From assembly GCF_016812035.1 (NCBI RefSeq), contig NZ_CP069178.1, positions 310,001 through 374,000 of the forward strand: DNA of 64,000 bases, read 5' to 3'. The DNA comes from Bulleidia sp. zg-1006. Lineage in GTDB: Bacteria > Bacillota_I > Bacilli_A > Erysipelotrichales > Erysipelotrichaceae. The notes below the pieces were generated by a model. The model saw only the letters and a program-made list of their open reading frames with translations. It did not search any database and had not been told where the DNA came from. This document shows, one piece after another, positions 1-64,000 of the stretch; the first letter of the stretch is position 1, and every line of letters starts with the position of its first letter. A program made the translations under genes and the position numbers.

Positions 1-14
1 AAAAAGGAGAGTCT

Positions 15-611
15 ATGAAGCGAACGGATTTAATTCAACAATTAAAGGAATTTATTCCTTTTAATGAGCAAGAAGAAAAAGATAAACAAGTTTTTTTAAG
101 ACAATTAAGTATTGATAATATCTTTAAACGTGAAAATGAAGTGGGGCATTTTACAGCATCTTGTTGGATTGTGAATCAAGATTATACAAAGGTTCTGTTG
201 GCTTACCACAATATTTACCAATCGTATGCTTGGCTAGGTGGTCATTGTGATGGTGATGAAGATTGTTTAGGGGTTGCTTTAAAGGAAGCTAGAGAAGAAA
301 GTGGCTTAGAGAATATTAAAGTTCTATCTCAAGAGCCGATATCGATTGAAACATTAGTGGTCAATGGTCATGAGAAGAAGGGGAAATATATACCAAGTCA
401 TCTTCATTTCAATGTAACCTATTTGTTTCAAGCAAATGATCAAGAAAGGCTTCATATTAAAGAAGATGAAAATTCAGCGCTTGCTTGGTTTGATTGTGCC
501 ACCTTTATGAGTGAGGTTAATGAAATTTGGATGAAAGAAAGAATTTATCAGAAATTAAATGGTAGAATCATACAATATTTTGACGAAAAATGGAGAGGAA
601 ATCTGCGGTGA
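15..611 (+). CDS. NUDIX hydrolase
   Basis: A 198-residue cytoplasmic protein whose residues 75-100 form a NUDIX box: a Gly-Gly-His start, an acidic run, then KEAREESGL, which is the REUxEExGU motif with Lys in place of the first Arg. NUDIX enzymes hydrolyse nucleoside diphosphates linked to another group. The substrate cannot be read from sequence. An AGGAG ribosome site lies 7 bases before the ATG, so the start is well supported. The N-terminal 40 residues are highly charged and outside the fold. It is followed at close spacing by a DUF554 gene on the same strand, so the two may share a transcript. Confidence 0.85.
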   Translation: MKRTDLIQQLKEFIPFNEQEEKDKQVFLRQLSIDNIFKRENEVGHFTASCWIVNQDYTKVLLAYHNIYQSYAWLGGHCDGDEDCLGVALKEAREESGLENIKVLSQEPISIETLVVNGHEKKGKYIPSHLHFNVTYLFQANDQERLHIKEDENSALAWFDCATFMSEVNEIWMKERIYQKLNGRIIQYFDEKWRGNLR

Positions 612-647
612 TAGTGCTATTCTTAGAGCTAAATGGAGGATTTTTGT

Positions 648-1358
648 ATGTTCGCGCTGGGAACGTTTATTGATACAGCCCTAGGTTTAGTTGGAGGAAT
701 TATTGGTCTTATTTGTGGACCTAGATTAAATAAAAATTTACAAGAGGTTTTATTACCGGTGGTAGGTCTGTCGCTTATCATTTTAGGTCTTTCAAATATA
801 TTGACAGGCATGATTTATTTAGAAGGAAACCATCTTCGTACACAAAATACCATGTTATTATTAGCTGGTTTACCTTTGGGAACGCTCATTGGCGAAATAC
901 TCCATATCCAACGCTCATTAGAATACCTCGCTGAATTTGTTAAAAAGAAAAGTGGAAACACGAAAGACCCTCAATTTGTGCAAGCGTTCTTAGCGACGAC
1001 TTGTATGATAGCGATTGGAGCTATGGGTATTCTTGGTTGTGTGCAGGATGCTTTAGGTGGGGATCATTCTTTATTGATTTGTAAGGGAATTGTTGATTTA
1101 ATCTTAGTTTCTTTAATGAGTGCTTCCTTAGGCAAAGGAGCTATCTTTGCAAATCTACCAATGTTCTTACTACAGATTTCTTTCACAGCTATTTTCAGTT
1201 TATTTGGCGATATGATTTACCCAAAATCCTTAACGAATTTAACCATGATGGGTGGCATTTTAATTATGTGCATTGGTTTAAATGTGGCATTTGATAAAAA
1301 GATACGAGTTATGAATTTATTACCTGCATTATTGATTGCGCTTTTTTGGCTTTGGTAG
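648..1358 (+). CDS. DUF554 family membrane protein
   Basis: A 236-residue integral membrane protein with about seven hydrophobic segments and glycine-rich loops. The early GTFIDTALGLVGGIIG segment is typical of the DUF554 (YdfK/YqgA) family, putative membrane proteins of unknown function. I place the start at the second ATG: the first ATG (633) overlaps the GGAGG motif that serves as ribosome site for 648, eight bases downstream. It begins shortly after the NUDIX gene. Family assignment is fairly secure, function unknown. Confidence 0.8.
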   Translation: MFALGTFIDTALGLVGGIIGLICGPRLNKNLQEVLLPVVGLSLIILGLSNILTGMIYLEGNHLRTQNTMLLLAGLPLGTLIGEILHIQRSLEYLAEFVKKKSGNTKDPQFVQAFLATTCMIAIGAMGILGCVQDALGGDHSLLICKGIVDLILVSLMSASLGKGAIFANLPMFLLQISFTAIFSLFGDMIYPKSLTNLTMMGGILIMCIGLNVAFDKKIRVMNLLPALLIALFWLW

Positions 1359-1609
1359 TTGATGAGAGTGAATGATGACTTAAGTTTATCACAAGCCAGT
1401 GGTTCTTCTAAAATGGTTCGATAAGAAACGGAACTAGCGAACTTCACAATCAGAAATAACATGGTTTTGGCATTTTCTAATAAAGATAGAAATAAAGGAA
1501 TGAAGTGATGGTATAGATTAATTTCAAAAAGAAGGCATTCAAAAATTAGTTTCCAAGATGAGAAATGATTGATTGCAACCGTTCGTAAAGGGTAAAATGC
1601 TCTTCTTTT

Positions 1610-2776
1610 TTAGTGCATGTTATTAACGGGAATAGAAGAATCTAAAGCGGTGATAACTTTCGTTAAAGTTTTATTCATCTTCTCTTTATTTGGATAAAGT
1701 TTAGTGCTTAGCTGACTATAAGGATATACCTTAAAATTATGATTGCGTGGCTTAGAATAAGTATAAATAAATTCGGTTTTTAAATCATCAAGCGTAATGG
1801 TCGTGATGCCGTTATCAATCGTCTTATTGATGCGAATGGAAGCCATGTAACCATTCATACTTTGTTCACGATTCCATTGGTCACTAATCATATTACCAAA
1901 AGCATAAAAGACAATGCTTTTACGATTGTTGAGCCATTGGATTGGTTGAATGGTGTGGGGATGATTACCAATGATAATATCTGTACCAGCATCGGCTAAA
2001 GCTTGGGCTAAGCGCTTTTGCTCAGGGCTAGGCATATCTTGATATTCAATGCCCCAATGAATAGCCACTAAAACTACATCCACTTGTTTTTTAGCTTCTT
2101 TAATTTGTTGCAACATTTCTTGTTCACGCCCTTCGTAGCAATTCACTAAATAGTCTTTACCGACCGGTGCTTTAAAACCATTCATTCCATAGGTCCAAGA
2201 AAAGAACGTGTACTTAATACCATTGACTTCATGAATGCGAATGGCTTGTTGGGCTTGCTTGGAAGTATAGGTTCCTTCAGCAATAATTTCAGGATGTTGA
2301 TCAAAAAATTTTCTTTGCGCCATTATACCAGCCTCACCTTTATCTAAAGAATGATTTGTTGCCGTAGAAACGAGATTAAAGCCTTGATCAATCATGTTTT
2401 GTCCCCATTCTTGCGGACTGTTGAAAAGCGGATAGCTACTTAATCCTAAAGCACTACCACCTAGGATGGTTTCTTGATTGTAATAACGAAGATCATAAGG
2501 CTTTGCACTTTGACCTATGAGTTCGATTTGTTTCGTGAAATCGTAAGTATTTCCTTTTTTCGCATCTTTATATACAGAATTATGAATTAAGGAGTCTCCA
2601 ACCATAAACAAAGTGGCAGAGGTCTTTGTGCTTTTCACCTCTTTCTTTTCCGTTGGTTTTTGAGTTTTAATGGTTTGGGTTAGCTTATTTGCTGGTTTTG
2701 GATGTAAAACATATATTGCAACCATACTAGCAAGTAATAATACACTATAAAGTATTTTCCAAAGTTTCTTCTTCAT
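1610..2776 (-). CDS. CapA family protein (poly-gamma-glutamate/capsule type)
   Basis: A 388-residue protein with one N-terminal membrane anchor (residues 7-25), a Lys/Thr-rich linker to about residue 50, and then a PGA_cap metallophosphatase-like domain. Visible family motifs are MVGDSLIHN, an ATNHSLDKG block, AIHWGIEY and IGNHPHTIQP. These correspond to the metal-binding Asp/His/Asn positions of the calcineurin-like fold. CapA proteins take part in making or anchoring poly-gamma-glutamate, but single copies without capB/capC, as here, are common and their role is unclear. No cap partner genes lie nearby. The leader suggests the domain faces outward. Confidence 0.85.
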   Translation of the reverse strand: MKKKLWKILYSVLLLASMVAIYVLHPKPANKLTQTIKTQKPTEKKEVKSTKTSATLFMVGDSLIHNSVYKDAKKGNTYDFTKQIELIGQSAKPYDLRYYNQETILGGSALGLSSYPLFNSPQEWGQNMIDQGFNLVSTATNHSLDKGEAGIMAQRKFFDQHPEIIAEGTYTSKQAQQAIRIHEVNGIKYTFFSWTYGMNGFKAPVGKDYLVNCYEGREQEMLQQIKEAKKQVDVVLVAIHWGIEYQDMPSPEQKRLAQALADAGTDIIIGNHPHTIQPIQWLNNRKSIVFYAFGNMISDQWNREQSMNGYMASIRINKTIDNGITTITLDDLKTEFIYTYSKPRNHNFKVYPYSQLSTKLYPNKEKMNKTLTKVITALDSSIPVNNMH

Positions 2777-2872
2777 CTTTTTCTCCCTTGTACTCTACCA
2801 TTTTAACATTGTTGGGAATGTCTTTCCTATGAGTTTAAAGAAGCGATGGTATACTAACGAAAAGGAGACTTC

Positions 2873-3062
2873 ACGGAAAAATTTATTGATTTAGATTTAA
2901 ATGTTGCGACACTTGTGGAGCAGCATTCAGAGTTAAAGTCAATGATGTTAGAAACCATAGGTAAGATGATGACCTTGAAAAAGGCTCTAGTGTTTAAAAA
3001 TTCCAAAGGATAAAATCATTTATATCTTGGAAGAAAAAGAAATTGAATACGAAGACATTTAG
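2873..3062 (+). pseudogene. Broken DUF1858-like small gene
   Basis: A short coding remnant in two frames. The first frame reads TEKFIDLDLNVATLVEQ and on to LKKALVFK before a stop at 3011; a one-base shift in an A-rich run restores KIPKDKIIYILEEKEIEYED up to a stop at 3060-3062. The composite resembles DUF1858-type domains (an 'xLVxxxPEL' stretch, an 'xxTIGKMMTL' stretch, then a final helix). An AAAGGAG motif sits exactly where a ribosome site should be, but the codon at the start position is ACG, not ATG. So the gene appears to have lost its start codon and also suffered a frameshift. The family assignment is tentative. Confidence 0.5.
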
Positions 3063-3093
3063 CCATCGCTAATCTTCATGAGAGGAACTAAAG

Positions 3094-3783
3094 ATGATTG
3101 TAGAAGAAATAAGAGAAGAGCTTTTTCGTAAGCAGGATTTAAACTATCGAGATTTTATTTGCAGATTAATTCCCAATACAAACCCAGAAACAATCATTGG
3201 TGTTCGTACACCTGTGCTTAGAAAATACGCGAAGCAATTAGTTAAAAGAGAAGATGTGCGTGATTTTTTAAAGGCACTTCCGCATAGATATCAGGATGAA
3301 AATTTACTACATGGTCTCGTTTTGGCAGAAATAAAAGAATTTGATTTGTGCTTAAAGGAAGTCAATCAATTTCTTCCTTACATCAATAATTGGGCGGTTT
3401 GTGATATGCTGTCACCAAAGGTATTTCAAAGATATCATCAAGAACTACTTGTCTACATAAGAAAATGGTTAAAATCCGAAGAGGAATATACAGTTCGTTT
3501 TGCGATAGGAATGTTGATGGAACATTTTTTAGGTGATGATTTCACTTTAGAATATGTGGAACTAGTCACAAAGGTTCACTTAGATTCCTATTATGTCAAA
3601 ATGATGGTGGCTTGGTATTTTGCGACCGGTCTAGCTAAACAATATGAAAAAATACTTCCTTATATGGAAGGAAAGTATTTGGATACATGGACACATAATA
3701 AGACCATTCAAAAAGCTCTGGAGAGTTATCGAATTACCTTTGAACAAAAGACTTATTTGCGAACTTTAAAAGTAAAAAAATAG
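3094..3783 (+). CDS. DNA alkylation repair protein (AlkD-like)
   Basis: A 229-residue, all-helical protein matching the AlkD/HEAT-like DNA glycosylase family. It has the N-terminal signature IIGVRTPVLRKYAKQL, then ENLLHGLVLAEIK and the NNWAVCDMLSPKVF helix-turn with the family's conserved Asp and Trp. These enzymes remove N3/N7-alkylated purines without base flipping. A GAGAGGA motif precedes the ATG. It converges on the zinc locus, with a shared bidirectional terminator. It may instead be one of the many AlkD relatives of unproven activity. Confidence 0.85.
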   Translation: MIVEEIREELFRKQDLNYRDFICRLIPNTNPETIIGVRTPVLRKYAKQLVKREDVRDFLKALPHRYQDENLLHGLVLAEIKEFDLCLKEVNQFLPYINNWAVCDMLSPKVFQRYHQELLVYIRKWLKSEEEYTVRFAIGMLMEHFLGDDFTLEYVELVTKVHLDSYYVKMMVAWYFATGLAKQYEKILPYMEGKYLDTWTHNKTIQKALESYRITFEQKTYLRTLKVKK

Positions 3784-3811
3784 AAGGGCTATTTTGGCTC
3801 TTCTATTTTTT
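3775..3811. terminator. Bidirectional terminator between alkD-like gene and zinc locus
   Basis: A stem TAGAAGGGC / GGCTCTTCTA, including one G-U pair, is flanked by an A-run on the left and a T-run on the right. It can therefore stop transcripts from both convergent genes. It overlaps the stop codon of the alkD-like gene and the 3' end of the lipoprotein gene. Confidence 0.8.
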
Positions 3812-4214
3812 CTAGTACAGCATTTTTCAATTTTCCTGCATGACCAACGTCATCAGGTTGGAAATCATAGATTCCTTTTAAAGTGATTTCCGTTCCGTCG
3901 CGAGGTAACTTAGTATTTTCTTTTAATTCAAATTCAATCCCTTGTTGGCAACACTTTAAAGCATCCATAATTAAGCAAGACACATAGGTTTTCTGGGTTT
4001 TCTCATCTTTAAAGTGAACAATCATGCCTTTTATCCGAACACTTTTACCAATATAATCCTCTGGTTGCATCAACATCTGAGATACTTCTGAATACACCAT
4101 GGTGGAAGATAGTTGTGTTAAGTCCACTTGAACATCACTTTTTGGTGTTGTAAAGACCATGGAACAACCCCCTACCAATAAAAATACAGTAATGAACACA
4201 ATGATTTTCTTCAT
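3789..4214 (-). CDS. Zinc-locus lipoprotein, OB-fold-like
   Basis: A 141-residue exported lipoprotein: a short basic N-terminus, a hydrophobic stretch and the lipobox LVGGC (Cys16). The mature part has a YIGKSVRIKGMI segment and a second ITLKGIYD strand, suggesting an OB-like fold, and a CLIMDALKCCQQG cluster recalling the Cys/Asp cluster of TIGR03943-type zinc-associated proteins. It is the last gene of the zur-znu operon, overlapping znuB by 4 bases. A role in binding or handing over zinc at the membrane surface is therefore plausible. The specific family is not recognised with confidence. Confidence 0.65.
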   Translation of the reverse strand: MKKIIVFITVFLLVGGCSMVFTTPKSDVQVDLTQLSSTMVYSEVSQMLMQPEDYIGKSVRIKGMIVHFKDEKTQKTYVSCLIMDALKCCQQGIEFELKENTKLPRDGTEITLKGIYDFQPDDVGHAGKLKNAVLEKIEEPK

Positions 4215-5041
4215 CTTTTAGCCTCCACTTTTTCCCATAGCCATATACCAATGAACACAATCATATCCATTAACACAATCGTTGATCCAACGGGTGAACC
4301 TAGTAAGATGGATAAGACCAATCCACTAATAGAACATAAAACCGATAACACTGTCGAACAAATCGTTACCGCTTTAAAACTATGGTACAACCGCATGGCT
4401 GAAAGTGCTGGAAAAATGATTAAAGCTGAGATAAGTAAAGAGCCAACTAAATTCATCGCTAAAACAATAACCAAAGAAATCAATACTGCAATCAAAAGAT
4501 TATAGAGCTTGGTGTTAAAACCGGTAGCTTTCACAAAGCCTTCATCAAAGGTTAGAGCAAAGATACGGTGGTGCAGGTACACAAACAAAAGAATCAATAA
4601 AACCGATAGAACAAGCGATAAGACCACCTTTTCAAGACTTAGCGTAAGAATGGAGGTTGCCCCAAATAATGAGGCACAAACATCACCTGATAAATTTGCT
4701 CGCTTACTAAAGACATTCATAATCAAATAGCCCATACCTAAGGAACTGACGGACACCAAAGCCATGCCTGCGTCTCCTTTCATTTTTGTGCGACCAGATA
4801 ACAAGATTACCGCCGCTAAGGTGGTACAAGGTAAAGTGATCCAAATATCATTCGTTAAACCAGTCACCGCAGCAACTGTCATAGCCCCAAAGGCCACGTG
4901 ACTTAAACCATCCCCAATATGAGAATAACGTTTTAAAACTAAAGTGACCCCTAATAAAGAAGCACACAGAGAGACACAAATGGTCACAATAAAGGCATAT
5001 TGAACGAAAGGATAAGATAGATACAATAATAAGGTATTCAT
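4211..5041 (-). CDS. znuB: Zinc ABC transporter permease
   Basis: A 276-residue membrane protein with eight or nine hydrophobic helices, of the ABC-3 family of zinc/manganese permeases. It contains the early KRYSHIGDGLSHVAFGA segment and the later GSLLISALIIFPALSA segment, both hallmarks of ZnuB/MntB proteins. It forms the membrane channel for the ATPase encoded just upstream; their reading frames overlap by 4 bases (ATGA), indicating translational coupling. Zinc rather than manganese is inferred from the linked Zur-type regulator and the His-rich binding protein. Confidence 0.9.
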   Translation of the reverse strand: MNTLLLYLSYPFVQYAFIVTICVSLCASLLGVTLVLKRYSHIGDGLSHVAFGAMTVAAVTGLTNDIWITLPCTTLAAVILLSGRTKMKGDAGMALVSVSSLGMGYLIMNVFSKRANLSGDVCASLFGATSILTLSLEKVVLSLVLSVLLILLFVYLHHRIFALTFDEGFVKATGFNTKLYNLLIAVLISLVIVLAMNLVGSLLISALIIFPALSAMRLYHSFKAVTICSTVLSVLCSISGLVLSILLGSPVGSTIVLMDMIVFIGIWLWEKVEAKR

Positions 5042-5703
5042 ACTTGTCCTCCCAGGTATTCTTCTTTTGTGCCAAAGAAGAAGCCCTTTTCTAAACTGAG
5101 AATATGGCTAGCTCTTTTTAAAGCATAAGAACGATCATGGGTAATCATAACAATGGTCATATTTTCTTTTTCATTAAGATGATCGATTAAGGCATAGAAT
5201 TCTTTGGCTGCTTGTTCATCCAAAGAAGCGACCGGTTCATCCAGAAAAAGAAATTCTTGGCTAGCACATAAGGCTCTTGCTAGAAGAACACGCTGTTGTT
5301 GACCGCCGGATAGGGTGGTAAAAGCTTTATCGGCCAGGTCGTAAACACCCATTTTTTTCATAAAGAAAGCAGCTTTTTCTTTTTCTTTTTTATTGTAGAA
5401 AGGACGCCATTTCAGCTGGGCAATAAAACCGGATAGAACAACCTCTTTTACGGAAGCAGGAAAATCAGCTTGGATATTTCTTTGTTGGGGAAGATAAGCA
5501 ATCGATACCTTTGGGTTGAATTGAACGGTCCCCGATAAATTAGGAATTAAACCAAGTATGGTTTTTAATAGTGTGCTTTTTCCACTTCCGTTTTCACCAA
5601 TGACACAAAGATAATCCCCTTGATGAACAGAGAAGTTGATGTGAGAATGTAAGACATGATTTTCATAACCGGTGCTTAATTCTTTAACAAGAAGTTGTTC
5701 CAT
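5038..5703 (-). CDS. znuC: Zinc ABC transporter ATP-binding protein
   Basis: A 221-residue ABC ATPase. Walker A is GENGSGKST (about residues 37-45), the signature is LSGGQQQR, Walker B is EFLFLDEP, and a switch His lies in MITHDRS. Length is normal for ZnuC/MntB-type ATPases. It powers the adjacent permease. The short spacing to znuA upstream and overlap with znuB downstream show a tight operon. Confidence 0.92.
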   Translation of the reverse strand: MEQLLVKELSTGYENHVLHSHINFSVHQGDYLCVIGENGSGKSTLLKTILGLIPNLSGTVQFNPKVSIAYLPQQRNIQADFPASVKEVVLSGFIAQLKWRPFYNKKEKEKAAFFMKKMGVYDLADKAFTTLSGGQQQRVLLARALCASQEFLFLDEPVASLDEQAAKEFYALIDHLNEKENMTIVMITHDRSYALKRASHILSLEKGFFFGTKEEYLGGQV

Positions 5704-5717
5704 GGCTACTCCTTTCT

Positions 5718-6722
5718 TTAGTTGCTGAAATATTTTTTAAGTGTTTCTAAATTCTTTTGCATAGCCTCCAGATAAGAGGTTTTATCCTTTGTGGTGGATG
5801 TTTGTAAGGAATCTAAAGTTAATATTCCTTGGTCTTTTGTTTTGGTATTGGAAATGATTGTTTTAGCAATTTTTTGATTGGATCCATCAATGGCTAAAAT
5901 GTTCTTTAAGCCTAAGGCATCCACCTTTTTAGCTAAGAATGCAATGGTTTCAAAGCTTGCTTCTGATTCGGCTGAACAACCGGAGAAAGCGGCGAAGTAC
6001 TTCAAACCAAATTCATGAGTTAAATAACGGAATGGGAAACGGTCACCAAAGACCAACGTTTTATTTTGGGCTTGGGAAATGACTTCTTTATATTGACCTT
6101 GCAGCTTATCTAACTTTGCTAGGTATTCCTTGGTATTTTTGCTGTAAAGCTCTTTATGATTGGAATCAAGAGCAATCAGTTGATCAGAAATAGATTGTAC
6201 CAACTTCTTTGCGTTTTCTAAAGATAGCCAAACGTGTTCATCTAGTTCTGGTTTTTCTTCTTCGTGTTTATGATCTTCTTTGTGTTCATGTTCGTGATGG
6301 TGATCATGGTCTTTTTGCATGCCTTCAACGATTTCTTCTTCTAAAGCTTTTTTGCCAATCGTTTCAACCATGTTGATAACTTTACGATTTTTATTTTTCG
6401 GATCCTTCAAAGCATCAGCTACCCATTTATCGGATTCACCACCAACGTGTAAGAAAAGATCGGCTTCTTTAATTTTTGCGATGTCTTCCACACTGGCTTG
6501 GTAGCTATGTAAATCCACCCCTTTATCTAAAAGGTAAGTAACTTCCGCATTTTTAAAGTTATCCCCCATAATTTCTTTTATCCAATCGTACGCTGGATAA
6601 ATTGCGGCCACAACTTTCATTTTTTTGGTACTTGTCTTACTGGTTGGCTTTGTGGAACAAGCACTAACGAAGATAGTTGTAAATAGAACTATAGCCAATA
6701 CTATTTTTTTAAATAATTTCAT
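5718..6722 (-). CDS. znuA: Zinc-binding lipoprotein of ABC transporter
   Basis: A 334-residue substrate-binding lipoprotein of the cluster A-I metal family. A signal peptide ends at the lipobox VSAC. The His ligands expected for ZnuA are visible (DLHSYQ, DEHVWLS). Between them lies a loop very rich in His, Asp and Glu (HDHHHEHEHKEDHKHEEEK), typical of zinc-specific members. The start is set at 6722, where GAAAGGGA lies upstream; its ATG overlaps the zur stop by 4 bases. A longer upstream in-frame ATG lies inside zur and is unlikely. It captures zinc outside the cell and delivers it to ZnuB. Confidence 0.92.
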   Translation of the reverse strand: MKLFKKIVLAIVLFTTIFVSACSTKPTSKTSTKKMKVVAAIYPAYDWIKEIMGDNFKNAEVTYLLDKGVDLHSYQASVEDIAKIKEADLFLHVGGESDKWVADALKDPKNKNRKVINMVETIGKKALEEEIVEGMQKDHDHHHEHEHKEDHKHEEEKPELDEHVWLSLENAKKLVQSISDQLIALDSNHKELYSKNTKEYLAKLDKLQGQYKEVISQAQNKTLVFGDRFPFRYLTHEFGLKYFAAFSGCSAESEASFETIAFLAKKVDALGLKNILAIDGSNQKIAKTIISNTKTKDQGILTLDSLQTSTTKDKTSYLEAMQKNLETLKKYFSN

Positions 6723-7138
6723 TGAATTTCCCTTTCTAAACATTGTTGGCATTTTCCAACAAAGACGGTTTTCGTTAAATTAATTTGGCAACGATGGTTT
6801 TCTTGAAGTCGATTCCGGATTTCTTTAATATCTTCACAAGGAAGATGATATAATTTCCCACAGTTTTCACAACGGAAATGGACAAAAACTTGTTGGTGTT
6901 CGCATAAGTATTCATAACAGGCGGCTTCACCAGGAATAGAAGGATACTGATGTAAAACACCTTCTTTGACTAGGGCTTCAATTTGACGATAAAGTGTGGT
7001 CATGCCTATCGTTCTATTTTTTTCCTGTAAAGCTTTGTAAACACCGGCAATTGTAAAATGAATACCAGGCTGTTCTTTAAAAAATGTTTGAATCAATTCT
7101 TTTTGCTTGGTATGGTAATTAGATCTAGATTGACTCAT
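6719..7138 (-). CDS. zur: Fur-family zinc regulator (Zur-type)
   Basis: A 139-residue Fur-family repressor. The N-terminal winged helix contains MTTLYRQIEALVKEGVL, the C-terminal dimer domain has VHFRCENCGKLYHL, and a second CxxC (GKCQQC) near the end completes the structural zinc site. It is the first gene of the znu operon, and two palindromes of Fur-type geometry lie upstream, so autoregulation by zinc is the natural reading. Zur rather than Fur or PerR is inferred from linkage to znuACB. Confidence 0.88.
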   Translation of the reverse strand: MSQSRSNYHTKQKELIQTFFKEQPGIHFTIAGVYKALQEKNRTIGMTTLYRQIEALVKEGVLHQYPSIPGEAACYEYLCEHQQVFVHFRCENCGKLYHLPCEDIKEIRNRLQENHRCQINLTKTVFVGKCQQCLEREIQ

Positions 7139-7157
7139 GTTGAAACCTCCTAGAATT

Positions 7158-7172
7158 TGAAAACCATTTTCA
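7158..7172. promoter_or_regulatory. Zur-box-like operator 1
   Basis: A 7-1-7 dyad, TGAAAACCATTTTCA, with one mismatch between half-sites. It lies 20 bases before the zur start. The geometry is that of Fur/Zur/PerR boxes in Firmicutes. Confidence 0.75.
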
Positions 7173-7201
7173 TTTTAAAAGAATGAACCAGAATGTCAAT
7201 A

Positions 7202-7216
7202 TGAAAATCATTTTCA
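7202..7216. promoter_or_regulatory. Zur-box-like operator 2
   Basis: A perfect 7-1-7 dyad, TGAAAATCATTTTCA, 44 bases from operator 1 (start to start). It lies between zur and the divergent PAP2 gene (start 7288). The latter could also be affected, though no functional link is evident. Confidence 0.8.
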
Positions 7217-7287
7217 AGTTAGTACAATTAAATGTGTATTTTAGGGAATGTTCAAAATTAGAAAAGAAGCTTAAAATATAAAATTGT

Positions 7288-7812
7288 ATGGAACAAACTA
7301 TTTTACTAGCAATACAAAAATATTTTGGAGCATCTTTCCTGGTTCAAATTAGCCAATTTCTTGGTTGGATTGGAGAACATGGTGAAGTTTGGATTTTCTT
7401 TTTATTACTTTTACTTTGTTTTAAAAGGACTAGAAAAATAGCACTTTTGGGACTAGTATCATTATTGATTGAATTCATTCTTGTTAACATAATGTTAAAA
7501 CCACTTTTTCATCGTCCAAGACCTTGTATGGTTTATCCTGTTTTCTTAAAAGGAAACTTTTGTCCACAAGATTATTCTTGGCCATCGGGGCATAGCGCTA
7601 GTGCTTTTGCAGTAGCGGGAGTTTTCCTTTGGTCACATGCCAAATATCGATATTGGGTCACGACTTTTGCCTTAATGATGGCGTTTAGTCGTATGGTCAT
7701 CTATGTACATTGGCCAAGTGATATTCTCTCTGGAATAGGAATTGGTTTAGGAATTAGCTACTTCGTTGTTTTCAGTAAACCTTTCAAGCGTTTCCCTGGA
7801 ATAAACGCTTGA
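7288..7812 (+). CDS. PAP2-family membrane phosphatase
   Basis: A 174-residue protein with about five membrane helices and the three PAP2 motifs: KPLFHRPRP, the PSGHSAS motif near residue 98, and the SRMVIYVHWPSDILSG block with its catalytic His. These enzymes dephosphorylate lipid phosphates such as phosphatidic acid or undecaprenyl pyrophosphate. No clear ribosome site precedes the ATG. The protein is a paralogue of the one at 31464-31958 (same length, motif spacing and N-terminal pattern). It diverges from the zur operon. Confidence 0.85.
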   Translation: MEQTILLAIQKYFGASFLVQISQFLGWIGEHGEVWIFFLLLLLCFKRTRKIALLGLVSLLIEFILVNIMLKPLFHRPRPCMVYPVFLKGNFCPQDYSWPSGHSASAFAVAGVFLWSHAKYRYWVTTFALMMAFSRMVIYVHWPSDILSGIGIGLGISYFVVFSKPFKRFPGINA

Positions 7813-7814
7813 AA
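7782..7814 (+). other. Perfect 12-bp stem-loop over the PAP2 stop codon
   Basis: TTTCAAGCGTTT (7782-7793) is exactly complementary to AAACGCTTGAAA (7803-7814), with a 9-base loop. The PAP2 stop codon lies within the 3' arm. No T-run follows, so it is probably an mRNA-stabilising or processing hairpin rather than a terminator. Confidence 0.6.
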
Positions 7815-7844
7815 ATATAGACAATAGGAGAAAAGGAGATTGAA

Positions 7845-8297
7845 ATGTTAGCAGTAGGAACAAAGGCACCGACTTTCGAATTGTTGGACCAAGATAATCA
7901 GAAACATTGTTTGGATGATTATAAGGGGAAGAAGGTTATTTTATATTTTTATCCAAAAGATAATACAAGTGGTTGTACCAGCGAAGCATGTGGTTTTAAA
8001 GATAACTACCCGCAATTTCAAGAAAAAGGAACAGTTATTTTAGGTGTTTCCAAGGACAGCGTGCAATCACACAAGAAGTTTCAAGAGGCTTTCCATCTTC
8101 CTTTCACTTTATTGTCGGATCCGAATTTACAAGCGATCCGAGCTTATGAGGTTTGGGTGGAAAAGTCAATGTATGGTAGAAAATATATGGGTATTGAACG
8201 GTCTACCTATCTTATTAATGAAGAAGGTATTATTGAAAAGACGTTTCAAAAGGTGAAGCCAAAAGAGCATTCAAAGGAAGTATTGGAAGTCGTATAG
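7845..8297 (+). CDS. bcp: Thioredoxin-dependent peroxiredoxin (Bcp type)
   Basis: A 150-residue peroxiredoxin of the BCP/PrxQ class. The active site is PKDNTSGCTSEACGF, with the peroxidatic Cys in 'TSGCTSEACGF' and a candidate resolving Cys five residues later, the spacing of atypical two-Cys BCPs. It reduces hydrogen peroxide and organic peroxides at the expense of thioredoxin, an oxygen defence fitting an anaerobe. An AAAGGAG motif precedes the start. It follows the PAP2 gene closely and may be co-transcribed. Confidence 0.92.
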   Translation: MLAVGTKAPTFELLDQDNQKHCLDDYKGKKVILYFYPKDNTSGCTSEACGFKDNYPQFQEKGTVILGVSKDSVQSHKKFQEAFHLPFTLLSDPNLQAIRAYEVWVEKSMYGRKYMGIERSTYLINEEGIIEKTFQKVKPKEHSKEVLEVV

Positions 8298-8450
8298 GAT
8301 TTCCTTTTTTATGAAAATGAAAATAGCTAAAAGTCCTTTGTTTAAAAGCTTTTGATTGTTGTGTTTTTCTTCACAAAAAATAAACTTGTTTTTTGAGATG
8401 ATTTGGATTGAAATTTTGATTTCTTAGTTGTACTATATCGTTACAGCTTT

Positions 8451-8474
8451 AATTAGTTGCATACGCAACTAATT
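8451..8474. promoter_or_regulatory. Dyad upstream of nrdD
   Basis: A perfect 10-bp inverted repeat AATTAGTTGC / GCAACTAATT with a 4-base centre, 25 bases before the nrdD start. It is not followed by a T-run, so an operator or 5' UTR hairpin is likelier than a terminator. It does not match the NrdR box. Confidence 0.55.
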
Positions 8475-8499
8475 TGTTGGATATGGAGAGGGAAGTTAT

Positions 8500-10698
8500 A
8501 TGAAAGTGATTAAAAGAAGTGGAGAAGAAGTCTTATTCGATGCTAATAAAATAAAAAAAGCCATTCAAAAAGCTAATCAGGCAACCGATGCTCGTTATCA
8601 AACAAGTGAAGAAACCGTTGAACAAGTTAGTCAAGAGGTGGTGAAAAAGTGTGAAGCTTTAAACCGTTCGGTATCCGTCGAAGAAATTCAAGATATGGTG
8701 GAAAATGCCTTAATGGAAGCGAAGGTTTATCAAGTGGCGCACAACTATATCACCTATCGTTATGAAAGAGCTTTGGTGCGTAAAGCCAATACGACGGATA
8801 AGAAAATTCTTTCGTTATTGGAAAGAAGTAATGAAGAAGCGAAACAAGAGAATTCCAATAAAAATCCAACTGTCAATAGTACGCAACGTGATTATATGGC
8901 TGGGGAAGTTTCCAAGGATATTACTAAGCGTTTTCTTTTACCACAAGAGATTTGGGAAGCACATGAAAAAGGCATTATTCATTTCCATGATTCCGATTAT
9001 TTTGCGCAACCAATGTATAACTGTTGCTTGGTTAACCTAGAAGATATGTTACAAAACGGAACGGTTATTTCCGGAACTTTAATTGAAAAACCACATAGCT
9101 TTGCGACGGCTTGTAATATTGCGACACAGATTATTGCTCAAGTGGCTTCTAATCAATATGGTGGGCAAACGATTACCTTATCTCATTTAGCTCCTTTTGT
9201 GCAGATTTCTCGTAAGAAGCACCAAGAAAGTGTCCGCAAGGAAATGGTGGAAGCCGGTGTGACTTGTAGTGAAGAAGAAATTGAAAAATTGGCGGAACTT
9301 CGCGTTCGTAAAGAAATCAAAACGGGTGTGCAAACCATTCAATACCAAATCATTACTTTAATGACAACCAATGGTCAAGCTCCATTTGTGACGGTATTTA
9401 TGTACTTAGATGAAGTGGAAGCTGGTCAAACTCGTCAAGACTTAGCTCTCATCATTGAAGAAATGTTGAAACAACGTATGCAAGGGGTCAAGAATGAAAA
9501 AGGGGTTTGGATTACACCGGCTTTCCCTAAGCTTATCTATGCTTTGGATGAAGACAATGTTTATCCAAATTCTAAGTATTACTACTTAACAAAGTTGGCG
9601 GCTCAATGCACCGCAAAACGAATGGTTCCTGACTATATCTCAGCGAAGGTGATGAAACAACTTAAGGGTGATGTGTATCCATGTATGGGTTGCCGTAGTT
9701 TCTTAACACCAGACCGTTTCACGGATGCTGGTAAAGGTAATCTTGCGAAGGCGGAAAATTATCAGTATGAACATAAATACTATGGTCGTTTTAATCAAGG
9801 GGTTGTTACCGTTAACTTGGTGGATATTGCTTGTTCTTCTAGTCAAACGGAGGAAACATTTTGGAAGATTTTTGATGATCGACTAGAACTTTGTTATAAG
9901 GCTTTGATGATTCGTCATAATCGTTTGTTGAACACGCCGTCAGACGTTGCGCCAATTTTATGGCAATATGGTGCGATTGCTCGCTTGGAAAAGGGTGAAG
10001 TGATTGATAAGTTACTATTTGATGGTTATTCAACAATTTCACTTGGCTATGGTGGTTTGAACGAGTGTGTGAAGTATATGACCGGTGAAACCATTACTTC
10101 TGAAAGAGGTAAAGAATTTGGTTTACGTGTGATGCAACATTTGAATGATGCTTGTGCTAAATGGAAAGCAGAAACCAATATTGATTTCTCTGTTTATGGA
10201 ACACCAATGGAAAGTACCACTTATAAATTTGCGAAATGCTTACAAGAGCGTTTTGGAATTATTGAAGGTGTAACGGATCATAATTACATCACAAATTCTT
10301 ATCATGTGCATGTGCAAGAAGAAATCAATGCTTTTGATAAGTTGAGTTTAGAAGCGAATTTCCAAGCCTTATCTCCTGGGGGAGCAATTTCTTATGTGGA
10401 AGTCCCTAACTTACAAAATAATATTGATGCGGTATTGGCTTTGATGAGTCATATTTATGAAACCATTACTTATGCGGAATTGAATACGAAGTCAGACTAT
10501 TGTCAAGAATGTGGTTATTCGGGAGAAATCAAGATTGTCGAAGATGAGGGAGGTAAGTTGGTTTGGCAATGTCCATGTTGTGGAAATCGCGATCAAAATA
10601 AGATGAATGTGGCTCGTCGTACTTGCGGTTATATTGGCACACAATTCTGGAACCAAGGTCGTACACAAGAAATCAAGGAACGTGTTTTACATTTATAA
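8500..10698 (+). CDS. nrdD: Anaerobic ribonucleoside-triphosphate reductase
   Basis: A 732-residue class III ribonucleotide reductase that makes deoxynucleotides without oxygen. It begins with an ATP-cone domain (KVIKRSGEEVLFDANKI), which binds the allosteric effector. The large barrel follows. Near the C-terminus are two zinc-binding Cys pairs (CQECG about 667, CPCCG about 690) and the glycyl-radical motif RTCGYIGTQFWNQGR near residue 709. A GGAGAGGGAAG ribosome site supports the start. The activase NrdG is encoded next. Confidence 0.97.
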   Translation: MKVIKRSGEEVLFDANKIKKAIQKANQATDARYQTSEETVEQVSQEVVKKCEALNRSVSVEEIQDMVENALMEAKVYQVAHNYITYRYERALVRKANTTDKKILSLLERSNEEAKQENSNKNPTVNSTQRDYMAGEVSKDITKRFLLPQEIWEAHEKGIIHFHDSDYFAQPMYNCCLVNLEDMLQNGTVISGTLIEKPHSFATACNIATQIIAQVASNQYGGQTITLSHLAPFVQISRKKHQESVRKEMVEAGVTCSEEEIEKLAELRVRKEIKTGVQTIQYQIITLMTTNGQAPFVTVFMYLDEVEAGQTRQDLALIIEEMLKQRMQGVKNEKGVWITPAFPKLIYALDEDNVYPNSKYYYLTKLAAQCTAKRMVPDYISAKVMKQLKGDVYPCMGCRSFLTPDRFTDAGKGNLAKAENYQYEHKYYGRFNQGVVTVNLVDIACSSSQTEETFWKIFDDRLELCYKALMIRHNRLLNTPSDVAPILWQYGAIARLEKGEVIDKLLFDGYSTISLGYGGLNECVKYMTGETITSERGKEFGLRVMQHLNDACAKWKAETNIDFSVYGTPMESTTYKFAKCLQERFGIIEGVTDHNYITNSYHVHVQEEINAFDKLSLEANFQALSPGGAISYVEVPNLQNNIDAVLALMSHIYETITYAELNTKSDYCQECGYSGEIKIVEDEGGKLVWQCPCCGNRDQNKMNVARRTCGYIGTQFWNQGRTQEIKERVLHL

Positions 10699-10703
10699 TA
10701 AAG

Positions 10704-10728
10704 ACGGTTGTTAAAACAATCGTTTTTT
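10704..10728 (+). terminator. Attenuator-like hairpin between nrdD and nrdG
   Basis: Stem ACGGTTGT / ACAATCGT with a 4-base loop, followed by six Ts. It could reduce read-through so that the activase is made in smaller amount than the reductase. Confidence 0.65.
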
Positions 10729-10746
10729 CTAAAAGGGGGGGTGACC

Positions 10747-11271
10747 ATGTATTACGGTAATATCAAAGAATATGACATTGCGGATGGACCGGGTATACGT
10801 GTTTCTATCTTTGTGTCAGGTTGCACCAATCGTTGTAAGGGTTGCTTTAATGTACAAACATGGAATTTTTGTTATGGAAAGCCATATACAGAAGAAACAA
10901 AAAATTATATTTTAGAAGCCATGAACAAACCGTATATTGAAGGATTAACTCTTTTAGGTGGTGAACCATTTGAACTGGAAAATCAAAAGGAACTTGTAAA
11001 GCTATTACGAGAAGCGAAGAAGCGTTATCCAGAGAAGAATTATTGGTCATATACGGGCTTTGTCTATGATCGGGATTTAGTAACTGGGGGAAGAAGATAT
11101 GGTTATTGTACCGATGAAATGTTGGATTTATTGGATGTTCTAGTAGATGGTCCGTTTATGTGGCAAAAGAAAAATATTCAGTTGCAATTTCGTGGGTCAG
11201 AAAATCAGCGTTTAATTGATCTCAAGAAAACGAGAAAAAGTGGGAAAGTTGTGTTATTTGAGCCAAAATAA
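10747..11271 (+). CDS. nrdG: Anaerobic RNR activating enzyme (radical SAM)
   Basis: A 174-residue radical-SAM activase that installs the glycyl radical in NrdD. The [4Fe-4S] motif is CTNRCKGC (about residues 26-33), in the CxxxCxxC arrangement; LLGGEPF follows. The start is ATG 10747, preceded by AGGGGGGGTG; an in-frame ATG 39 bases earlier lies in the hairpin and lacks a ribosome site. It sits 48 bases after nrdD, the usual pairing. Confidence 0.95.
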   Translation: MYYGNIKEYDIADGPGIRVSIFVSGCTNRCKGCFNVQTWNFCYGKPYTEETKNYILEAMNKPYIEGLTLLGGEPFELENQKELVKLLREAKKRYPEKNYWSYTGFVYDRDLVTGGRRYGYCTDEMLDLLDVLVDGPFMWQKKNIQLQFRGSENQRLIDLKKTRKSGKVVLFEPK

Positions 11272-11277
11272 GAGCTT

Positions 11278-11311
11278 GTTAGTTGACACTAACTTTTAGG
11301 CTTGTTAATGT
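11278..11311 (+). promoter_or_regulatory. Flavodoxin promoter with dyad over the -35
   Basis: A TTGACA box (11283-11288) and a TAATGT candidate -10 (11306-11311) are separated by 17 bases. The dyad GTTAGT / ACTAAC (11278-11293) covers the -35, so it could be an operator. Confidence 0.5.
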
Positions 11312-11343
11312 AGGATTATAAAGAAAATTAGGAGGAATAACAA

Positions 11344-11769
11344 ATGGCAAAATTAGCAGTTGTTTATTACAGTGCTACGGGAAATTGTCAAATGATGGCG
11401 GAAGCTGTTGTGGCTGGAGCTCAAAGTGCTGGTGCTGAAGTTGAATTGATTGAAGCCGGTGATTTTACAGCCAGTGATGTGGCGAACTACGATGCAATCG
11501 CTTTTGGATGTTCAGCTTATGGTGCTGAAAACTTGGAAGAAGGTACTTTTGAACCAATGTTCCAAGAAGTAGAGGGTCAATTATCGGGTAAGACAATCGG
11601 CTTATTTGGTTCTTATGACTGGGGCGATGGTGGCTGGATGCGTGAATGGCAAGATCGCGTAGTCGCTGTTGGTGCTAATCTTGTTCAAGATGGTGTTATT
11701 GCTAATTTAACACCAGATGAAGCTGGGTTAGAAGCTTGTCGTCAATTAGGCGCTACTTTAGTAAAATAG
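11344..11769 (+). CDS. Flavodoxin
   Basis: A 141-residue flavodoxin. The phosphate-binding loop for FMN is YYSATGNCQMMAE near the N-terminus, with loops FGCSAYGAENLE and FGSYDWGDGGWM that flank the flavin ring. It is a soluble one-electron carrier. It follows nrdDG, and class III reductases and their activases depend on low-potential electron donors, so a functional link is plausible, though it has its own promoter and AGGAGG ribosome site. Length is normal for short-chain flavodoxins. Confidence 0.93.
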   Translation: MAKLAVVYYSATGNCQMMAEAVVAGAQSAGAEVELIEAGDFTASDVANYDAIAFGCSAYGAENLEEGTFEPMFQEVEGQLSGKTIGLFGSYDWGDGGWMREWQDRVVAVGANLVQDGVIANLTPDEAGLEACRQLGATLVK

Positions 11770-11777
11770 GTGAGCAA

Positions 11778-11804
11778 GGATGGTGATAAATCATCCTTTT
11801 TTTT
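11778..11804 (+). terminator. Terminator after flavodoxin
   Basis: A 7-bp stem GGATGGT / ATCATCC (one G-U pair) followed by eight Ts. Confidence 0.8.
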
Positions 11805-11863
11805 ACAAAAAAATGATGGAAAATTGTTAGGACTGTCTAACTAGTATTCTCCATAATGAAATT

Positions 11864-13480
11864 ATGAAAGATAAGGAAATTTACGTTGTTGGACATAAAA
11901 ACCCCGATTGTGATTCGATTGTAGCAGCGATTGCCTATGCTCATTTAAAACAAAAATTAGGAATTAACGCTGTCGCAAGAGCACAAGGCTGTCCACCAGC
12001 TGAAACACAGTTTTTATTAAAGAAATATCATTTTGAAGCACCATCTTTATTGTTGAAAGGAAGTTGTACACTAGCAGAAATTGATAAAGATGAGGCTTTA
12101 TGTATCTCCGCAGATACTGTTATTCATGATGCGCTAGAATATGTTTTAGCTAGAAAGAATAAAGGTTTATTTATCGTTGATGAAAAAGGTCAACTTGATG
12201 GAGTTGTTTCCATGTCTGACCTTAGCCGTGTTTGGTTAAAACCGGCGGATGAATTGGAACAATTGGTTTCTACCATTCGTTTGGATCATGTCCTTCATGT
12301 CTTAGAAGGTCATTATTTTCATCAAACAAAAGATTTTAAAACAAATGGAAAGGTCTTTGTACAACCGTCACTAAGCGATAATTCAAGGGAATTAAATGAA
12401 GCGATAGTGATTGTTCGTAATACACCAGAATCACAACGCTTTGCGATTGAAGCAGGTGTTTCTTTACTTATTGTTTGTGGTGAAAATTGGTTGGATGATG
12501 TTACTTTAGAATTGGCTAAGAAACATAATACTTCTGTTCTTCATTGTCATCGAACCGTCTTAGAAGTCAGTCGTTTGATTTATCAGGTTCCTTCCGTTTC
12601 AGCGATTGCTAAAAAAGAGGTGATGTGTTTTAAAGAAAATGAGGGTGTTGAAGAAGTTAGTAAGAAGATGGCAAAAACGCGTTTCCGTACGTATCCGGTA
12701 TTGGATAAGGATGGCAAGGTTGTGGCAGCTATTTCTCGTTATCACTTATTTAATTACCACAAGAAAGAATTGATTTTAGTCGATCATAACGAAAAGACAC
12801 AAGCGGTGGATGATATTAACTTGGCGAGGGTCATTGAAATTGTGGATCATCATCGTATTGCCGGCTTTATTTCTCCTGAACCAATTCGCATTACCTGTCG
12901 TATTATTGGTAGTACAGCAACTATTATTTATTATTTTTATAAAGATGAACACATTAAGATTTCTAAAGATATGGCAGGTTTACTTTTGGGTGGTGTTATC
13001 AATGATACGATGTGCTTGAAGTCGCCAACAACTACGAAAGAGGATGAAGTGGCGGTTGAAGAGTTGGAAAGGATTGCTGGCATTAGTGCTTTAGAGTTAT
13101 ATCAGGAAATGATGAATGCGACTTCGGATTTAGTGGCGAAAGAAAATGTAGCGATTATGTACGATGATTTCAAGGAATTCCGCTTTGGTGATTTTAAAGT
13201 CGGAATTGGGCAACAACCATGTCGCACGATTGAAGAGTTTGAAGCGGTGAAAGAGCGTTTTGAGCCATATGTTAGTGACATCATGAGTCAACAGAAGTTT
13301 GATTTGATTTTATTCTTATTTACGGATCCTTTAGGTCTTGGTTCTTATATTATGGCGGTTGGACCAAAGAAAGAAGAAGCTTTAAAGGCTTTCCTGGAAA
13401 ACCAAGATGGATGCTTCGCAACCGGTATTATTTCTCGTAAGAAACAAGTAGTGCCGATGATTTCAAAAGTATTGGAGTAG
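11864..13480 (+). CDS. ppaC: Mn-dependent inorganic pyrophosphatase with CBS and DRTGG domains
   Basis: A 538-residue family II pyrophosphatase. The DHH catalytic half begins with VGHKNPDCDSIVAAIAYAH and includes the metal motif DHHRIAGF (about residue 329); the C-terminal DHHA2 half carries the SRKKQ motif (about residue 525). Between about residues 70 and 300 lies the regulatory insert: a CBS half (FIVDEKGQLDGVVSMSDL), a DRTGG-like region, and the second CBS half (YPVLDKDGKVVAAISR). In known members, adenine nucleotides and diadenosine polyphosphates control activity through this insert. The ATG has no convincing ribosome site, and the leader looks very short. Confidence 0.94.
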   Translation: MKDKEIYVVGHKNPDCDSIVAAIAYAHLKQKLGINAVARAQGCPPAETQFLLKKYHFEAPSLLLKGSCTLAEIDKDEALCISADTVIHDALEYVLARKNKGLFIVDEKGQLDGVVSMSDLSRVWLKPADELEQLVSTIRLDHVLHVLEGHYFHQTKDFKTNGKVFVQPSLSDNSRELNEAIVIVRNTPESQRFAIEAGVSLLIVCGENWLDDVTLELAKKHNTSVLHCHRTVLEVSRLIYQVPSVSAIAKKEVMCFKENEGVEEVSKKMAKTRFRTYPVLDKDGKVVAAISRYHLFNYHKKELILVDHNEKTQAVDDINLARVIEIVDHHRIAGFISPEPIRITCRIIGSTATIIYYFYKDEHIKISKDMAGLLLGGVINDTMCLKSPTTTKEDEVAVEELERIAGISALELYQEMMNATSDLVAKENVAIMYDDFKEFRFGDFKVGIGQQPCRTIEEFEAVKERFEPYVSDIMSQQKFDLILFLFTDPLGLGSYIMAVGPKKEEALKAFLENQDGCFATGIISRKKQVVPMISKVLE

Positions 13481-13506
13481 CACAAGTGAAAACTTGTGCT
13501 TTTTTA
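13480..13506 (+). terminator. Terminator after ppaC
   Basis: Perfect 8-bp stem GCACAAGT / ACTTGTGC with a GAAA tetraloop and a run of six Ts. It overlaps the last base of the stop codon. Confidence 0.92.
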
Positions 13507-13609
13507 TACAATTTTTCTCCCCTTTTTAGCCGGTTATGAAAAGAGTTGTAATGCTAACATGAAGGCACAAAGAATAAGTAGACCATAGTCATTAAAAGGA
13601 AGTGAATTT

Positions 13610-14227
13610 ATGAAGTATTGTGAGGCGGGATTTAGACCCTTTGACCATCATTTTTGTACCATCCCGATGCAGGAGATTTATTTAGAGGGATTAAAAGATT
13701 ACCCGAGTATCCAAGAAGCTGATTGTCTATTGAGCTATGGGTATATTGATCATACAGCCGGTTTTACTTTTGAAGTAATTTGCGCTGCTAAGCGTGGAAA
13801 AGATGGTTATGATTTCTTTGACAGCCATGAAGAACATCGTTTTTTCATTAGGGCTCAACGTATTCCGAATGAAGAAATTGAGATTGTTCAAGATAAGCAA
13901 TTATTAAAGCGTTATCATAATAAAGTGGCAGTATTATCCGAATATAATGTGGCGGATGATATTGCTTGGACAAGAACGCAAGAATTATTAGATAAATACC
14001 GTGATATGTTCTTTGTGGATGATATATTTGTGTATTTTGCTCAAGAAGGAACACAGGTGGAGTGCGCATGGATTCGTATTGAAGGGGTAAATGGGGATAC
14101 TTTTGTGGGGACTTTGTTATCAGAACCAGATCAAGACATTGGTATTCATAAGTTAAATCGGGTTACTTTCATTTCGCAAAAGTTAGAAGATAATAATTTG
14201 GTGTTCTTATACACAGGAAGAGGGTAG
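13610..14227 (+). CDS. Uncharacterised cytoplasmic protein
   Basis: A 205-residue protein I do not recognise. It has no signal peptide or membrane segment and is acidic, with aromatic-rich strands (VAVLSEYNVADDIAW, FVDDIFVYFAQEGTQVECAW). The later part, with an LLSEPDQDIGIHKLNRVTF segment, loosely recalls DUF2185/DUF2314-like domains, where a short protein ends in an 'xGDxVxF' strand. AGGAAGTGAATTT precedes the ATG. The first 20 residues (MKYCEAGFRPFDHHFCTIP) are repeated, with changes, by the truncated gene that follows, so this was once a tandem family. Confidence 0.7.
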   Translation: MKYCEAGFRPFDHHFCTIPMQEIYLEGLKDYPSIQEADCLLSYGYIDHTAGFTFEVICAAKRGKDGYDFFDSHEEHRFFIRAQRIPNEEIEIVQDKQLLKRYHNKVAVLSEYNVADDIAWTRTQELLDKYRDMFFVDDIFVYFAQEGTQVECAWIRIEGVNGDTFVGTLLSEPDQDIGIHKLNRVTFISQKLEDNNLVFLYTGRG

Positions 14228-14231
14228 TTTT

Positions 14232-14399
14232 ATGAAGTGTCAACAAATTGGTTTCCATCCTTTTAAAAATAAGCTTTGTGTTATACCGGTGGTCGATTGT
14301 ATTCGTAGGCAATTGGAAGAAATGGTAGGCAGTGCTTTTAAAGTATGTCTTTTAGAAGATGTATCTTCCCTAGATTTAAAAAAAGGAGATGAAGTGTGA
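14232..14399 (+). pseudogene. Truncated paralogue of the preceding gene
   Basis: A 55-codon reading frame starting MKCQQIGFHPFKNKLCVIP, matching the upstream protein's N-terminus (shared MK-C-x3-F-x-PF-x4-C-x-IP pattern). It stops at TGA 14397, exactly at the edge of the IS-like sequence that opens the accessory island. It starts only 4 bases after the intact copy. The rest of the gene was evidently removed or displaced when foreign DNA arrived. Confidence 0.65.
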
Positions 14400-14401
14400 T
14401 G

Positions 14402-14675
14402 TGACCCCCAAAAAGTTAGACCAAAATCTAACGATAGGGAAGTCGGTACAAATACCCTCGTCTCAATTCGCCAGCAACTCATTTTTCGTGGGACGAAAAG
14501 GAGGACTTATGGAAGAACTAAAAAAGAAATTCCAAAGGAATTTCACGAAGTAGCATATAGATGGAAAAAGAAAGAAATCAGTATAAGGCAAGGAGCAAAA
14601 ATTTTGGGAATTAGTCATACCTTGCCGGCAAAATGGCTAAAGGAAGAAAAGCATATATCAACAATAAAAGGATAA
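14402..14675 (+). mobile_element. IS3-like insertion-sequence remnant
   Basis: The sequence opens with an end of IS3/IS150 style, TGACCCCCAAAAAGTTAGAC, containing an internal GTTAGA / TCTAAC dyad. A ribosome site (AAGGAGG) and ATG (14509) follow. The reading frame breaks after MEELKKKFQRNF; in another frame KKEISIRQGAKILGIS reads as a helix-turn-helix, ending at TAA 14675. No transposase catalytic domain remains. A similar end recurs at 17442-17465, and an inverted copy lies at 41215-41256. Family naming rests on the end sequence only. Confidence 0.55.
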
Positions 14676-14909
14676 ATATAACATCTTTGTCAAATAAATT
14701 TCACCATAAAGTGGCAATAAAGGTAGACTTTAATTTACAGGTAAAACACTTCTACAAAAGTTCTAAAATCCATGCCAAATCTGTTTTATTTATTGTACTA
14801 TAAAATGGTTTAAAAAGTCTAATATTATTGACATTTAAAGTCTGTTTTGTTTAATCCGAAATTTTCTTATGTACTATTTTGGTTGACTTTAAAATTAAGG
14901 AGAAGAAAA
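14676..14909. other. AT-rich leader before the pilin gene
   Basis: Very AT-rich DNA without a gene. A TTGACA (14828-14833) could be the -35 of the pilin promoter, but I see no strong -10 at the usual distance. An AAGGAG ribosome site ends the stretch. Confidence 0.4.
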
Positions 14910-17432
14910 ATGAAGAAAAAAATGACTACATTGTTGCTAGCGATTATGATTATTTTGTCAAACTTTGTTCCTTACGTTGTTGTGGCAAAAGAAGCACATG
15001 AAACAATTTCAGATAGTGCGATTGTAAGTGGAGTTACTGATAACAATAATGGAAAAAGTAAACTAGGCATTACTTTTGAGAAAAAAGTTGCTGAGAAGTC
15101 TGTTAATCCCAAATTAAATAAGAATGGCACATTTGAAGCAAAAGAGGCAGGACAAGTTGACACTGATTTAAAGAGATATGGTCTTTTAGGGATAGCTAAA
15201 TATTTTCATATATTTGCTAATAAAGCAAAACTAACGGCTGATACAGCCGGAAATCTTGCTGTTGGGGATTTGGATGCACAAAGTAACTTCGGAACTAGAA
15301 TTAAAGAAGGAAAGCTAAATACAGATATTTCCTATATTCAAAATGCCGGTTATATTCAAAGCAGTTCTTTCGTAAGTTCAAATGAAAACAGAAAAAATAA
15401 GGCGGTTTTTGGAGAAAAAGTAAATTTAACCTTAGTAGATAATGGGAATAAAGTTGCCGCAAATGGAAATAAATTGGATCATTTGACAAAAGATGAAATT
15501 TATCAAGATAAAAATGGCAGTAAATATATAGATTTCGAAAAAGAGTTTCAATTATTAAAAGAAAGCTCAGACAAGTTAGCTTCTAATTTGCAAACTGATG
15601 GAGTAGAAAAAAATTTTAATGATGAAAATAACAGATATTTTGATGTTAGTAAAGTTAAATCTTCTAAATTAGGCACTGCTGTTTTAACAAAAACTGATGA
15701 AGATGGGAAACCTTTAGATAATGTTGAATTTGCATTATATAAAAAGGGTGAAAATAAACCTATTTCAAAACATAAAACATCAAATGGGAAAATTATTGTA
15801 AATAATTTAGAAAAAGGTGATTACTACTTTAAGGAAATATCTACTTTACAAGGATATATTCTCAATACAAACAATCATAATTTTTCCATTACTGATAAAA
15901 ATATTGGTTCACCAAAAACTATATACCTAGATTTAACAAAAGAAGAATTGGAAAAAGACAGACCAATAACTATAAAAGGTATAAAGAAAAATGGTCCGAA
16001 CATAGTTATAAATGTTGATACAAAAAATGCACAAACTATAAATATAGGTGCAGAAATCAAATTGCAATATACAGATGGGACAGATAGAAATAATCATGAA
16101 ACAGAAGATTTTAGTGATGCGAAAGTTCTATGGAATTTTAAAAATAGAGCTATAAATCAAGTCATAAATATTAATAGAGCAAGATTTCAAGGCAGTATTT
16201 TAGCAGTCGGGAATACTATTAATGTAGGACAAAATGTTGATGGTTGTATAATTGCAGATACAGTAAATATTATAGGTGGGGAAAGTCATAGATGGGATTT
16301 TCAAGAAGAATATGAATCAGAAAAAGAAAATGTAGAATTAACTGTTGTGAATAAAAAACAACCTGAAGAAATTGAAAAGATTTCAATATCGGTAGAAAAG
16401 AAATGGGTGGGAAAAATCGGTGATTCCGTAACAGTACAGCTTAAAGCAGAAGGAAGTGAGACTATTTTGCAGGAATATGAGCTTAAAAAAAGTGAAGGTT
16501 GGAAACATACCTTTACAGGGCTTAGAAAATATGCTGCAGATGGTTCACCTATTAAGTATAAGGTAGAAGAAAAAGATGTACCGCAAGGCTATACAGTTCA
16601 TTACGAAACCGATCCGACAGGCACATTGATTATTAAGAATGTGCAAGACAAAATAAAAGTAAAAGTAACGAAAGCATGGGAAGATGTGACAGGAGAGCAT
16701 CCTACCATTAAGTTACAGCTTTTAAAGAATGGACAAAATGAAGGAAGTCCGATTGAACTGACAAACGGAACAACTACCCATACTTGGACAGACTTGGATA
16801 AAATGGATTCTCAAGGAAATGAGTATATCTATACTGTAAAGGAAGTAGGAGAAATGGCTAATTCCATTCAGCTTGAAGGAGATTGGTACAAGGTTACCTA
16901 CGGAGGAAATATACAAAATGGATTAACTGTTACCAATAAAAAATTCCCATCGTGGACACCGATGATACCACCAACAAGAACTATCAAAGTTACTAAAGAG
17001 TGGAAAGATAGTTCAGGAAATAACTTAAGCGAAGCTCCGATAGAAAAGATTAAAGTGGAACTGTATAAAGACGGTAATCCTACAGGAAAGAAACTTGAGC
17101 TGACAAAGGACAATAACTGGAGTGGAGAGTTTAAGAATCTAGCAGTAGGAAATGGACTTGGAAGTACAGACTACTACAAATACACAGTCAAAGAAGTTGG
17201 AGAAGATGGAAATGCCATTAAATTTGATGGCAAGCAGTATAAGGTAGTCTATGGAGGGAGCATGAAAGAAGGTTTCACCATCACTAACGAGAAAGAAGCT
17301 CCGCCAACACCACCAAATAAAACCGTACCAAAAACAGAAGATAGAACCAATCCGTTCTTATACGCTTGGTTGATGTTTGTTTCAGGAAGTTTACTTGTTC
17401 TGTTGGGTATTAGAAAAAGACAACAGCAATAA
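14910..17432 (+). CDS. Sortase-anchored pilin-like adhesin (choice-of-anchor A + Cna-B repeats)
   Basis: An 840-residue exported wall protein. A signal peptide spans about residues 1-27. Residues about 90-470 look like a choice-of-anchor A domain (LAVGDLDAQSNFG early; GGESHRWDF at the end). It is split by an inserted SpaA/Cna-B domain at about 254-340 (VLTKTDEDGKPLDNVEFALY). Three Cna-B-type repeats follow, beginning at about 487, 582 and 690, each with a VTKxW-like Lys strand and a YTVKE-like Glu strand that form isopeptide bonds in relatives. The tail has a VPKTED sorting motif, a hydrophobic segment and RKRQQQ. The start is ATG 14910, after AAGGAGAAG. No sortase gene lies in the window. 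Codon use is AGA-rich, unlike the flanks. Confidence 0.85.
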   Translation: MKKKMTTLLLAIMIILSNFVPYVVVAKEAHETISDSAIVSGVTDNNNGKSKLGITFEKKVAEKSVNPKLNKNGTFEAKEAGQVDTDLKRYGLLGIAKYFHIFANKAKLTADTAGNLAVGDLDAQSNFGTRIKEGKLNTDISYIQNAGYIQSSSFVSSNENRKNKAVFGEKVNLTLVDNGNKVAANGNKLDHLTKDEIYQDKNGSKYIDFEKEFQLLKESSDKLASNLQTDGVEKNFNDENNRYFDVSKVKSSKLGTAVLTKTDEDGKPLDNVEFALYKKGENKPISKHKTSNGKIIVNNLEKGDYYFKEISTLQGYILNTNNHNFSITDKNIGSPKTIYLDLTKEELEKDRPITIKGIKKNGPNIVINVDTKNAQTINIGAEIKLQYTDGTDRNNHETEDFSDAKVLWNFKNRAINQVININRARFQGSILAVGNTINVGQNVDGCIIADTVNIIGGESHRWDFQEEYESEKENVELTVVNKKQPEEIEKISISVEKKWVGKIGDSVTVQLKAEGSETILQEYELKKSEGWKHTFTGLRKYAADGSPIKYKVEEKDVPQGYTVHYETDPTGTLIIKNVQDKIKVKVTKAWEDVTGEHPTIKLQLLKNGQNEGSPIELTNGTTTHTWTDLDKMDSQGNEYIYTVKEVGEMANSIQLEGDWYKVTYGGNIQNGLTVTNKKFPSWTPMIPPTRTIKVTKEWKDSSGNNLSEAPIEKIKVELYKDGNPTGKKLELTKDNNWSGEFKNLAVGNGLGSTDYYKYTVKEVGEDGNAIKFDGKQYKVVYGGSMKEGFTITNEKEAPPTPPNKTVPKTEDRTNPFLYAWLMFVSGSLLVLLGIRKRQQQ

Positions 17433-17441
17433 AGACTTTGA

Positions 17442-17465
17442 AGTGAAGCCCAAAAGTTAGACCAA
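17442..17465 (+). repeat. IS3-like end fragment, direct copy of 14402
   Basis: The sequence GTGAAGCCCAAAAGTTAGAC and its next bases match the IS3-like end at 14401-14428 in the same orientation, with small differences. The pilin gene thus lies between two similar ends. Confidence 0.5.
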
Positions 17466-17563
17466 GAATCGGTAATTTGAAATTTCGTAGGATTGATTAG
17501 AAAAACCTTTGAAATTTTGTAGGAAAACCCTTTGAAAAAACATAAGGTTTTACCTAAAGTTAA

Positions 17564-17596
17564 GGAAATGATGGAGTGATTTATCATTTCCTTTTT
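17564..17596 (+). terminator. Terminator downstream of the pilin gene
   Basis: Perfect 9-bp stem GGAAATGAT / ATCATTTCC with a 10-base loop, followed by five Ts. It is the first good terminator after the adhesin gene. Confidence 0.8.
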
Positions 17597-17825
17597 ATGT
17601 GATTACTTGATTTCTTAACCTTGTTAGTTGGTTTATCCGGTGAGTAGGATGTATACCCGTTATCTAAACTTAGTATCATAAGGGCATCTACCTCCGTGGT
17701 TTACTAAGCGTACATAGAAGGTGTGTACATCTTTATTATTCTTTTTAGATATTACCTCTTTACAGTATTCTACTTCATCATCTTTAAGAGCGATGATAGA
17801 ACTGATTGAATCGTTAATCATAAAT

Positions 17826-17877
17826 AAAAAAGCTCCTTTCAGAATAAGATTCAATCTCATTCTAAAAAGGAGTTTTT
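17826..17877. repeat. Long imperfect inverted repeat inside the ISL3-like relic
   Basis: AAAAAGCTCCTT..AGAAT pairs with ATTCT..AAGGAGTTTTT around a 13-base loop, with flanking A and T runs. It probably acts as a bidirectional terminator that shields the element from outside transcription. Confidence 0.6.
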
Positions 17878-17916
17878 AATTTTATACAACTAGACCCTAC
17901 AAAATTTCAAATTGCC

Positions 17917-18360
17917 AATATGTTTACCCACTATGATTATTTTTATTTACTTGACAACTTGCCGTTTTTTTGCGTTTAAAACTAGATATAAGTTAAGTAA
18001 AGCAAAAATCTGAAAGGGAGTCTAAAATTATGGATAAGTTTTGAAAAATATTTTAGAAAAAGAGAAAGGCAAGCTTTATTAAAAGCCAAACAGATTGAAA
18101 GATTGATATGCAAAATTTATAAGATATGATTTTGAATAAGAGGGCAATAATTGCTATGAAAAGTTTGAGGAACTTGCAACAAAAATAGTCAATGTGTTTT
18201 TATCGCAAAAATTTTCGCCTATAAAAGAAACACAAAGAAAGGCTAATATCAAGGTAAAGGATAGAAATTTATTTTTATTTTATTAGTGCTTTGAAGCAAC
18301 AAAAGAAGAAACTAAAGAAAAACGAAAAATTAATGAGAGAAAAGATAGTTAAAAAGTAAG
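17917..18360 (+). other. Decayed coding DNA
   Basis: No intact gene. Short in-frame stretches survive in different frames: one reads KYFRKRERQALLKAKQIERL (near 18050), another YEKFEELATKIVNVFLSQKF (near 18155-18220), and a Lys-rich tail follows. They look like pieces of one or two mobile-element genes broken by several frameshifts and stops. I cannot name the family. Confidence 0.35.
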
Positions 18361-18367
18361 GTCAGCT

Positions 18368-18414
18368 TGACAAATATTGAATAGAAATTTATTATTAAAT
18401 ATAAATTCAGTATT
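18368..18414 (+). promoter_or_regulatory. tetR promoter region with operator half-sites
   Basis: TTGACA at 18368-18373 is a good -35. Half-sites AATATTGAAT (18373-18382) and ATTCAGTATT (18405-18414) are inverted and resemble the halves of the palindrome before the ABC genes (19060-19083). That points to autoregulation by the TetR protein. Confidence 0.5.
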
Positions 18415-18434
18415 GAAATAGGAAGAGGTGTGCT

Positions 18435-19007
18435 ATGGCACAGGTATTAAAAGAAGAAGTTAGAAATAGAATACTCGATGCAGCAGAAAAAGTGTTTTAT
18501 GAAAAAGACTATAGAGGTGCCAAATTAACAGAAATTGCAAAAGAAGCAGATATTCCTGTGGCACTAATTTATACCTATTTCAAAAATAAGGAAGTTTTGT
18601 TTGATGCAGTAGTAAGTTCTGTTTATATAAATTTTGAGTCAGCTTTTAATGATGAAGAGTCCTTAGAAAAAGGAACAGCTTATGAAAGGTTTGATGAAGT
18701 TGGAGAAAATTATATTCATGAACTTTTAAAAGAGCGTAAGAAGTTAATTATTTTAATGGATAAAAGCTCAGGTACAAAGCATACAGAAGCAAAACAAAAA
18801 CTTATTTCACAAATGCAGGTTCATATTGAAGTGAGCTTGAAAAGACAATCGAAAGAGGAATATGATCTGATGCTTGCCCATATTTTAGCCAATAACTTTA
18901 CAGAGGGGCTTCTTGAAATAGCAAGACACTATCAAAGTGAAAAGTGGGCAAAAGATATGCTAAAACTTATTGCAAGGTGTTATTATAAGGGAGTGGAATC
19001 CCTATAA
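18435..19007 (+). CDS. TetR-family regulator of the ABC/ECF cassette
   Basis: A 190-residue TetR-family repressor. Residues 8-55 form the DNA-binding domain (NRILDAAEKVFYEKDYRGAK, then IAKEADIPVALIYTYFKNKE, a typical helix-turn-helix). The remainder is the ligand domain, with no identifiable ligand. GGAAGAGG precedes the ATG. It heads a six-gene cassette, and operator-like sequences lie before both it and the first transporter gene. A terminator separates it from them, so it has its own transcript. Confidence 0.9.
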   Translation: MAQVLKEEVRNRILDAAEKVFYEKDYRGAKLTEIAKEADIPVALIYTYFKNKEVLFDAVVSSVYINFESAFNDEESLEKGTAYERFDEVGENYIHELLKERKKLIILMDKSSGTKHTEAKQKLISQMQVHIEVSLKRQSKEEYDLMLAHILANNFTEGLLEIARHYQSEKWAKDMLKLIARCYYKGVESL

Positions 19008-19021
19008 TCAGCACAAAAAAT

Positions 19022-19046
19022 AGACTTTGCTTAATCGGCAAAGTCT
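19022..19046 (+). terminator. Terminator after tetR
   Basis: Perfect 9-bp stem AGACTTTGC / GCAAAGTCT with a 7-base loop. The T-run is weak (TACTTTAA). Confidence 0.65.
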
Positions 19047-19059
19047 TACTTTAAACTCT

Positions 19060-19083
19060 AATACTGAATTAAAATTCAATATT
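19060..19083. promoter_or_regulatory. Probable TetR operator before the transporter genes
   Basis: An 11-2-11 dyad AATACTGAATT AA AATTCAATATT with one mismatch. Its half-site also occurs in the tetR promoter. It lies just before the ribosome site of the first ABC gene. Confidence 0.6.
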
Positions 19084-19109
19084 ATTCAATTTTGAAAGGA
19101 GCGTTGTTC

Positions 19110-20849
19110 ATGCCGGAAAAAGAATTAAGAAAAAAAGTGATTGGGAAAAACGGATTATCCAATTCACTTCTTGCTTTAAAAATAGTATTTGATTTGATAC
19201 CACAAATCTTACTTGTATATTTGATTAGTTCTTTTATCACAAACAATATTAGCGAAGATAATTTGAAATATATTTTCTTAGGAATCTTTATATCGTTTGT
19301 ATTAAAAGGAGTATTTTATTATTTACAGGCAAAGGTTGCTCATGAGAAGGCATACGAAAAATTGACAGAACTTAGGTTAGATATTATCGGTCATTTAAAA
19401 AAACTAAGTTTGGGATTCTTTAAAGAACATAATACAGGAGAGCTTACCAACATTGTTCAGCATGATGTAGAACAAGTGGAAGTATATCTTGCTCATGGTC
19501 TTCCTGAAATAATGTCAGTTACACTTCTGCCTACTATCATTTTCATAGCTATGATTTTTGTGGACTTTCGTCTTGCTCTTGGAATGATTGCCGGAGTTCC
19601 ACTCATGTATTTGGTAAAAGTTCTTTCACAGAAAACAATGGATAAAAACTTTTCGATTTACTTTAATCATGAAAATAAGATGAGAGAAGAGTTGATGGAA
19701 TATGTAAAAAATATCTCTGTGATTAAGGCTTTTGCGAAAGAAGAGGAGATTAGCGAAAGAACATTAAAAACGGCAAGAGAGTATATTTACTGGGTTAAAA
19801 AGAGTATGGGAGCCATTACAATTCCAATGGGACTCATTGACATATTTATGGAAATTGGAGTAGTTATTGTCATGATTTTAGGAAGTATCTTTCTTTATCA
19901 CGGGAATATTACAACACCTAATTTTATTCTTGCAATAATTTTATCGTCTGCTTTTACTGCATCTATAAGTAAGACGGCTACATTGCAACATTTTTCTATT
20001 GTGTTTAAGGAAGCGTTAAAGGCGATTGGAAAAGTTTTAACAGTTCCACTTCCAAAGAAAAAGACAGAACAAGGTTTAGAATTTGGAAACATAGAATTTA
20101 AAGATGTGAATTTTGCATACGGAAAAGATAGCTTTGAGCTTAAAAATATCAATTTGACTTTTAAGAAAAATAGCTTGAATGCCTTTGTAGGAGCAAGCGG
20201 TTGTGGGAAAAGTACCGTATCTAATTTGCTTATGGGATTTTGGGATGCAGACAAAGGACAGATATTGATAAATGGAAAAGACATAAAAGAATATAGTCAA
20301 GAAAATATTTCAATGTTGATTGGTAGTGTGCAACAAGAGGTTATCCTTTTTGATTTAAGTATTTTTGAAAATATAGCAATCGGGAAACTAAATGCAACAA
20401 AAGAAGAAGTTATAGAAGCAGCTAAAAAAGCAAGATGCCATGATTTTATTTCCGCTTTGCCGAATGGATACGATACAAGAGTCGGTGAAATGGGAGTTAA
20501 GTTATCCGGTGGAGAAAAACAAAGAATCTCCATTGCGAGAATGATACTGAAAAATGCACCGATTTTAATATTAGATGAAGCAATGGCGGCTGTTGATAGT
20601 GAAAATGAAAGACTAATCGGTGAAGCGATTGATGATTTAAGTAAGGATAAAACCATCATTACAATTGCTCATCATCTAAATACGATTAGAGATTCAGACC
20701 AAATTATAGTTATGGATAAGGGGGTTGTTCTTGATACAGGAAGCCATGAAGAGCTGATGAATCGTTGTGATTTTTATCGTGATATGGTGGAAGCTCAAAA
20801 TAAGGTTGACAGATGGAATTTGAAAGAGGTGGTAACAGAAAATGTTTAG
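19110..20849 (+). CDS. ABC transporter half 1, fused permease-ATPase
   Basis: A 579-residue half-transporter of the type IV (exporter) fold. Six membrane helices occupy about residues 1-305 and the ATPase domain the rest: Walker A GASGCGKST, signature LSGGEKQR, Walker B ILILDEAMAAVD and switch IAHHL. It pairs with the next gene, which it overlaps by 8 bases. The set resembles the YbtP/YbtQ type, exporter-fold proteins that import metal-siderophore complexes. The start is ATG 19110, after AAAGGAG; an upstream TTG is less likely. Confidence 0.9.
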   Translation: MPEKELRKKVIGKNGLSNSLLALKIVFDLIPQILLVYLISSFITNNISEDNLKYIFLGIFISFVLKGVFYYLQAKVAHEKAYEKLTELRLDIIGHLKKLSLGFFKEHNTGELTNIVQHDVEQVEVYLAHGLPEIMSVTLLPTIIFIAMIFVDFRLALGMIAGVPLMYLVKVLSQKTMDKNFSIYFNHENKMREELMEYVKNISVIKAFAKEEEISERTLKTAREYIYWVKKSMGAITIPMGLIDIFMEIGVVIVMILGSIFLYHGNITTPNFILAIILSSAFTASISKTATLQHFSIVFKEALKAIGKVLTVPLPKKKTEQGLEFGNIEFKDVNFAYGKDSFELKNINLTFKKNSLNAFVGASGCGKSTVSNLLMGFWDADKGQILINGKDIKEYSQENISMLIGSVQQEVILFDLSIFENIAIGKLNATKEEVIEAAKKARCHDFISALPNGYDTRVGEMGVKLSGGEKQRISIARMILKNAPILILDEAMAAVDSENERLIGEAIDDLSKDKTIITIAHHLNTIRDSDQIIVMDKGVVLDTGSHEELMNRCDFYRDMVEAQNKVDRWNLKEVVTENV

Positions 20850-22551
20850 AGAAATGTTAAAACTACTTACAAAAACCGGCAAGAGAGATTTGATTATATC
20901 AAGTGTATTCTTTGCCCTTTATGGCTTAAGCTCCATAGCTATGATTGTTATCGTATTTTTTATACTGTTTCAGATATTTGATGGAACGAGTTTAGATAGG
21001 CTTTATAAATATTTTATTGCGATTGGATTACTTGTAGTATTCAAAGGCATTTGTAACATGGTTGCAGATATGAAAAAGCATAGTGCGGGCTTTGATATTG
21101 TTCAGCAAATAAGAGAACGCATGATTATCAAATTAAAGAAATTCAGTTTGGGATTTTATACCAATGAACGACTTGGGGAAATAAATACAATTTTACACAA
21201 AGATGTTGATAATATGTCCCTTGTTGTAGGACATATGTGGTCAAGAATGTTTGGTGATTTTTTGATAGGTGCAGTCGTATTTATCGGTCTTGCAAGTATT
21301 GATTTAAAACTTGCTATTTTGATGGCTGTACCTGTTCTGATTGCACTTATCTTTCTATATCTGACAATTAAGCAATCTGAAAGAATCGAAAATCAGAACA
21401 ACTCAGCACTTCTTGATATGGTTAGCTTATTTGTTGAATATGTTAGAGGAATACCTGTATTAAAGAGTTTTTCAAACAATAAGAGCTTGGATAATGAGCT
21501 TATGAATAAGACAAAAAAGTTTGGAGAAACAAGCAAAGCAGCTTCAAGATTCAAGGCAAAACAATTATCTATATTTGGTTTTTTACTGGATATTGGATAT
21601 TTAATTCTTTTAATTTCAGGAGCAATACTTGTTACAAAGGGAAGTCTTGATGTACTTCATTTTATTATCTTTGCAGTAATTTCAAAAGAGTTTTATAAGC
21701 CGTTTGCTTCTATGGAACAACACTATATGTACTATGTTTCGGCGGTAGATAGTTACGAAAGACTTTCAAGAATTTTATATGCAGATGTAATATCGGACAA
21801 AGTGGATGGAATTGTTCCGAAAGATAATGATATAGCTTTTGAAAACATAGATTTTTCCTATGAAAAAGATGAATTTAAAATGGAAAAATTGAGCTTTTCT
21901 ATTGCTGAAAAAACAATGACAGCCTTAGTTGGAGAATCAGGTAGTGGAAAGACTACGATAACCAACTTACTTCTAAGATTTTATGATGTGCAGCAAGGTA
22001 AAATTACACTTGGCGGTGTGGATATTAGAGAGATCCCTTATGATGAACTTTTAGATCGTATCAGTATTGTCATGCAAAATGTTCAACTGTTTGATAATAC
22101 CATTGAAGAAAATATCAGAGTAGGTAAAAAAGGAGCAACGAAAGAAGAAATCATTGAAGCTGCAAAGAAAGCAAGGATACATGATTTCATTATGAGTTTA
22201 CCAAATGGTTATGAAACGGATATTGGTGAAAACGGCGGAATATTGTCAGGTGGACAAAGACAAAGAATATCTATTGCAAGAGCTTTTCTAAAAGATGCCC
22301 CGATTTTAATACTTGATGAAATGACAAGTAATGTTGATCCTGTAAATGAATCTCTGATACAAGATGCCATTACAGAACTTGCAAAGAATAGAACCGTACT
22401 TGTGATTGCTCATCATTTAAGAACCATTCAAAAAGCTGACCAAATTCTTGTATTCCAAAAAGGAACACTGCTTGAAAAAGGAAAGCATGTCGAACTTCTT
22501 GCGAAAAATGGTTACTACACAAAATTATGGAAAGCTCAGTATGAGGTGTAA
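20842..22551 (+). CDS. ABC transporter half 2, fused permease-ATPase
   Basis: A 569-residue partner half-transporter with the same layout: membrane domain to about residue 305, then Walker A GESGSGKTT, signature LSGGQRQR, Walker B ILILDEMTSNVD and switch IAHHL. Both halves keep the catalytic Glu, so both ATP sites may be active. It overlaps the previous gene and lies 2 bases before the ECF ATPase, so all five transport genes appear to be one operon. The substrate is not readable from sequence. Confidence 0.9.
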   Translation: MFREMLKLLTKTGKRDLIISSVFFALYGLSSIAMIVIVFFILFQIFDGTSLDRLYKYFIAIGLLVVFKGICNMVADMKKHSAGFDIVQQIRERMIIKLKKFSLGFYTNERLGEINTILHKDVDNMSLVVGHMWSRMFGDFLIGAVVFIGLASIDLKLAILMAVPVLIALIFLYLTIKQSERIENQNNSALLDMVSLFVEYVRGIPVLKSFSNNKSLDNELMNKTKKFGETSKAASRFKAKQLSIFGFLLDIGYLILLISGAILVTKGSLDVLHFIIFAVISKEFYKPFASMEQHYMYYVSAVDSYERLSRILYADVISDKVDGIVPKDNDIAFENIDFSYEKDEFKMEKLSFSIAEKTMTALVGESGSGKTTITNLLLRFYDVQQGKITLGGVDIREIPYDELLDRISIVMQNVQLFDNTIEENIRVGKKGATKEEIIEAAKKARIHDFIMSLPNGYETDIGENGGILSGGQRQRISIARAFLKDAPILILDEMTSNVDPVNESLIQDAITELAKNRTVLVIAHHLRTIQKADQILVFQKGTLLEKGKHVELLAKNGYYTKLWKAQYEV

Positions 22552-22553
22552 CC

Positions 22554-24071
22554 ATGATTTTGTTAAAAGATGTTTCTTATGAATGGGAAGATGGACGAAC
22601 TGCTTTAAAAAATATCAATCTTGAAATTAAAAAAGGTGAATTTGTTTTAATTTCAGGAAAAAGTGGAAGTGGTAAAAGCACTCTTGGAAGTGTGATGAAT
22701 GGTCTTATTCCACATTATTACAAAGGCAAAATGCAAGGGGAAGCCTTTGCGTCCGGAAAAGATATAAGCAAACTATTACTTCATGAAGTAGGACATATTG
22801 TAGGGACTGTATTTCAAAATCCAAGAAGTCAGTTTTTCACGACAACGACAGATGAAGAAATAGCTTTTGGGCTTCAAACCATCTGCAAATCAAGAGATGA
22901 AATCAAACAGAGAGTAGAAGAAGTATATGTGGAATTGGATATTGAGGAACTGAAAGGAAAATCCGTTTTTGAATTATCAAGCGGACAGAAACAAAAGATA
23001 GCTATTGCAAGTATCTATGCAATGAATCCGAAAGTTTTAATTTTAGATGAGCCTTCAGCAAATTTGGATATGAAAGCAACATTTGACCTATTTTTAATTT
23101 TGGAGAAATTAAAGAAAAAAGGTACAACGGTTGTTCTAATTGAGCATCGTTTGTACTATGTAAAGTCTTTATTTGACCGTTTTCTTTTGGTGAAAGATGG
23201 AGAAATTGCACAGGACTTGAGTCGGGAAGAAGTTATTTCTCTTAACCAAGAGTTTTGGGATGAGAATGGACTAAGAACTCTTGAATTAGAAGAATACAGG
23301 ATAAGTGAGAAGAAAGATTCATATCAATTAAATGATGAAAGTATTAGTGGAAAAGGCTTGAAATTTTGCTATCCGAATGTAGCTAAGGACGGAAAGAAGC
23401 AAAAACAGTACATTTTAAATCATCTCGATTTCAATATAGAGTGTGGAAAAGCCATCGGTCTTATCGGCTTAAATGGTACCGGGAAAACTACTTTTGCAAG
23501 GGTAATTTCAGGACTTGAGAAGATAAAAGAGGGAAAAATATGGGCGGAAAAAGATAAAGAGTTGAATCGTAAAGATTTAATGGATATGTCATATTTTGTC
23601 TTTCAAGATTCAGACTATCAGTTATTTTCGGAGAGTGTACTTGATGAAATGTTACTTGGTATTTCAAGTAAAGATAAAAAAGAAAATACCCAAAAGGCAA
23701 AGTCTATTTTGAATGTACTTGGCTTAGATAAATATATAGATAAGCATCCGTTTGCTTTATCAAGAGGAGAAAAACAAAGATTGACAATAGCTTGTGGAAT
23801 GATGAAACAGGCAAAAGTTTTTATTTATGATGAACCAACATCAGGTTGTGATAAAGACTCAATGCTTTCGGTCGCAAAATTGATTGAAGAACAATTAAAA
23901 AATGGGACAACAGTTTTGGTGATAAGTCATGATTTTGAGTTTTTAGCAAACACAGTGAGCAAGCTCTGGGTAATGGGAGATGGAAAAATAGAAAAAGTTT
24001 TGAATATGAGTGAAAGTAATAAATTTCTCATATTAGACAAGATGAGAGGAGGTAGAGAGATTGATAGATAG
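22554..24071 (+). CDS. ECF transporter ATPase, two fused ATPase domains
   Basis: A 505-residue protein with two ABC ATPase domains in tandem, as if EcfA and EcfA' had fused. Domain 1 has Walker A GKSGSGKST (about residue 35), signature LSSGQKQK and Walker B VLILDEPSANLD. Domain 2 has GLNGTGKTT (about residue 307), LSRGEKQR and VFIYDEPTSGCD. It provides energy for the EcfT and S-component proteins encoded downstream. It overlaps EcfT by 11 bases. Confidence 0.9.
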   Translation: MILLKDVSYEWEDGRTALKNINLEIKKGEFVLISGKSGSGKSTLGSVMNGLIPHYYKGKMQGEAFASGKDISKLLLHEVGHIVGTVFQNPRSQFFTTTTDEEIAFGLQTICKSRDEIKQRVEEVYVELDIEELKGKSVFELSSGQKQKIAIASIYAMNPKVLILDEPSANLDMKATFDLFLILEKLKKKGTTVVLIEHRLYYVKSLFDRFLLVKDGEIAQDLSREEVISLNQEFWDENGLRTLELEEYRISEKKDSYQLNDESISGKGLKFCYPNVAKDGKKQKQYILNHLDFNIECGKAIGLIGLNGTGKTTFARVISGLEKIKEGKIWAEKDKELNRKDLMDMSYFVFQDSDYQLFSESVLDEMLLGISSKDKKENTQKAKSILNVLGLDKYIDKHPFALSRGEKQRLTIACGMMKQAKVFIYDEPTSGCDKDSMLSVAKLIEEQLKNGTTVLVISHDFEFLANTVSKLWVMGDGKIEKVLNMSESNKFLILDKMRGGREIDR

Positions 24072-24765
24072 AAAAACAGTCGATCCGAGAATAAAACTTA
24101 CTCTACTTCCAATTGTTGGATTCACGAGCTTTTTTATAAGCGACACAATTCTACTTTTTGGACTAATTGTCTTTGCCTTTTTTCTGTATGTATATAGCAG
24201 TATGTGGAAAAGAGCATTACGCTTTATTTTGTTTTTTGTGCTTTTATACTGCATAGAGTTAGGGCTTGGAAAGTTTTGTGAAGCAAGCATCGTATTCGCA
24301 ATATATATGTTTATTTACTTTGCGTCAAGAATGACCTTAATTGCTATGTTTGGTGGATATATAACAAAGACTACAAGTGTAAGTGAAATGCTGGAAGCAT
24401 TAAATAGAATGAAAGTACCCCGAAGCATTGGTATACCTTTTAGTGTTTTGCTTAGGTTTGTACCAACTATAAAAATAGAATTTAAGGCATTAAAAGAGAA
24501 TATGAAGATTCGAGGAATCGTAACAAGCAGATTTTTCCCATTGCTTCATCCAATTAAATATATTGAATATACGCTTGTTCCGCTTTTAATGAGAATGATT
24601 AAGATTTCAGATGAATTGTCAGCTTCAGCACTCATTAGAGGTCTTGATAGTGGTGAGAACAGGGTAACATTAACAGAATTGCGGTTTAGATGGGCAGATT
24701 TATTGATTGGACTATTAGGAGCTTTGATGATTGCTCTCGTGATAGTAATACAGAAAATTTATTAG
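24061..24765 (+). CDS. ECF transporter transmembrane coupling protein (EcfT type)
   Basis: A 234-residue membrane protein, five or six helices, of the CbiQ/EcfT family. The coupling helices include KALKENMKIRGIV and the conserved Arg-Gly of SASALIRGLDSGENR, which touch the ATPases in known ECF complexes. The start is a TTG at 24061 after a strong AGGAGG, inside the end of the ATPase gene. It joins the ATPase to the S component. Confidence 0.88.
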   Translation: MIDRKTVDPRIKLTLLPIVGFTSFFISDTILLFGLIVFAFFLYVYSSMWKRALRFILFFVLLYCIELGLGKFCEASIVFAIYMFIYFASRMTLIAMFGGYITKTTSVSEMLEALNRMKVPRSIGIPFSVLLRFVPTIKIEFKALKENMKIRGIVTSRFFPLLHPIKYIEYTLVPLLMRMIKISDELSASALIRGLDSGENRVTLTELRFRWADLLIGLLGALMIALVIVIQKIY

Positions 24766-24775
24766 GAGGACTTTT

Positions 24776-25360
24776 ATGAAAAACAAATTAAACGGTCGTG
24801 ATTTTATTACAATCGGAATCTTTAATGCAATTGGAATTGTCATATACATGGCAGCCGGTTTTGCTATGGCAACAACAGTTATAGGAGGATTTATTGCTTC
24901 AGGAGTTAGTTTTATGGTAGCTGCCACTGTTTATATTCTTATGGCTGTAAAAGTTAAAAAGAAGGGCGTATTTACAATATCAGGAACGCTTCTTGGTTTA
25001 ATTGCGTTGTCAGGAGGACATTTGCCTCATGCAGCCTTTGCTGTAATTGGTGGAATTATATGTGATTTGATTATAGGAAATTATGAGAGCAAGGGACGAA
25101 TGATTATTGGATATGGAACATTTGCATTAGCAGATTTTTTAGGAACAGTAATTCCTGTGATTTTATTCGGAACAGCTTCTTTTGTGGAAAGAGCATCAAA
25201 ATGGAAAATGAGTGAAGCACAAATAAATGAAGCATTATCCTATTTCAAAGTTTCATGGGCAGTAGGATTTGGCTTGATAACTTTTGTTCTTGCTTGCATA
25301 GGAGCATTTGTTGCAACAAGGATACTCAAAAAACATTTTGAAAAAGCAGGAGTGATTTAA
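24776..25360 (+). CDS. ECF substrate-binding membrane protein (MptD/Trep_Strep type)
   Basis: A 194-residue membrane protein with five or six helices. The N-terminus NGRDFITIGIFNAIGIVIY and the internal GGHLPHAAFAVIGGIICDLI fit the MptD/Trep_Strep family of S components, whose substrate is not established. It carries specificity for the ECF transporter. AGGAGG lies 6 bases before the ATG. It is the last intact gene of the cassette; relic DNA follows. Confidence 0.85.
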   Translation: MKNKLNGRDFITIGIFNAIGIVIYMAAGFAMATTVIGGFIASGVSFMVAATVYILMAVKVKKKGVFTISGTLLGLIALSGGHLPHAAFAVIGGIICDLIIGNYESKGRMIIGYGTFALADFLGTVIPVILFGTASFVERASKWKMSEAQINEALSYFKVSWAVGFGLITFVLACIGAFVATRILKKHFEKAGVI

Positions 25361-25386
25361 TCAATCTTTATTAGTGATGGAAAAAT

Positions 25387-25570
25387 GGATTAAATAATGG
25401 AGGTAATTGCTATGTATTATTTAGGGTCTGTTATTCATGTAGAAAAAAACAATAGACCTTTTTGATACCGGTAATTATCATAAAAAATCAAATTTAAAAT
25501 ATAGGGAAAGAGCAAGTTTCTTTCATTTCAGAGGACTTATTATGCCTATGTGCAGGAGTCCTCCTTTTTT
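25387..25570 (+). repeat. Direct repeat copy 1 (about 180 bp)
   Basis: Nearly identical to 27487-27666. It contains a ribosome site, ATG (25412), then an A-run one base longer than in copy 2, which breaks the short reading frame after 17 codons. It ends in a hairpin (GAGGACT...AGTCCTC) followed by Ts. Together the two copies bracket the AbiE-type pair. Confidence 0.85.
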
Positions 25571-25610
25571 GTCTTAAAAAGCAGACAAAAAAGAAATGGA
25601 GGAAGCATAT

Positions 25611-25896
25611 ATGCCAAAAGAATATTACCTTTAACTGAAGTATCTGAAGATGATCTTCTTAATATGGTAGAGAAAAAGGAAAATCTAAAAGAAGAAGTCA
25701 AAAAAATAGAAGAAACTGTACCGAAAAGTGAAGTAAAAAAAGAAGAGCCGAATAAAGGAAGAAAGCAAAGGCAGAGGTGCTTATATTTTTTTTAGGAATC
25801 ATCGTTCTTGCAGTAATTGGAGCGGGATATTACTTTAAAATTCACAAGAAAAAACAGGAAGATGACGATTATGATGATGAAGAAGATGAGGAATAA
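25611..25896 (+). pseudogene. Relic of a CD1107/DUF4366-like conjugative-element protein
   Basis: A GGAGG-preceded ATG at 25611 opens MPKEYYL then stops. A shifted frame continues with LTEVSEDDLLNMVEKKEN, a Lys/Glu-rich linker and GRKQRQR, and a further shift gives a membrane helix FLGIIVLAVIGAGYYFKIHK and an acidic tail DDDYDDEEDEE. This layout (acidic linker, one helix, acidic tail) matches the C-terminus of the CD1107/DUF4366 proteins of Tn-type conjugative elements. At least two frameshifts make it non-functional. Confidence 0.6.
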
Positions 25897-25917
25897 AATG
25901 TAGGTATAAATTATCAA

Positions 25918-25982
25918 CCCACCTTGTTGCGGTTACACTTAAAAAATGATATAATGCAAGTGTAAACGCAACAAAAGGGTGG
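25918..25982 (+). promoter_or_regulatory. AbiEi promoter within a long palindrome
   Basis: Promoter TTGCGG (25927-25932), 17 bases, TATAAT (25950-25955). Around it, 25918-25940 and 25958-25982 form an inverted repeat: TTGTTGCGGTTACACTT against AAGTGTAAACGCAACAA (one mismatch), with outer CCCACC / GGGTGG. AbiEi antitoxins are known to repress their own promoter by binding inverted repeats, which fits. Confidence 0.8.
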
Positions 25983-25987
25983 ATGGT

Positions 25988-26581
25988 ATGAATTATGAAG
26001 ATAAAATTGAACAACATCTAAAACAATCAGGTGGAATTATTACAACAGCATACTGTAAGGAAAATAATATACCGACGATATATCTCAGTCGACTATCGAA
26101 AGATGGGAGATTGTTGAAAATTAAAAAAGGAATTTATATGACAAAAGATGGAGATTATGATGAGTATTATTTCTTTCAATATCAGTATAAAAAGGCGATA
26201 TTTTCTTATGAAACCGCTCTTTATCTGCTTGGACAAACAGATAAAATTCCTTGGAATATCGATGTAACCGTTTATAACGGATATAAATTTAATGAAAAAC
26301 CGAATGGTTTCAATATTCATTATGTAAAAAAATCAATTTATGACTTAGGTGTAATCCAAAAACCTACAATGTTTGGAAATAAAGTTAAGGTATATTCATA
26401 TGAGAGGACACTCTGTGATTTTATTGCTCATAAAGAAGAAATGGATATAGAGGTTTATGTAAAACTTATTCGTTCGTATTCCTCTTATGAAGAAAGAGAT
26501 GTTCATTCCCTTTATGATATTGCAATGAAAATGGGAATTGAAAATAAAGTGAGAGAAGTTATGGAGGTGGTTTATGAATAA
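25988..26581 (+). CDS. AbiEi-like antitoxin/transcriptional regulator
   Basis: A 197-residue protein of the AbiEi type IV antitoxin family. An N-terminal winged helix (about residues 10-55: ITTAYCKENNIPTIYLSRL, then GRLLKIKKGIYM) is followed by the family's C-terminal domain (YERTLCDFIAHKEEMD). The start is ATG 25988; an in-frame GTG nine bases earlier lacks room for a ribosome site. It overlaps the toxin gene by 8 bases. In studied AbiE systems this protein represses the operon and counteracts the nucleotidyltransferase without binding it tightly. Confidence 0.88.
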   Translation: MNYEDKIEQHLKQSGGIITTAYCKENNIPTIYLSRLSKDGRLLKIKKGIYMTKDGDYDEYYFFQYQYKKAIFSYETALYLLGQTDKIPWNIDVTVYNGYKFNEKPNGFNIHYVKKSIYDLGVIQKPTMFGNKVKVYSYERTLCDFIAHKEEMDIEVYVKLIRSYSSYEERDVHSLYDIAMKMGIENKVREVMEVVYE

Positions 26582-27416
26582 AGCAAAATTAACAACTCTT
26601 TGCCATAAAGTCAGCAAAGAAGTCGGTCTTTCGTTTAATTCGGTTATGCTGTATTATTTTTTAGAAAGTATTTTGAAAAAATTAGCAGGAAGCAAATATA
26701 GTGAACGATTTATTTTTAAGGGCGACTTTTTGTTATCAAGTGTAGTTGGAATTGATTCAAGAAGTACTGTAGATATAGACTTTCTTTTGAGAAACATGCA
26801 GTTATCAGAAGAAAATATTGTTCAAATGCTGAACGAAACTTTAAAACCGGAAGAATCCGACGATATATTTTATGAATTGCAAAGTATTGTGCCAATCAAA
26901 GAAGAAGATCAATATGGAGGGTTTCGTGCAAATATCTTATGTAAAATGGAAAATATAAGACAGATTGTACCACTTGACATTGCAACAGGAGATGTTATTA
27001 CACCTCATCCGATAGATTATAAGTATGTAAGCTCTTTTGGAGAGGAAGAAATAATAATCAAGGCTTATCCGATAGAAACTATGCTTGCAGAAAAAATACA
27101 GACCATTTATGCAAGAGGATTTTTAAATAGTAGAAGTAAGGATTATTACGATCTTTATATTATTTATAAATTAAAGGACAAAGATGTAAATGCAGAGATA
27201 TTAAGGGAAGCTTGTAGAAAAACTTTTCAGTATAGAAAAACAGAATTTGACATAGGTAAAATTATTGATTTGCTTGAAAACTTGAAAACAAATGAAGCTT
27301 TTTTGAAAAGATGGCAAGCCTATTCAAGAAAAAATATATATGCCAAGGATATAACCTTTGAAGAAGTATTGGATAATGGAATAAAAATGGTGAAAAAAAT
27401 AAAGAATGAAGATTAG
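26574..27416 (+). CDS. AbiEii-like nucleotidyltransferase toxin
   Basis: A 280-residue AbiEii/AbiGii nucleotidyltransferase toxin. The core reads RFIFKGDFLLSS (usual form KGGT/KGG), then SRSTVDIDFLL with the catalytic Asp pair, and later YPIETMLAEKIQTIYARG with conserved Glu/Lys, and SKDYYDLYII. In the AbiE model it is an abortive-infection/plasmid-stabilising toxin that transfers nucleotides; some relatives modify tRNA. The Gly to Asp change in the KGG motif (KGD) is a departure worth checking. It overlaps the antitoxin gene, so the pair is co-translated. Confidence 0.88.
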   Translation: MNKAKLTTLCHKVSKEVGLSFNSVMLYYFLESILKKLAGSKYSERFIFKGDFLLSSVVGIDSRSTVDIDFLLRNMQLSEENIVQMLNETLKPEESDDIFYELQSIVPIKEEDQYGGFRANILCKMENIRQIVPLDIATGDVITPHPIDYKYVSSFGEEEIIIKAYPIETMLAEKIQTIYARGFLNSRSKDYYDLYIIYKLKDKDVNAEILREACRKTFQYRKTEFDIGKIIDLLENLKTNEAFLKRWQAYSRKNIYAKDITFEEVLDNGIKMVKKIKNED

Positions 27417-27486
27417 CATATAACCGTTTTTCAATGAAAAGAAGGCGTCAAATATTTTTATGTAAGTTATTCCAAAACAGGAAAAC

Positions 27487-27666
27487 GGATTAAATAATGG
27501 AGATAATTGCTATGCATTATTTAGGGTCTGTTATTCATATAGAAAAAACAATAGACCTTTTTGATACCGGTAATTATCATAAAAAATCAAATTTAAAATA
27601 TAGGGAAAGAGCAAGTTTCTTTCATTTTAGAGGACTATCCCTGCCCATGTGCAGAAGTCCTTTTTT
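27487..27666 (+). repeat. Direct repeat copy 2 (about 180 bp)
   Basis: Nearly identical to 25387-25570, in the same orientation. It holds an intact 54-codon frame (27512-27676) and ends in GGACT...AGTCC followed by six Ts. Confidence 0.85.
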
Positions 27667-27676
27667 AAGCTTTTGA
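27512..27676 (+). CDS. Small ORF in repeat copy 2
   Basis: A possible 54-residue peptide starting MHYLGSVIHIEKTIDLFDTG, basic and rich in aromatic residues, with a GGAG ribosome site nine bases before the ATG. I do not recognise it. The matching frame in copy 1 is broken by one extra A, so it may be a truncated mobile-element protein. Its 3' end is fused to the hairpin-terminator sequence. Confidence 0.4.
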   Translation: MHYLGSVIHIEKTIDLFDTGNYHKKSNLKYRERASFFHFRGLSLPMCRSPFLSF

Positions 27677-27774
27677 TAGATAAAGATTCAAAATACAAGA
27701 GTAAGATTATGTAGAAATAGGGATAGTGGGAAAACAAAAAAGAAAAATCAGCTTGCTTTGTAACTGCCTAAAAA

Positions 27775-27813
27775 TTGACTACTATAAAATATAGTGATAT
27801 AGTTTATAGTAGT
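27775..27813 (+). promoter_or_regulatory. padR promoter inside a perfect palindrome
   Basis: TTGACT (27775-27780), 17 bases, TATAGT (27798-27803). The dyad ACTACTATAAA (27778-27788) / TTTATAGTAGT (27803-27813) is perfect over 11 bp and covers both promoter boxes. It is the likely autorepression site of the PadR protein. Confidence 0.75.
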
Positions 27814-27836
27814 TTTTAGTTTAGGGGAATAATAAT

Positions 27837-28361
27837 ATGTCAACAATAGATTTAATCGTTTTAGGAATGATTAAGGAAAAAGAACAAAGTGCTTATGACT
27901 TACAAAAAAATGTTGAGTACAGAAATATTTCTAAATGGGTTAAAGTCAGCACTCCATCAATTTATAAAAAAGTAATTCAGTTGGAAGAAAAAGGCTATAT
28001 AAAAGGCAATTTATCAAGAGATGGAAATATGCCTGAGAAGTTGATTTATCACATTACGGAAAGTGGAGATAAATATTTTTTAGAATTGATGAAGAAAATA
28101 TCTGCTCAAATGGTCAATGTATTTTTAGACTTTAATGCAGTTATTATCAATATGGCAATGTTATCAAAAAATGAAAGTAAAGAGATTATAGGCAATATTG
28201 AAACAGAGATTGAGAAGTACAAAAATGCAGTAAGGAAGTTAGAGATGGAAAGAGAAGATATTCCTGTTTGCGCCAAATCTATCTTAAATCAACAAGCATT
28301 GCTATCAGAAGCATTAAACGATTGGATAAGTGATTTTAGAAAACTGTATTTTGAGGAGTAA
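27837..28361 (+). CDS. PadR-family regulator
   Basis: A 174-residue PadR-type repressor. The winged helix spans about residues 3-75 (LIVLGMIKEKEQSAYDLQK, then TPSIYKKVIQLEEKGYIKG and the wing with YHITESG). A C-terminal helical domain follows (IETEIEKYKNAVRKLEMER). AGGGGAAT precedes the ATG. It heads a three-gene operon with a HEAT-repeat protein and an AbrB-like protein. A palindrome over its promoter suggests autoregulation. Confidence 0.88.
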   Translation: MSTIDLIVLGMIKEKEQSAYDLQKNVEYRNISKWVKVSTPSIYKKVIQLEEKGYIKGNLSRDGNMPEKLIYHITESGDKYFLELMKKISAQMVNVFLDFNAVIINMAMLSKNESKEIIGNIETEIEKYKNAVRKLEMEREDIPVCAKSILNQQALLSEALNDWISDFRKLYFEE

Positions 28362-28367
28362 TTTGAA

Positions 28368-29021
28368 TTGGTAAATATAGGCGAAGATAGAGGGCTACTA
28401 AAGAAATTAAGAGAGATAACGAAAAATAAGGAGAATTGGAAAACAACTATTGATGAAGTTTCTATTTACTTGAATGAAAATCATTCTGATGATGTGAAAG
28501 CAAAGGTCTTATGGCTTCTTGGAGAAATGGGATTAAATTATCATCTAAAAGTAAAAAAATATGTTGCAGATATTGCAAGTTACTTACATGATGATTGCCC
28601 TAAATTAAGAGAGCGTTCAGTAAATGCACTTGGAAGAATAGGCAGAGCTGATAAGGATTTGATTGTTCCATATTTAGACAAAATAATGGAAATGAGAAAA
28701 GATAATGTAGATGAAGTAAGACTCGCATTCCTTTGGGCTTGTGAAAATATTGCAACAAATGCTCCGGAACTGTTTTGTGAAAAACTGGAATTATTTTATG
28801 AAATGATACAGGACAAAGGGGAGAGAGTGCGGATAGAAGCTCCAGAAATGTTTCGAGTAATGGGAAAAAGAAAAACGCAGTATGTAAAGCCTTATTTAGA
28901 AAAACTACAATGGTTTGCAGATAACGATACAAACCCTGTTGTTCGTATTCATAGTGCCGGTGCAATACGAATTACAAAAAGAGCATTAAAGGAGAGTGAA
29001 GACAATGCCACAGATGACTAA
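28368..29021 (+). CDS. HEAT-repeat protein
   Basis: A 217-residue all-helical protein made of about five HEAT-like repeats, including VKAKVLWLLGEMGLNYHLKV, PKLRERSVNALGRIGRA, DEVRLAFLWACENIA and NPVVRIHSAGAIRI. Such solenoids serve as protein- or DNA-binding scaffolds. The start is a TTG at 28368, following GAGGAG. The gene begins 6 bases after padR and overlaps the AbrB-like gene by 17 bases, so it is translationally coupled to both. No catalytic motif is visible. Confidence 0.8.
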   Translation: MVNIGEDRGLLKKLREITKNKENWKTTIDEVSIYLNENHSDDVKAKVLWLLGEMGLNYHLKVKKYVADIASYLHDDCPKLRERSVNALGRIGRADKDLIVPYLDKIMEMRKDNVDEVRLAFLWACENIATNAPELFCEKLELFYEMIQDKGERVRIEAPEMFRVMGKRKTQYVKPYLEKLQWFADNDTNPVVRIHSAGAIRITKRALKESEDNATDD

Positions 29022-29469
29022 AGGCGGAAAATATATTTTTGGTTGGTCGAAGATAGGAGAAAATGGAGAACTCACATTTCCAACAATGGCGGTAAAAGAA
29101 TATAATTTACAAGAAGAAACCTATATTTATATTATTTCCGGTAGCAAGCAGACAGGGGGATTTTGTGTAATGACAGAACCCTTACTTTCTCATTCAAAAC
29201 TTAAAAATATATTAGAAGAAAATCCAAGTTTAGCAGATAGAAGTTTAAGAGAGGGCGTGTTAATTTCCTACAAAGGAAGAAAATATGGCTGGCTTGCACT
29301 AAAAGATAATTCCATTTATCTCTCAACTACGTTAATGAAAGACTTGGAAATAAAAGTCGGAGATAGGCTCTTGTCTATTCGTAGCAGTGATATTACTTTT
29401 ACAATGGGGGCAAGGGGAAGTTTAATAGACAAAGCAAATAAGTATAAGGGGAAGATTGAGATGTATTAA
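29005..29469 (+). CDS. AbrB/MazE-like two-domain protein
   Basis: A 154-residue protein whose two halves look alike: a first half with IFGWSKIGENGELTFPTMAV and YIYIISGSKQTGGFCVM, and a second with YGWLALKDNSIYLSTTLM and VGDRLLSIRSSD. The pattern fits two swapped-hairpin AbrB-type folds in one chain, but I do not recognise a named family. The start is ATG 29005, spaced from GGAG; an in-frame GTG at 28996 is too close to it. Operon position with PadR and a HEAT protein suggests a regulatory or stress role, which is inference. Confidence 0.6.
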   Translation: MPQMTKGGKYIFGWSKIGENGELTFPTMAVKEYNLQEETYIYIISGSKQTGGFCVMTEPLLSHSKLKNILEENPSLADRSLREGVLISYKGRKYGWLALKDNSIYLSTTLMKDLEIKVGDRLLSIRSSDITFTMGARGSLIDKANKYKGKIEMY

Positions 29470-29495
29470 AAGTAAAGTAAATGAAGTTGTGATTA

Positions 29496-29924
29496 GTGAT
29501 AAAATTTGTATTTAGGGAAAAGGTTCTATCCAATGTCGATTATGTCTTAGATACGCTTGGAGGAAATGAAACAAAAAAGCAGATGAGCATTTTAAAAAGG
29601 GGAGGAAAATTAGTATCTTTAAGAGCCATGCCAAATGGGGCTTTTGCAAAAAGAATGAAGTTGCCTAAGTGGAAGCAAATTATATTAGGTATTGCAGGGC
29701 GTAAGTTCGATAAGTTAGCAGAAAAATACGGTGTTACGTATGATTTTATTTTTGTAGAATCAAATGGCAAACAACTACAAGAAGTGGCGGATATATTTGA
29801 TAATCTTAAAATAAAACCATCCATTGATACTGTTTATCCGTTTGAAGAAGTGAATAAGGCTTTAGATAAGGTAGCCAATGGACACTCTAAGGGTAAGACG
29901 GTTATTGTTATGGAAAGAGAATAA
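29496..29924 (+). pseudogene. C-terminal remnant of a zinc-type alcohol dehydrogenase/quinone oxidoreductase
   Basis: About 135 residues matching the end of MDR-family NADPH oxidoreductases: NVDYVLDTLGGNETKK, LKRGGKLVSL, then the final IDTVYPFEEVNKALDKVANG and GKTVIVM. The N-terminal catalytic domain and most of the nucleotide-binding fold are missing; a shifted frame just upstream (NEVVISDK) recalls the preceding 'GADxVIDY' segment. No ribosome site or start codon is evident. Confidence 0.75.
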
Positions 29925-29947
29925 ATCAGAGAGGGGAAGAAATATAG

Positions 29948-30300
29948 ATGGAATTTAAAGAAGTAAATCAATTGCCAATTGATGTTGAAAAAGCCATAGA
30001 AAAGCGTGTTAGTACCAGAAGTTTTAAAGCAAGGTCATTATCGGATGAAGATAAAAATAATCTGATGGATTTTAATAAAACTTTGACTAATCCTTTTGGT
30101 ATAGATGTTAAGGTACAGTATATCAGCAAAGATACCGGCGCAAAAAACGTGCAACTTGGAACATATGGAACTATAAGAACAACCTAAATGATGATGTGAA
30201 AAAAATTAAACGTTTAGATATCGGAATAGCATTATCACATTTTCACCAGACAGCCATGAGTAAAGGATTAAGCGGAAGATTTGAAGTACGAGATATATAT
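29948..30300 (+). pseudogene. Broken nitroreductase (TM1586-like)
   Basis: The first frame (29948-30187) starts after AGAGGGGAAG and reads VEKAIEKRVSTRSFKARSLS, the FMN-binding N-terminus of nitroreductases, then LGTYGTIRTT and stop. A shifted frame (about 30190-30300) carries LDIGIALSHFHQTAMSKGLS, a conserved C-terminal segment of TM1586-like nitroreductases. The middle of the protein is deleted. Confidence 0.7.
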
Positions 30301-30527
30301 ATTTTTCAATTCCGAAAAATATGCACTATATGATATCCTATATATCGGGCTAAGAATTAAGATGAATATAATTGAATATAACTATAGTTTCAAGTTTTTA
30401 CATTTATACTTTCTATCATTTTCATATGTATCTCCATAAATGATTTTTAAATAGCAGGGAATCCGACAGTAGAAAAAAGAGCTTAAAAATGATACAATAT
30501 GCAAAATAGAATCTGATGGGGTGAAAA
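30301..30527. other. Intergenic, no gene seen
   Basis: AT-rich DNA between the nitroreductase relic and the DUF3021 gene. TTGAAT- and TATAAT-like hexamers are frequent by composition alone. I see no supported feature. Confidence 0.4.
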
Positions 30528-30896
30528 ATGTTAATAAAAAAAGCAATAATCAGGGGAATTATCCCATTAATCATAATGACGACACTATCAATAATCATGA
30601 AATATCAAGGAATAGATACTTTTCAAGTTAAGGGTACATTTTTAGTTGGGATTATCGCAACTTCGATAACTGCGGCTTCTGTCATATATGAAATTGAAAA
30701 ATGGTCTTTACTCAAGCAATCAATTGTTCACTTTATAATTATGTTCCTGACGGTATTTCCATGCTTATTAATAAGCGGTTGGTATGAATTAAATAGCGCT
30801 TTGGATTATCTTAAAGTATTTGGAATGTTTTTGTTAGTTGGAATTGTATTGTGGAGTGTTGCCTACTTTATTTTTGGGAAGATATTAGATAAATAG
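30528..30896 (+). CDS. DUF3021 family membrane protein
   Basis: A 122-residue protein with four membrane helices. It fits the DUF3021 family: an N-terminal KKAIIRGIIPLIIMTT, a second helix, an EIEKWSLLKQSIVHFIIMF linker helix and the last helix ending in FGKILDK. DUF3021 genes often lie next to LytTR regulators; none is here. GGGGTGAAAA lies just before the ATG. Function unknown. Confidence 0.75.
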   Translation: MLIKKAIIRGIIPLIIMTTLSIIMKYQGIDTFQVKGTFLVGIIATSITAASVIYEIEKWSLLKQSIVHFIIMFLTVFPCLLISGWYELNSALDYLKVFGMFLLVGIVLWSVAYFIFGKILDK

Positions 30897-30921
30897 ATAA
30901 GAATTTATAGAGGTGATTTTA

Positions 30922-31143
30922 ATGACTTTACTAAAGGTAATATTGATATTAATAGGAGTTGTCCTTACCACATTGGGCTATTTCATTTATTTTAAAGAAA
31001 AATATAATTTGATTAATGGTTTTGAAGAAGATTATAAATCTGGAAGAAAGACAGAATCCTATGCTAAAAAGGTTGGATTAGCGGAGTTTATCATTGGAAT
31101 TATCCTTGTTGTAATTGGGATTTGTGTGATGATTACTAAATAA
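30922..31143 (+). CDS. Small membrane protein (DUF3784-like)
   Basis: A 73-residue protein with two membrane helices separated by a polar loop (KEKYNLINGFEEDYKSGR). The 'YNLINGF' loop is characteristic of DUF3784-like proteins. The start is ATG 30922, after GAGGTG; the in-frame GTG before it overlaps the ribosome site. It is 25 bases after the DUF3021 gene and probably co-transcribed. Confidence 0.7.
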   Translation: MTLLKVILILIGVVLTTLGYFIYFKEKYNLINGFEEDYKSGRKTESYAKKVGLAEFIIGIILVVIGICVMITK

Positions 31144-31164
31144 CAAATTCCGGTTTCGTACTAT

Positions 31165-31204
31165 ATAAGTGTAGATGTCAATGAAACATCTGCACTTATT
31201 TTTT
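31165..31204 (+). terminator. Terminator at the right end of the accessory island
   Basis: A 14-bp stem ATAAGTGTAGATGT / ACATCTGCACTTAT (one G-U pair) followed by six Ts. Confidence 0.88.
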
Positions 31205-31442
31205 ATAATAAGGAAGTGGACGGGTAAATGGACGGATTTTCTCAAAAGATAAATTGTAATGACACATAATATAGATTTTAAGGGCTTTTCTTTTTTTGCG
31301 GGTTCTAGTATGCGTTTTATGAATACAATTAGATTAGAAAGAAATGTGAGGCTAAAATTTTTGACAGCAAGTGCGAGGGTAGAAATATCCAAGGCTTAGT
31401 TAAATGCTTTATATTTAGGGAGTTTTTTGTAAAAAACATATC
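31205..31442. other. Intergenic, island edge
   Basis: No supported gene. Short open frames on both strands lack ribosome sites. The right edge of the foreign DNA probably lies here, as backbone genes resume at 31464. Confidence 0.4.
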
Positions 31443-31465
31443 AAAAAAAGGGTTCTTAGAACCCT
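31443..31465 (-). terminator. Terminator of the guaC-PAP2 operon
   Basis: Read on the minus strand: stem AGGGTTC / GAACCCT with a 3-base loop, then at least six Ts. It overlaps the stop codon of the PAP2 gene. Confidence 0.85.
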
Positions 31466-31958
31466 AGAAATAATAAACCATAATATAGGCAATCAATAAG
31501 CCAATGATAATTCCCACAATCACATCACTCAACCAATGTGCAAATAATACCAATCGACTAAGAGCAATCCCGCAAGCAATCACTAGATAGATAGGCCAAT
31601 AAGGAAACTTTGTAAAAACCATTAAACCAGCCATAGCGAAAGAAGAACTACTATGAGCCGATGGAAAAGAAGAATCCTTAGGCTCTTTTTTTAGCAATAA
31701 ACGATTCCTTTCACTGTAAAAAGGTCTAGTTCGTTTAAATAATGGTTTCAACATAACGTTTACTACTAAAGCCTGAATAGCAATGGTAACTAACATCAAT
31801 TTTGACAAATAATGATATTCTGGAATAAACCAAAGAACAATCATTGTTATAAACCAAATAAGACCACCATCGCCAAGAAAGGACATACCTTGGTTCAAAT
31901 GAATCCAAAAAGGATTTGGAAATAAATCTTGTAAGAAGCGCAATATTTTCAGTTCCAT
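31464..31958 (-). CDS. PAP2-family membrane phosphatase (second copy)
   Basis: A 164-residue membrane phosphatase with motifs KPLFKRTRPF, PSAHSSSSFAMAG and SRLVLFAHWLSDVIVG, the three PAP2 motifs with catalytic His residues. It is a paralogue of 7288-7812: both start with an amphipathic helix, share 'VNVMLKPLF'/'VNIMLKPLF', and differ in the signature loop (PSAHS here, PSGHS there). It begins 16 bases after guaC on the same strand. Likely substrate: a lipid (pyro)phosphate. Confidence 0.85.
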   Translation of the reverse strand: MELKILRFLQDLFPNPFWIHLNQGMSFLGDGGLIWFITMIVLWFIPEYHYLSKLMLVTIAIQALVVNVMLKPLFKRTRPFYSERNRLLLKKEPKDSSFPSAHSSSSFAMAGLMVFTKFPYWPIYLVIACGIALSRLVLFAHWLSDVIVGIIIGLLIAYIMVYYF

Positions 31959-31974
31959 AACAACTAATTATAGA

Positions 31975-32961
31975 CTAAAAACGGTCGCCATTAAAAATTG
32001 AATTTTTAACAATCACATAATCTACATGACGAATAGCGTTTAAATCACGACCGCCAGCATAGGAAATCGAAGATTGAAGATCCTGTTCCATCTCTTGCAA
32101 AGTATCAAAGATAGACCCCTTACAAGCCACTAACATTTTTTTCCCTTCTACATTTTTATGAACACCTTTTTGGTATTCCGAAGCAGAACCAAAATATTCT
32201 TTCATTTTTTGCCCGCCTTGCATCACAATTTCACCAGGTGATTCCTCGTGACCAGCGAATAAAGATCCAATCATTACCATAGAAGCCCCAAAACGAATAG
32301 ACTTTGCGATATCACCATTGGTACGAATGCCGCCATCCGCAATAATTGGTTTGCGCGCCGCTTTAGAGCACCAACGAAGAGCCGCTAATTGCCAACCACC
32401 TGTTCCAAAACCGGTCTTTAATTTTGTAATACAAACTTTGCCTGGACCAATACCGACTTTTGTGGCATCAGCACCAGCATTCTCTAATTCACGAACGCCC
32501 TCTGGAGTACCAACATTACCGGCAATCACAAAGCTATTCGGTAGATTATTCTTAATATGATGAATCATATCTACCACTGAGTTGGAATGACCGTGGGCAA
32601 TATCAATTGTGATATAGTCTGGTTGTAAACCCTGTACTTTTAATTCTTCAATGAAATCAAATTCACTTTGTTTAACGCCGACACTAATAGAAGAAATTAA
32701 ACCTTGTGCCTTCATATGTTGAATAAAAGCTAATCGTCTTTCTGGTTGAAAACGGTGCATCACATAGAAATAGCCTTTCCTCGCTAATTCTTCAGATAAA
32801 GCTTCGTCCACCACTGTCTGCATATTTGCTGGAACCACGGGTAATTTAAAATGATATTTGCCAAAAGTAACATTTGGATTACATTCAGAGCGTGACTTAA
32901 CAATGCACTTATTTGGAATAAGCTGAATATCCTCATAATCAAAAACAGAAAAATTATCCAT
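31975..32961 (-). CDS. guaC: GMP reductase
   Basis: A 328-residue TIM-barrel enzyme that converts GMP to IMP with NADPH, part of purine salvage. The catalytic loop is [20 protein letters not shown], with the active Cys after GKV; 'TKLKTGFG' distinguishes GMP reductase from IMP dehydrogenase, and the CBS domains of IMPDH are absent. The start is ATG 32961, after AGAGGG; a longer ATG start 18 bases earlier overlaps the ribosome site. It is followed by a PAP2 gene in the same operon. Confidence 0.93.
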
Positions 32962-33169
32962 AAAAAGCCCTCTTTTCATAGGGGAGTAAAAAGTATCCTC
33001 GTCTAATATAACATGGATTGAAAGGAAAGGTCTTAAGGACGTAGGGGAAGGAGAAGATTTCTTTGCAAAAAATGAAAAATTTACAAGATTTATATTATTT
33101 TTTATAAAATAGCAAAAAAAGTTCTAGCCATTTTAAAAAACATTTGTATAATATTAGTTAGAGAGTCAT

Positions 33170-33243
33170 GCGCCGATAGCTCAACTGGATAGAGTATTTG
33201 ACTACGAATCAAAAGGTTGCGGGTTCGACTCCTGCTCGGCGCG
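33170..33243 (+). tRNA. tRNA-Arg (anticodon ACG)
   Basis: A complete 74-base cloverleaf. Acceptor GCGCCGA / TCGGCGC, D-arm GCTC / GAGT, anticodon stem TTTGA / TCAAA with loop CTACGAA (anticodon ACG), T-arm GCGGG-TTCGACT-CCTGC, discriminator G. CCA is not encoded. ACG (inosine-modified) reads CGT/CGC/CGA, the favoured Arg codons of the backbone. A TATAAT at 33147-33152 is a suitable -10. Confidence 0.96.
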
Positions 33244-33250
33244 CTAAATA

Positions 33251-33273
33251 AGGAAGAGAAATCTTCCTTTTTT
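33251..33273 (+). terminator. Terminator after tRNA-Arg
   Basis: Stem AGGAAGA / TCTTCCT with a GAAA tetraloop and a T-run. Confidence 0.9.
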
Positions 33274-33323
33274 CTTATGTTTACAGTAGAATGATAGGGT
33301 ATCTATAAAAGGAGTGTTTTAGA

Positions 33324-34982
33324 ATGAGCCAAATACAAGAAACAATTATTAAAGCTCTTGAAAAGAGTGTCAACAATGTCTTCCAAATCCAGACAGAGGC
33401 TGGTTTATTGATGGTGGAAGAACCCCGTGATCGTTCCATGGGAGATTATTCAACCAACGCAGCTATGCGTCTTGCGAAAGTGTTACATAAGGCTCCAATT
33501 GTGATTGCGGAAGAATTAGTAAATGATTTAAAAAATACCTTATCAGAAGCGTCCTCAATTGAAGCGGTAAAACCCGGTTTTATTAATTTTAGAATTAAAA
33601 AAGAAGTGTTATCAGAAGTTATTAATACAGTTTTAAAAGCTGGTGATAAATACGGTGAAAACACATCCGGTGTTGGTCAAAATATCTTAGTCGAATGGGT
33701 ATCCGCTAACCCGACAGGTGATTTACATTGTGGTCATGCACGTAATGCGGCTTGGGGTGATTGTATTTCAAACCTATTAGAAAAGTCCGGTTATAACTGC
33801 TTAAGAGAATTCTATATTAATGATGCTGGTCATCAAATTGATATGTTAGGAGAAAGCCTAATTGCCCGTTATTTTGAATTATTGGGTAAGGAATATCCTT
33901 TGCCGGAAGATGGTTACCATGCGGAAGATGTAAAGAACATTGCTAAAGAAATCTTAGCTGAAGAAGGAGATAAGTGGTTAAACGCTGATCCTAAAGAACG
34001 TTTGGAACATTTCAAATTAACAGGTAAGAAAAAAGAATTAGAGAAGATGGAAAGAGATCTTAAACTTTATCGTGTTCATTTTCAATCTTGGATGCCGGAA
34101 ACATTCTTCTATGAAAATAACATGGAAAGAATTAATGCGGTTTTAGAGAAGATGGATAAGATGGGTCTTACTTACGAAAAAGATGGGGCTTTATGGTTTA
34201 AGGCGACTGAATATGGTGATGATAAGGATCGTGTCTTAAGAAAGAGCGATGGCACTTTATCTTACTTAACACCAGATATTGCTAACCATGTTTATAAAGT
34301 AGAGCGTGGTTATGAAAAATTAGTTGATCTTTGGGGTGCTGATCACCATTCTTATGTGACGCGTATGAAGTTGGCGTTAAAGGCGCTTGGTTATCCGGAG
34401 GGTACATTGGATGTGGATATCATTCAAATGGTACGTATGGTCGAAGATGGTCAAGAAGTGAAGATGTCAAAACGTACTGGTAATGCGATTACTTTGCGTG
34501 AACTTTGTGAAGATGTTGGTGTTGATGCGGCTCGTTGGTTCTTTGTATCTAAGGATGTGGCTTCACACATGGACTTTGATTTCAATTTAGCCCGTAAGAA
34601 AGACAATAATAACCCAGTGTATTATTGCCAATATGCGTACACACGTATGAGTTCTATCTTAAGAAAAGAAGACTTGCCTGAATTCAAACCAACAAATGAT
34701 TTTACTCGTTTAACAGATGAAAAGGAGCTTTATTTGATGAAGCTAATGGCTGAATTCCCTAAATTAGTAGCGGACGCGGCTCGTTTGCGTAAGCCAAATA
34801 AAGTGACAGAATACATCATGGATCTAGCGAAGAACTACCATAGCTATTACGGTAGCGCTAAGGTTAATAACATTGATGATCCAGAATTGACCATCCAACG
34901 TATTGGTTTGTTGATGGCTCTTAAGATTACCTTAAAGAATGCCTTTGCACTAATTGGTGTTGAAGCTTTAGAACAAATGTAA
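33324..34982 (+). CDS. argS: Arginyl-tRNA synthetase
   Basis: A 552-residue class I synthetase that charges tRNA-Arg. The HIGH-type motif is HCGHARNAAWGD (about residues 135-146), and the KMSKS loop appears as VKMSKRTGN (about 380). An N-terminal additional domain (1-100) and a C-terminal anticodon-binding helical domain (about 430-552) complete the standard layout. AAGGAGTG precedes the start. It lies directly downstream of a tRNA-Arg gene but behind its terminator, and upstream of the arginine deiminase genes. Confidence 0.97.
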   Translation: MSQIQETIIKALEKSVNNVFQIQTEAGLLMVEEPRDRSMGDYSTNAAMRLAKVLHKAPIVIAEELVNDLKNTLSEASSIEAVKPGFINFRIKKEVLSEVINTVLKAGDKYGENTSGVGQNILVEWVSANPTGDLHCGHARNAAWGDCISNLLEKSGYNCLREFYINDAGHQIDMLGESLIARYFELLGKEYPLPEDGYHAEDVKNIAKEILAEEGDKWLNADPKERLEHFKLTGKKKELEKMERDLKLYRVHFQSWMPETFFYENNMERINAVLEKMDKMGLTYEKDGALWFKATEYGDDKDRVLRKSDGTLSYLTPDIANHVYKVERGYEKLVDLWGADHHSYVTRMKLALKALGYPEGTLDVDIIQMVRMVEDGQEVKMSKRTGNAITLRELCEDVGVDAARWFFVSKDVASHMDFDFNLARKKDNNNPVYYCQYAYTRMSSILRKEDLPEFKPTNDFTRLTDEKELYLMKLMAEFPKLVADAARLRKPNKVTEYIMDLAKNYHSYYGSAKVNNIDDPELTIQRIGLLMALKITLKNAFALIGVEALEQM

Positions 34983-34988
34983 GTTGGA

Positions 34989-35015
34989 AAAGCGGTACAA
35001 AATGTATCGCTTTTT
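34989..35015 (+). terminator. Terminator after argS
   Basis: An 11-bp stem AAAGCGGTACA / TGTATCGCTTT (one G-U pair) with a 3-base loop, then Ts. Confidence 0.85.
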
Positions 35016-35146
35016 AATATAGCCTTTTTATTAGAATATACAAAAATGAAATAACTTTTTTTCCTACTTTATTTTTTTAATGATAGATAATGATAAGTAG
35101 AAATGATACCGATTACATTTCTGATTAAATCAGCAAGGAGGAAAAA

Positions 35147-36376
35147 ATGAAAGGTATTAGAGTTAGGAGCGAAATTGCTCCATTAAAAACAGTGCTTTTG
35201 CACCGGCCAGGAGAGGAATTATTAAATCTTACTCCTGATACATTAGGCGAGTTGTTGTTTGATGATATTCCTGATTTAAAGGAAGCTCAAGTAGAACATG
35301 ATCGCTTTGCGAACATCTTAAGAGATAACGGCGTAGAGGTTGTTTATCTTGAAGATTTGATGGCAGAAACATTAGATGCACATCCGGAAATCAAAGAACA
35401 ATTCTTGGATCAATTTATCGAAGAAGCAGGTATTCATACACCTGCATACCACAAGATTTTAAAAGATTTCTATGGTAAGTTTACAAATAATAAAGACTTA
35501 GTATTGAAGACAATGTCTGGTGTTCGTTTTGATGAATTAGGTGACATTAAGACTAATTACTTAGTAGACCGTATTTCTTCGGATTCTTACCTATTAGTCA
35601 ATCCAATGCCTAACCTTTACTTCACACGTGATCCATTCGCTTCTGTAGGTAATGGTGCTGTTATTAACAGAATGTACTCTGTTACACGTAACCGTGAAAC
35701 AATTTATGCGGACTATATCTTCCGTTTCCATCCAGAATATGCTGGAAATGTTCCCGACTTATATGGTCGTAAGAACCCATTCCACATTGAAGGTGGTGAC
35801 GTCTTAAATGTTAATGAAAAATTATTATTCATTGGTATGTCTCAAAGAACCCAACCAGATGCTATTCAACAATTAGCAATGAAGATGTTCTACGAAAATG
35901 AAGGCAACACAATTGAAACAATTTTGGCTTTCAACATTCCAGTAAGTCGTGCATTCATGCACTTAGACACTGTGTTTACACAAATCGACAAGGATGCCTT
36001 TACAATTCACCCAGGTATCATGGGAACATTACAAGTGTTTGCTATTACAGCTGACCGTGAAAATCACGATGTTCATATTGAAGAACATACTGGTAAGTTA
36101 GAGGAAATCTTAGCTAAGTTCATGGGCTTAGAAAAGGTTCGTTTATTCCCTTGTGGTGGTGGCGATTTATTAGCTGCTGAACGTGAACAATGGAATGACG
36201 GTTCCAACACATTAACAATCGCTCCGGGTAAGATTGTTGTTTATAAGAGAAACTACGTAACAAACGAATACTTGAAGAAAAATGGATTCGATGTGTTAGA
36301 ATTAGAAGCATCGAACTTGTGTGTAGGCCGTGGTGGACCAAGATGTATGTCCATGCCATTAGTTCGTGAAGACTAA
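35147..36376 (+). CDS. arcA: Arginine deiminase
   Basis: A 409-residue enzyme converting arginine to citrulline and ammonia, first step of the ADI pathway. Motifs of the guanidino-modifying fold: FTRDPFASVGNGAV, the FHIEGGDVL loop with the catalytic Glu/Asp, MHLDTVFTQ with the catalytic His, and the C-terminal GRGGPRCMSMPL with the nucleophilic Cys near residue 400. AAGGAGG precedes the ATG. It starts the arcABC-carrier operon, which yields ATP and raises pH. Confidence 0.97.
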   Translation: MKGIRVRSEIAPLKTVLLHRPGEELLNLTPDTLGELLFDDIPDLKEAQVEHDRFANILRDNGVEVVYLEDLMAETLDAHPEIKEQFLDQFIEEAGIHTPAYHKILKDFYGKFTNNKDLVLKTMSGVRFDELGDIKTNYLVDRISSDSYLLVNPMPNLYFTRDPFASVGNGAVINRMYSVTRNRETIYADYIFRFHPEYAGNVPDLYGRKNPFHIEGGDVLNVNEKLLFIGMSQRTQPDAIQQLAMKMFYENEGNTIETILAFNIPVSRAFMHLDTVFTQIDKDAFTIHPGIMGTLQVFAITADRENHDVHIEEHTGKLEEILAKFMGLEKVRLFPCGGGDLLAAEREQWNDGSNTLTIAPGKIVVYKRNYVTNEYLKKNGFDVLELEASNLCVGRGGPRCMSMPLVRED

Positions 36377-36414
36377 TTAAGTCAAAAATAAAGAAAGAGG
36401 GATTTTAAAGATTT

Positions 36415-37407
36415 ATGGGAATTAACGTAAGAGGAAGAAGCTTTCTAACACTTTTGGATTACACTCCAGAAGAAATTAACTATTTATTGAACTTGTCTGC
36501 TGAATTCAAGAGAATGAAAGCAAATGGCGTTGAACACAAGCTCTTAAGTGACAAGCAAATTGTTCTATTATTCGAAAAGACATCGACAAGAACTCGTTGT
36601 GCCTTCGAAGTAGGTGCTCGTGACTTAGGTATGGGTGTAACCTTCTTAGATTCTGGTTCTTCGCAAATGGGTAAGAAAGAATCTTTAGAAGATACCGCTA
36701 AGGTTTTAGGTCGTATGTTTGATGGTATTGAATACCGTGGATTTAAGCAAGAAGTAGTTGAAGATTTAGCTAAGTATGCTGGTGTTCCTGTATGGAATGG
36801 TTTAACAGACCTTTATCACCCAACCCAAATGTTAGCTGATATCTTAACAGTAAAAGAAGAATTTGGTGATGTTCGGGGTCGTAAGTTAACATTCTTTGGT
36901 GATGCTCGTAACAACGTAGCGAACTCTTTAATGATTGTTTGTGCTAAGTTGGGTATGAAGTTCTGTGCTTGTGGACCTAAGGAATTAATGCCTAGTGATG
37001 AATTGATTGCTAAGTGCCAAGAAATTGCTAAAGAAACAGGTGCTGAATTACAATTCACACAAGATGTTAAAGAAGGTGCTAAAGACGCTGATGTGCTTTA
37101 TACAGATATCTGGGTATCCATGGGTGAACCAGCTGAACTTTGGGCTAAGAGAATTGAATTATTACTTCCTTACCAAGTGAATAAAGATGTTATGGAAGTG
37201 GCTAAGAAAACTTCTATCTTCTTACATTGCTTACCTTCTTTCCATGATAGAAACACAACGGTTGGTGAAGATATTTACCAAAAGTTTGGCTTAGAAGCTA
37301 TGGAAGTAACAGATGACGTATTCTTAGGTACACAAGCTCGTCAATTTGATGAAGCGGAAAATAGAATGCATACAATTAAAGCAGTTATGTATGCTACATT
37401 GAAGTAA
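36415..37407 (+). CDS. arcB: Ornithine carbamoyltransferase (catabolic)
   Basis: A 330-residue transcarbamylase which here splits citrulline with phosphate into ornithine and carbamoyl phosphate. The carbamoyl-phosphate site is EKTSTRTRCAFE (about residues 53-64); other signatures are YHPTQMLAD and FLHCLPSFHD (usual HCLP motif). Catabolic direction is inferred from position between arcA and arcC. It ends one base before arcC. Confidence 0.96.
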   Translation: MGINVRGRSFLTLLDYTPEEINYLLNLSAEFKRMKANGVEHKLLSDKQIVLLFEKTSTRTRCAFEVGARDLGMGVTFLDSGSSQMGKKESLEDTAKVLGRMFDGIEYRGFKQEVVEDLAKYAGVPVWNGLTDLYHPTQMLADILTVKEEFGDVRGRKLTFFGDARNNVANSLMIVCAKLGMKFCACGPKELMPSDELIAKCQEIAKETGAELQFTQDVKEGAKDADVLYTDIWVSMGEPAELWAKRIELLLPYQVNKDVMEVAKKTSIFLHCLPSFHDRNTTVGEDIYQKFGLEAMEVTDDVFLGTQARQFDEAENRMHTIKAVMYATLK

Positions 37408-37408
37408 T

Positions 37409-38350
37409 ATGGGTGGCAAAAAGATTGTTATTGCCTTGGGCGGCAACGCCCTCGGCAACACCCCTGAAGAACAATTAGGGCTTGTGAAGAATACGGCTAA
37501 ATCCATTGTTGATTTAGTTGCAGATGGTTATCAAGTCATTGTTGCGCATGGTAATGGACCTCAAGTTGGGGTTATTAACTTAGCGATGGAATATTCCGCA
37601 AACAATGGTGCTGGTACACCTAGTATGCCATTCCCTGAATGTGGTGCTATGTCACAAGGATACATTGGTTATCACTTACAACAAGCCATCGAAGGTGAAC
37701 TGGAAAGTCGCAAGATGGTTCAAAAGGTAGCGACTGTCGTTACCCAAGTTGAAGTGGATAAGAATGATTCCGGATTTAAGAATCCGACAAAGCCGATCGG
37801 TAGTTTCTATTCAAAGGAAGAAGCTGATAAGATTGTGGCTGAAAAGGGTTATACATTTGTAGAAGATGCTGGACGTGGCTACCGTCGCGTTGTTCCTTCA
37901 CCAATTCCGGTTAAAATCGTTGAATTGGATGTCATTAAATCTTTAGTGGAACAAGGTCATATCGTTATTGCTTGTGGTGGTGGCGGTATTCCTGTTATCA
38001 AGAAGGAAGTTGGTTACGAAGGTGTTGCGGCAGTTATTGATAAGGATCGTTCCAGTGCTAAATTAGCTTTAGATTTAGGGGCTGATTCTTTAGTTATCTT
38101 GACAGCTGTTGAAAAGGTATGCATTAACTTTAATAAACCAAATCAAGAAGCTTTATCTGAATTGACTTTAGAAGAAGCTGAAAAGCATATCGCAGATGGT
38201 CAATTTGCTAAGGGTTCTATGCTGCCAAAGGTTGAAGCTTGCATGGGTTATGTAAAGGACAATGTTTTTGGTGGAACAGCCTTAATCACTTCCCTAGAAA
38301 AAGCGAAAGAAGCTTTACGTGGTGAAACGGGAACAATTATCAAAAAATAA
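37409..38350 (+). CDS. arcC: Carbamate kinase
   Basis: A 313-residue amino-acid-kinase-family enzyme that uses carbamoyl phosphate and ADP to make ATP, the energy-yielding step of the pathway. Visible motifs: KKIVIALGGNALG at the N-terminus, VAHGNGPQVG, and VIACGGGGIPV. The ATG follows the arcB stop by a single base, so it is probably translated by coupling. Length is normal. Confidence 0.96.
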   Translation: MGGKKIVIALGGNALGNTPEEQLGLVKNTAKSIVDLVADGYQVIVAHGNGPQVGVINLAMEYSANNGAGTPSMPFPECGAMSQGYIGYHLQQAIEGELESRKMVQKVATVVTQVEVDKNDSGFKNPTKPIGSFYSKEEADKIVAEKGYTFVEDAGRGYRRVVPSPIPVKIVELDVIKSLVEQGHIVIACGGGGIPVIKKEVGYEGVAAVIDKDRSSAKLALDLGADSLVILTAVEKVCINFNKPNQEALSELTLEEAEKHIADGQFAKGSMLPKVEACMGYVKDNVFGGTALITSLEKAKEALRGETGTIIKK

Positions 38351-38390
38351 ATTATCATAAGTTTAAAATATTTTTATAGGAGAAAAAATT

Positions 38391-39848
38391 ATGAGTACAA
38401 AGAAAAAACGTTCATTAGGTACGTTTAGTATTTTGTTAATCGTATTATTATTCGTGTATGCGATTTCTTGGATTTTTAACGGAAAACCTTATGTAGGTCA
38501 AGGTGAAGCTGGTAAAACTGTTGAAATGGTGGTTCAACACGCTACAGTTGGTCAATTAGTAAAAGCACCAATTGAAGGTTTCTTAGATGCTGGTGAAGTC
38601 ATCGGTTTCGTATTCTGCTTAGGTGGATTCTTAGCTTTAGTTACAGCAACTGGTGCTTTGGAAACAGGTATTCGTGCTTTAGTTCGTAAGTTACATGGTA
38701 AGGAAAATGTCATGATTGCTATCTTAATGGCTGTGTTTGCATTAGGTGGTACAACTTATGGTATGTGTGAAGAAACGGTTGGTTTCTACGTATTATTAGC
38801 TTCGACAATGTTAGCTGCCGGAATGGATCCAATGGTCGGTGTTGCGACAGTCTTATTAGGTGCAGGTGTTGGTTGCTTAGGTTCAACTGTCAACCCATTC
38901 GCTGTTACAGTAGCGGTTGACGCTGCTAAAGCGGCTGGTGCTGAAGCGGATATGTCCAAGATTATCATGATTGGTCTAGTTCTTGTTATCGTTACTTACT
39001 TAATCGCTACATTTACAGTTATCAAGTATGCTAATAAAGTTAAAGCAGATAAAGGTAAATCTATTTTCACCGGTGAAGAATTAGCAGAATTTGAAGCTAA
39101 GTACAACGCCGGTAAAGAAACTAGTGATGAAAGATTAACAGGTCGTCAAAAGGCTGTTTTATGGGTATTTGCTCTTACATTCGTTGTTATGATTTTCGGT
39201 TTTATCCCTTGGGGTGACTTAAATGATTCTGTTTACAAAGCAATGGAATGGTCAAAGTTCTTAACAGGTGAGCAATTAGGTGCCTGGTATTTCAAGGATG
39301 CCGCTGTTTGGTTTACATTAATGGGCTTCATTATTGGTTTCATCGGTATTGAAGATCGTAGTAAATTATCTTCTATCTTCTTATCAGGTGTAGGTGATAT
39401 GATTTCCGTTAACTTGGTTATTGCACTAGCTCGTGCTTCTTCTGTTATCATGAGCAAGACAGGTGTTGGTCCTTACTTAGTACAAGCTTCTGTTAAAGCT
39501 ATGCAAGCAGCTAAGGTTAGTGGTGGTATCTTTGGTTCGTTAGATTATCTATTACACTTAGGATTATCATTCTTAGTTCCATCTAGCTCTGGTATGGCGG
39601 GTATTTCTTCACCAATCGTACCTCCAATTGCGAAAGCAATGGGCTTCTCTGTTGAAGCGACTATCATGGCTGAAGTTGCAGCGAATGGTGTTATTAACTT
39701 AATTACTCCTACTTCTGGAGCAATTATGGGTGGTTTGGCATTAGCTAGTGTTCCATACGCTACTTGGGTTAAGTGGTCTTGGAAGACAGTTGTCGTAATT
39801 GCAGTTGTCAGCGGTGTTGTTATTACTGCCGCAATGTTGCTCTTATAA
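38391..39848 (+). CDS. arcD: YfcC-family carrier, probable arginine-ornithine antiporter
   Basis: A 485-residue membrane protein with about twelve helices. GGTTYGMCEETVGFYVLLAS and LGAGVGCLGSTVNPFAVTVA are the paired hairpin motifs of the YfcC/DcuC-like carriers; GLSFLVPSSSGMAG is also typical. Its place after arcABC, in the arrangement used by streptococci, makes arginine-ornithine exchange the best guess, so the gene symbol is by context. AGGAGAAAA precedes the ATG. The operon ends at the following terminator. Confidence 0.85.
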   Translation: MSTKKKRSLGTFSILLIVLLFVYAISWIFNGKPYVGQGEAGKTVEMVVQHATVGQLVKAPIEGFLDAGEVIGFVFCLGGFLALVTATGALETGIRALVRKLHGKENVMIAILMAVFALGGTTYGMCEETVGFYVLLASTMLAAGMDPMVGVATVLLGAGVGCLGSTVNPFAVTVAVDAAKAAGAEADMSKIIMIGLVLVIVTYLIATFTVIKYANKVKADKGKSIFTGEELAEFEAKYNAGKETSDERLTGRQKAVLWVFALTFVVMIFGFIPWGDLNDSVYKAMEWSKFLTGEQLGAWYFKDAAVWFTLMGFIIGFIGIEDRSKLSSIFLSGVGDMISVNLVIALARASSVIMSKTGVGPYLVQASVKAMQAAKVSGGIFGSLDYLLHLGLSFLVPSSSGMAGISSPIVPPIAKAMGFSVEATIMAEVAANGVINLITPTSGAIMGGLALASVPYATWVKWSWKTVVVIAVVSGVVITAAMLLL

Positions 39849-39860
39849 GCCCCCTTTCGA

Positions 39861-39890
39861 GAAGGATTTCATAGGAAATCCTTCTTTTTT
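39861..39890 (+). terminator. Terminator of the arc operon
   Basis: Perfect 10-bp stem GAAGGATTTC / GAAATCCTTC, 4-base loop, six Ts. Confidence 0.94.
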
Positions 39891-39908
39891 TATGCTACAA
39901 TAACGGTG

Positions 39909-41189
39909 ATGAAATCAACAACTGGAATGGCTATTTTGCAGGATGAAAGCCAAATTCGAAATCCTGTTTTACCATTAGCTGAATTTTTTACAGACTTTAT
40001 TGAAAAGCCAACTAGGGCAATTATGCACCAAAGAGCTAGATTTTTATTGATTGAAAAAGGAGAAGGGACTATTCTTGTGGATGGTCAAGGTTTTCCACTC
40101 AAGGCACCATGCTTAATTGCTATATCGCCCTACAGTATTACGGATATTGTTGAAGTGAATGAACCGTTATCCATGGAAATCATATCTTATGATTACCGGC
40201 GACTATCGCAAACAATTAAAGGATTGAGCGGTTCAAATCAAGATAAAGCCGATTTATTAACTCATATTCATCAAAACCCGGTGGTTATATTAAATGATAT
40301 TGAATTATCCGCTATTCAATCCGTTTATGGAATTTTACGTGTCGAATTAACATCAAGTTATGAGGAATTAAGCAATCAAGAAAAACCATTGCGTCAAATT
40401 TATATTTTGAATAAATTAATTGAATTGGTTGTTTTATATCGGCGGTATAGCTCTGATGTAGGAAATACAAGACAAAATCGAAATGTGAAAGATACACAAC
40501 ATATTCTAAGTTATATGTATGCCCATTCCTTTGATAAATTAACCTTGGAGAAGCTTTCAACAATTTTCTATTTATCAGAGAGTAAGATTATTAAAACGAT
40601 TCATGATTTAACGGGTTTAACTTTTGGGGAATTGATTGAGCGTATTCAAATGGATAAGTTAAAATCAATTTTGTTGTATACGGATATGAACTTGGATGAG
40701 ATTGCTCATTTGATGGGCTATGTGGATGCTTCTCATGTTTCTAAGCATTTTGTTCAAACGATGGGAATCAATCCAATTGCCTTTCGTAAACAATACCAAA
40801 GCCTGTCTAAAGGAGAGTCGCAATCCAATCAGGAATTAGCTTTTCAAGTGGCAGAGTATATTTATAATCACTATAATGATCCTAGCCTAACGATTAGTCG
40901 CATGGCTTCTAAATTTGGGGTTTCCGAAAAGCAACTGAATACTGCAATGACTTTCTTTGTTGAAAATAAGTTAGACCAATTATTGCATAAAGTTCGCATT
41001 CACAAGGCTTGTGAACTCATCTTAATGGATGAAGAAACTATCCTTGATGTCGCTTTAGATGTTGGTTATTCCAATGTAAAAACCTTTAACATTCACTTCA
41101 ATGAAATCATTGGTATGTCACCATCGGTTTATCGAAAGACTATTTGTTTACAGCTAAGAGATGGAAAAGAACTTAAATCACAGAACTGA
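39909..41189 (+). CDS. Regulator with two AraC-type DNA-binding domains
   Basis: A 426-residue protein. Residues about 1-180 look like a cupin-type sensor (LIEKGEGTILVDGQGFPLKA). Two complete AraC/XylS DNA-binding domains follow: about 200-300 (LTLEKLSTIFYLSESKIIKT ... MGINPIAFRKQYQ) and about 315-415 (LTISRMASKFGVSEKQLNT ... IGMSPSVYRKT). Single-domain regulators are the rule. It starts 19 bases after the arc terminator without a clear ribosome site. An earlier in-frame GTG is possible. Control of the arc genes is a positional guess only. Confidence 0.82.
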   Translation: MKSTTGMAILQDESQIRNPVLPLAEFFTDFIEKPTRAIMHQRARFLLIEKGEGTILVDGQGFPLKAPCLIAISPYSITDIVEVNEPLSMEIISYDYRRLSQTIKGLSGSNQDKADLLTHIHQNPVVILNDIELSAIQSVYGILRVELTSSYEELSNQEKPLRQIYILNKLIELVVLYRRYSSDVGNTRQNRNVKDTQHILSYMYAHSFDKLTLEKLSTIFYLSESKIIKTIHDLTGLTFGELIERIQMDKLKSILLYTDMNLDEIAHLMGYVDASHVSKHFVQTMGINPIAFRKQYQSLSKGESQSNQELAFQVAEYIYNHYNDPSLTISRMASKFGVSEKQLNTAMTFFVENKLDQLLHKVRIHKACELILMDEETILDVALDVGYSNVKTFNIHFNEIIGMSPSVYRKTICLQLRDGKELKSQN

Positions 41190-41214
41190 ACAGAAAAAGA
41201 GCTTGTAGAATGAG

Positions 41215-41256
41215 GTGACCTCCAATCGTTAGAATTTTGCTCTAACTTTTTTGGTC
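41215..41256 (-). mobile_element. Solo IS3-like end (inverted relative to 14402)
   Basis: Read on the minus strand, GACCAAAAAAGTTAGAGC and its partner TCTAACGATTGGAGGTC match the IS3-like end at 14402-14442, including the internal dyad. No transposase is attached. It sits between convergent regulator and PBP genes and could now act as a terminator hairpin. Confidence 0.5.
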
Positions 41257-41275
41257 GGTACAGAATGCAGGCTTC

Positions 41276-42601
41276 TTATTTTTGTAAATATTGAAGTAAA
41301 CGATTAGCTAAAGGGATTAAGCGATTGCTTTGGTTTTTATGATTAAGAGATAAACATATTCCATAATCTTTTGTATAAGCTAATAGGTAAATATGTGTCG
41401 TTTTATCTGGCAATTCCGCTGTTCCTGTTTTCGCATAAACCTCTCCTTTTAAACCATATAACTTAGCTGTACTTCTTAGGTAAGGATTTAACTTTTCAAT
41501 CACGGCACTTTCCGTTACTTTTGATAAATCTTTTTCTTGATGTTTGTAGAGAATATTTTGATCACTTTGAATACTTTCAACAATATACGCTTCTTTCATA
41601 ATCCCCTTATTCGCTAAGCTTTGAGCAATTAGGGCTAAATGAACAGGAGTGATTTGTGTTTTCCCTTGACCATAAGCTGTAGCAGCTAACTCATTAGCTC
41701 CTTGAACATCCAATTTAGAATGAAGTGTACTTAAATAGGGAATTGGAATATCTTGACCGATTAGAAATTTTTGGGCTGTTTTTTCTAAAGCAGTAGGACC
41801 TAATTCTTCCCCAAGATGAGCAAAATAAGTATTGATGGAATGATTTAAAGCCTTTTCCAAACCGACATTTCCATAAGCCTTATTCTCAAAATTGACAATC
41901 TTTGTGCCACCATCCTTAGAAAGATAAGAGCCGGTATCTTTAAAATTTAGATTAGGAATGTTTTCTTGTTCCAAAGCGGAAATAGAGGTAATAATTTTAA
42001 AAGTAGAACCAGGTGGATCTTTTTCAAAAAGCCCTCTGGTAAATTGAGAATTTTTAGCTGTTTGTTTGGTTAAAGTAGATAAATCATTGATATTAAAATC
42101 AAAGGTAGAATGAGAAGCTAGGGCTCGAATCGCTCCTGTTTTAGCATCTAATACGGTAATACTTCCTTCTTGATTATGTAATAATTCATAAGCTAGGTTT
42201 TGAAGATTAGAATCAATGGTTAAGAAAGTAGAAGCACCTACTTTTTGTTTGTTTAAATGCAGGTAACTATAATCAACTAAATTGCCTCTTAAACCCATTT
42301 TGTATTCATGGTTGTTATCACTAGCATAATAGCCCAATAACCAAGCCATACTATAAGCTTCTGATGAATTAGCTTTTCCATGCTCCATAAGAAGATGCCC
42401 ATTGGTATCGTAATAATTGCCTTCTTGTGCAGATTTGGGGAGGGATTGAAAACTATACATTCTTTTTTCTCGTATCTTTTGAGCGTTGTGACTTGGTAGA
42501 TACAAGAAGGAATAAGAAAAGTGAATAATTAAGATAACAAGCGCCAAAAGAAGTATAATCATCGTAATGCCAATTCTTTTATTCGCTTTCGAGTTCATCA
42601 T
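41276..42601 (-). CDS. Penicillin-binding transpeptidase (PbpA-like)
   Basis: A 441-residue class B-like PBP with one N-terminal membrane helix (about 10-32). The catalytic motifs are STFK (about residue 198, in DPPGSTFKIITS), SIN (about 250) and KTGT (about 390). It cross-links peptidoglycan outside the membrane. The pedestal domain is short, as in PbpA/PBP2-like partners of RodA proteins. It overlaps the FtsW/RodA gene by 23 bases, so the pair likely forms one glycosyltransferase-transpeptidase machine. Confidence 0.92.
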   Translation of the reverse strand: MMNSKANKRIGITMIILLLALVILIIHFSYSFLYLPSHNAQKIREKRMYSFQSLPKSAQEGNYYDTNGHLLMEHGKANSSEAYSMAWLLGYYASDNNHEYKMGLRGNLVDYSYLHLNKQKVGASTFLTIDSNLQNLAYELLHNQEGSITVLDAKTGAIRALASHSTFDFNINDLSTLTKQTAKNSQFTRGLFEKDPPGSTFKIITSISALEQENIPNLNFKDTGSYLSKDGGTKIVNFENKAYGNVGLEKALNHSINTYFAHLGEELGPTALEKTAQKFLIGQDIPIPYLSTLHSKLDVQGANELAATAYGQGKTQITPVHLALIAQSLANKGIMKEAYIVESIQSDQNILYKHQEKDLSKVTESAVIEKLNPYLRSTAKLYGLKGEVYAKTGTAELPDKTTHIYLLAYTKDYGICLSLNHKNQSNRLIPLANRLLQYLQK

Positions 42602-43931
42602 TTTCTACCTCACTTTCTTCTTCCATATCTTCCACACCATATAAAGAATGTAGTAATAAAACACCCATTAAAGAAAAGACAATCATTTGGTAAGTACCGC
42701 CTCTTGATAAGAAAGGAATTGGTAATCCAGCCAAGGGAATAATATTACAAGACCCTAAAATCGTTAGGAATGCTTGCAAGAATACTAACATCGTTAATCC
42801 ATAAGAAAAGATGGATTTTTGAATGGATATCGACAATAAGCGCTGAGATATGCGCGATCCTCGACGAAGAATAAAACCAAATAATAAAAGAACAAGCAAG
42901 CCAACACTATACCCAAAGCAATTCACTAAACCCACAAAAGCCATATCGCTTTCAACGACTGGAATTTGATTAAAACCAATGGTATTGCCAAACCAGCCAG
43001 CCATAAGTAATGCTTTTTGACCTTGGAACAATTGATAACCAGCCCCATAAGGATCACTTTGCAAGTTTGTCGCAATTGAGAAACGAGAATGAATTTTCTT
43101 AGCAATTGGCCAAAGTATTTTCGTGATGGAATTTAGTTGACCTTGTGTAGTTATTGGTTTTAGAACTTGATATAAACCTAAGAAAAGAAGAATGGATAAA
43201 GCCAAAATTCCTACTAAAGTAAATAAATATTTTCGCTTGTAAGAATCATGTGGTAAATAAATAAACAAGCAAGCTAAATGTAAGAAAACCAAAATATAGA
43301 AAGAACCTAGTTCATGAATCATCATAGAGCCAATTAAATTCATACCTAGATAGGTGCTTGAAATAATTAAGATAACTTTGTTGGAACGATTCCATTTTTC
43401 AACCAATAAAGAGCTATAAAAGAAAAGTGAAAGGATTTTAATACCATCGGTTAACTGAAGCGTTAGAACACCTACTTTTAACCAAGCCGTTGTTCCATAA
43501 CCATTTGGATCAAAACCTTTAAATCGAAGTATTACATAGAAGGTCATTGAGAATAAGAAAAAAAGATAAGGGGAATATTTCCAATAGCTAATCTTATAAA
43601 TGTACTTATATAGTAGGGTAAAGAAAACACCAACCACAATCCCAAGCCAAAATTTCCAAAGCGAGTAATGACCGACAATTGGATATACTTTATCTGCATA
43701 CATCTGAAAGGCTAGCCCAATGGTAGATAGAACACAAATGGCTAAAAAGAGTTTTAAATCACCTAAGCGATTATAAATAAATGTTCCTAGAAATAAAGTG
43801 ATGAGAAAGATAGGAAGTAATTGCCAAAAGAATTGTAAGGCAACCCCACTATCTTTAAACCAAAGAAGAATAGCCATCGCAATCTCTAGTAACATGGCCA
43901 AAATAATATAACGATAGGAATTTTCTTTCAT
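42579..43931 (-). CDS. FtsW/RodA/SpoVE-family peptidoglycan glycosyltransferase
   Basis: A 450-residue SEDS-family protein with about ten to twelve membrane helices. Family motifs include YQLFQGQKALLMAGWFG (the usual 'YQ...AL..GG..G' block), ESDMAFVGLVNCFGY with the conserved Asp, and the C-terminal PLAGLPIPFLSRGGT. These proteins polymerise lipid II. Whether it serves elongation, division or sporulation is not decidable here. It is translationally coupled to the downstream PBP. Confidence 0.93.
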   Translation of the reverse strand: MKENSYRYIILAMLLEIAMAILLWFKDSGVALQFFWQLLPIFLITLFLGTFIYNRLGDLKLFLAICVLSTIGLAFQMYADKVYPIVGHYSLWKFWLGIVVGVFFTLLYKYIYKISYWKYSPYLFFLFSMTFYVILRFKGFDPNGYGTTAWLKVGVLTLQLTDGIKILSLFFYSSLLVEKWNRSNKVILIISSTYLGMNLIGSMMIHELGSFYILVFLHLACLFIYLPHDSYKRKYLFTLVGILALSILLFLGLYQVLKPITTQGQLNSITKILWPIAKKIHSRFSIATNLQSDPYGAGYQLFQGQKALLMAGWFGNTIGFNQIPVVESDMAFVGLVNCFGYSVGLLVLLLFGFILRRGSRISQRLLSISIQKSIFSYGLTMLVFLQAFLTILGSCNIIPLAGLPIPFLSRGGTYQMIVFSLMGVLLLHSLYGVEDMEEESEVENDELESE

Positions 43932-43987
43932 ATATGTACTATAGCACGAAATTCATTCTATGTTTTTTAATGATTGGTCAAGAATGA

Positions 43988-44014
43988 AAATAGGAGAAAT
44001 CATTTCTCCTATTT
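43988..44014. terminator. Hairpin terminator at the end of htrA
   Basis: Perfect 13-bp inverted repeat AAATAGGAGAAAT / ATTTCTCCTATTT with a one-base centre (in practice a shorter stem with a small loop). It covers the htrA stop codon; on the minus strand a short T-run follows. Confidence 0.75.
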
Positions 44015-45208
44015 ATGTTGCGATTGATTTGTGTCGATGACTTGGGTTAAAGTCACATCGATTTCTTTTTGTTCACCATTGCGCTCAATGGTAAGCTTGA
44101 TTTTTTCACCAACTTTTTTATTTTTCATGATTTTTGCTAAGTCGGAATATTTACTAAGTTGAACTCCGTCTGCTTTCACCAAACGGTCACCTCTTTGAAT
44201 ACCTGCTTTTTCAGCACCTGAACCATTTATGACTTGACTAACATAGATACTAGGAGCACCATTGTTTTCACTTGTGCTTAGGTCTTGAAGATAAACACCA
44301 ATCGTCGCTCGGGTGGTAATTTTACCATTCTTAATCAATTCATTGGCGACTTCCATAGCTTTATTGATAGGGATAGCGAAACCTAAGCCCTCAATCGTTG
44401 CACCAGAGCTAGTTGTTCCCGAATCTTTTGCATTTACGATACCAATTAAATTGCCATTACCATCAAATAAGCCGCCACCAGAGTTACCGGAGTTAATCGA
44501 TGCGTTTGTCTGGATTAAATCCATGGCTTCATTATTGATGACCATCTCACGTGAAGTGGCAGAAATAATACCATCGGTAACTGTACCACCAAGAGTTCCA
44601 AGGGGATTACCAATGACAATAGCGGTATCACCAATACTAATTTTAGAGGAATCACCCAAAGTGGCTGGAGTTAAGTTTTTTGCGTCAACTTTTAAAACCG
44701 CAATATCACTCTTCGCATCAGCACCAATGACTTTAGCGTTATAATGCTTGCCATCGCTAGTTTTGATACGGATGGAAGTCGCGTTTTTAATCACATGGTA
44801 ATTGGTTAAAATATAACCATCCTTAGAAATGATAACGCCTGATCCAGCCGAATTGGACGTGTAGTTTCCACCTAAGAAACCATAGGTCTTTCCTTTTGAT
44901 TGCGTTACAATTTCAACTACGGAAGCGGCGGCTTTCTTACTGGCTTGACTAATCGTCAAGCCTTGACCACTTTGAACTGAAGTTGTTTTGGATGGAGATT
45001 CGGAAGCGGATTGGTAGACAATTGCCGATTTTCTTGAACCTTGACTAAACACATAACCGCTCGTTCCACCAACAACAGCGGATAAAACTAGGGTTAAAAA
45101 TGTTTTATTGATTTTTAAGACGAAACCAGGTTTCTTCTCTGGTTTTGAATGATTTTCAATCGTAGAAACATCTTCTACTTTATTTTCTTCAGAATGAAAT
45201 TCGGACAT
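44009..45208 (-). CDS. htrA: HtrA/DegP-type serine protease
   Basis: A 399-residue membrane-anchored protease. A cytoplasmic tail (1-30) and one membrane helix (about 33-52) precede a linker and the trypsin-like domain with the triad His (LTNYHVI, about 132), Asp (KSDIAVLKV, about 164) and Ser (NSGNSGGGLF, about 239). A PDZ domain follows (about 295-385, GAEKAGIQRGDRLVKADG). It degrades or refolds damaged exported proteins. An AGGAGG ribosome site supports the start. The IS1202-like element was inserted in its upstream region. Confidence 0.95.
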   Translation of the reverse strand: MSEFHSEENKVEDVSTIENHSKPEKKPGFVLKINKTFLTLVLSAVVGGTSGYVFSQGSRKSAIVYQSASESPSKTTSVQSGQGLTISQASKKAAASVVEIVTQSKGKTYGFLGGNYTSNSAGSGVIISKDGYILTNYHVIKNATSIRIKTSDGKHYNAKVIGADAKSDIAVLKVDAKNLTPATLGDSSKISIGDTAIVIGNPLGTLGGTVTDGIISATSREMVINNEAMDLIQTNASINSGNSGGGLFDGNGNLIGIVNAKDSGTTSSGATIEGLGFAIPINKAMEVANELIKNGKITTRATIGVYLQDLSTSENNGAPSIYVSQVINGSGAEKAGIQRGDRLVKADGVQLSKYSDLAKIMKNKKVGEKIKLTIERNGEQKEIDVTLTQVIDTNQSQHK

Positions 45209-45274
45209 ATAAGACCTCCTTATTGTTTCTATGTCTATTATACTAGTACCAATTTGTGAAGTTTAAGTGAAATT

Positions 45275-45302
45275 TGCCTGAGTTTTTAGAAAATTTAATG
45301 CT
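45275..45302. repeat. 28-bp direct repeat, left copy (IS target duplication)
   Basis: Identical over 28 bp to 46924-46951 and immediately outside the left IS end. It begins TGCCTGAGTTTTTAG. Confidence 0.9.
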
Positions 45303-46923
45303 GTCAATGTTCAGTGAAAATGTCCCAAAAAATTTGTAATATAAGCGGGGAATCTTGATTAGAGATTTCTCGCTATTTTAAAGCTTACTATCATCGTGTA
45401 AATTGCTTGTGTTGATGTGCTCTTTGTTGCTGACGAATAAATGAATCTCTTTTCCAAGGATGACTCATTGGCGGTATATGTACCTGTTTCGGCTTTTTTT
45501 CTTTTGTGTCATTAGTGTCAAAATTTGCAGAGACTTTCTTGTTCTTTTCTAATTCAAATAGAGCATACACACGATCATCTACCGTTACGTATAGGGTATT
45601 GTTTAGGGTTTTAATGACTAAGGCTTTTGTCTTAGGCTTAAAGGCGATTAATTGATTATTTTGATTATAGGCTTGGTAATATTTGTTTTTATAGCTTATA
45701 CAGGAGCCATTATCGAATTTTCTTTCGCATATAACTGATAATGTTAGATTGATTGTCTCTTCGCCGGGACTACTTTCTATTACCGAAGGGTATTTCGTAT
45801 AATCTTGAGCAAAACGCCTATTAAAATTAGGTACGAAGGTTTCAATAAGATATTGGTCGGCTTTTTCTATGGTTGTTATATTCTCCATTTTTAACTCACT
45901 AACTAAGCGGTCTTGAAAGGTTCTATTCGCTCTTTCTATTTGCCCCTTGTATTGGCTAACACTGGAAGTTTCAATGGTAACGCCAAGAGTGTTACAGGCA
46001 TAACCGAATTGCGTTAAGACATCATTTTCAGCCGATTTATTCGTGCGTCTTTCATACTCAAAAACAGTTCGTCTATCGGTAAGAAATTGATAGGGTATGC
46101 CATAGTTAGAAAGGATTTGGTGAAAACAGTGATAATAGCCGTGAAGTGTTTCTTGCTTGTCAAAATAAGCACCTACAATCACGCCTGTGGCATTATCAAT
46201 CGCTAGATGTAGTGTTGCCTTATTTTCCCCAAACCAATTATGAATAGAGCCATCCATTTGTATTTCTTCCCCAAAATTCTTACATCGAGCTTTTCTTGGA
46301 TGAGCTAGTTGTAAACTTAATTCATGATTGACAGCCACATTTAGTTCCGTATCTGTGAGAGTCGGTTTCGTTTGTTTTAAAGACATGATACTTCTTTTCT
46401 TTTTTGAACAGCGGTGTTCATTAGGGGAGAAGATACCTACTTCATTTAAAATTCTTCTAACCGAAGAAAGACTGACATGGATATCATGTTTTTCACTTAA
46501 GAATTGGGTAAAATGAGAAAAATTAAAGCCCGCATCTTGATAAATCGATTGATAAAGATGTATGATGTGAGAGCTTAATTCTTGTGTGAGGCAATGAGCA
46601 GATGGTCGGTTTCTGTTTCCGTGAACGAAACCGGCTTTTCCTTTATTCCGATAGACAATAATTAAACGATTGATTGTACGAATAGAAACACCGAGTTTTA
46701 AAGCTGCTCGTTTCTTATTGCCGTGATGGTCAATTAAATCTTTGATTGTCAAATATTTTTCTTGTTCTTTCATAGATAATCGTATCCTCTTCATTTGTTC
46801 CTCCAATGACTGGAAAATAATAAAATGGAGAAAGAGATGTAAAACAATGCCTCACTATCTTTAATCAATAATCGGGACATTTTCACTGAACATCTATTAA
46901 GACATTATCACTGAACATTCATA
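45303..46923 (-). mobile_element. IS1202-like (ISNCY group) insertion sequence, complete
   Basis: A 1,621-bp element with one transposase gene. Terminal inverted repeats: left AATGTTCAGTGAAAATGTC (45306-45324), right GACATTATCACTGAACATT (46901-46919), one mismatch in 19. A second inner copy of the right repeat lies at 46874-46893. It is flanked by identical 28-bp direct repeats. Long target duplications of this kind are known for the IS1202 group. All parts look intact, so the element could be active. Confidence 0.88.
45391..46794 (-). CDS. ISNCY/IS1202-type DDE transposase
   Basis: A 467-residue transposase. N-terminal helix-turn-helix regions (LTIKDLIDHHGNKKRAALKL, VSIRTINRLI) are followed by an integrase-core domain with candidate catalytic residues: Asp in EIQMDGSIHNWFG, Asp in LTDRRTVFEY, and Glu in YKGQIERANRTFQDRL. 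A Lys/His/Arg-rich tail ends the protein. The start is ATG 46794, with GGAGG upstream; a TTG 12 bases earlier overlaps the ribosome site. It reads intact throughout. Confidence 0.9.
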   Translation of the reverse strand: MKRIRLSMKEQEKYLTIKDLIDHHGNKKRAALKLGVSIRTINRLIIVYRNKGKAGFVHGNRNRPSAHCLTQELSSHIIHLYQSIYQDAGFNFSHFTQFLSEKHDIHVSLSSVRRILNEVGIFSPNEHRCSKKKRSIMSLKQTKPTLTDTELNVAVNHELSLQLAHPRKARCKNFGEEIQMDGSIHNWFGENKATLHLAIDNATGVIVGAYFDKQETLHGYYHCFHQILSNYGIPYQFLTDRRTVFEYERRTNKSAENDVLTQFGYACNTLGVTIETSSVSQYKGQIERANRTFQDRLVSELKMENITTIEKADQYLIETFVPNFNRRFAQDYTKYPSVIESSPGEETINLTLSVICERKFDNGSCISYKNKYYQAYNQNNQLIAFKPKTKALVIKTLNNTLYVTVDDRVYALFELEKNKKVSANFDTNDTKEKKPKQVHIPPMSHPWKRDSFIRQQQRAHQHKQFTR

Positions 46924-46951
46924 TGCCTGAGTTTTTAGAAAATTTAATGCT
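46924..46951. repeat. 28-bp direct repeat, right copy (IS target duplication)
   Basis: Identical to 45275-45302. Removing the element plus one copy would rejoin the htrA-sseB intergenic region. Confidence 0.9.
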
Positions 46952-47002
46952 TGTTAAAAGGGCTTATTTTCAATACACTTAATAGTGAGAAAAGAGGGAT
47001 TT

Positions 47003-47782
47003 ATGTCTAAAAAATCAATTAAAAATCCAAACTTGAAACCAGTTAAAAATCCTGAATTACGCAAGGCAATGGAGGAATTAAAATTAGGTTCCAGCCCAGA
47101 AAGACAGCTACAATTCATACAAGCCTTGGAAAAAGCACAATTATTAGCACCAACAAAATTTGAAGTTGCTTTAACAAAGAACCATATTCCAAGCGTAAAG
47201 TCAGACCTCATTAATTTTTATTTAATTAACACCAATGATGGTAAGACTTTTTTTCCGGCTTTTACTGATTTAGAAAGAGCTGGTCAGTTTCAATTGACTC
47301 AAACCAATGAGCCACTACCAAAAATGGTAGTTCAGACATTAAAGCAATACGATGCTTTATTATCAGATTCAAACACAAAAGCAATTGGCATTATTATCAA
47401 TCCGGGGGTGGACAACATGGTGGCTCCAGCAGCCTTAATTCATCAATTAATTCACCCTGTTGAGCCAACGGCTAGCTCTGTTCAAATTGTGGAGCCAACT
47501 ATTTATCCAACTCAATTGGTCAACCAAATGTATGATTGGTCGAACCAAAGAAAAACCATTCAGCGTGTCTGGTTGAAACAAAAATTGGAGAATAATCAAG
47601 TTTCCTTTTATTTCATCCTAGATGTTAATGAACAAAAAGAAGATTTATTAAAAGAATTCTGTGTAAAAGCTTTTGAATTTTCCAAGAAGATACCATGTGA
47701 GGCTGTATTCTTTAACCAACAATTAAAAGATGAAATCATTCAAGAAAGTGTTCCTTTCTTTGATCGCTCTTTAGGTTTTTAA
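47003..47782 (+). CDS. SseB-family protein
   Basis: A 259-residue cytoplasmic protein with an N-terminal SseB-like domain (about 20-140: LRKAMEELKLGSSPERQLQF, VYLINTNDGKTFFPAFTD-like strand, IGIIINPGVDNMV) and a C-terminal SseB_C-like domain (VQIVEPTIYPTQLV onward, then KIPCEAVFFNQQL). SseB proteins were named for a serine-sensitivity effect in E. coli; their biochemical role is not settled. The start is ATG 47003, after AAAGAGGG. It is 2 bases before the next gene. Confidence 0.8.
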   Translation: MSKKSIKNPNLKPVKNPELRKAMEELKLGSSPERQLQFIQALEKAQLLAPTKFEVALTKNHIPSVKSDLINFYLINTNDGKTFFPAFTDLERAGQFQLTQTNEPLPKMVVQTLKQYDALLSDSNTKAIGIIINPGVDNMVAPAALIHQLIHPVEPTASSVQIVEPTIYPTQLVNQMYDWSNQRKTIQRVWLKQKLENNQVSFYFILDVNEQKEDLLKEFCVKAFEFSKKIPCEAVFFNQQLKDEIIQESVPFFDRSLGF

Positions 47783-47784
47783 GC

Positions 47785-48465
47785 ATGAAGAAGATTTTAA
47801 CAGTGAATGAATTAAAACCGTATTTAGAAGAATATATTTCTTTTGAAATGGTTCGAAATCGCTTATTAGAAAACTTTGATGAGTTTGAATGGCTTTCTTT
47901 TGATAATCAAAAAGGAATGGCTGCTTTAAGCCGGAATGGTGAAATTGTTTTGTTAGAAGGAGCAGATAAGAAATCTTTATTGCAAGCACTGGTTGATTAT
48001 GAAGCTAAAAAAGGTCATGGCAAGCTTATCAAAAGAGCCCTTGATGATGAGAAACAATTCTACATCGACTTTGGTTTTGAAAGTGTTCAAGATGAAGATG
48101 AATATGATTTTTTAGAATACCCTTTGGCGAATACCTGGTTGGGTAAACAAGTAACAGTTCAAATTGATCAACCGGCAGGAATGGTACATCCTTATTTGGA
48201 AGATACGATTTATCGAGTACCAATGGGCTATATCTATGATGCACAAAGTATGGAAGAGCCAATCGATGCCTATGTGATTGGTGATAAAGAAGACAAAGAT
48301 ACTTTTTTTGGTGTTGTTGTGGCAGTTATTTATCATGAACGTAGTGATGTGGCAACCTTAGTGGTTGGTCGTATTGGTGAAGTCATTCAGAAAGAAGAAA
48401 TTTTAAAAGACATTGCCTTTCGGGAACAATATTTTTCGTCGAGGATTGTATGGAAATCCAAATAA
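47785..48465 (+). CDS. Protein with family I pyrophosphatase-like C-terminal domain
   Basis: A 226-residue protein. The C-terminal half (about 118-224) matches small family I pyrophosphatase-like proteins: LGKQVTVQIDQPAGMVHP, a VPMGYIYDAQSMEEPIDAYV segment and a FREQYF end. The usual DxDxxD metal motif reads MEEPID here, so two of three acids differ. The N-terminal 115 residues resemble the tail of an acetyltransferase fold (KFYxxxGF-type FYIDFGFES). It follows sseB by 2 bases and overlaps the YczE-type gene by 16. Catalysis is doubtful; function unknown. Confidence 0.65.
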   Translation: MKKILTVNELKPYLEEYISFEMVRNRLLENFDEFEWLSFDNQKGMAALSRNGEIVLLEGADKKSLLQALVDYEAKKGHGKLIKRALDDEKQFYIDFGFESVQDEDEYDFLEYPLANTWLGKQVTVQIDQPAGMVHPYLEDTIYRVPMGYIYDAQSMEEPIDAYVIGDKEDKDTFFGVVVAVIYHERSDVATLVVGRIGEVIQKEEILKDIAFREQYFSSRIVWKSK

Positions 48466-49121
48466 AACATTTTTGGAAACACCTTTTGGTCGAAACCGTC
48501 GGTGTTATTATTTTAAGCATTGGTGGGGCAGGTATTATGAAAGCAGGCTTAGGTAACTCAGCTTACGATGCTTTTTCAATGTCAATTAGTCTCTTAAGCC
48601 ATATTGAAGTAGGAACGATAGCGACTGTTATCAATTTGATTTGTGTTCTTGTTCAAATGATTCTATTAAGAAGAAAATATAAGCCATTGTATTTGTTACA
48701 GATATTCGTATCGATTGTGATTGGTGTGGTGGTTAATCTTTTCTATTACCATATCTTTGACCAGATTGTGCCAGATGTTTATGCCTTGAAATTGGTATGG
48801 TTTATCTTCTTTGTGTTGGCAGATATTTTTGGGATTTCATTAGTGGTTGCTTCAGGAATGATTAGTTTAGCGATGGAATCCACATGTATGGTTATTGCCA
48901 AGAAATATCATCTTCGCTTTTCTTCTGTTCGTTTTGTGGTGGATGTATTCTTTTTTTCTTCGGTTTTTGTGATTTGGTATTTCTTCCACATTCCACTTTC
49001 TTTGCGAGAAGGGACCGTTATATTGATGTTCTTATTTAGTCCTTTGGTGGATTATGGTGTGAAGTATTTAAAGCCAATTTTACATAAATGGATTTATGAG
49101 CAAAATACAGCTAATGAATGA
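48450..49121 (+). CDS. YczE/YyaS/YitT-type membrane protein
   Basis: A 223-residue membrane protein with five or six helices. The early GGAGIMKAGLGNSAYDAFSM segment with its conserved Gly-Gly/Asn/Asp pattern and the later ISLVVASGMISLAMES mark the YczE family, of unknown transport or regulatory role. Its ATG lies inside the end of the pyrophosphatase-like gene, so the three genes sseB-PPase-like-yczE form a compact operon. It converges with the deoxyribosyltransferase gene, their ends overlapping by 11 bases. Confidence 0.8.
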   Translation: MEIQIKHFWKHLLVETVGVIILSIGGAGIMKAGLGNSAYDAFSMSISLLSHIEVGTIATVINLICVLVQMILLRRKYKPLYLLQIFVSIVIGVVVNLFYYHIFDQIVPDVYALKLVWFIFFVLADIFGISLVVASGMISLAMESTCMVIAKKYHLRFSSVRFVVDVFFFSSVFVIWYFFHIPLSLREGTVILMFLFSPLVDYGVKYLKPILHKWIYEQNTANE

Positions 49122-49587
49122 AGTGAGCAATTCTTTCCACCAATTTCTTGGAAGTATTAACCACTTCACCATTTAGCTTAATCAAGCCGACGGTGTATAA
49201 ATTGATGTAGCTAAATTGTGATTCTGCAATTTCTTGCAAAGCGACTAATTTTTGTGGATTGGTAGCACCTTGTTGACGTGAATCAGAATATAAAGCAAGA
49301 ATAGGGATACCTGCTTGATAGGCAACACCAATTTCCGTTGCGACGCCAACATCAATAATAGAACCATCTAAAATAGCAATAACCAATTGGCTTTCTAATA
49401 AATGCTTTGTATCTGTCATTGCGATTGCTTTTGAGTCTGCATAAGCTTTTTTATCATTGATATCTGCTTGTTCTTGAGGGACGTACATTTCAATATCAGG
49501 ATATTTTTGACGAATTTGTTGAGCAAGTTGGGCATTATACAACTGTTCCATTTCGGAAAATAAAGGGGACGCAAAATAAATTTTCAT
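49111..49587 (-). CDS. Nucleoside 2-deoxyribosyltransferase
   Basis: A 158-residue enzyme that swaps the base on 2-deoxyribonucleosides (nucleotide salvage). It shows the N-terminal KIYFASPLFSEMEQ motif, a VIAILDG strand, and VGVATEIGVAYQAGIPI containing the catalytic Glu and the conserved Gly. The short length is normal. AAAGGAATA precedes the ATG. It converges on the YczE-type gene. Confidence 0.9.
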   Translation of the reverse strand: MKIYFASPLFSEMEQLYNAQLAQQIRQKYPDIEMYVPQEQADINDKKAYADSKAIAMTDTKHLLESQLVIAILDGSIIDVGVATEIGVAYQAGIPILALYSDSRQQGATNPQKLVALQEIAESQFSYINLYTVGLIKLNGEVVNTSKKLVERIAHFIH

Positions 49588-49670
49588 AAGTTATTATTCC
49601 TTTCCAAATCAAACTAACAAGAATAAGGCTTTCTGTCAAAACTAGAGTACAATAAAAGCAAGGAGCTTTT

Positions 49671-50512
49671 ATGTATCAAATTATAAAAAATGTAATCAGT
49701 AATGAAAAAAAGTAGATATTGCTTTCAAAGATGGTTTTATTAAAGAAATAGGGAAAGATTTAAAAGGGGAAGAAGTGTATGACGGAAAGGAAGCTTTTAT
49801 CTACCAATCCAAACAAAAACAATTCTTTTCTCTTGCAAAAATAGGTTATCTTCATTCGGGTAAAGTTAGTCAAGAAAAAGGAAGCTTTGATGAAATAAGG
49901 CAATGGCTACTAAAAGGTCAAGAATTAGCCTATGAAAAAGGAATTACTTCCGTTATTAGTGATGATTTCTTTGACTTTAAAGAAAATTATGAGCAAGTTT
50001 TTAGAATGTTGATGAATTTGGCTTATGAAAGAAAATTAAGTTTGGATGTGTATGAGGATGTTCATATACAAGAGTTGAAAGAGTATGAACGATTTTTAGA
50101 AAATGGTCATAGCTTTGGAGAATCCTTAGCTTCCTTTCATATTTCTGCTTTGAAATTAGTGGTGGATGAAAAGAGCGTAAAAGAAGAATTGTTGGAATAT
50201 TGCAAAGTGTCTAATCGCTACAATATGCCGATTCATATTTATTTAGAAAATCAGGTGGATTTGGCTTTAGAAGTATTAAAAGGAAGCTTGTATGAGAATA
50301 ACCCTTTAGGAACAAAGGTTATTTCAAACTACGATTTATCTTCTAAACAAAGCCAATCATTTAAAGAATTAAATATCACCATAGAACCATTTCAACAAAA
50401 AGAAGTGGAGAAGAATGTTCGGGTTGGAGATGTCGCAGATTGTATGCTTATTAACAAAAAGAAAGAAGTCTTATGTACGATTAAAGCTGGGAAAGTGGTG
50501 TACCGAAAATGA
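49671..50512 (+). pseudogene. Amidohydrolase-like gene with -1 frameshift at A-AAA-AAG
   Basis: From ATG 49671 (after AAGGAG) the frame reads MYQIIKNVISNEKK and hits TAG at 49713. A -1 shift on the heptamer A-AAA-AAG (49706-49712), directly before that stop, gives VDIAFKDGFIKEIGKDL and about 265 further residues ending VGDVADCMLINKKKEVLCTI and GKVVYRK, the typical start and end of amidohydrolases. The HxH metal motif normally after the first strand is absent, so even the full protein may lack that activity. It may be a decayed gene, a one-base phase-variable tract, or programmed frameshifting. The end overlaps hflX by 4 bases. Confidence 0.6.
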
Positions 50513-51753
50513 AACGTTGCTATGTAGTAGGGGTGGAAAGAAAAGGGAACAATGATCAGGAAATCATTCAAGAATGTGTTTCTTTGTGTGAGGCATGTAA
50601 TTATGAGGTGGTTCAAACCTTTATTCAAAAATTACAATCACGAGATTCTAAGACGGTGTTCCGTTCAGGAAAAATAATGGAATTAAAAAAACTGATACAA
50701 GCTGATGAAATTGTTACCATTGTGTTTTACCATGAAATATCGGTATCCGCTTCTAAGCGGCTTAGTGAAGAATTAGAAGTAGAAGTTTTAGATAGAACCG
50801 CTGTTATTTTGGATATTTTTGCCCAAAGAGCACGTAGTAAACAAGCGAAAATTCAAACTGAGTTAGCCCGCTTATCCTATGCCTTACCAAAAGAACTAGC
50901 TTCTTTAGAACAAGAAAGTGACCGACAAAGGGGTGGGGGAGTGATTACTCGTGGTTCTGGAGAACAGCGATCAGAAATGATTGTTCGTAAGTATGCGCAT
51001 CGTAAGCATGTTCTACAAGAAGAATTAAAGCTGGTGGAGAAACAACGCCAACAAGATGAAAAAAGAAGAGCGAAGACACTGTATCCCAGAGTGGCTTTAG
51101 TGGGCTATACCAATGCCGGTAAGAGTTCTTTATTAAATGCAATATTGGCTTATACCAAACAAAATGGGAAACCCGTTGTTGTGCGTGATCGCGTTTTTGA
51201 AACATTGGATACTTCGGTTCGTCTTGTTGAATACAAAGGCTTTGCGTTTTATTTATACGATACTGTTGGTTTTGTGTCTGACTTGCCAAAACCATTGGTA
51301 GATGCCTTTTATAGCACCTTAGAATCAGCCAAGCAAGCAGATATATTAATTCATGTGGTGGATGGTAGTGATCCGTTGGCTTTTGTCAAAGAAGAAGCGA
51401 CGAAATTGTCTTTAAAGAAAATAGGAGCTCATCCCAAGCATCATTTACTAGTTCGTACCAAAAAAGATTTAATGGCACAGCAAGAAGAGGGCTTATGGGT
51501 TTCTTCTCATACGCAAGCAGGAATCAAGGAATTATTAGATCAATTAATTCGTCTTTTATATCCGAAGAATGTTCAATTTACTTGTTTATTGCCCTATGAT
51601 AAAATGGCTTTATTCGATCAGTTATCGTCCTTAGTTCATTTGCAAATTATCAGTCAAGAAGAGGAAGGATTGGTAATCGATGTTGCGGGGGATGGGGACT
51701 ATTTAAAACCATTAAGACATTACGAAATAAAAAGAAAGGATGCTGCAAAATGA
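50509..51753 (+). CDS. hflX: GTPase HflX
   Basis: A 414-residue GTPase of the Obg-HflX group. The N-terminal HflX domain (about 1-170, with VLDRTAVILDIFAQRARSK and ELARLSYALP) precedes the G domain: G1 GYTNAGKSS (about 200), G2 around TLDTSV, G3 YDTVGF, G4 RTKKDL. HflX binds stalled or hibernating ribosomes and helps split them. Its ATG overlaps the previous stop (ATGA), and its end overlaps the aminopeptidase start in the same way. Confidence 0.95.
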   Translation: MKRCYVVGVERKGNNDQEIIQECVSLCEACNYEVVQTFIQKLQSRDSKTVFRSGKIMELKKLIQADEIVTIVFYHEISVSASKRLSEELEVEVLDRTAVILDIFAQRARSKQAKIQTELARLSYALPKELASLEQESDRQRGGGVITRGSGEQRSEMIVRKYAHRKHVLQEELKLVEKQRQQDEKRRAKTLYPRVALVGYTNAGKSSLLNAILAYTKQNGKPVVVRDRVFETLDTSVRLVEYKGFAFYLYDTVGFVSDLPKPLVDAFYSTLESAKQADILIHVVDGSDPLAFVKEEATKLSLKKIGAHPKHHLLVRTKKDLMAQQEEGLWVSSHTQAGIKELLDQLIRLLYPKNVQFTCLLPYDKMALFDQLSSLVHLQIISQEEEGLVIDVAGDGDYLKPLRHYEIKRKDAAK

Positions 51754-53114
51754 AAACGGTTTGGGATAAATTAGAAGAAACAGATGTAAAAGCTGTGATG
51801 GCCTTTAATGAAGATTATCGTCAGTTTTTAACTAAATCGAAAACAGAAAGAACCTTTGTGACAAACACAGAAGCTTTTGCTTTGGAAAATGGCTTTAAGC
51901 CACTTGATTCTTTTCAAGAATTAAAAGCTGGCGATCGGGTTTATGTGATTAATCGTAAAAAGAACATTATGATGCTTGTTATAGGTGAGGAAGCAATGAA
52001 TAAGGGTGTTAACATTTTAGGAGCCCACATCGATTCACCACGTATGGATTTAAAACAAAAGCCACTATATGAAAAAGATGGTATTGCCTTCTTCGATACG
52101 CATTATTATGGTGGGATTAAGAAGTACCAATGGGTGGCTCGTCCACTTGCTTTAGTGGGCGTTGTGGCTAAGAAAGATGGTACAGTAATCGATATTAATA
52201 TTGGAGATAAACCAGGTGATCCGGTGGTTGGTATATCAGATTTATTGATTCACTTAGCTCAGAAACAACTGCAAAAAACAGGAGCTACCGTCATTGAAGG
52301 AGAAAAGTTAGATTTAACTATTGCCAGTCGTCCAAAGAAAGAGGTAGAGGAAGAACCGGTTAAAGCCTTCTTGCTAGACTTACTTCAAGAGCAATATGGC
52401 ATTGATGAAGAGGATTTCTTAAGTGCTGAAATTGAAGTAGTACCGGCAGGTGAAGCACGTGATTATGGTTTGGATCGTTCGATGATTTTGGGCTATGGTC
52501 ATGATGATAAGGTTTGTGCTTATACCTCTATTCGTGCCATCAATGAAATCAAAATACCAAAGAGAACTTCAGTTTTAATCTTAACGGATAAGGAAGAAAT
52601 TGGCTCAGTTGGGGCAACGGGTGCTCATTCAGATTTCTTTGAACATGTGATGGTTCGCATTCTTGAGAAAAAGGGTTTCAACAAGATAACGGATTTGTAT
52701 GATTTGTACGAGAGTAGCTATATGTTGTCCATCGATGTATCAGCCGGCTATGATTCCAACTATGCGGATGCCTTCGAGGCGAGAAACTCGGCTTATTTAG
52801 GTAAAGGTGTTTGTTTTAATAAATATACAGGGGCTAGTGGTAAATCCGGTGCGAATGATGCTAGTGCAGAATTTCTAGCCAAAATTCGCAAAGTTATGGA
52901 TGAAAATGAAGTTGTTTTCCAGACAGCTGAATTAGGAGCTGTTGATGTGGGCGGTGGAAATACAATTGCCTATATCTTAGCGCAAAAGAATATGGATGTG
53001 ATTGATGCCGGTATTGCGGTACAAAATATGCATGCTCCAGATGAAGTGGTTTCTAAGGTGGATGTTTACGAGGCTTATCGGGCTTACTTTGTGTTTTTAA
53101 AGGACATGCAATAA
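51750..53114 (+). CDS. M18-family aminopeptidase
   Basis: A 454-residue metallopeptidase that removes N-terminal residues (often Asp/Glu) from peptides. Zinc-site motifs of the M18 family are visible: GAHIDSPRMDLK (His), GYGHDDKVCAY (Asp), TDKEEIGSVGATGAHSDFF (Glu pair), and a late HAPDEVVSKVD (His). The N-terminal region and length match bacterial M18 enzymes. It overlaps hflX by 4 bases. Confidence 0.92.
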   Translation: MKTVWDKLEETDVKAVMAFNEDYRQFLTKSKTERTFVTNTEAFALENGFKPLDSFQELKAGDRVYVINRKKNIMMLVIGEEAMNKGVNILGAHIDSPRMDLKQKPLYEKDGIAFFDTHYYGGIKKYQWVARPLALVGVVAKKDGTVIDINIGDKPGDPVVGISDLLIHLAQKQLQKTGATVIEGEKLDLTIASRPKKEVEEEPVKAFLLDLLQEQYGIDEEDFLSAEIEVVPAGEARDYGLDRSMILGYGHDDKVCAYTSIRAINEIKIPKRTSVLILTDKEEIGSVGATGAHSDFFEHVMVRILEKKGFNKITDLYDLYESSYMLSIDVSAGYDSNYADAFEARNSAYLGKGVCFNKYTGASGKSGANDASAEFLAKIRKVMDENEVVFQTAELGAVDVGGGNTIAYILAQKNMDVIDAGIAVQNMHAPDEVVSKVDVYEAYRAYFVFLKDMQ

Positions 53115-53119
53115 GATAG

Positions 53120-53146
53120 GTCTTGCTTTCAAGCAAGGCTTTTTGC
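53120..53146 (+). terminator. Terminator after the M18 aminopeptidase
   Basis: Stem GTCTTGC / GCAAGGC (one G-U pair), followed by five Ts. Confidence 0.65.
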
Positions 53147-53160
53147 AAAAAGGATGGGGT

Positions 53161-54423
53161 ATGAGTCGTTTATTTTATTTTGTTCGTCATGGTCAAACGT
53201 ATTTTAATTTACGTTTACAGCTACAAGGTCGTTGTGATTCCCCTTTGACACCATTGGGAATTCAACAAGCCGAAAAAAGTGCCAAGGTATTATCAGGTCA
53301 ATTTTTTGATTGTGCCTTTGCTTCTCCGGCTGGAAGAGTGCGTGAAACAGCGGATATTTTATTGAAGAACCGTCAAGTTAAATTGACATATTTAGAAGAT
53401 TTACAAGAGCCAAACTTCGGCATAATGGAAGGTCGTCAAGTAGAAGACCAAGACTTAATGCAAAAATGTTTTGGTAGCTTGGATTTTGAACAAGCTGGTG
53501 GAGAGGGTAAAGAAGAACTTCGTTTAAGAACAGAAAAGGTCTTTCAAGAAATTCTCTCCCAAACGAAAAAGAATGATCGAATTTTAATTGTTTCCCATGG
53601 GATTATGTCCATGGCATTTATGTCTTACATTTTGAAGTTAGATATGTTAGCGTATCGGCAAGCTTGTTTAGATGAAGGCAGGGTGTTTATGCCAAATGCC
53701 GGCATTCTAATCTTCCAAGAGGATCACGGAAAAGTAAGCTTAATTCAAAAGCCATGTGAAGCGAAGGACTTATGTTTACCAAAGAAAGATAAAACGATTG
53801 ATATTTTCTATGTTCGACATGGACAAACACTATTTAACCTAAGACATCAAGTACAAGGTCGAAGTGATGCGCCTTTAACGGACTTAGGTATCGAACAAGC
53901 CATTCAAGCCCAACAAGCCTTAAAGAATAAACAGTTTTCAAAAGCTTATGTGTCTTATGCAAAAAGAGCTGTAGATACGGCTAAGATTGTGTTGGCTGGT
54001 CATGATACCGAAATTTCTATTGAAAAAAACCTACAAGAAATGAATTTTGGTGATTTGGAAGGAAGATTAGTTGATGAAGCTATCTTAAAAGAACTGTATG
54101 CTTGTCATCAAAATCAAGAGAATTTTTTAAATCATCAAGGCGAAAACTTAGGAGCTGTAAAAACACGCTGGCAATCGATTTTAGAAAAAGTGTATTTTGA
54201 AAATCAAGATGGTGATCAAGTCTTATTTGTAGGGCATGGTACCATGTATGCGATTATGGTCGCTTATTTATTAAAGACGGACCGTCTTGGTTTAGAAGCC
54301 TATTGTAAACAACGTGGTCAGCAGTATTCCTATAATGGTGGAATTGCTCGTTTCCAATTGAATAAAGACGGCATTCATTTAGTTCAACTCATGCAAGATC
54401 CAAAGACTTATTTACACGAATAA
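53161..54423 (+). CDS. Tandem histidine phosphatase (two PGM-like domains)
   Basis: A 420-residue cytoplasmic protein made of two phosphoglycerate-mutase-like phosphatase domains: one at about 1-200 (YFVRHGQTYFNLR; second catalytic His in VSHGIMS) and one at about 215-420 (YVRHGQTLFNLR; VGHGTMY). Both domains keep both catalytic His residues and the acidic EPNFG/EMNFG loop, so both may work. They are clearly similar, suggesting internal duplication. The substrate is unknown. The start is ATG 53161, after AAAGGATGGGG; an earlier TTG overlaps the hairpin. Single-domain proteins are the rule in the family. Confidence 0.85.
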   Translation: MSRLFYFVRHGQTYFNLRLQLQGRCDSPLTPLGIQQAEKSAKVLSGQFFDCAFASPAGRVRETADILLKNRQVKLTYLEDLQEPNFGIMEGRQVEDQDLMQKCFGSLDFEQAGGEGKEELRLRTEKVFQEILSQTKKNDRILIVSHGIMSMAFMSYILKLDMLAYRQACLDEGRVFMPNAGILIFQEDHGKVSLIQKPCEAKDLCLPKKDKTIDIFYVRHGQTLFNLRHQVQGRSDAPLTDLGIEQAIQAQQALKNKQFSKAYVSYAKRAVDTAKIVLAGHDTEISIEKNLQEMNFGDLEGRLVDEAILKELYACHQNQENFLNHQGENLGAVKTRWQSILEKVYFENQDGDQVLFVGHGTMYAIMVAYLLKTDRLGLEAYCKQRGQQYSYNGGIARFQLNKDGIHLVQLMQDPKTYLHE

Positions 54424-54488
54424 GTCTTTTTTTATGGAAGGAATTACTCATCTTTCGGGAAAAAAGAAGTACATAGAAAGAGGTGTAT

Positions 54489-57400
54489 ATGAGAAAAAAG
54501 AAACAAGCAATATGGATTTGGATATTTAGCATTATGGTGAGTTTGGTTTTACCAGTTTATGCAGAACAATTAACGGTTGTTCGTCGCATGGAATATACCG
54601 CTACACCAGGTCCTATAAAAAATCGAGCAAGAGAATATATTAGTTATGTGACCTATCAAGGTCGCCCGGCCATTTGCATAGATCCAAAAAGAGATATGCA
54701 CTTTGGCAATGATTATCACAAAAAAAGTTTAAAAGAAATTATGGGTTCTAATACGGAACGATTGAATCATTTTATGGCTTATGCCTTTGAAAATGGTGTT
54801 GGTGATGGGGATATTAACTATGCGGCAGCGCAAATGTACGCTTGGGCTTTAGTCGGTTACCAACCAAGCATTCAAAAGGGTCCTCATAGTCACCAAGAAG
54901 TTCAAAAGCGAATACAAGAAATTCAAAAGAAAGTTCAAAATTTAGAGAAGAGTGAAATTGAATTAAAAGACTTAACCACAAAACAAGTAGTTATGAAAGT
55001 TCAAGGGAAGCACTTACGTTTTACAAATGCTATATTAGGTCATCGCTATCAAGTCACACGAAAATTAAAGGGTTTTCAATTGAAAAAAGTAGAGGGTGAT
55101 ATTCAAGGCACAATTGTTAAAAACCAATTTGTGTTTACCGTTGATGCTGGCTTTACAAAGAAAAGTAAAAAGCTATCATTGCAAAGTCAGTCTACTAAGA
55201 AGAAAAACTTTGCGCTAATTGGTAAATCCTTGCAGAATTTAATGATTTATGATGGTGAAGAGGTGGAAGGTTTCGATGTTGAAATTATGGCAAAGGGGTA
55301 TCGTCTAGGTATCCGCAAAGAAGATGTTGAAACCAAGCATCCACAAGGAGATGTTTCTAATTTTAATGGAACAAAGTACCAGCTTTTAAATAAGGAAGGA
55401 AAGCTATTAGGAACATTTATACTTCAAAATGGAAAGTCTAACTATATTGATAACTTATTGCCGGATGAAACCTACTATTTAAAAGAGATTGTTGCACCAA
55501 TGGGAATGCGTCTGCACCAAGATAAAATTCCTGTTATTGTAAAAAGTGCTGAATTGTCTTCTTTAAAAGAAAACACAAAAACTATTGTTGTTCAAGACCA
55601 AGTGAAAACAGGTACTTTTTCTATACAAAAATATCTGTCTAATTCAGAAGAAAGTGCTTTTTTACCTCCGGAGGAAAAGGCGGAATTTATCGCCATTCTC
55701 TCGAAACATGTTCAAAAGTATGGAGGCTTTGCACAAGCAAGAAAGCATTTAAACAAATTCAATCCGAAAGAATACGCTATTTTAACAACGGATGAAAAAG
55801 GCTATGCAAAAAGTTCTGAATTGGCTTATGGAAGTTATGAAATTAGACAAACCAAAGCCATGAATGAAGAAATTGAACAATACCAAAGTCCTTTCTTTTT
55901 CACAGTTCAAGAAGATCACCAACACCAATCTTTTGTTTTGAAAAATGTGAGTAAGAACTATTATTTGCGCATTTTAAAATTGGATAAAGACACGAAACAA
56001 AGCATTCAGAAAAGTTCCGCTACCTTTCGCATTACTCGTATAGAAAATGAAAAAGGACAAGCAGTAAGAGAAGTGATCACACAAAGAATCGGCTCGAAAC
56101 TATATTCTTTATTTTCAACAAATTCAAAAGGCTTACTTCAAACTAGTTGGCAAGATGCAAAGAATTCCTACGGAGAATTGATTTTACCTTTAGCTTTACC
56201 GGCGGGCAAATATGAAATAGAAGAAGTGGAAAGTCCAAAAGGTTATGAAAAAGGATTTAAAAAAATTGTTGTATTGAATCAGAATACGGTTGAGGAAAAG
56301 GGAAAAAATACAGTACTAATTCCAATTGAAAATAAGGGAAAGTACGCTTCTTTTCACTTGCAGAAAAAGTGGGATGAAAGAGTAAATGAGGATAACTTTG
56401 CTGAAAAGGATTTCCCAAAGATTCAATTTGAATTAAGAGCGAAAGAAGATATTTATGCGAATAGTGATGGGACTAGAGTTATGAAGAAAGGAGATTTAGC
56501 GAAGAATATTTTTGGTCAAGAGGTAGGCTCTTTCTTTTTAGATAAAAAGGGAAAAGTGGATTTAAATTATTTGCATTGTGGTAAGTATGAATTAAAGGAG
56601 GTTCAAGTTGCGAAGGGTGTAGAACTGGACCAGCAAACGAGAACAATTGAATTAAGTGAAAAACCTTATTTTTTCCAAATGAAGAATTCGTTTACGAGAA
56701 TTGAATTTTCTAAGATGGATGAAAATGGAAAAGAGGTACAAGGCGCTGAATTGGTTTTAAAGGATGAAAATGGGGCTAAGATTTCAAGTTGGTATTCTAA
56801 AAAAGAGGCACATTGCATTCAAGGTTTAGAAAAAGGAAGAACTTACATTTTAGAAGAAAGAGTTGCGCCAAAGGGATATTCCTTTGCTAAAAATAGTTCT
56901 TTTAGATTAAAAGAGGATGGTTCTATTACGAAAGTTCAGATGATGGATGGTCATTTGGATGTTCGTATTCAAAAAGTGGATGAATTTGGTCATGGTGTTA
57001 CAGGTGCTAAGTTACAACTTTTAGATGAAAAGAGAGAGAAGGTGTTAAAGGAATGGGTTTCGGATGGTAAAGATTGGAATGTGTCCTCACTTTTAAAGGC
57101 AGATAGTCGTTATTGGATTCATGAAGTGGAAACACCATTTGGTTATCATAGTCAAGAAGATCAACTAATCCATATTTCAAAATATGCGAAACCAATTCGT
57201 ATTTCCTTTTTAAATCAAACGAAGAAAGTACGTCTTCAATTGGAAAAAAGAGAGAAAGGTAGTCAACATCATTTACTGGCAAACGCGCATTATCGTGTTT
57301 TTCATAAGAATGGAAAAGCATTAAAGGATGAAACAGGTGCTTTTGTGGATTTGATTAGTAATGAGCAAGGAAAAGCAGAGAGGGAGGTTCCTTATGCAAA

Positions 57401-57644
57401 AGATGGGTATTTCATTAGGGAATTGAAAGCACCAAAGGGTTATGAAGTGGATGTGAACCCAATCCCAGTTCATATTGAAAAGGATTATTCATTTAATCAA
57501 AAACAAGTAATCTCTTTAAGAGTGGAGGATAAGAAAAAGACTTTAGTGAAAACAGGGGATAAGCCTGGTTATTGGTGGTATTTTATTTTATCGGTATTTT
57601 TATTAGGTATAATTTTCACTTTGCAATTGAAAAGACTGACTTGA
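54489..57644 (+). CDS. Large sortase-anchored adhesin, thioester-like plus isopeptide domains
   Basis: A 1,051-residue exported wall protein. Signal peptide about 1-25. Residues about 30-150 resemble a thioester adhesion domain: candidate Cys in RPAICIDP and Gln in YAAAQMYAW, the pair that forms the covalent host-binding bond in relatives. A Lys-rich helical linker follows, then five to seven SpaA/Cna-B-like domains (e.g. NGTKYQLLNKEGKLLGTF, FSIQKYLSNSEE, FHLQKKWDERVN, IEFSKMDENGKEV, VRIQKVDEFGHGV, VRLQLEKREKG), each with the Lys and Glu positions of isopeptide domains. The end has LVKTGDKPG (LPxTG-like), a membrane helix and KRLT. The start is ATG 54489, after AAGAGG. Backbone-type codon use. 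Confidence 0.82.
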   Translation: MRKKKQAIWIWIFSIMVSLVLPVYAEQLTVVRRMEYTATPGPIKNRAREYISYVTYQGRPAICIDPKRDMHFGNDYHKKSLKEIMGSNTERLNHFMAYAFENGVGDGDINYAAAQMYAWALVGYQPSIQKGPHSHQEVQKRIQEIQKKVQNLEKSEIELKDLTTKQVVMKVQGKHLRFTNAILGHRYQVTRKLKGFQLKKVEGDIQGTIVKNQFVFTVDAGFTKKSKKLSLQSQSTKKKNFALIGKSLQNLMIYDGEEVEGFDVEIMAKGYRLGIRKEDVETKHPQGDVSNFNGTKYQLLNKEGKLLGTFILQNGKSNYIDNLLPDETYYLKEIVAPMGMRLHQDKIPVIVKSAELSSLKENTKTIVVQDQVKTGTFSIQKYLSNSEESAFLPPEEKAEFIAILSKHVQKYGGFAQARKHLNKFNPKEYAILTTDEKGYAKSSELAYGSYEIRQTKAMNEEIEQYQSPFFFTVQEDHQHQSFVLKNVSKNYYLRILKLDKDTKQSIQKSSATFRITRIENEKGQAVREVITQRIGSKLYSLFSTNSKGLLQTSWQDAKNSYGELILPLALPAGKYEIEEVESPKGYEKGFKKIVVLNQNTVEEKGKNTVLIPIENKGKYASFHLQKKWDERVNEDNFAEKDFPKIQFELRAKEDIYANSDGTRVMKKGDLAKNIFGQEVGSFFLDKKGKVDLNYLHCGKYELKEVQVAKGVELDQQTRTIELSEKPYFFQMKNSFTRIEFSKMDENGKEVQGAELVLKDENGAKISSWYSKKEAHCIQGLEKGRTYILEERVAPKGYSFAKNSSFRLKEDGSITKVQMMDGHLDVRIQKVDEFGHGVTGAKLQLLDEKREKVLKEWVSDGKDWNVSSLLKADSRYWIHEVETPFGYHSQEDQLIHISKYAKPIRISFLNQTKKVRLQLEKREKGSQHHLLANAHYRVFHKNGKALKDETGAFVDLISNEQGKAEREVPYAKDGYFIRELKAPKGYEVDVNPIPVHIEKDYSFNQKQVISLRVEDKKKTLVKTGDKPGYWWYFILSVFLLGIIFTLQLKRLT

Positions 57645-57710
57645 TGTACTTTGAAAATTAGTATTGATTTGTACTCCTTTGATAACAAAGAGCTTGGATA
57701 TTACCTATCC

Positions 57711-57739
57711 TTTGCCGGAAGATAGGTAAAAAATAAACT
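57711..57739. other. Inverted repeat before the flavoprotein gene
   Basis: Perfect 9-bp dyad TTACCTATC / GATAGGTAA around an 11-base centre, about 70 bases before the next gene. No T-run follows on either strand, so an operator or leader hairpin is likelier than a terminator. Confidence 0.5.
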
Positions 57740-57811
57740 TAATATCTTGTTTCAAGTTTTTGAAAGTGTTTTAATAGTGAATGTGATATTTCAAAAAGAA
57801 GGAGAAAAAGA

Positions 57812-59959
57812 ATGAAGAAAGTTGTTAATGGACTTTTGGCGGTCGGTATAGCTGTATCTCTTGTTGCTTGTTCGAGTTATTCAAAATATAAGCCCGGAAC
57901 ATACAGTGCTACTTCAAAAGGACATAGTAGTGAGGTAAAAGTAACAGCTGAATTTTCAAAGAATAAGATTGAAAAAGTAACAGTTGACGCAAGTGGAGAA
58001 ACAGCTTCTATTGGTCAAGCTGCGGTTGAGCAACTGGTTAAGAATATTCTATCCAAACAAAGTGGTGAATTTGATGGTGTAACGGGTGCGACTGAAACAA
58101 GTGATGCGGTTAGAAGAGCTTTAAAAGCAAGCATCAATCAGGCAAGTGTTAAGGATGGTGTTTATAAAGCTATTGCGAATTCATTTTCCGTCACAGGACA
58201 AATGAAGGGTGAAGTAACAATTGCGAATGGTAGAATTAAAGATGTGAAAATTAGTGAAGAAAGTGATAGTACTACAGGACAATGGTTTGAACAAGCTAAA
58301 ACAAAGTTCATTCCTCGTTTATTAGAAAACCAATCCCTAGCGACAGATTCCGTTACCGGAGCAACGACTTCCTCCGGTGCTATTCGTAGTATTGTATCTT
58401 CTGCTATTGAACAGGCTGGTGGTAAGAGCGATGAATGGTATACACCAGTTGAAAAGAAAAAAGATACAGTGAAGCTAGAAGGTTATGATGTAGTTGTTGT
58501 TGGTTTAGGTGGATCTGGTATTCTATCTTACGCTAGTGCGGCGGATAATGGTGCTAAGGTGTTTGGTTTTGATGCGGCAGCACAAATTGGGGGTAATTCA
58601 GCTTCCGTGTATGGACCAATGGCTTTAAATTCTAAGAACTTAGCGAAAAAATACAATGGTGGTAAAGACTATATTTCAACCGATGAAGTTTATCAAACTT
58701 GGTTGAAGTATGTCGGTACAGATAAAAAAGCCGATGTCATCAAAGAAGCAGTTGAACAATCGGGAACAGCTTTGGATTATTACATGGATAAATATGACTT
58801 TTCTTTTGATGGTATGGGTGGATTGGTCGGTTCCTTCGTTGTTCCAACATGGACAAAATTATGGACTGTTTATACCGCTGATAAAGCCAATAAAAAGTGG
58901 TATACATTTGGACCTGATCACACATTCCAATTCACGCATGCTTTAGAAAAAGCAAAGGCGAAGAATGAAAAGAATGATTACAAGTTAGAATTAAGCGCAA
59001 AAGAATTATTGAAGGATAATAAGGGAAATGTGACGGGAGTTAAGGCTGTTTCTTATGATGGCACAACTTATGAAATCTATGGTAAATCAGTCATTCTGGC
59101 AACGGGTGGTTTCTTAGGAAATGAAGAAATGCTAAAGGAAACATATGGTTCTAGTATTCGTCCAATTGGTGATACTGTGAATAAAGGATCCGGCATTAAG
59201 ATGGGTCAATCGGTAGGTGGTGCTACTTATGCAATGAAGACATTACCGATGGTTCATGTATCTCAAGTTCCAAATATCATTCGTGATAATTCTTTAACGG
59301 CAGATCAAAAAGCTATTTTATCAGCTATCGCTACAACATTAGATGGTAAACAAATAGATGAGACAGGTAAGGTACTGGGAAAGGCGGATAAGTCAGGTAC
59401 AGAAAACAGTGAATTGACAGTGGGTATTGTTTATACACCCGGTTTCCATTTCTATAATGTTTATAGCCAAGAAGAAATTGATGCAATTAAGACAAAGGGA
59501 TTGAGTGAAAAGACAGCTAAGGTTTCAATCTTCGGTTTAGGTCAAGGCGGTAAAGTTCCTATGGCTAATACACCAATTAAAGACATTGATAAAATTATCG
59601 AAGTTGCTATGAATACCAATAATGCTTGGAAAGGAACAGCTTCTGAATTGGCGAAGAAGTTGAATATGAAAGAAGAAGAGTTGGTCAAGTCTTTAGGTGA
59701 TAAGGATAAGAACTATTACTTATTTGAAAGTGTTGCGTATTCTTATGGTACAGTTGGTGGTTTAGATGTGAATAAGAATATGAATGTCTTAAGGAAAGAT
59801 GGTAGTCCAATTGTCAACTTATTTGCGGTTGGTCAGGATTCAGAAGGAGTTGCTAATAAAGATGGTGAAGCTTATACACCATGGGGTGGTCAAGCTCAAT
59901 CTTGGACTTTTGTTTCTGGTAAAATTGCCGGTGAACAAGCAGCTAAATTAGCGAAGTAA
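57812..59959 (+). CDS. Extracellular flavinylated reductase lipoprotein (fumarate/urocanate reductase-like)
   Basis: A 715-residue lipoprotein: signal peptide with lipobox LVAC (Cys20). Two FMN-binding domains follow (about 28-110 and 115-205), each ending in a flavin-transferase target motif (DGVTGATETS and DSVTGATTSS), where FMN is attached to the Thr in relatives. The main domain (about 220-715) is FAD-dependent: VVVVGLGGSGILSYASAA binds FAD, and ATGGFLGNEEML and the C-terminal LFAVGQDSEG are typical of fumarate-reductase-like flavoproteins. Such enzymes reduce an external acceptor such as fumarate, urocanate or a cinnamate; the acceptor is not readable. AAGGAG precedes the ATG. Confidence 0.9.
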   Translation: MKKVVNGLLAVGIAVSLVACSSYSKYKPGTYSATSKGHSSEVKVTAEFSKNKIEKVTVDASGETASIGQAAVEQLVKNILSKQSGEFDGVTGATETSDAVRRALKASINQASVKDGVYKAIANSFSVTGQMKGEVTIANGRIKDVKISEESDSTTGQWFEQAKTKFIPRLLENQSLATDSVTGATTSSGAIRSIVSSAIEQAGGKSDEWYTPVEKKKDTVKLEGYDVVVVGLGGSGILSYASAADNGAKVFGFDAAAQIGGNSASVYGPMALNSKNLAKKYNGGKDYISTDEVYQTWLKYVGTDKKADVIKEAVEQSGTALDYYMDKYDFSFDGMGGLVGSFVVPTWTKLWTVYTADKANKKWYTFGPDHTFQFTHALEKAKAKNEKNDYKLELSAKELLKDNKGNVTGVKAVSYDGTTYEIYGKSVILATGGFLGNEEMLKETYGSSIRPIGDTVNKGSGIKMGQSVGGATYAMKTLPMVHVSQVPNIIRDNSLTADQKAILSAIATTLDGKQIDETGKVLGKADKSGTENSELTVGIVYTPGFHFYNVYSQEEIDAIKTKGLSEKTAKVSIFGLGQGGKVPMANTPIKDIDKIIEVAMNTNNAWKGTASELAKKLNMKEEELVKSLGDKDKNYYLFESVAYSYGTVGGLDVNKNMNVLRKDGSPIVNLFAVGQDSEGVANKDGEAYTPWGGQAQSWTFVSGKIAGEQAAKLAK

Positions 59960-59965
59960 GAAAAG

Positions 59966-59999
59966 AAGGGGGTGCACTTCATTTTTCATTCCCTTTTTG
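59966..59999 (+). terminator. Terminator after the flavoprotein gene
   Basis: Stem AAGGGGGTG / CATTCCCTT (two G-U pairs) with a 12-base loop and a T-run. Confidence 0.65.
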
Positions 60000-60139
60000 T
60001 TTTGAAAAAATAAAACGACTTATTTTTTCAAAAAGAAGGATTGTGCAATTTTTACAAAGTCTAAAGTTTTTTTGACAATGTTTTAACAAGTCTTCTTTGA
60101 TATAAATATAACTGTAAGAAATGAAAGGGGATTCTTATC

Positions 60140-61426
60140 ATGAGTTTTAAAGATAAAGTTATGGAATTTTTTGGTAAAGTCGGCGAAATTTTTGGTAAAG
60201 TCGGACAAAATGTTTACCTAAAGACCATTTCCAACACAATGATGGGTACGTTAGGTCCGGTTATGGTTGGTTCTGTGGCTGTATTGTTTGCGGCTTTTCC
60301 GGTCGTTTCTGTAAAGACATTCTTTGCGAATGTTGGTTTAACACCAATTTTCTTAGCTATCAATTCAGTCACAATTGGTGCGTTGGCACTTTATGTTTCC
60401 TTTTTAATGGCAAAGAATTTAGTTACATTTAAGCTAGCAAGTGATGATGGTGCTATGGCAGGTGCCTTATCCTTAATGGCATTCTTAATCATTACGCCAT
60501 TAGCTACTATGAATAAGGCGACAGTTTTACCTACTCAATGGTTAGGTGCTGCGGGAGTGTTCTCTGCTATGATTATTGGTGCAGTTATAGGTCGTATTTA
60601 TGTTTTATTCCAAGAAAAAGGATGGACAATCAAGATGCCTGCTTCTGTTCCTCCAAATGTATCGAAAGCATTCGACTCTTTATTTCCAGCCTTCATTATT
60701 GCGGCTATATTTGTTGTGATTCGTTTATGTTTCCAAGCGACAAGCTATGGTAATATGCATGCCTTTATTTATGGTATTATCCAAGCTCCATTACAAGGTA
60801 TTGGTGCTTCTTTACCAGCGACGATTTTAACAAGCTTTTTGATGCAATTATTATGGTTCTTCGGTATTCATGGTACCAATGTTATCAATCCTATTGTTCA
60901 GCCGGTTCGTTTGGCACTAGATGCTCAAAACACGGCTGCTTTAGCAGCTGGTACAGCCTTGCCAAATATCGTTGGTAATGCGTTCTTCTCCATTGTATGT
61001 TGGGGTGGTTCGGCTTTAGGTTTAATTTTCTGGATGTTAAGATCCAAGAGTAAACAATATCGTGAATTAGGTAAGATTGCTTTGGTTCCTGCTTTATTTG
61101 GTATCACAGAACCAGTTATCTTCGGTACACCATTAGTATTTAATTTCAATTTCTTCTTCCCATTTGTTTTAAATAACTCAATCAATTTAACGTTAGCTTA
61201 CTTCTTAACGAAGATGGGAATCGTTGCTAGGTGTGCAGGTATTCAACCTATCTTTGGCTTACCTTTAGGATTTCACGCAATGGTAGGAGGCAGTTTATCC
61301 ATTATCATCTTACAATTATTCATTCAGTTAGTACTTTCACCAATTGAGTGGTATCCTTGGTTTAAGAAGGCTGAAAGAGAAGCACTTAAACAAGAACAAG
61401 CCACTGAGGCGGAGGTAGCTAAGTAA
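60140..61426 (+). CDS. PTS sugar transporter EIIC subunit (lactose/cellobiose type)
   Basis: A 428-residue membrane permease with about ten helices of the PTS EIIC lactose/cellobiose family. It has the N-terminal amphipathic stretch, the LWFFGIHGTNVINPIVQP loop and the FGITEPVIFGTPLVFN sugar-binding loop with the conserved Glu. It lets a sugar enter with phosphorylation, but no EIIA or EIIB is encoded here, so these must come from elsewhere. The beta-glucuronidase gene follows, so a beta-glucuronide substrate is inferred. GAAAGGGG precedes the ATG. Confidence 0.88.
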   Translation: MSFKDKVMEFFGKVGEIFGKVGQNVYLKTISNTMMGTLGPVMVGSVAVLFAAFPVVSVKTFFANVGLTPIFLAINSVTIGALALYVSFLMAKNLVTFKLASDDGAMAGALSLMAFLIITPLATMNKATVLPTQWLGAAGVFSAMIIGAVIGRIYVLFQEKGWTIKMPASVPPNVSKAFDSLFPAFIIAAIFVVIRLCFQATSYGNMHAFIYGIIQAPLQGIGASLPATILTSFLMQLLWFFGIHGTNVINPIVQPVRLALDAQNTAALAAGTALPNIVGNAFFSIVCWGGSALGLIFWMLRSKSKQYRELGKIALVPALFGITEPVIFGTPLVFNFNFFFPFVLNNSINLTLAYFLTKMGIVARCAGIQPIFGLPLGFHAMVGGSLSIIILQLFIQLVLSPIEWYPWFKKAEREALKQEQATEAEVAK

Positions 61427-61435
61427 TTATTTCAT

Positions 61436-61461
61436 TGGTCATCTTTGTATGACCATTTTTT
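61436..61461 (+). terminator. Hairpin with T-run between PTS and beta-glucuronidase genes
   Basis: Stem TGGTCAT / ATGACCA with a 6-base loop followed by six Ts. The glucuronidase ribosome site comes directly after, so the hairpin may reduce read-through into the enzyme gene. Confidence 0.75.
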
Positions 61462-61474
61462 AGGAGGGTACACG

Positions 61475-63265
61475 ATGTTACAATTTTCAGAATTATATCC
61501 CGTACAAAATCAAGCACGGCATAAACAATCCTTAAATGGTCTTTGGAAATTTTCTTTGGATCCAAATTCAATAGGTGATGAAGAAAAATGGAAGAATGGT
61601 TTAAAGGAATATGACTATATTCCTGTACCAGCTAGTTTCAATGATTTATACACCGATAAAAAAATCCGTGATTATGTAGGAGATTTTTGGTATGAAACAA
61701 GCATCTTCTACCACCAAAGTGACTTAGATGCGTTCTTACGTTTTGGTTCGGTAACACATCGCTGTGAAATTTTCGTGAATGGAGAAAAAGTTGGTGAACA
61801 TGAGGGTGGTTTCTTACCGGTTGTTGTTCATGTTAAGAAGGCTTTAAAGCCAAATGCGAATAATACAATTGTTGTAAAAGTAAATAATTCATTATCAGAA
61901 GCCAGTCTTCCATGTGGTGCTGTTAAGTATTTGAAAAATGGTCGACCACTAGTTACACCTTATTTTGATTTCTTTAATTATGCTGGTATTCATAGAAATG
62001 TTGACTTTGTCGAAGTTCCTAATCAAGCAATTCAAGACTATGAAACAAGCTTTACTTTAGAAAATGAAAAAGCAATCGTGCATTATTCAGTAAGACAAAA
62101 TAGTGATTGTGATGTCCTTGTGACTTTATTTGATGCTGGTGGAAAAGAAGTTTCTAAAGCAAAAGGAGAAAAAAGCGAGTTGGTTGTTGACCAACCAATA
62201 CTTTGGCAACTTCGAAATGCGTATTTATATACCTTACAAATACAATTAGTAAAAGAGGATACCATAATAGATGAATATAGTCGTCCATTAGGAATTCGTA
62301 GCATTGAAATTAAAGGTGAAACAATCCTTCTAAATGGCAAGAAGATTTATCTAAAAGGCTTTGGTAAGCATGAAGATGCGGAAGTCTTTGGTCGTGGTTT
62401 CAATTATCCAATAATCAAAAGAGATTTTGAATTGATGAAGTGGTCTAATGCGAATAGCTTCCGTACATCACATTATCCTTATGCAGAAGAATGGTATGAT
62501 TTTGCGGATCAAGAAGGGTTTTTAATCATGGATGAAGTTCCGGCTGTCGGTATGATGCGTTCAACTAGAAATGCTGTCGATGCCGGATCTGGAAAAGTAA
62601 CAAATTTCTTTCAAACCGATACGGTGCCGGCTTTATTAAAAAATCATTTAATGGCTGTTGAAGAAATGATACAAAGAGATAAAAATCATCCCTCCGTTAT
62701 TGCGTATAGCTTATTCAATGAACCGGAAACTACAACGAAAGAATCATATGAGTATTTTAAGAAAGTTTTTGAATTTGCTAGAAGCTTGGATAAAACCAGA
62801 CCTTTAACAGGTGCTTTTGAAAAGAACTCTGCTCCGGAATTGGATTATTGTCATGAGCTATGTGATTTTATTTGTTTAAATCGTTATTATGGTTGGTATA
62901 TTTCCGGTGGTGCTGAAATGGAAGATGCGGAGGTTAAATTTAGAGATGAAATGAATCGTTGGCAAGCTAAAAAGTTAAATAAACCATTTGTCTTTACCGA
63001 ATTTGGTACAGATACACTTGGTTCTGAACATAAGTTACCATCGGTAATGTGGAGTCAAGAATACCAAAACGAGTATTACCAAATGAACTTTCAAGTTTTT
63101 GATGATTATGAATTTGTGCAGGGAGAATTAACTTGGAATTTCGCGGACTTCCAAACAGGAGAAGGAGTTTTCCGTGTGAATGGTAACAAGAAAGGTGTGT
63201 TTACCCGCAATCGTCAGCCGAAAGAAGTTGCTTTCATTCTTAAAAAACGCTGGGAAGAGAAATAG
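61475..63265 (+). CDS. uidA: Beta-glucuronidase (GH2)
   Basis: A 596-residue GH2 enzyme. Sugar-binding and Ig-like domains occupy about 1-270, then a TIM barrel. The catalytic acid/base Glu is in SLFNEPET (about 415), and the nucleophile Glu in FTEFGTDT (about 509). NGNKKGVFTRNRQPK (about 568) carries the N-x-K motif that contacts the glucuronate carboxylate and marks true glucuronidases. It releases glucuronate from conjugates. No signal peptide, so it is cytoplasmic and works on imported substrates. The start is ATG 61475, after AGGAGGG; an upstream TTG lies in the hairpin. Confidence 0.93.
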   Translation: MLQFSELYPVQNQARHKQSLNGLWKFSLDPNSIGDEEKWKNGLKEYDYIPVPASFNDLYTDKKIRDYVGDFWYETSIFYHQSDLDAFLRFGSVTHRCEIFVNGEKVGEHEGGFLPVVVHVKKALKPNANNTIVVKVNNSLSEASLPCGAVKYLKNGRPLVTPYFDFFNYAGIHRNVDFVEVPNQAIQDYETSFTLENEKAIVHYSVRQNSDCDVLVTLFDAGGKEVSKAKGEKSELVVDQPILWQLRNAYLYTLQIQLVKEDTIIDEYSRPLGIRSIEIKGETILLNGKKIYLKGFGKHEDAEVFGRGFNYPIIKRDFELMKWSNANSFRTSHYPYAEEWYDFADQEGFLIMDEVPAVGMMRSTRNAVDAGSGKVTNFFQTDTVPALLKNHLMAVEEMIQRDKNHPSVIAYSLFNEPETTTKESYEYFKKVFEFARSLDKTRPLTGAFEKNSAPELDYCHELCDFICLNRYYGWYISGGAEMEDAEVKFRDEMNRWQAKKLNKPFVFTEFGTDTLGSEHKLPSVMWSQEYQNEYYQMNFQVFDDYEFVQGELTWNFADFQTGEGVFRVNGNKKGVFTRNRQPKEVAFILKKRWEEK

Positions 63266-63303
63266 AAAAAAGTGCTTTACTTAAAAATTGTAAGGCACTT
63301 TTT
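63266..63303. terminator. Bidirectional terminator between uidA and araC-type gene
   Basis: Stem AAAAAGTGCTTTAC / GTAAGGCACTTTTT (one G-U pair) with A and T runs on the two sides. It serves both convergent genes. Confidence 0.9.
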
Positions 63304-64000
63304 AATGCGATTTTTTCTCTAAACGAATAGGATCTTGAATGTATACTTTTTGGAATTCTTTGGGGGATAAGTGGTATTCTTTTCGGAAAGCTCTAAAGAA
63401 GCTGGAGTAATCACTAAATCCACTTTCTTTGAAAGCTTCTTTAATTGAAGCACCGGAAATCATTAAAGATTTAGCTTTTTCTAAGCGCTTTTTTAAGATG
63501 TATTGATGAATGGAAATGCCAACAGTTTCCTTGAAAAAATGAGAAATATAATACTTAGACACAAAGAAATGATTGGCTAACTCATCCAGACTTAAATTAT
63601 CTTCTAAATTTTGTTCAATATAGGAAATGATATTTTGAAATAAATCATCACTTTCATTCAGAATGGAAGGATTAACAGTTTCGTACGCTAAGCGCGATAA
63701 AGTTAGTAATAGGTCAAAAACCCCAAGCGCTAACATTCCTTCTTCCGCAAAGCGATGAGAATGAATTTCTTCTAAACAACGTAAAAATTTCGTATGAATT
63801 AAGGAAATATCAGAATTGCTAAAATGAAAACTAAAACGATTGGTTTCTTTTAAGTAGCGAGGAAGGAAGTCAATTTCAGGAAAAATCTTTTCATATTTTT
63901 CCATAAAACTAGGATTTAACCAAAAAATAAAACGTCGATAAGGTAAGTCTGGATTAACGTTCACGATACGATGCTTTTGACCGGCCGGAACAACCACAAC
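63302..64000 (-). CDS. AraC-family regulator, 5' end outside the window
   Basis: At least 231 residues. The visible N-terminal part (VVPAGQKHRIVNVNPDLPYR) is the end of a cupin sensor domain. The C-terminal 100 residues are an AraC/XylS DNA-binding domain with two helix-turn-helices (LSLDELANHFFVSKYYISHF and SIKEAFKESGFSDYSSFFRA) and the family's final HLSPKEFQKVY. It converges on uidA and could control uptake and hydrolysis of glucuronides, an inference from position. The start codon is beyond the window. Confidence 0.9.
   Translation of the reverse strand, partial: VVVVPAGQKHRIVNVNPDLPYRRFIFWLNPSFMEKYEKIFPEIDFLPRYLKETNRFSFHFSNSDISLIHTKFLRCLEEIHSHRFAEEGMLALGVFDLLLTLSRLAYETVNPSILNESDDLFQNIISYIEQNLEDNLSLDELANHFFVSKYYISHFFKETVGISIHQYILKKRLEKAKSLMISGASIKEAFKESGFSDYSSFFRAFRKEYHLSPKEFQKVYIQDPIRLEKKSH

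Follow-up and report, generated by a model that had tools for sequence, protein, structure and literature searches.

A predicted double-FMN lipoprotein reductase and a variant Rnf operon in Bulleidia sp. zg-1006

Described systems and the lipoprotein gene

Flavinylated reductases that act outside the cytosol form a class that is already known. As described in excerpts of Meheust et al. 2021 (PMC8238504), it includes fumarate-reductase-like proteins with FMN domains, multi-flavinylated members among them, and a multi-flavinylated RnfG; members share with the protein described here a signal or lipid anchor, FMN_bind joined to PF00890, a genomic ApbE and a donor encoded elsewhere. In UrdA (6t85; excerpts of PMC7921117 and PMC10882135), as in our protein, a covalent FMN domain stands ahead of the FAD domain, although UrdA carries only one FMN. 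Its contacts Arg411, His520 and Arg560 are conserved across fumarate reductases, and Fcc3 Arg401/402 corresponds to UrdA Arg411 (excerpts of PMC7921117). The proteins of PMC10339131, in which crystal structures place the flavin covalently on threonine, likewise bear more than one covalently flavinylated domain of this family; they carry three and four FMNs respectively, and the excerpts of that source do not mention an FAD catalytic domain. The published ApbE motif is D-x-x-[S/T]-G-A-[S/T] (excerpts of PMC12052999). VprA is a vinyl phenol reductase under the control of a LysR regulator (excerpts of PMC10295242). Within this framework, what is new about the protein described here is its distinct pocket: it belongs to a subfamily of its own, without the canonical fumarate or urocanate residues. 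More tentatively, the Rnf variant of the same genome is a further new point.

The gene lies at 57812..59959 on the + strand of the window, the 64,000-nucleotide stretch of DNA that was analysed (C1:310001-374000 of a one-contig genome of 1,545,033 bases). The ORF list and Pfam give a 715-aa double-FMN lipoprotein reductase whose N-terminus is MKKVVNGLLAVGIAVSLVACSS. A signal peptide ending at lipobox Cys20 (LVAC) was read from the sequence at 57812..57871 (+), and Cys20 is nearly invariant in alignment A2, which holds 16 orthologs, the target included. There follow FMN_bind domain 1 (57920..58135, +), found by Pfam and by alignment to the crystallised FMN domain 8p2b (E 1.3e-6), FMN_bind domain 2 (58196..58411, +; Pfam), and the FAD_binding_2 catalytic domain (residues 226-679; 58487..59848, +; Pfam). 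The earlier note had claimed an attachment motif in each FMN domain, and both were confirmed at the domain ends: DGVTGAT (D88-GVTGA-T94; 58073..58093, +) and DSVTGAT (D179-SVTGA-T185; 58346..58366, +). Both match the published pattern and predict FMN on Thr94 and Thr185. Shuffling the protein produced two or more motifs in 1 of 20,000 shuffles and one motif in 198 of 20,000, and no other window stop-to-stop frame of at least 100 aa (21,409 aa in total) bore a motif. With FMN_bind and FAD_binding_2 domains, both motifs, a lipobox and an ApbE in the genome, the protein falls among the flavinylated extracytosolic fumarate-reductase-like reductases, and is best read as an exported lipoprotein with two covalent FMNs plus FAD. 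An AlphaFold model built from two sequences (the window's and that of B. extructa, L032) had a pLDDT of 32.

A recent origin of the two FMN domains by duplication was rejected, as they are 30% identical and a FastTree of FMN domains separates them. In this tree, which has many weak forks, domain 2 clusters with the equivalent domain of all 13 relatives used, and domain 1 with that of the six closer relatives. Domain 2, which adjoins the FAD domain, falls among the single FMN domains of the paralogs, with domain 1 apart (again with several weak forks), so that we take domain 1 to be an outer relay that was added. On an L. plantarum plasmid, another FAD-binding protein (L107:1952-3796) has two C-terminal motifs, DAESGAS and DAVSGAS, with no obvious signal and the domain order reversed.

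Ortholog searches covered 60 genomes of the genus and 315 of the order. Fifteen other near-full-length orthologs (48-83% identity) entered A2, and ApbE is present in all 15 other genomes with close orthologs. All 16 other members of the orthologous clade (those 15 and G238) have both flavinylation motifs, as do five of the seven relatives that are more distant; the remaining two, G059b and G314, have one. The comparison also took in six paralogs from the same genome. At least 7 of 392 genomes of a phylum sample gave a match at E<=1e-100, a lower bound because at most two candidates were scored per genome, and all were from family f1. Among the genomes sampled, the subfamily is confined to that family. 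Bulleidia extructa W1219, the only named relative that was found, is taken to be genome G046.

The catalytic pocket and its nearest relatives

Fumarate reductase sites are given here in what we take to be the Fcc3 numbering, Arg402, His504 and Arg544. Equivalents of these residues are absent from the target in profile and MAFFT alignments, in which the [T/R]RD position likewise lacks an Arg. The urocanate reductase residues Arg411, His520, Arg560 and Tyr373 had no equivalents in a sequence alignment. This mapping rests on sequence, the clamp region aligns poorly, and the residue comparison took in 18 of 40 rows. Tyr645 (59744..59746, +), invariant in A2, takes the position of His504 in the alignment. 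The NRLGG segment that holds Arg544 is replaced by Tyr688-Thr-Pro-Trp691 (59873..59884, +), for which the exact column register is uncertain; Tyr688, Pro690 and Trp691 are invariant in A2. Past residue 169 there is no invariant Arg across the 16 sequences, and the target itself has three Arg in residues 222-715, at 450, 491 and 661. A KstD-like pocket, in which Tyr688 may match the KstD-like Tyr, was set aside because the alignments disagreed on the column register.

In a 40-row tree the target clade of 24 rows had support of 100/100 and grouped at 95/89 with the paralog L015:4805-6661 and L. plantarum VprA (L106:1542-3002; 783.8 bits on the VprA equivalog NF053717, cut-off 600). VprA still grouped with the target clade when the paralog was dropped (98/88), as did the paralog when VprA was dropped (97/92), and removal of seven other rows, mostly long, raised support for the grouping of both with the target clade to 100/98. 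The target lay outside the fumarate/urocanate group in all four trees, although every tree run warned of long branches meeting, with few named enzymes sampled. Because named sequences are so few, we take VprA, the nearest named relative in these small trees, as a lead and not as a filing. Membership of the VprA family was rejected (96.8 bits for the target against the NF053717 cut-off of 600). VprA resembles the target in having an aromatic residue (Phe) at the His504 position, where the paralog L015:4805-6661 has Trp, and in the canonical Arg not being found. With most loci of the target type it shares an adjoining regulator gene (LysR in L106). Unlike the target, the VprA examined has FAD_binding_2 with no FMN_bind match and, by reading, no signal. 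The groups of gut flavin reductases reportedly defined by Little et al. in 2023 could already include the target subfamily.

Flavin transferase, Rnf operon and electron supply

The earlier note was right that the window contains no apbE and, as regards the RnfD type, no donor gene: the genome's only ApbE match is at C1:1085050 and its sole PF03116 match, RnfD, at C1:1082485, both outside the window. It had proposed looking for both elsewhere in the genome. One ApbE was found there, with the Rnf complex beside it as a candidate donor, so that neither the lack of an ApbE nor the lack of a candidate donor holds for this genome. The donor search of the genome covered PF03116 only. apbE is divergent from the Rnf operon, and genes for two more FMN-FAD lipoproteins flank it.

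The Rnf variant locus (L015:6891-12268, genome C1:1079390-1084767) encodes, on the - strand and with subunit letters assigned from order and Pfam, RnfC (L015:10949-12268), RnfD (L015:9515-10945), which has one FMN_bind domain fused at its C-terminus, RnfG (L015:8604-9506), with two FMN_bind stretches, RnfE (L015:7939-8595) and RnfA (L015:7364-7936). After RnfA come a 64-aa ORF and then a 92-aa RnfB-like ORF. The product of the 64-aa ORF (L015:7170-7364) begins with a hydrophobic stretch and contains a C-x2-C-x4-C motif. Thirteen FMN_bind domains were counted in the genome: nine in seven proteins that also have FAD_binding_2 (the target and L017:5849-8434 holding two each), two in RnfG, one in RnfD and one in a stand-alone 124-aa protein. 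The second double-FMN reductase, L017:5849-8434, is 861 aa long and keeps HHTMGG and NRLGG, and its FMN domains are 47% identical to each other. The terminal FMN_bind domains of RnfD and RnfG are 95% identical over 117 aa and 98% identical over the compared stretch, which points to recent copying or to gene conversion.

We consider it fairly probable that the protein is a flavinylated surface reductase in which electrons would pass from Rnf to the FMN on Thr94, on to the FMN on Thr185 and then to FAD, which would reduce, outside the membrane, an acceptor bound without the Arg-carboxylate clamp. Reduced ferredoxin or NADH would supply the Rnf complex, and the FMN domains of RnfG and RnfD would be the exit for electrons. 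Judging from the motifs and the presence of the gene, ApbE would attach both FMNs. The sequences show the domains, the motifs and their conservation, the ApbE and Rnf genes and, by alignment, the missing residues; flavin loading, location, electron path and acceptor class are inferred. Variant motifs in the domain fused to RnfD in several relatives weaken the RnfD exit route.

When the 92-aa protein was used as query, an RnfB match was found in 88 of 118 order-level genomes, with a short frame (88-150 aa) in 76 and a full one (260-298 aa) in 12. The RnfD match reached the FMN_bind part (query position >=430) in 50 of the 76 short-RnfB genomes and in none of the six full-RnfB genomes with an RnfD match, and the median FMN_bind count was 4 in the former group and 1 in the latter, all in counts that ignore the relatedness of the genomes. 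The short RnfB of G074 may be an artefact, as the frame is full in other genomes of that genus; full frames also occur in two genomes of the window's own genus (G004 and G031). Five more short frames end soon past one CGGCG-x-PGC motif. The 92-aa RnfB of this variant lacks the C-terminal domain of RnfB, which holds two to seven clusters according to excerpts of PMC12174285. The shortened form is not mentioned in the excerpts of PMC12174285 and PMC10979944, which is no proof of novelty; it may nonetheless be more novel than the reductase gene.

By simple hydropathy, a hydrophobic segment follows the RnfD core, between residues 332 and 380, in 11 of 12 loci (without L086). The fused domain varies more. 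The RnfD fusions of L080 and L082 carry exact motifs, and RnfD of L081 (G046) is unfused. Among eight further RnfD tails that were read, the domain is missing in three (L087, L088 and L089) and bears variant motifs in five: DAVSSAT in L083, SLVTGAT and NLVSGAS in L085, DVCAGAT in L086, DTITGST and DTVTGST in L090 and DTVTSAT in L091. Such absences and variants count against a uniform fusion. We offer, as a tentative and rather doubtful proposal, that Rnf of the Erysipelotrichales has been rebuilt as an outward donor, with RnfB reduced to a membrane helix and one Fe-S domain and RnfD gaining an extra helix, by which a fused FMN-type domain would come to lie outside in many genomes; it would feed inducible surface reductases, the target subfamily among them acting on non-carboxylate acceptors. 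If the shortened-RnfB form is such a donor, this would explain how the lineage powers its set of flavinylated reductases.

Gene neighbourhood and competing readings

A regulator directly adjoins the gene in 19 of 24 homologous loci, distributed over clusters cl1 (11), cl5 (4) and cl4 (4); one representative was scanned per cluster and gave MerR, MerR and LysR, respectively. Adjacent regulators of these types are what would be expected of a substrate-induced enzyme. The window gene and that of G046 have no adjacent regulator. Searching six genomes with a profile built from seven regulators gave 276-364 bits in four of them; the best scores in the window's genome (G000) and in G046 were 46 and 50 bits, in the N-terminal part. 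From these weak, mostly N-terminal matches, the regulator seems to have been lost in both.

Downstream of the target are genes for a PTS EIIC and a beta-glucuronidase (674.6 bits, cut-off 544), part of an apparent glucuronide-use cluster (60140-63265 and L020:3303-8576) that, by sequence reading, also has an AraC-type regulator and UxuA/UxuB/UxaC-like genes. From this neighbourhood of PTS EIIC, beta-glucuronidase and glucuronate catabolism, one could suppose that the enzyme reduces the aglycone of a glucuronide. We regard this as highly improbable, since a beta-glucuronidase match (blastp, E 1e-8) occurred in none of the 24 other homologous loci, B. extructa (G046) included, and PTS EIIC matches occurred in two distant loci only, at 25-27% identity; the downstream side ends at a contig end in two of the 24 (L030 and L061). 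Linkage of the target gene to these neighbours was rejected for the same lack of conservation. A role in the respiration of carboxylates, for example fumarate, urocanate or a cinnamate, by way of diverged residues would fit a protein of the same superfamily as Fcc3 and UrdA that has an invariant His482 one column off the position of Fcc3 His365. It would fit, too, the Arg or Lys found at position 491 in 24 of 24 subfamily rows, which counts against a pocket wholly without positive charge and makes an alternative acid or anion binder possible. Absence of the Arg is itself compatible with carboxylates, because a tricarballylate-dehydrogenase-like protein (so named by NCBIfam; 295.9 bits, below the cut-off of 369) also lacks NRLGG, and the substrate of tricarballylate dehydrogenase is a carboxylate. 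Against this stand the absent Arg402/411, His504/520 and Arg544/560 equivalents, the position of the target in the four trees, and paralogs in the same genome with canonical signatures: the fumarate-type set is complete in L016:2252-4099 (IQIHPT, TRD, HHTMGG and NRLGG), and L019:5934-7706 combines the urocanate-type Tyr with RRD, HHTMGG and NRLGG. On balance we judge a carboxylate reductase unlikely. The fumarate, urocanate and cinnamates that the earlier note put forward as acceptors are poorly supported, carboxylate-binding and proton-donating residues being absent by alignment.

The protein might instead be mainly a wire or store that passes electrons to soluble mediators or Fe(III), its FAD domain having minor catalytic weight. 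In its two FMN domains it does resemble the multi-flavinylated proteins for which electron transfer over longer distances has been proposed (excerpts of PMC8238504), yet conservation of the FAD domain is high in the 16 sequences, with its invariant Tyr/Trp set, and a regulator so often adjoins the gene that we think such a role quite improbable. For the surface reductase that we favour, the acceptor is probably not a simple carboxylate. It would most likely be a C=C compound without the usual Arg-carboxylate clamp, perhaps aromatic or enone-like, because Tyr and Trp stand in for the fumarate/urocanate residues and the nearest named relative in the trees is VprA. Anaerobes of the Erysipelotrichaceae may respire small molecules outside the cell. 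The subfamily has a pocket of its own and offers a concrete target for acceptor discovery; the genome, with one ApbE, one RnfD and seven FMN-FAD reductases, is a compact test bed.

Other features of the window were noted in passing. A TTGACA precedes the PTS gene, but it is not among the hits of the promoter scan, which were no more numerous than in shuffled sequence (9 vs 8.6). Just upstream of the target, 54483-57644 encodes a 1053-aa surface-type protein with a C-terminal LVKTGDKPG and a hydrophobic tail, apparently like a sortase-anchored protein of the collagen-adhesin type. The single ORF at 53143-54423 contains, by reading, two consecutive histidine-phosphatase-like (RHG) units, and is matched by both L033:101-1399 and 1396-2658, at 47% and 88%.
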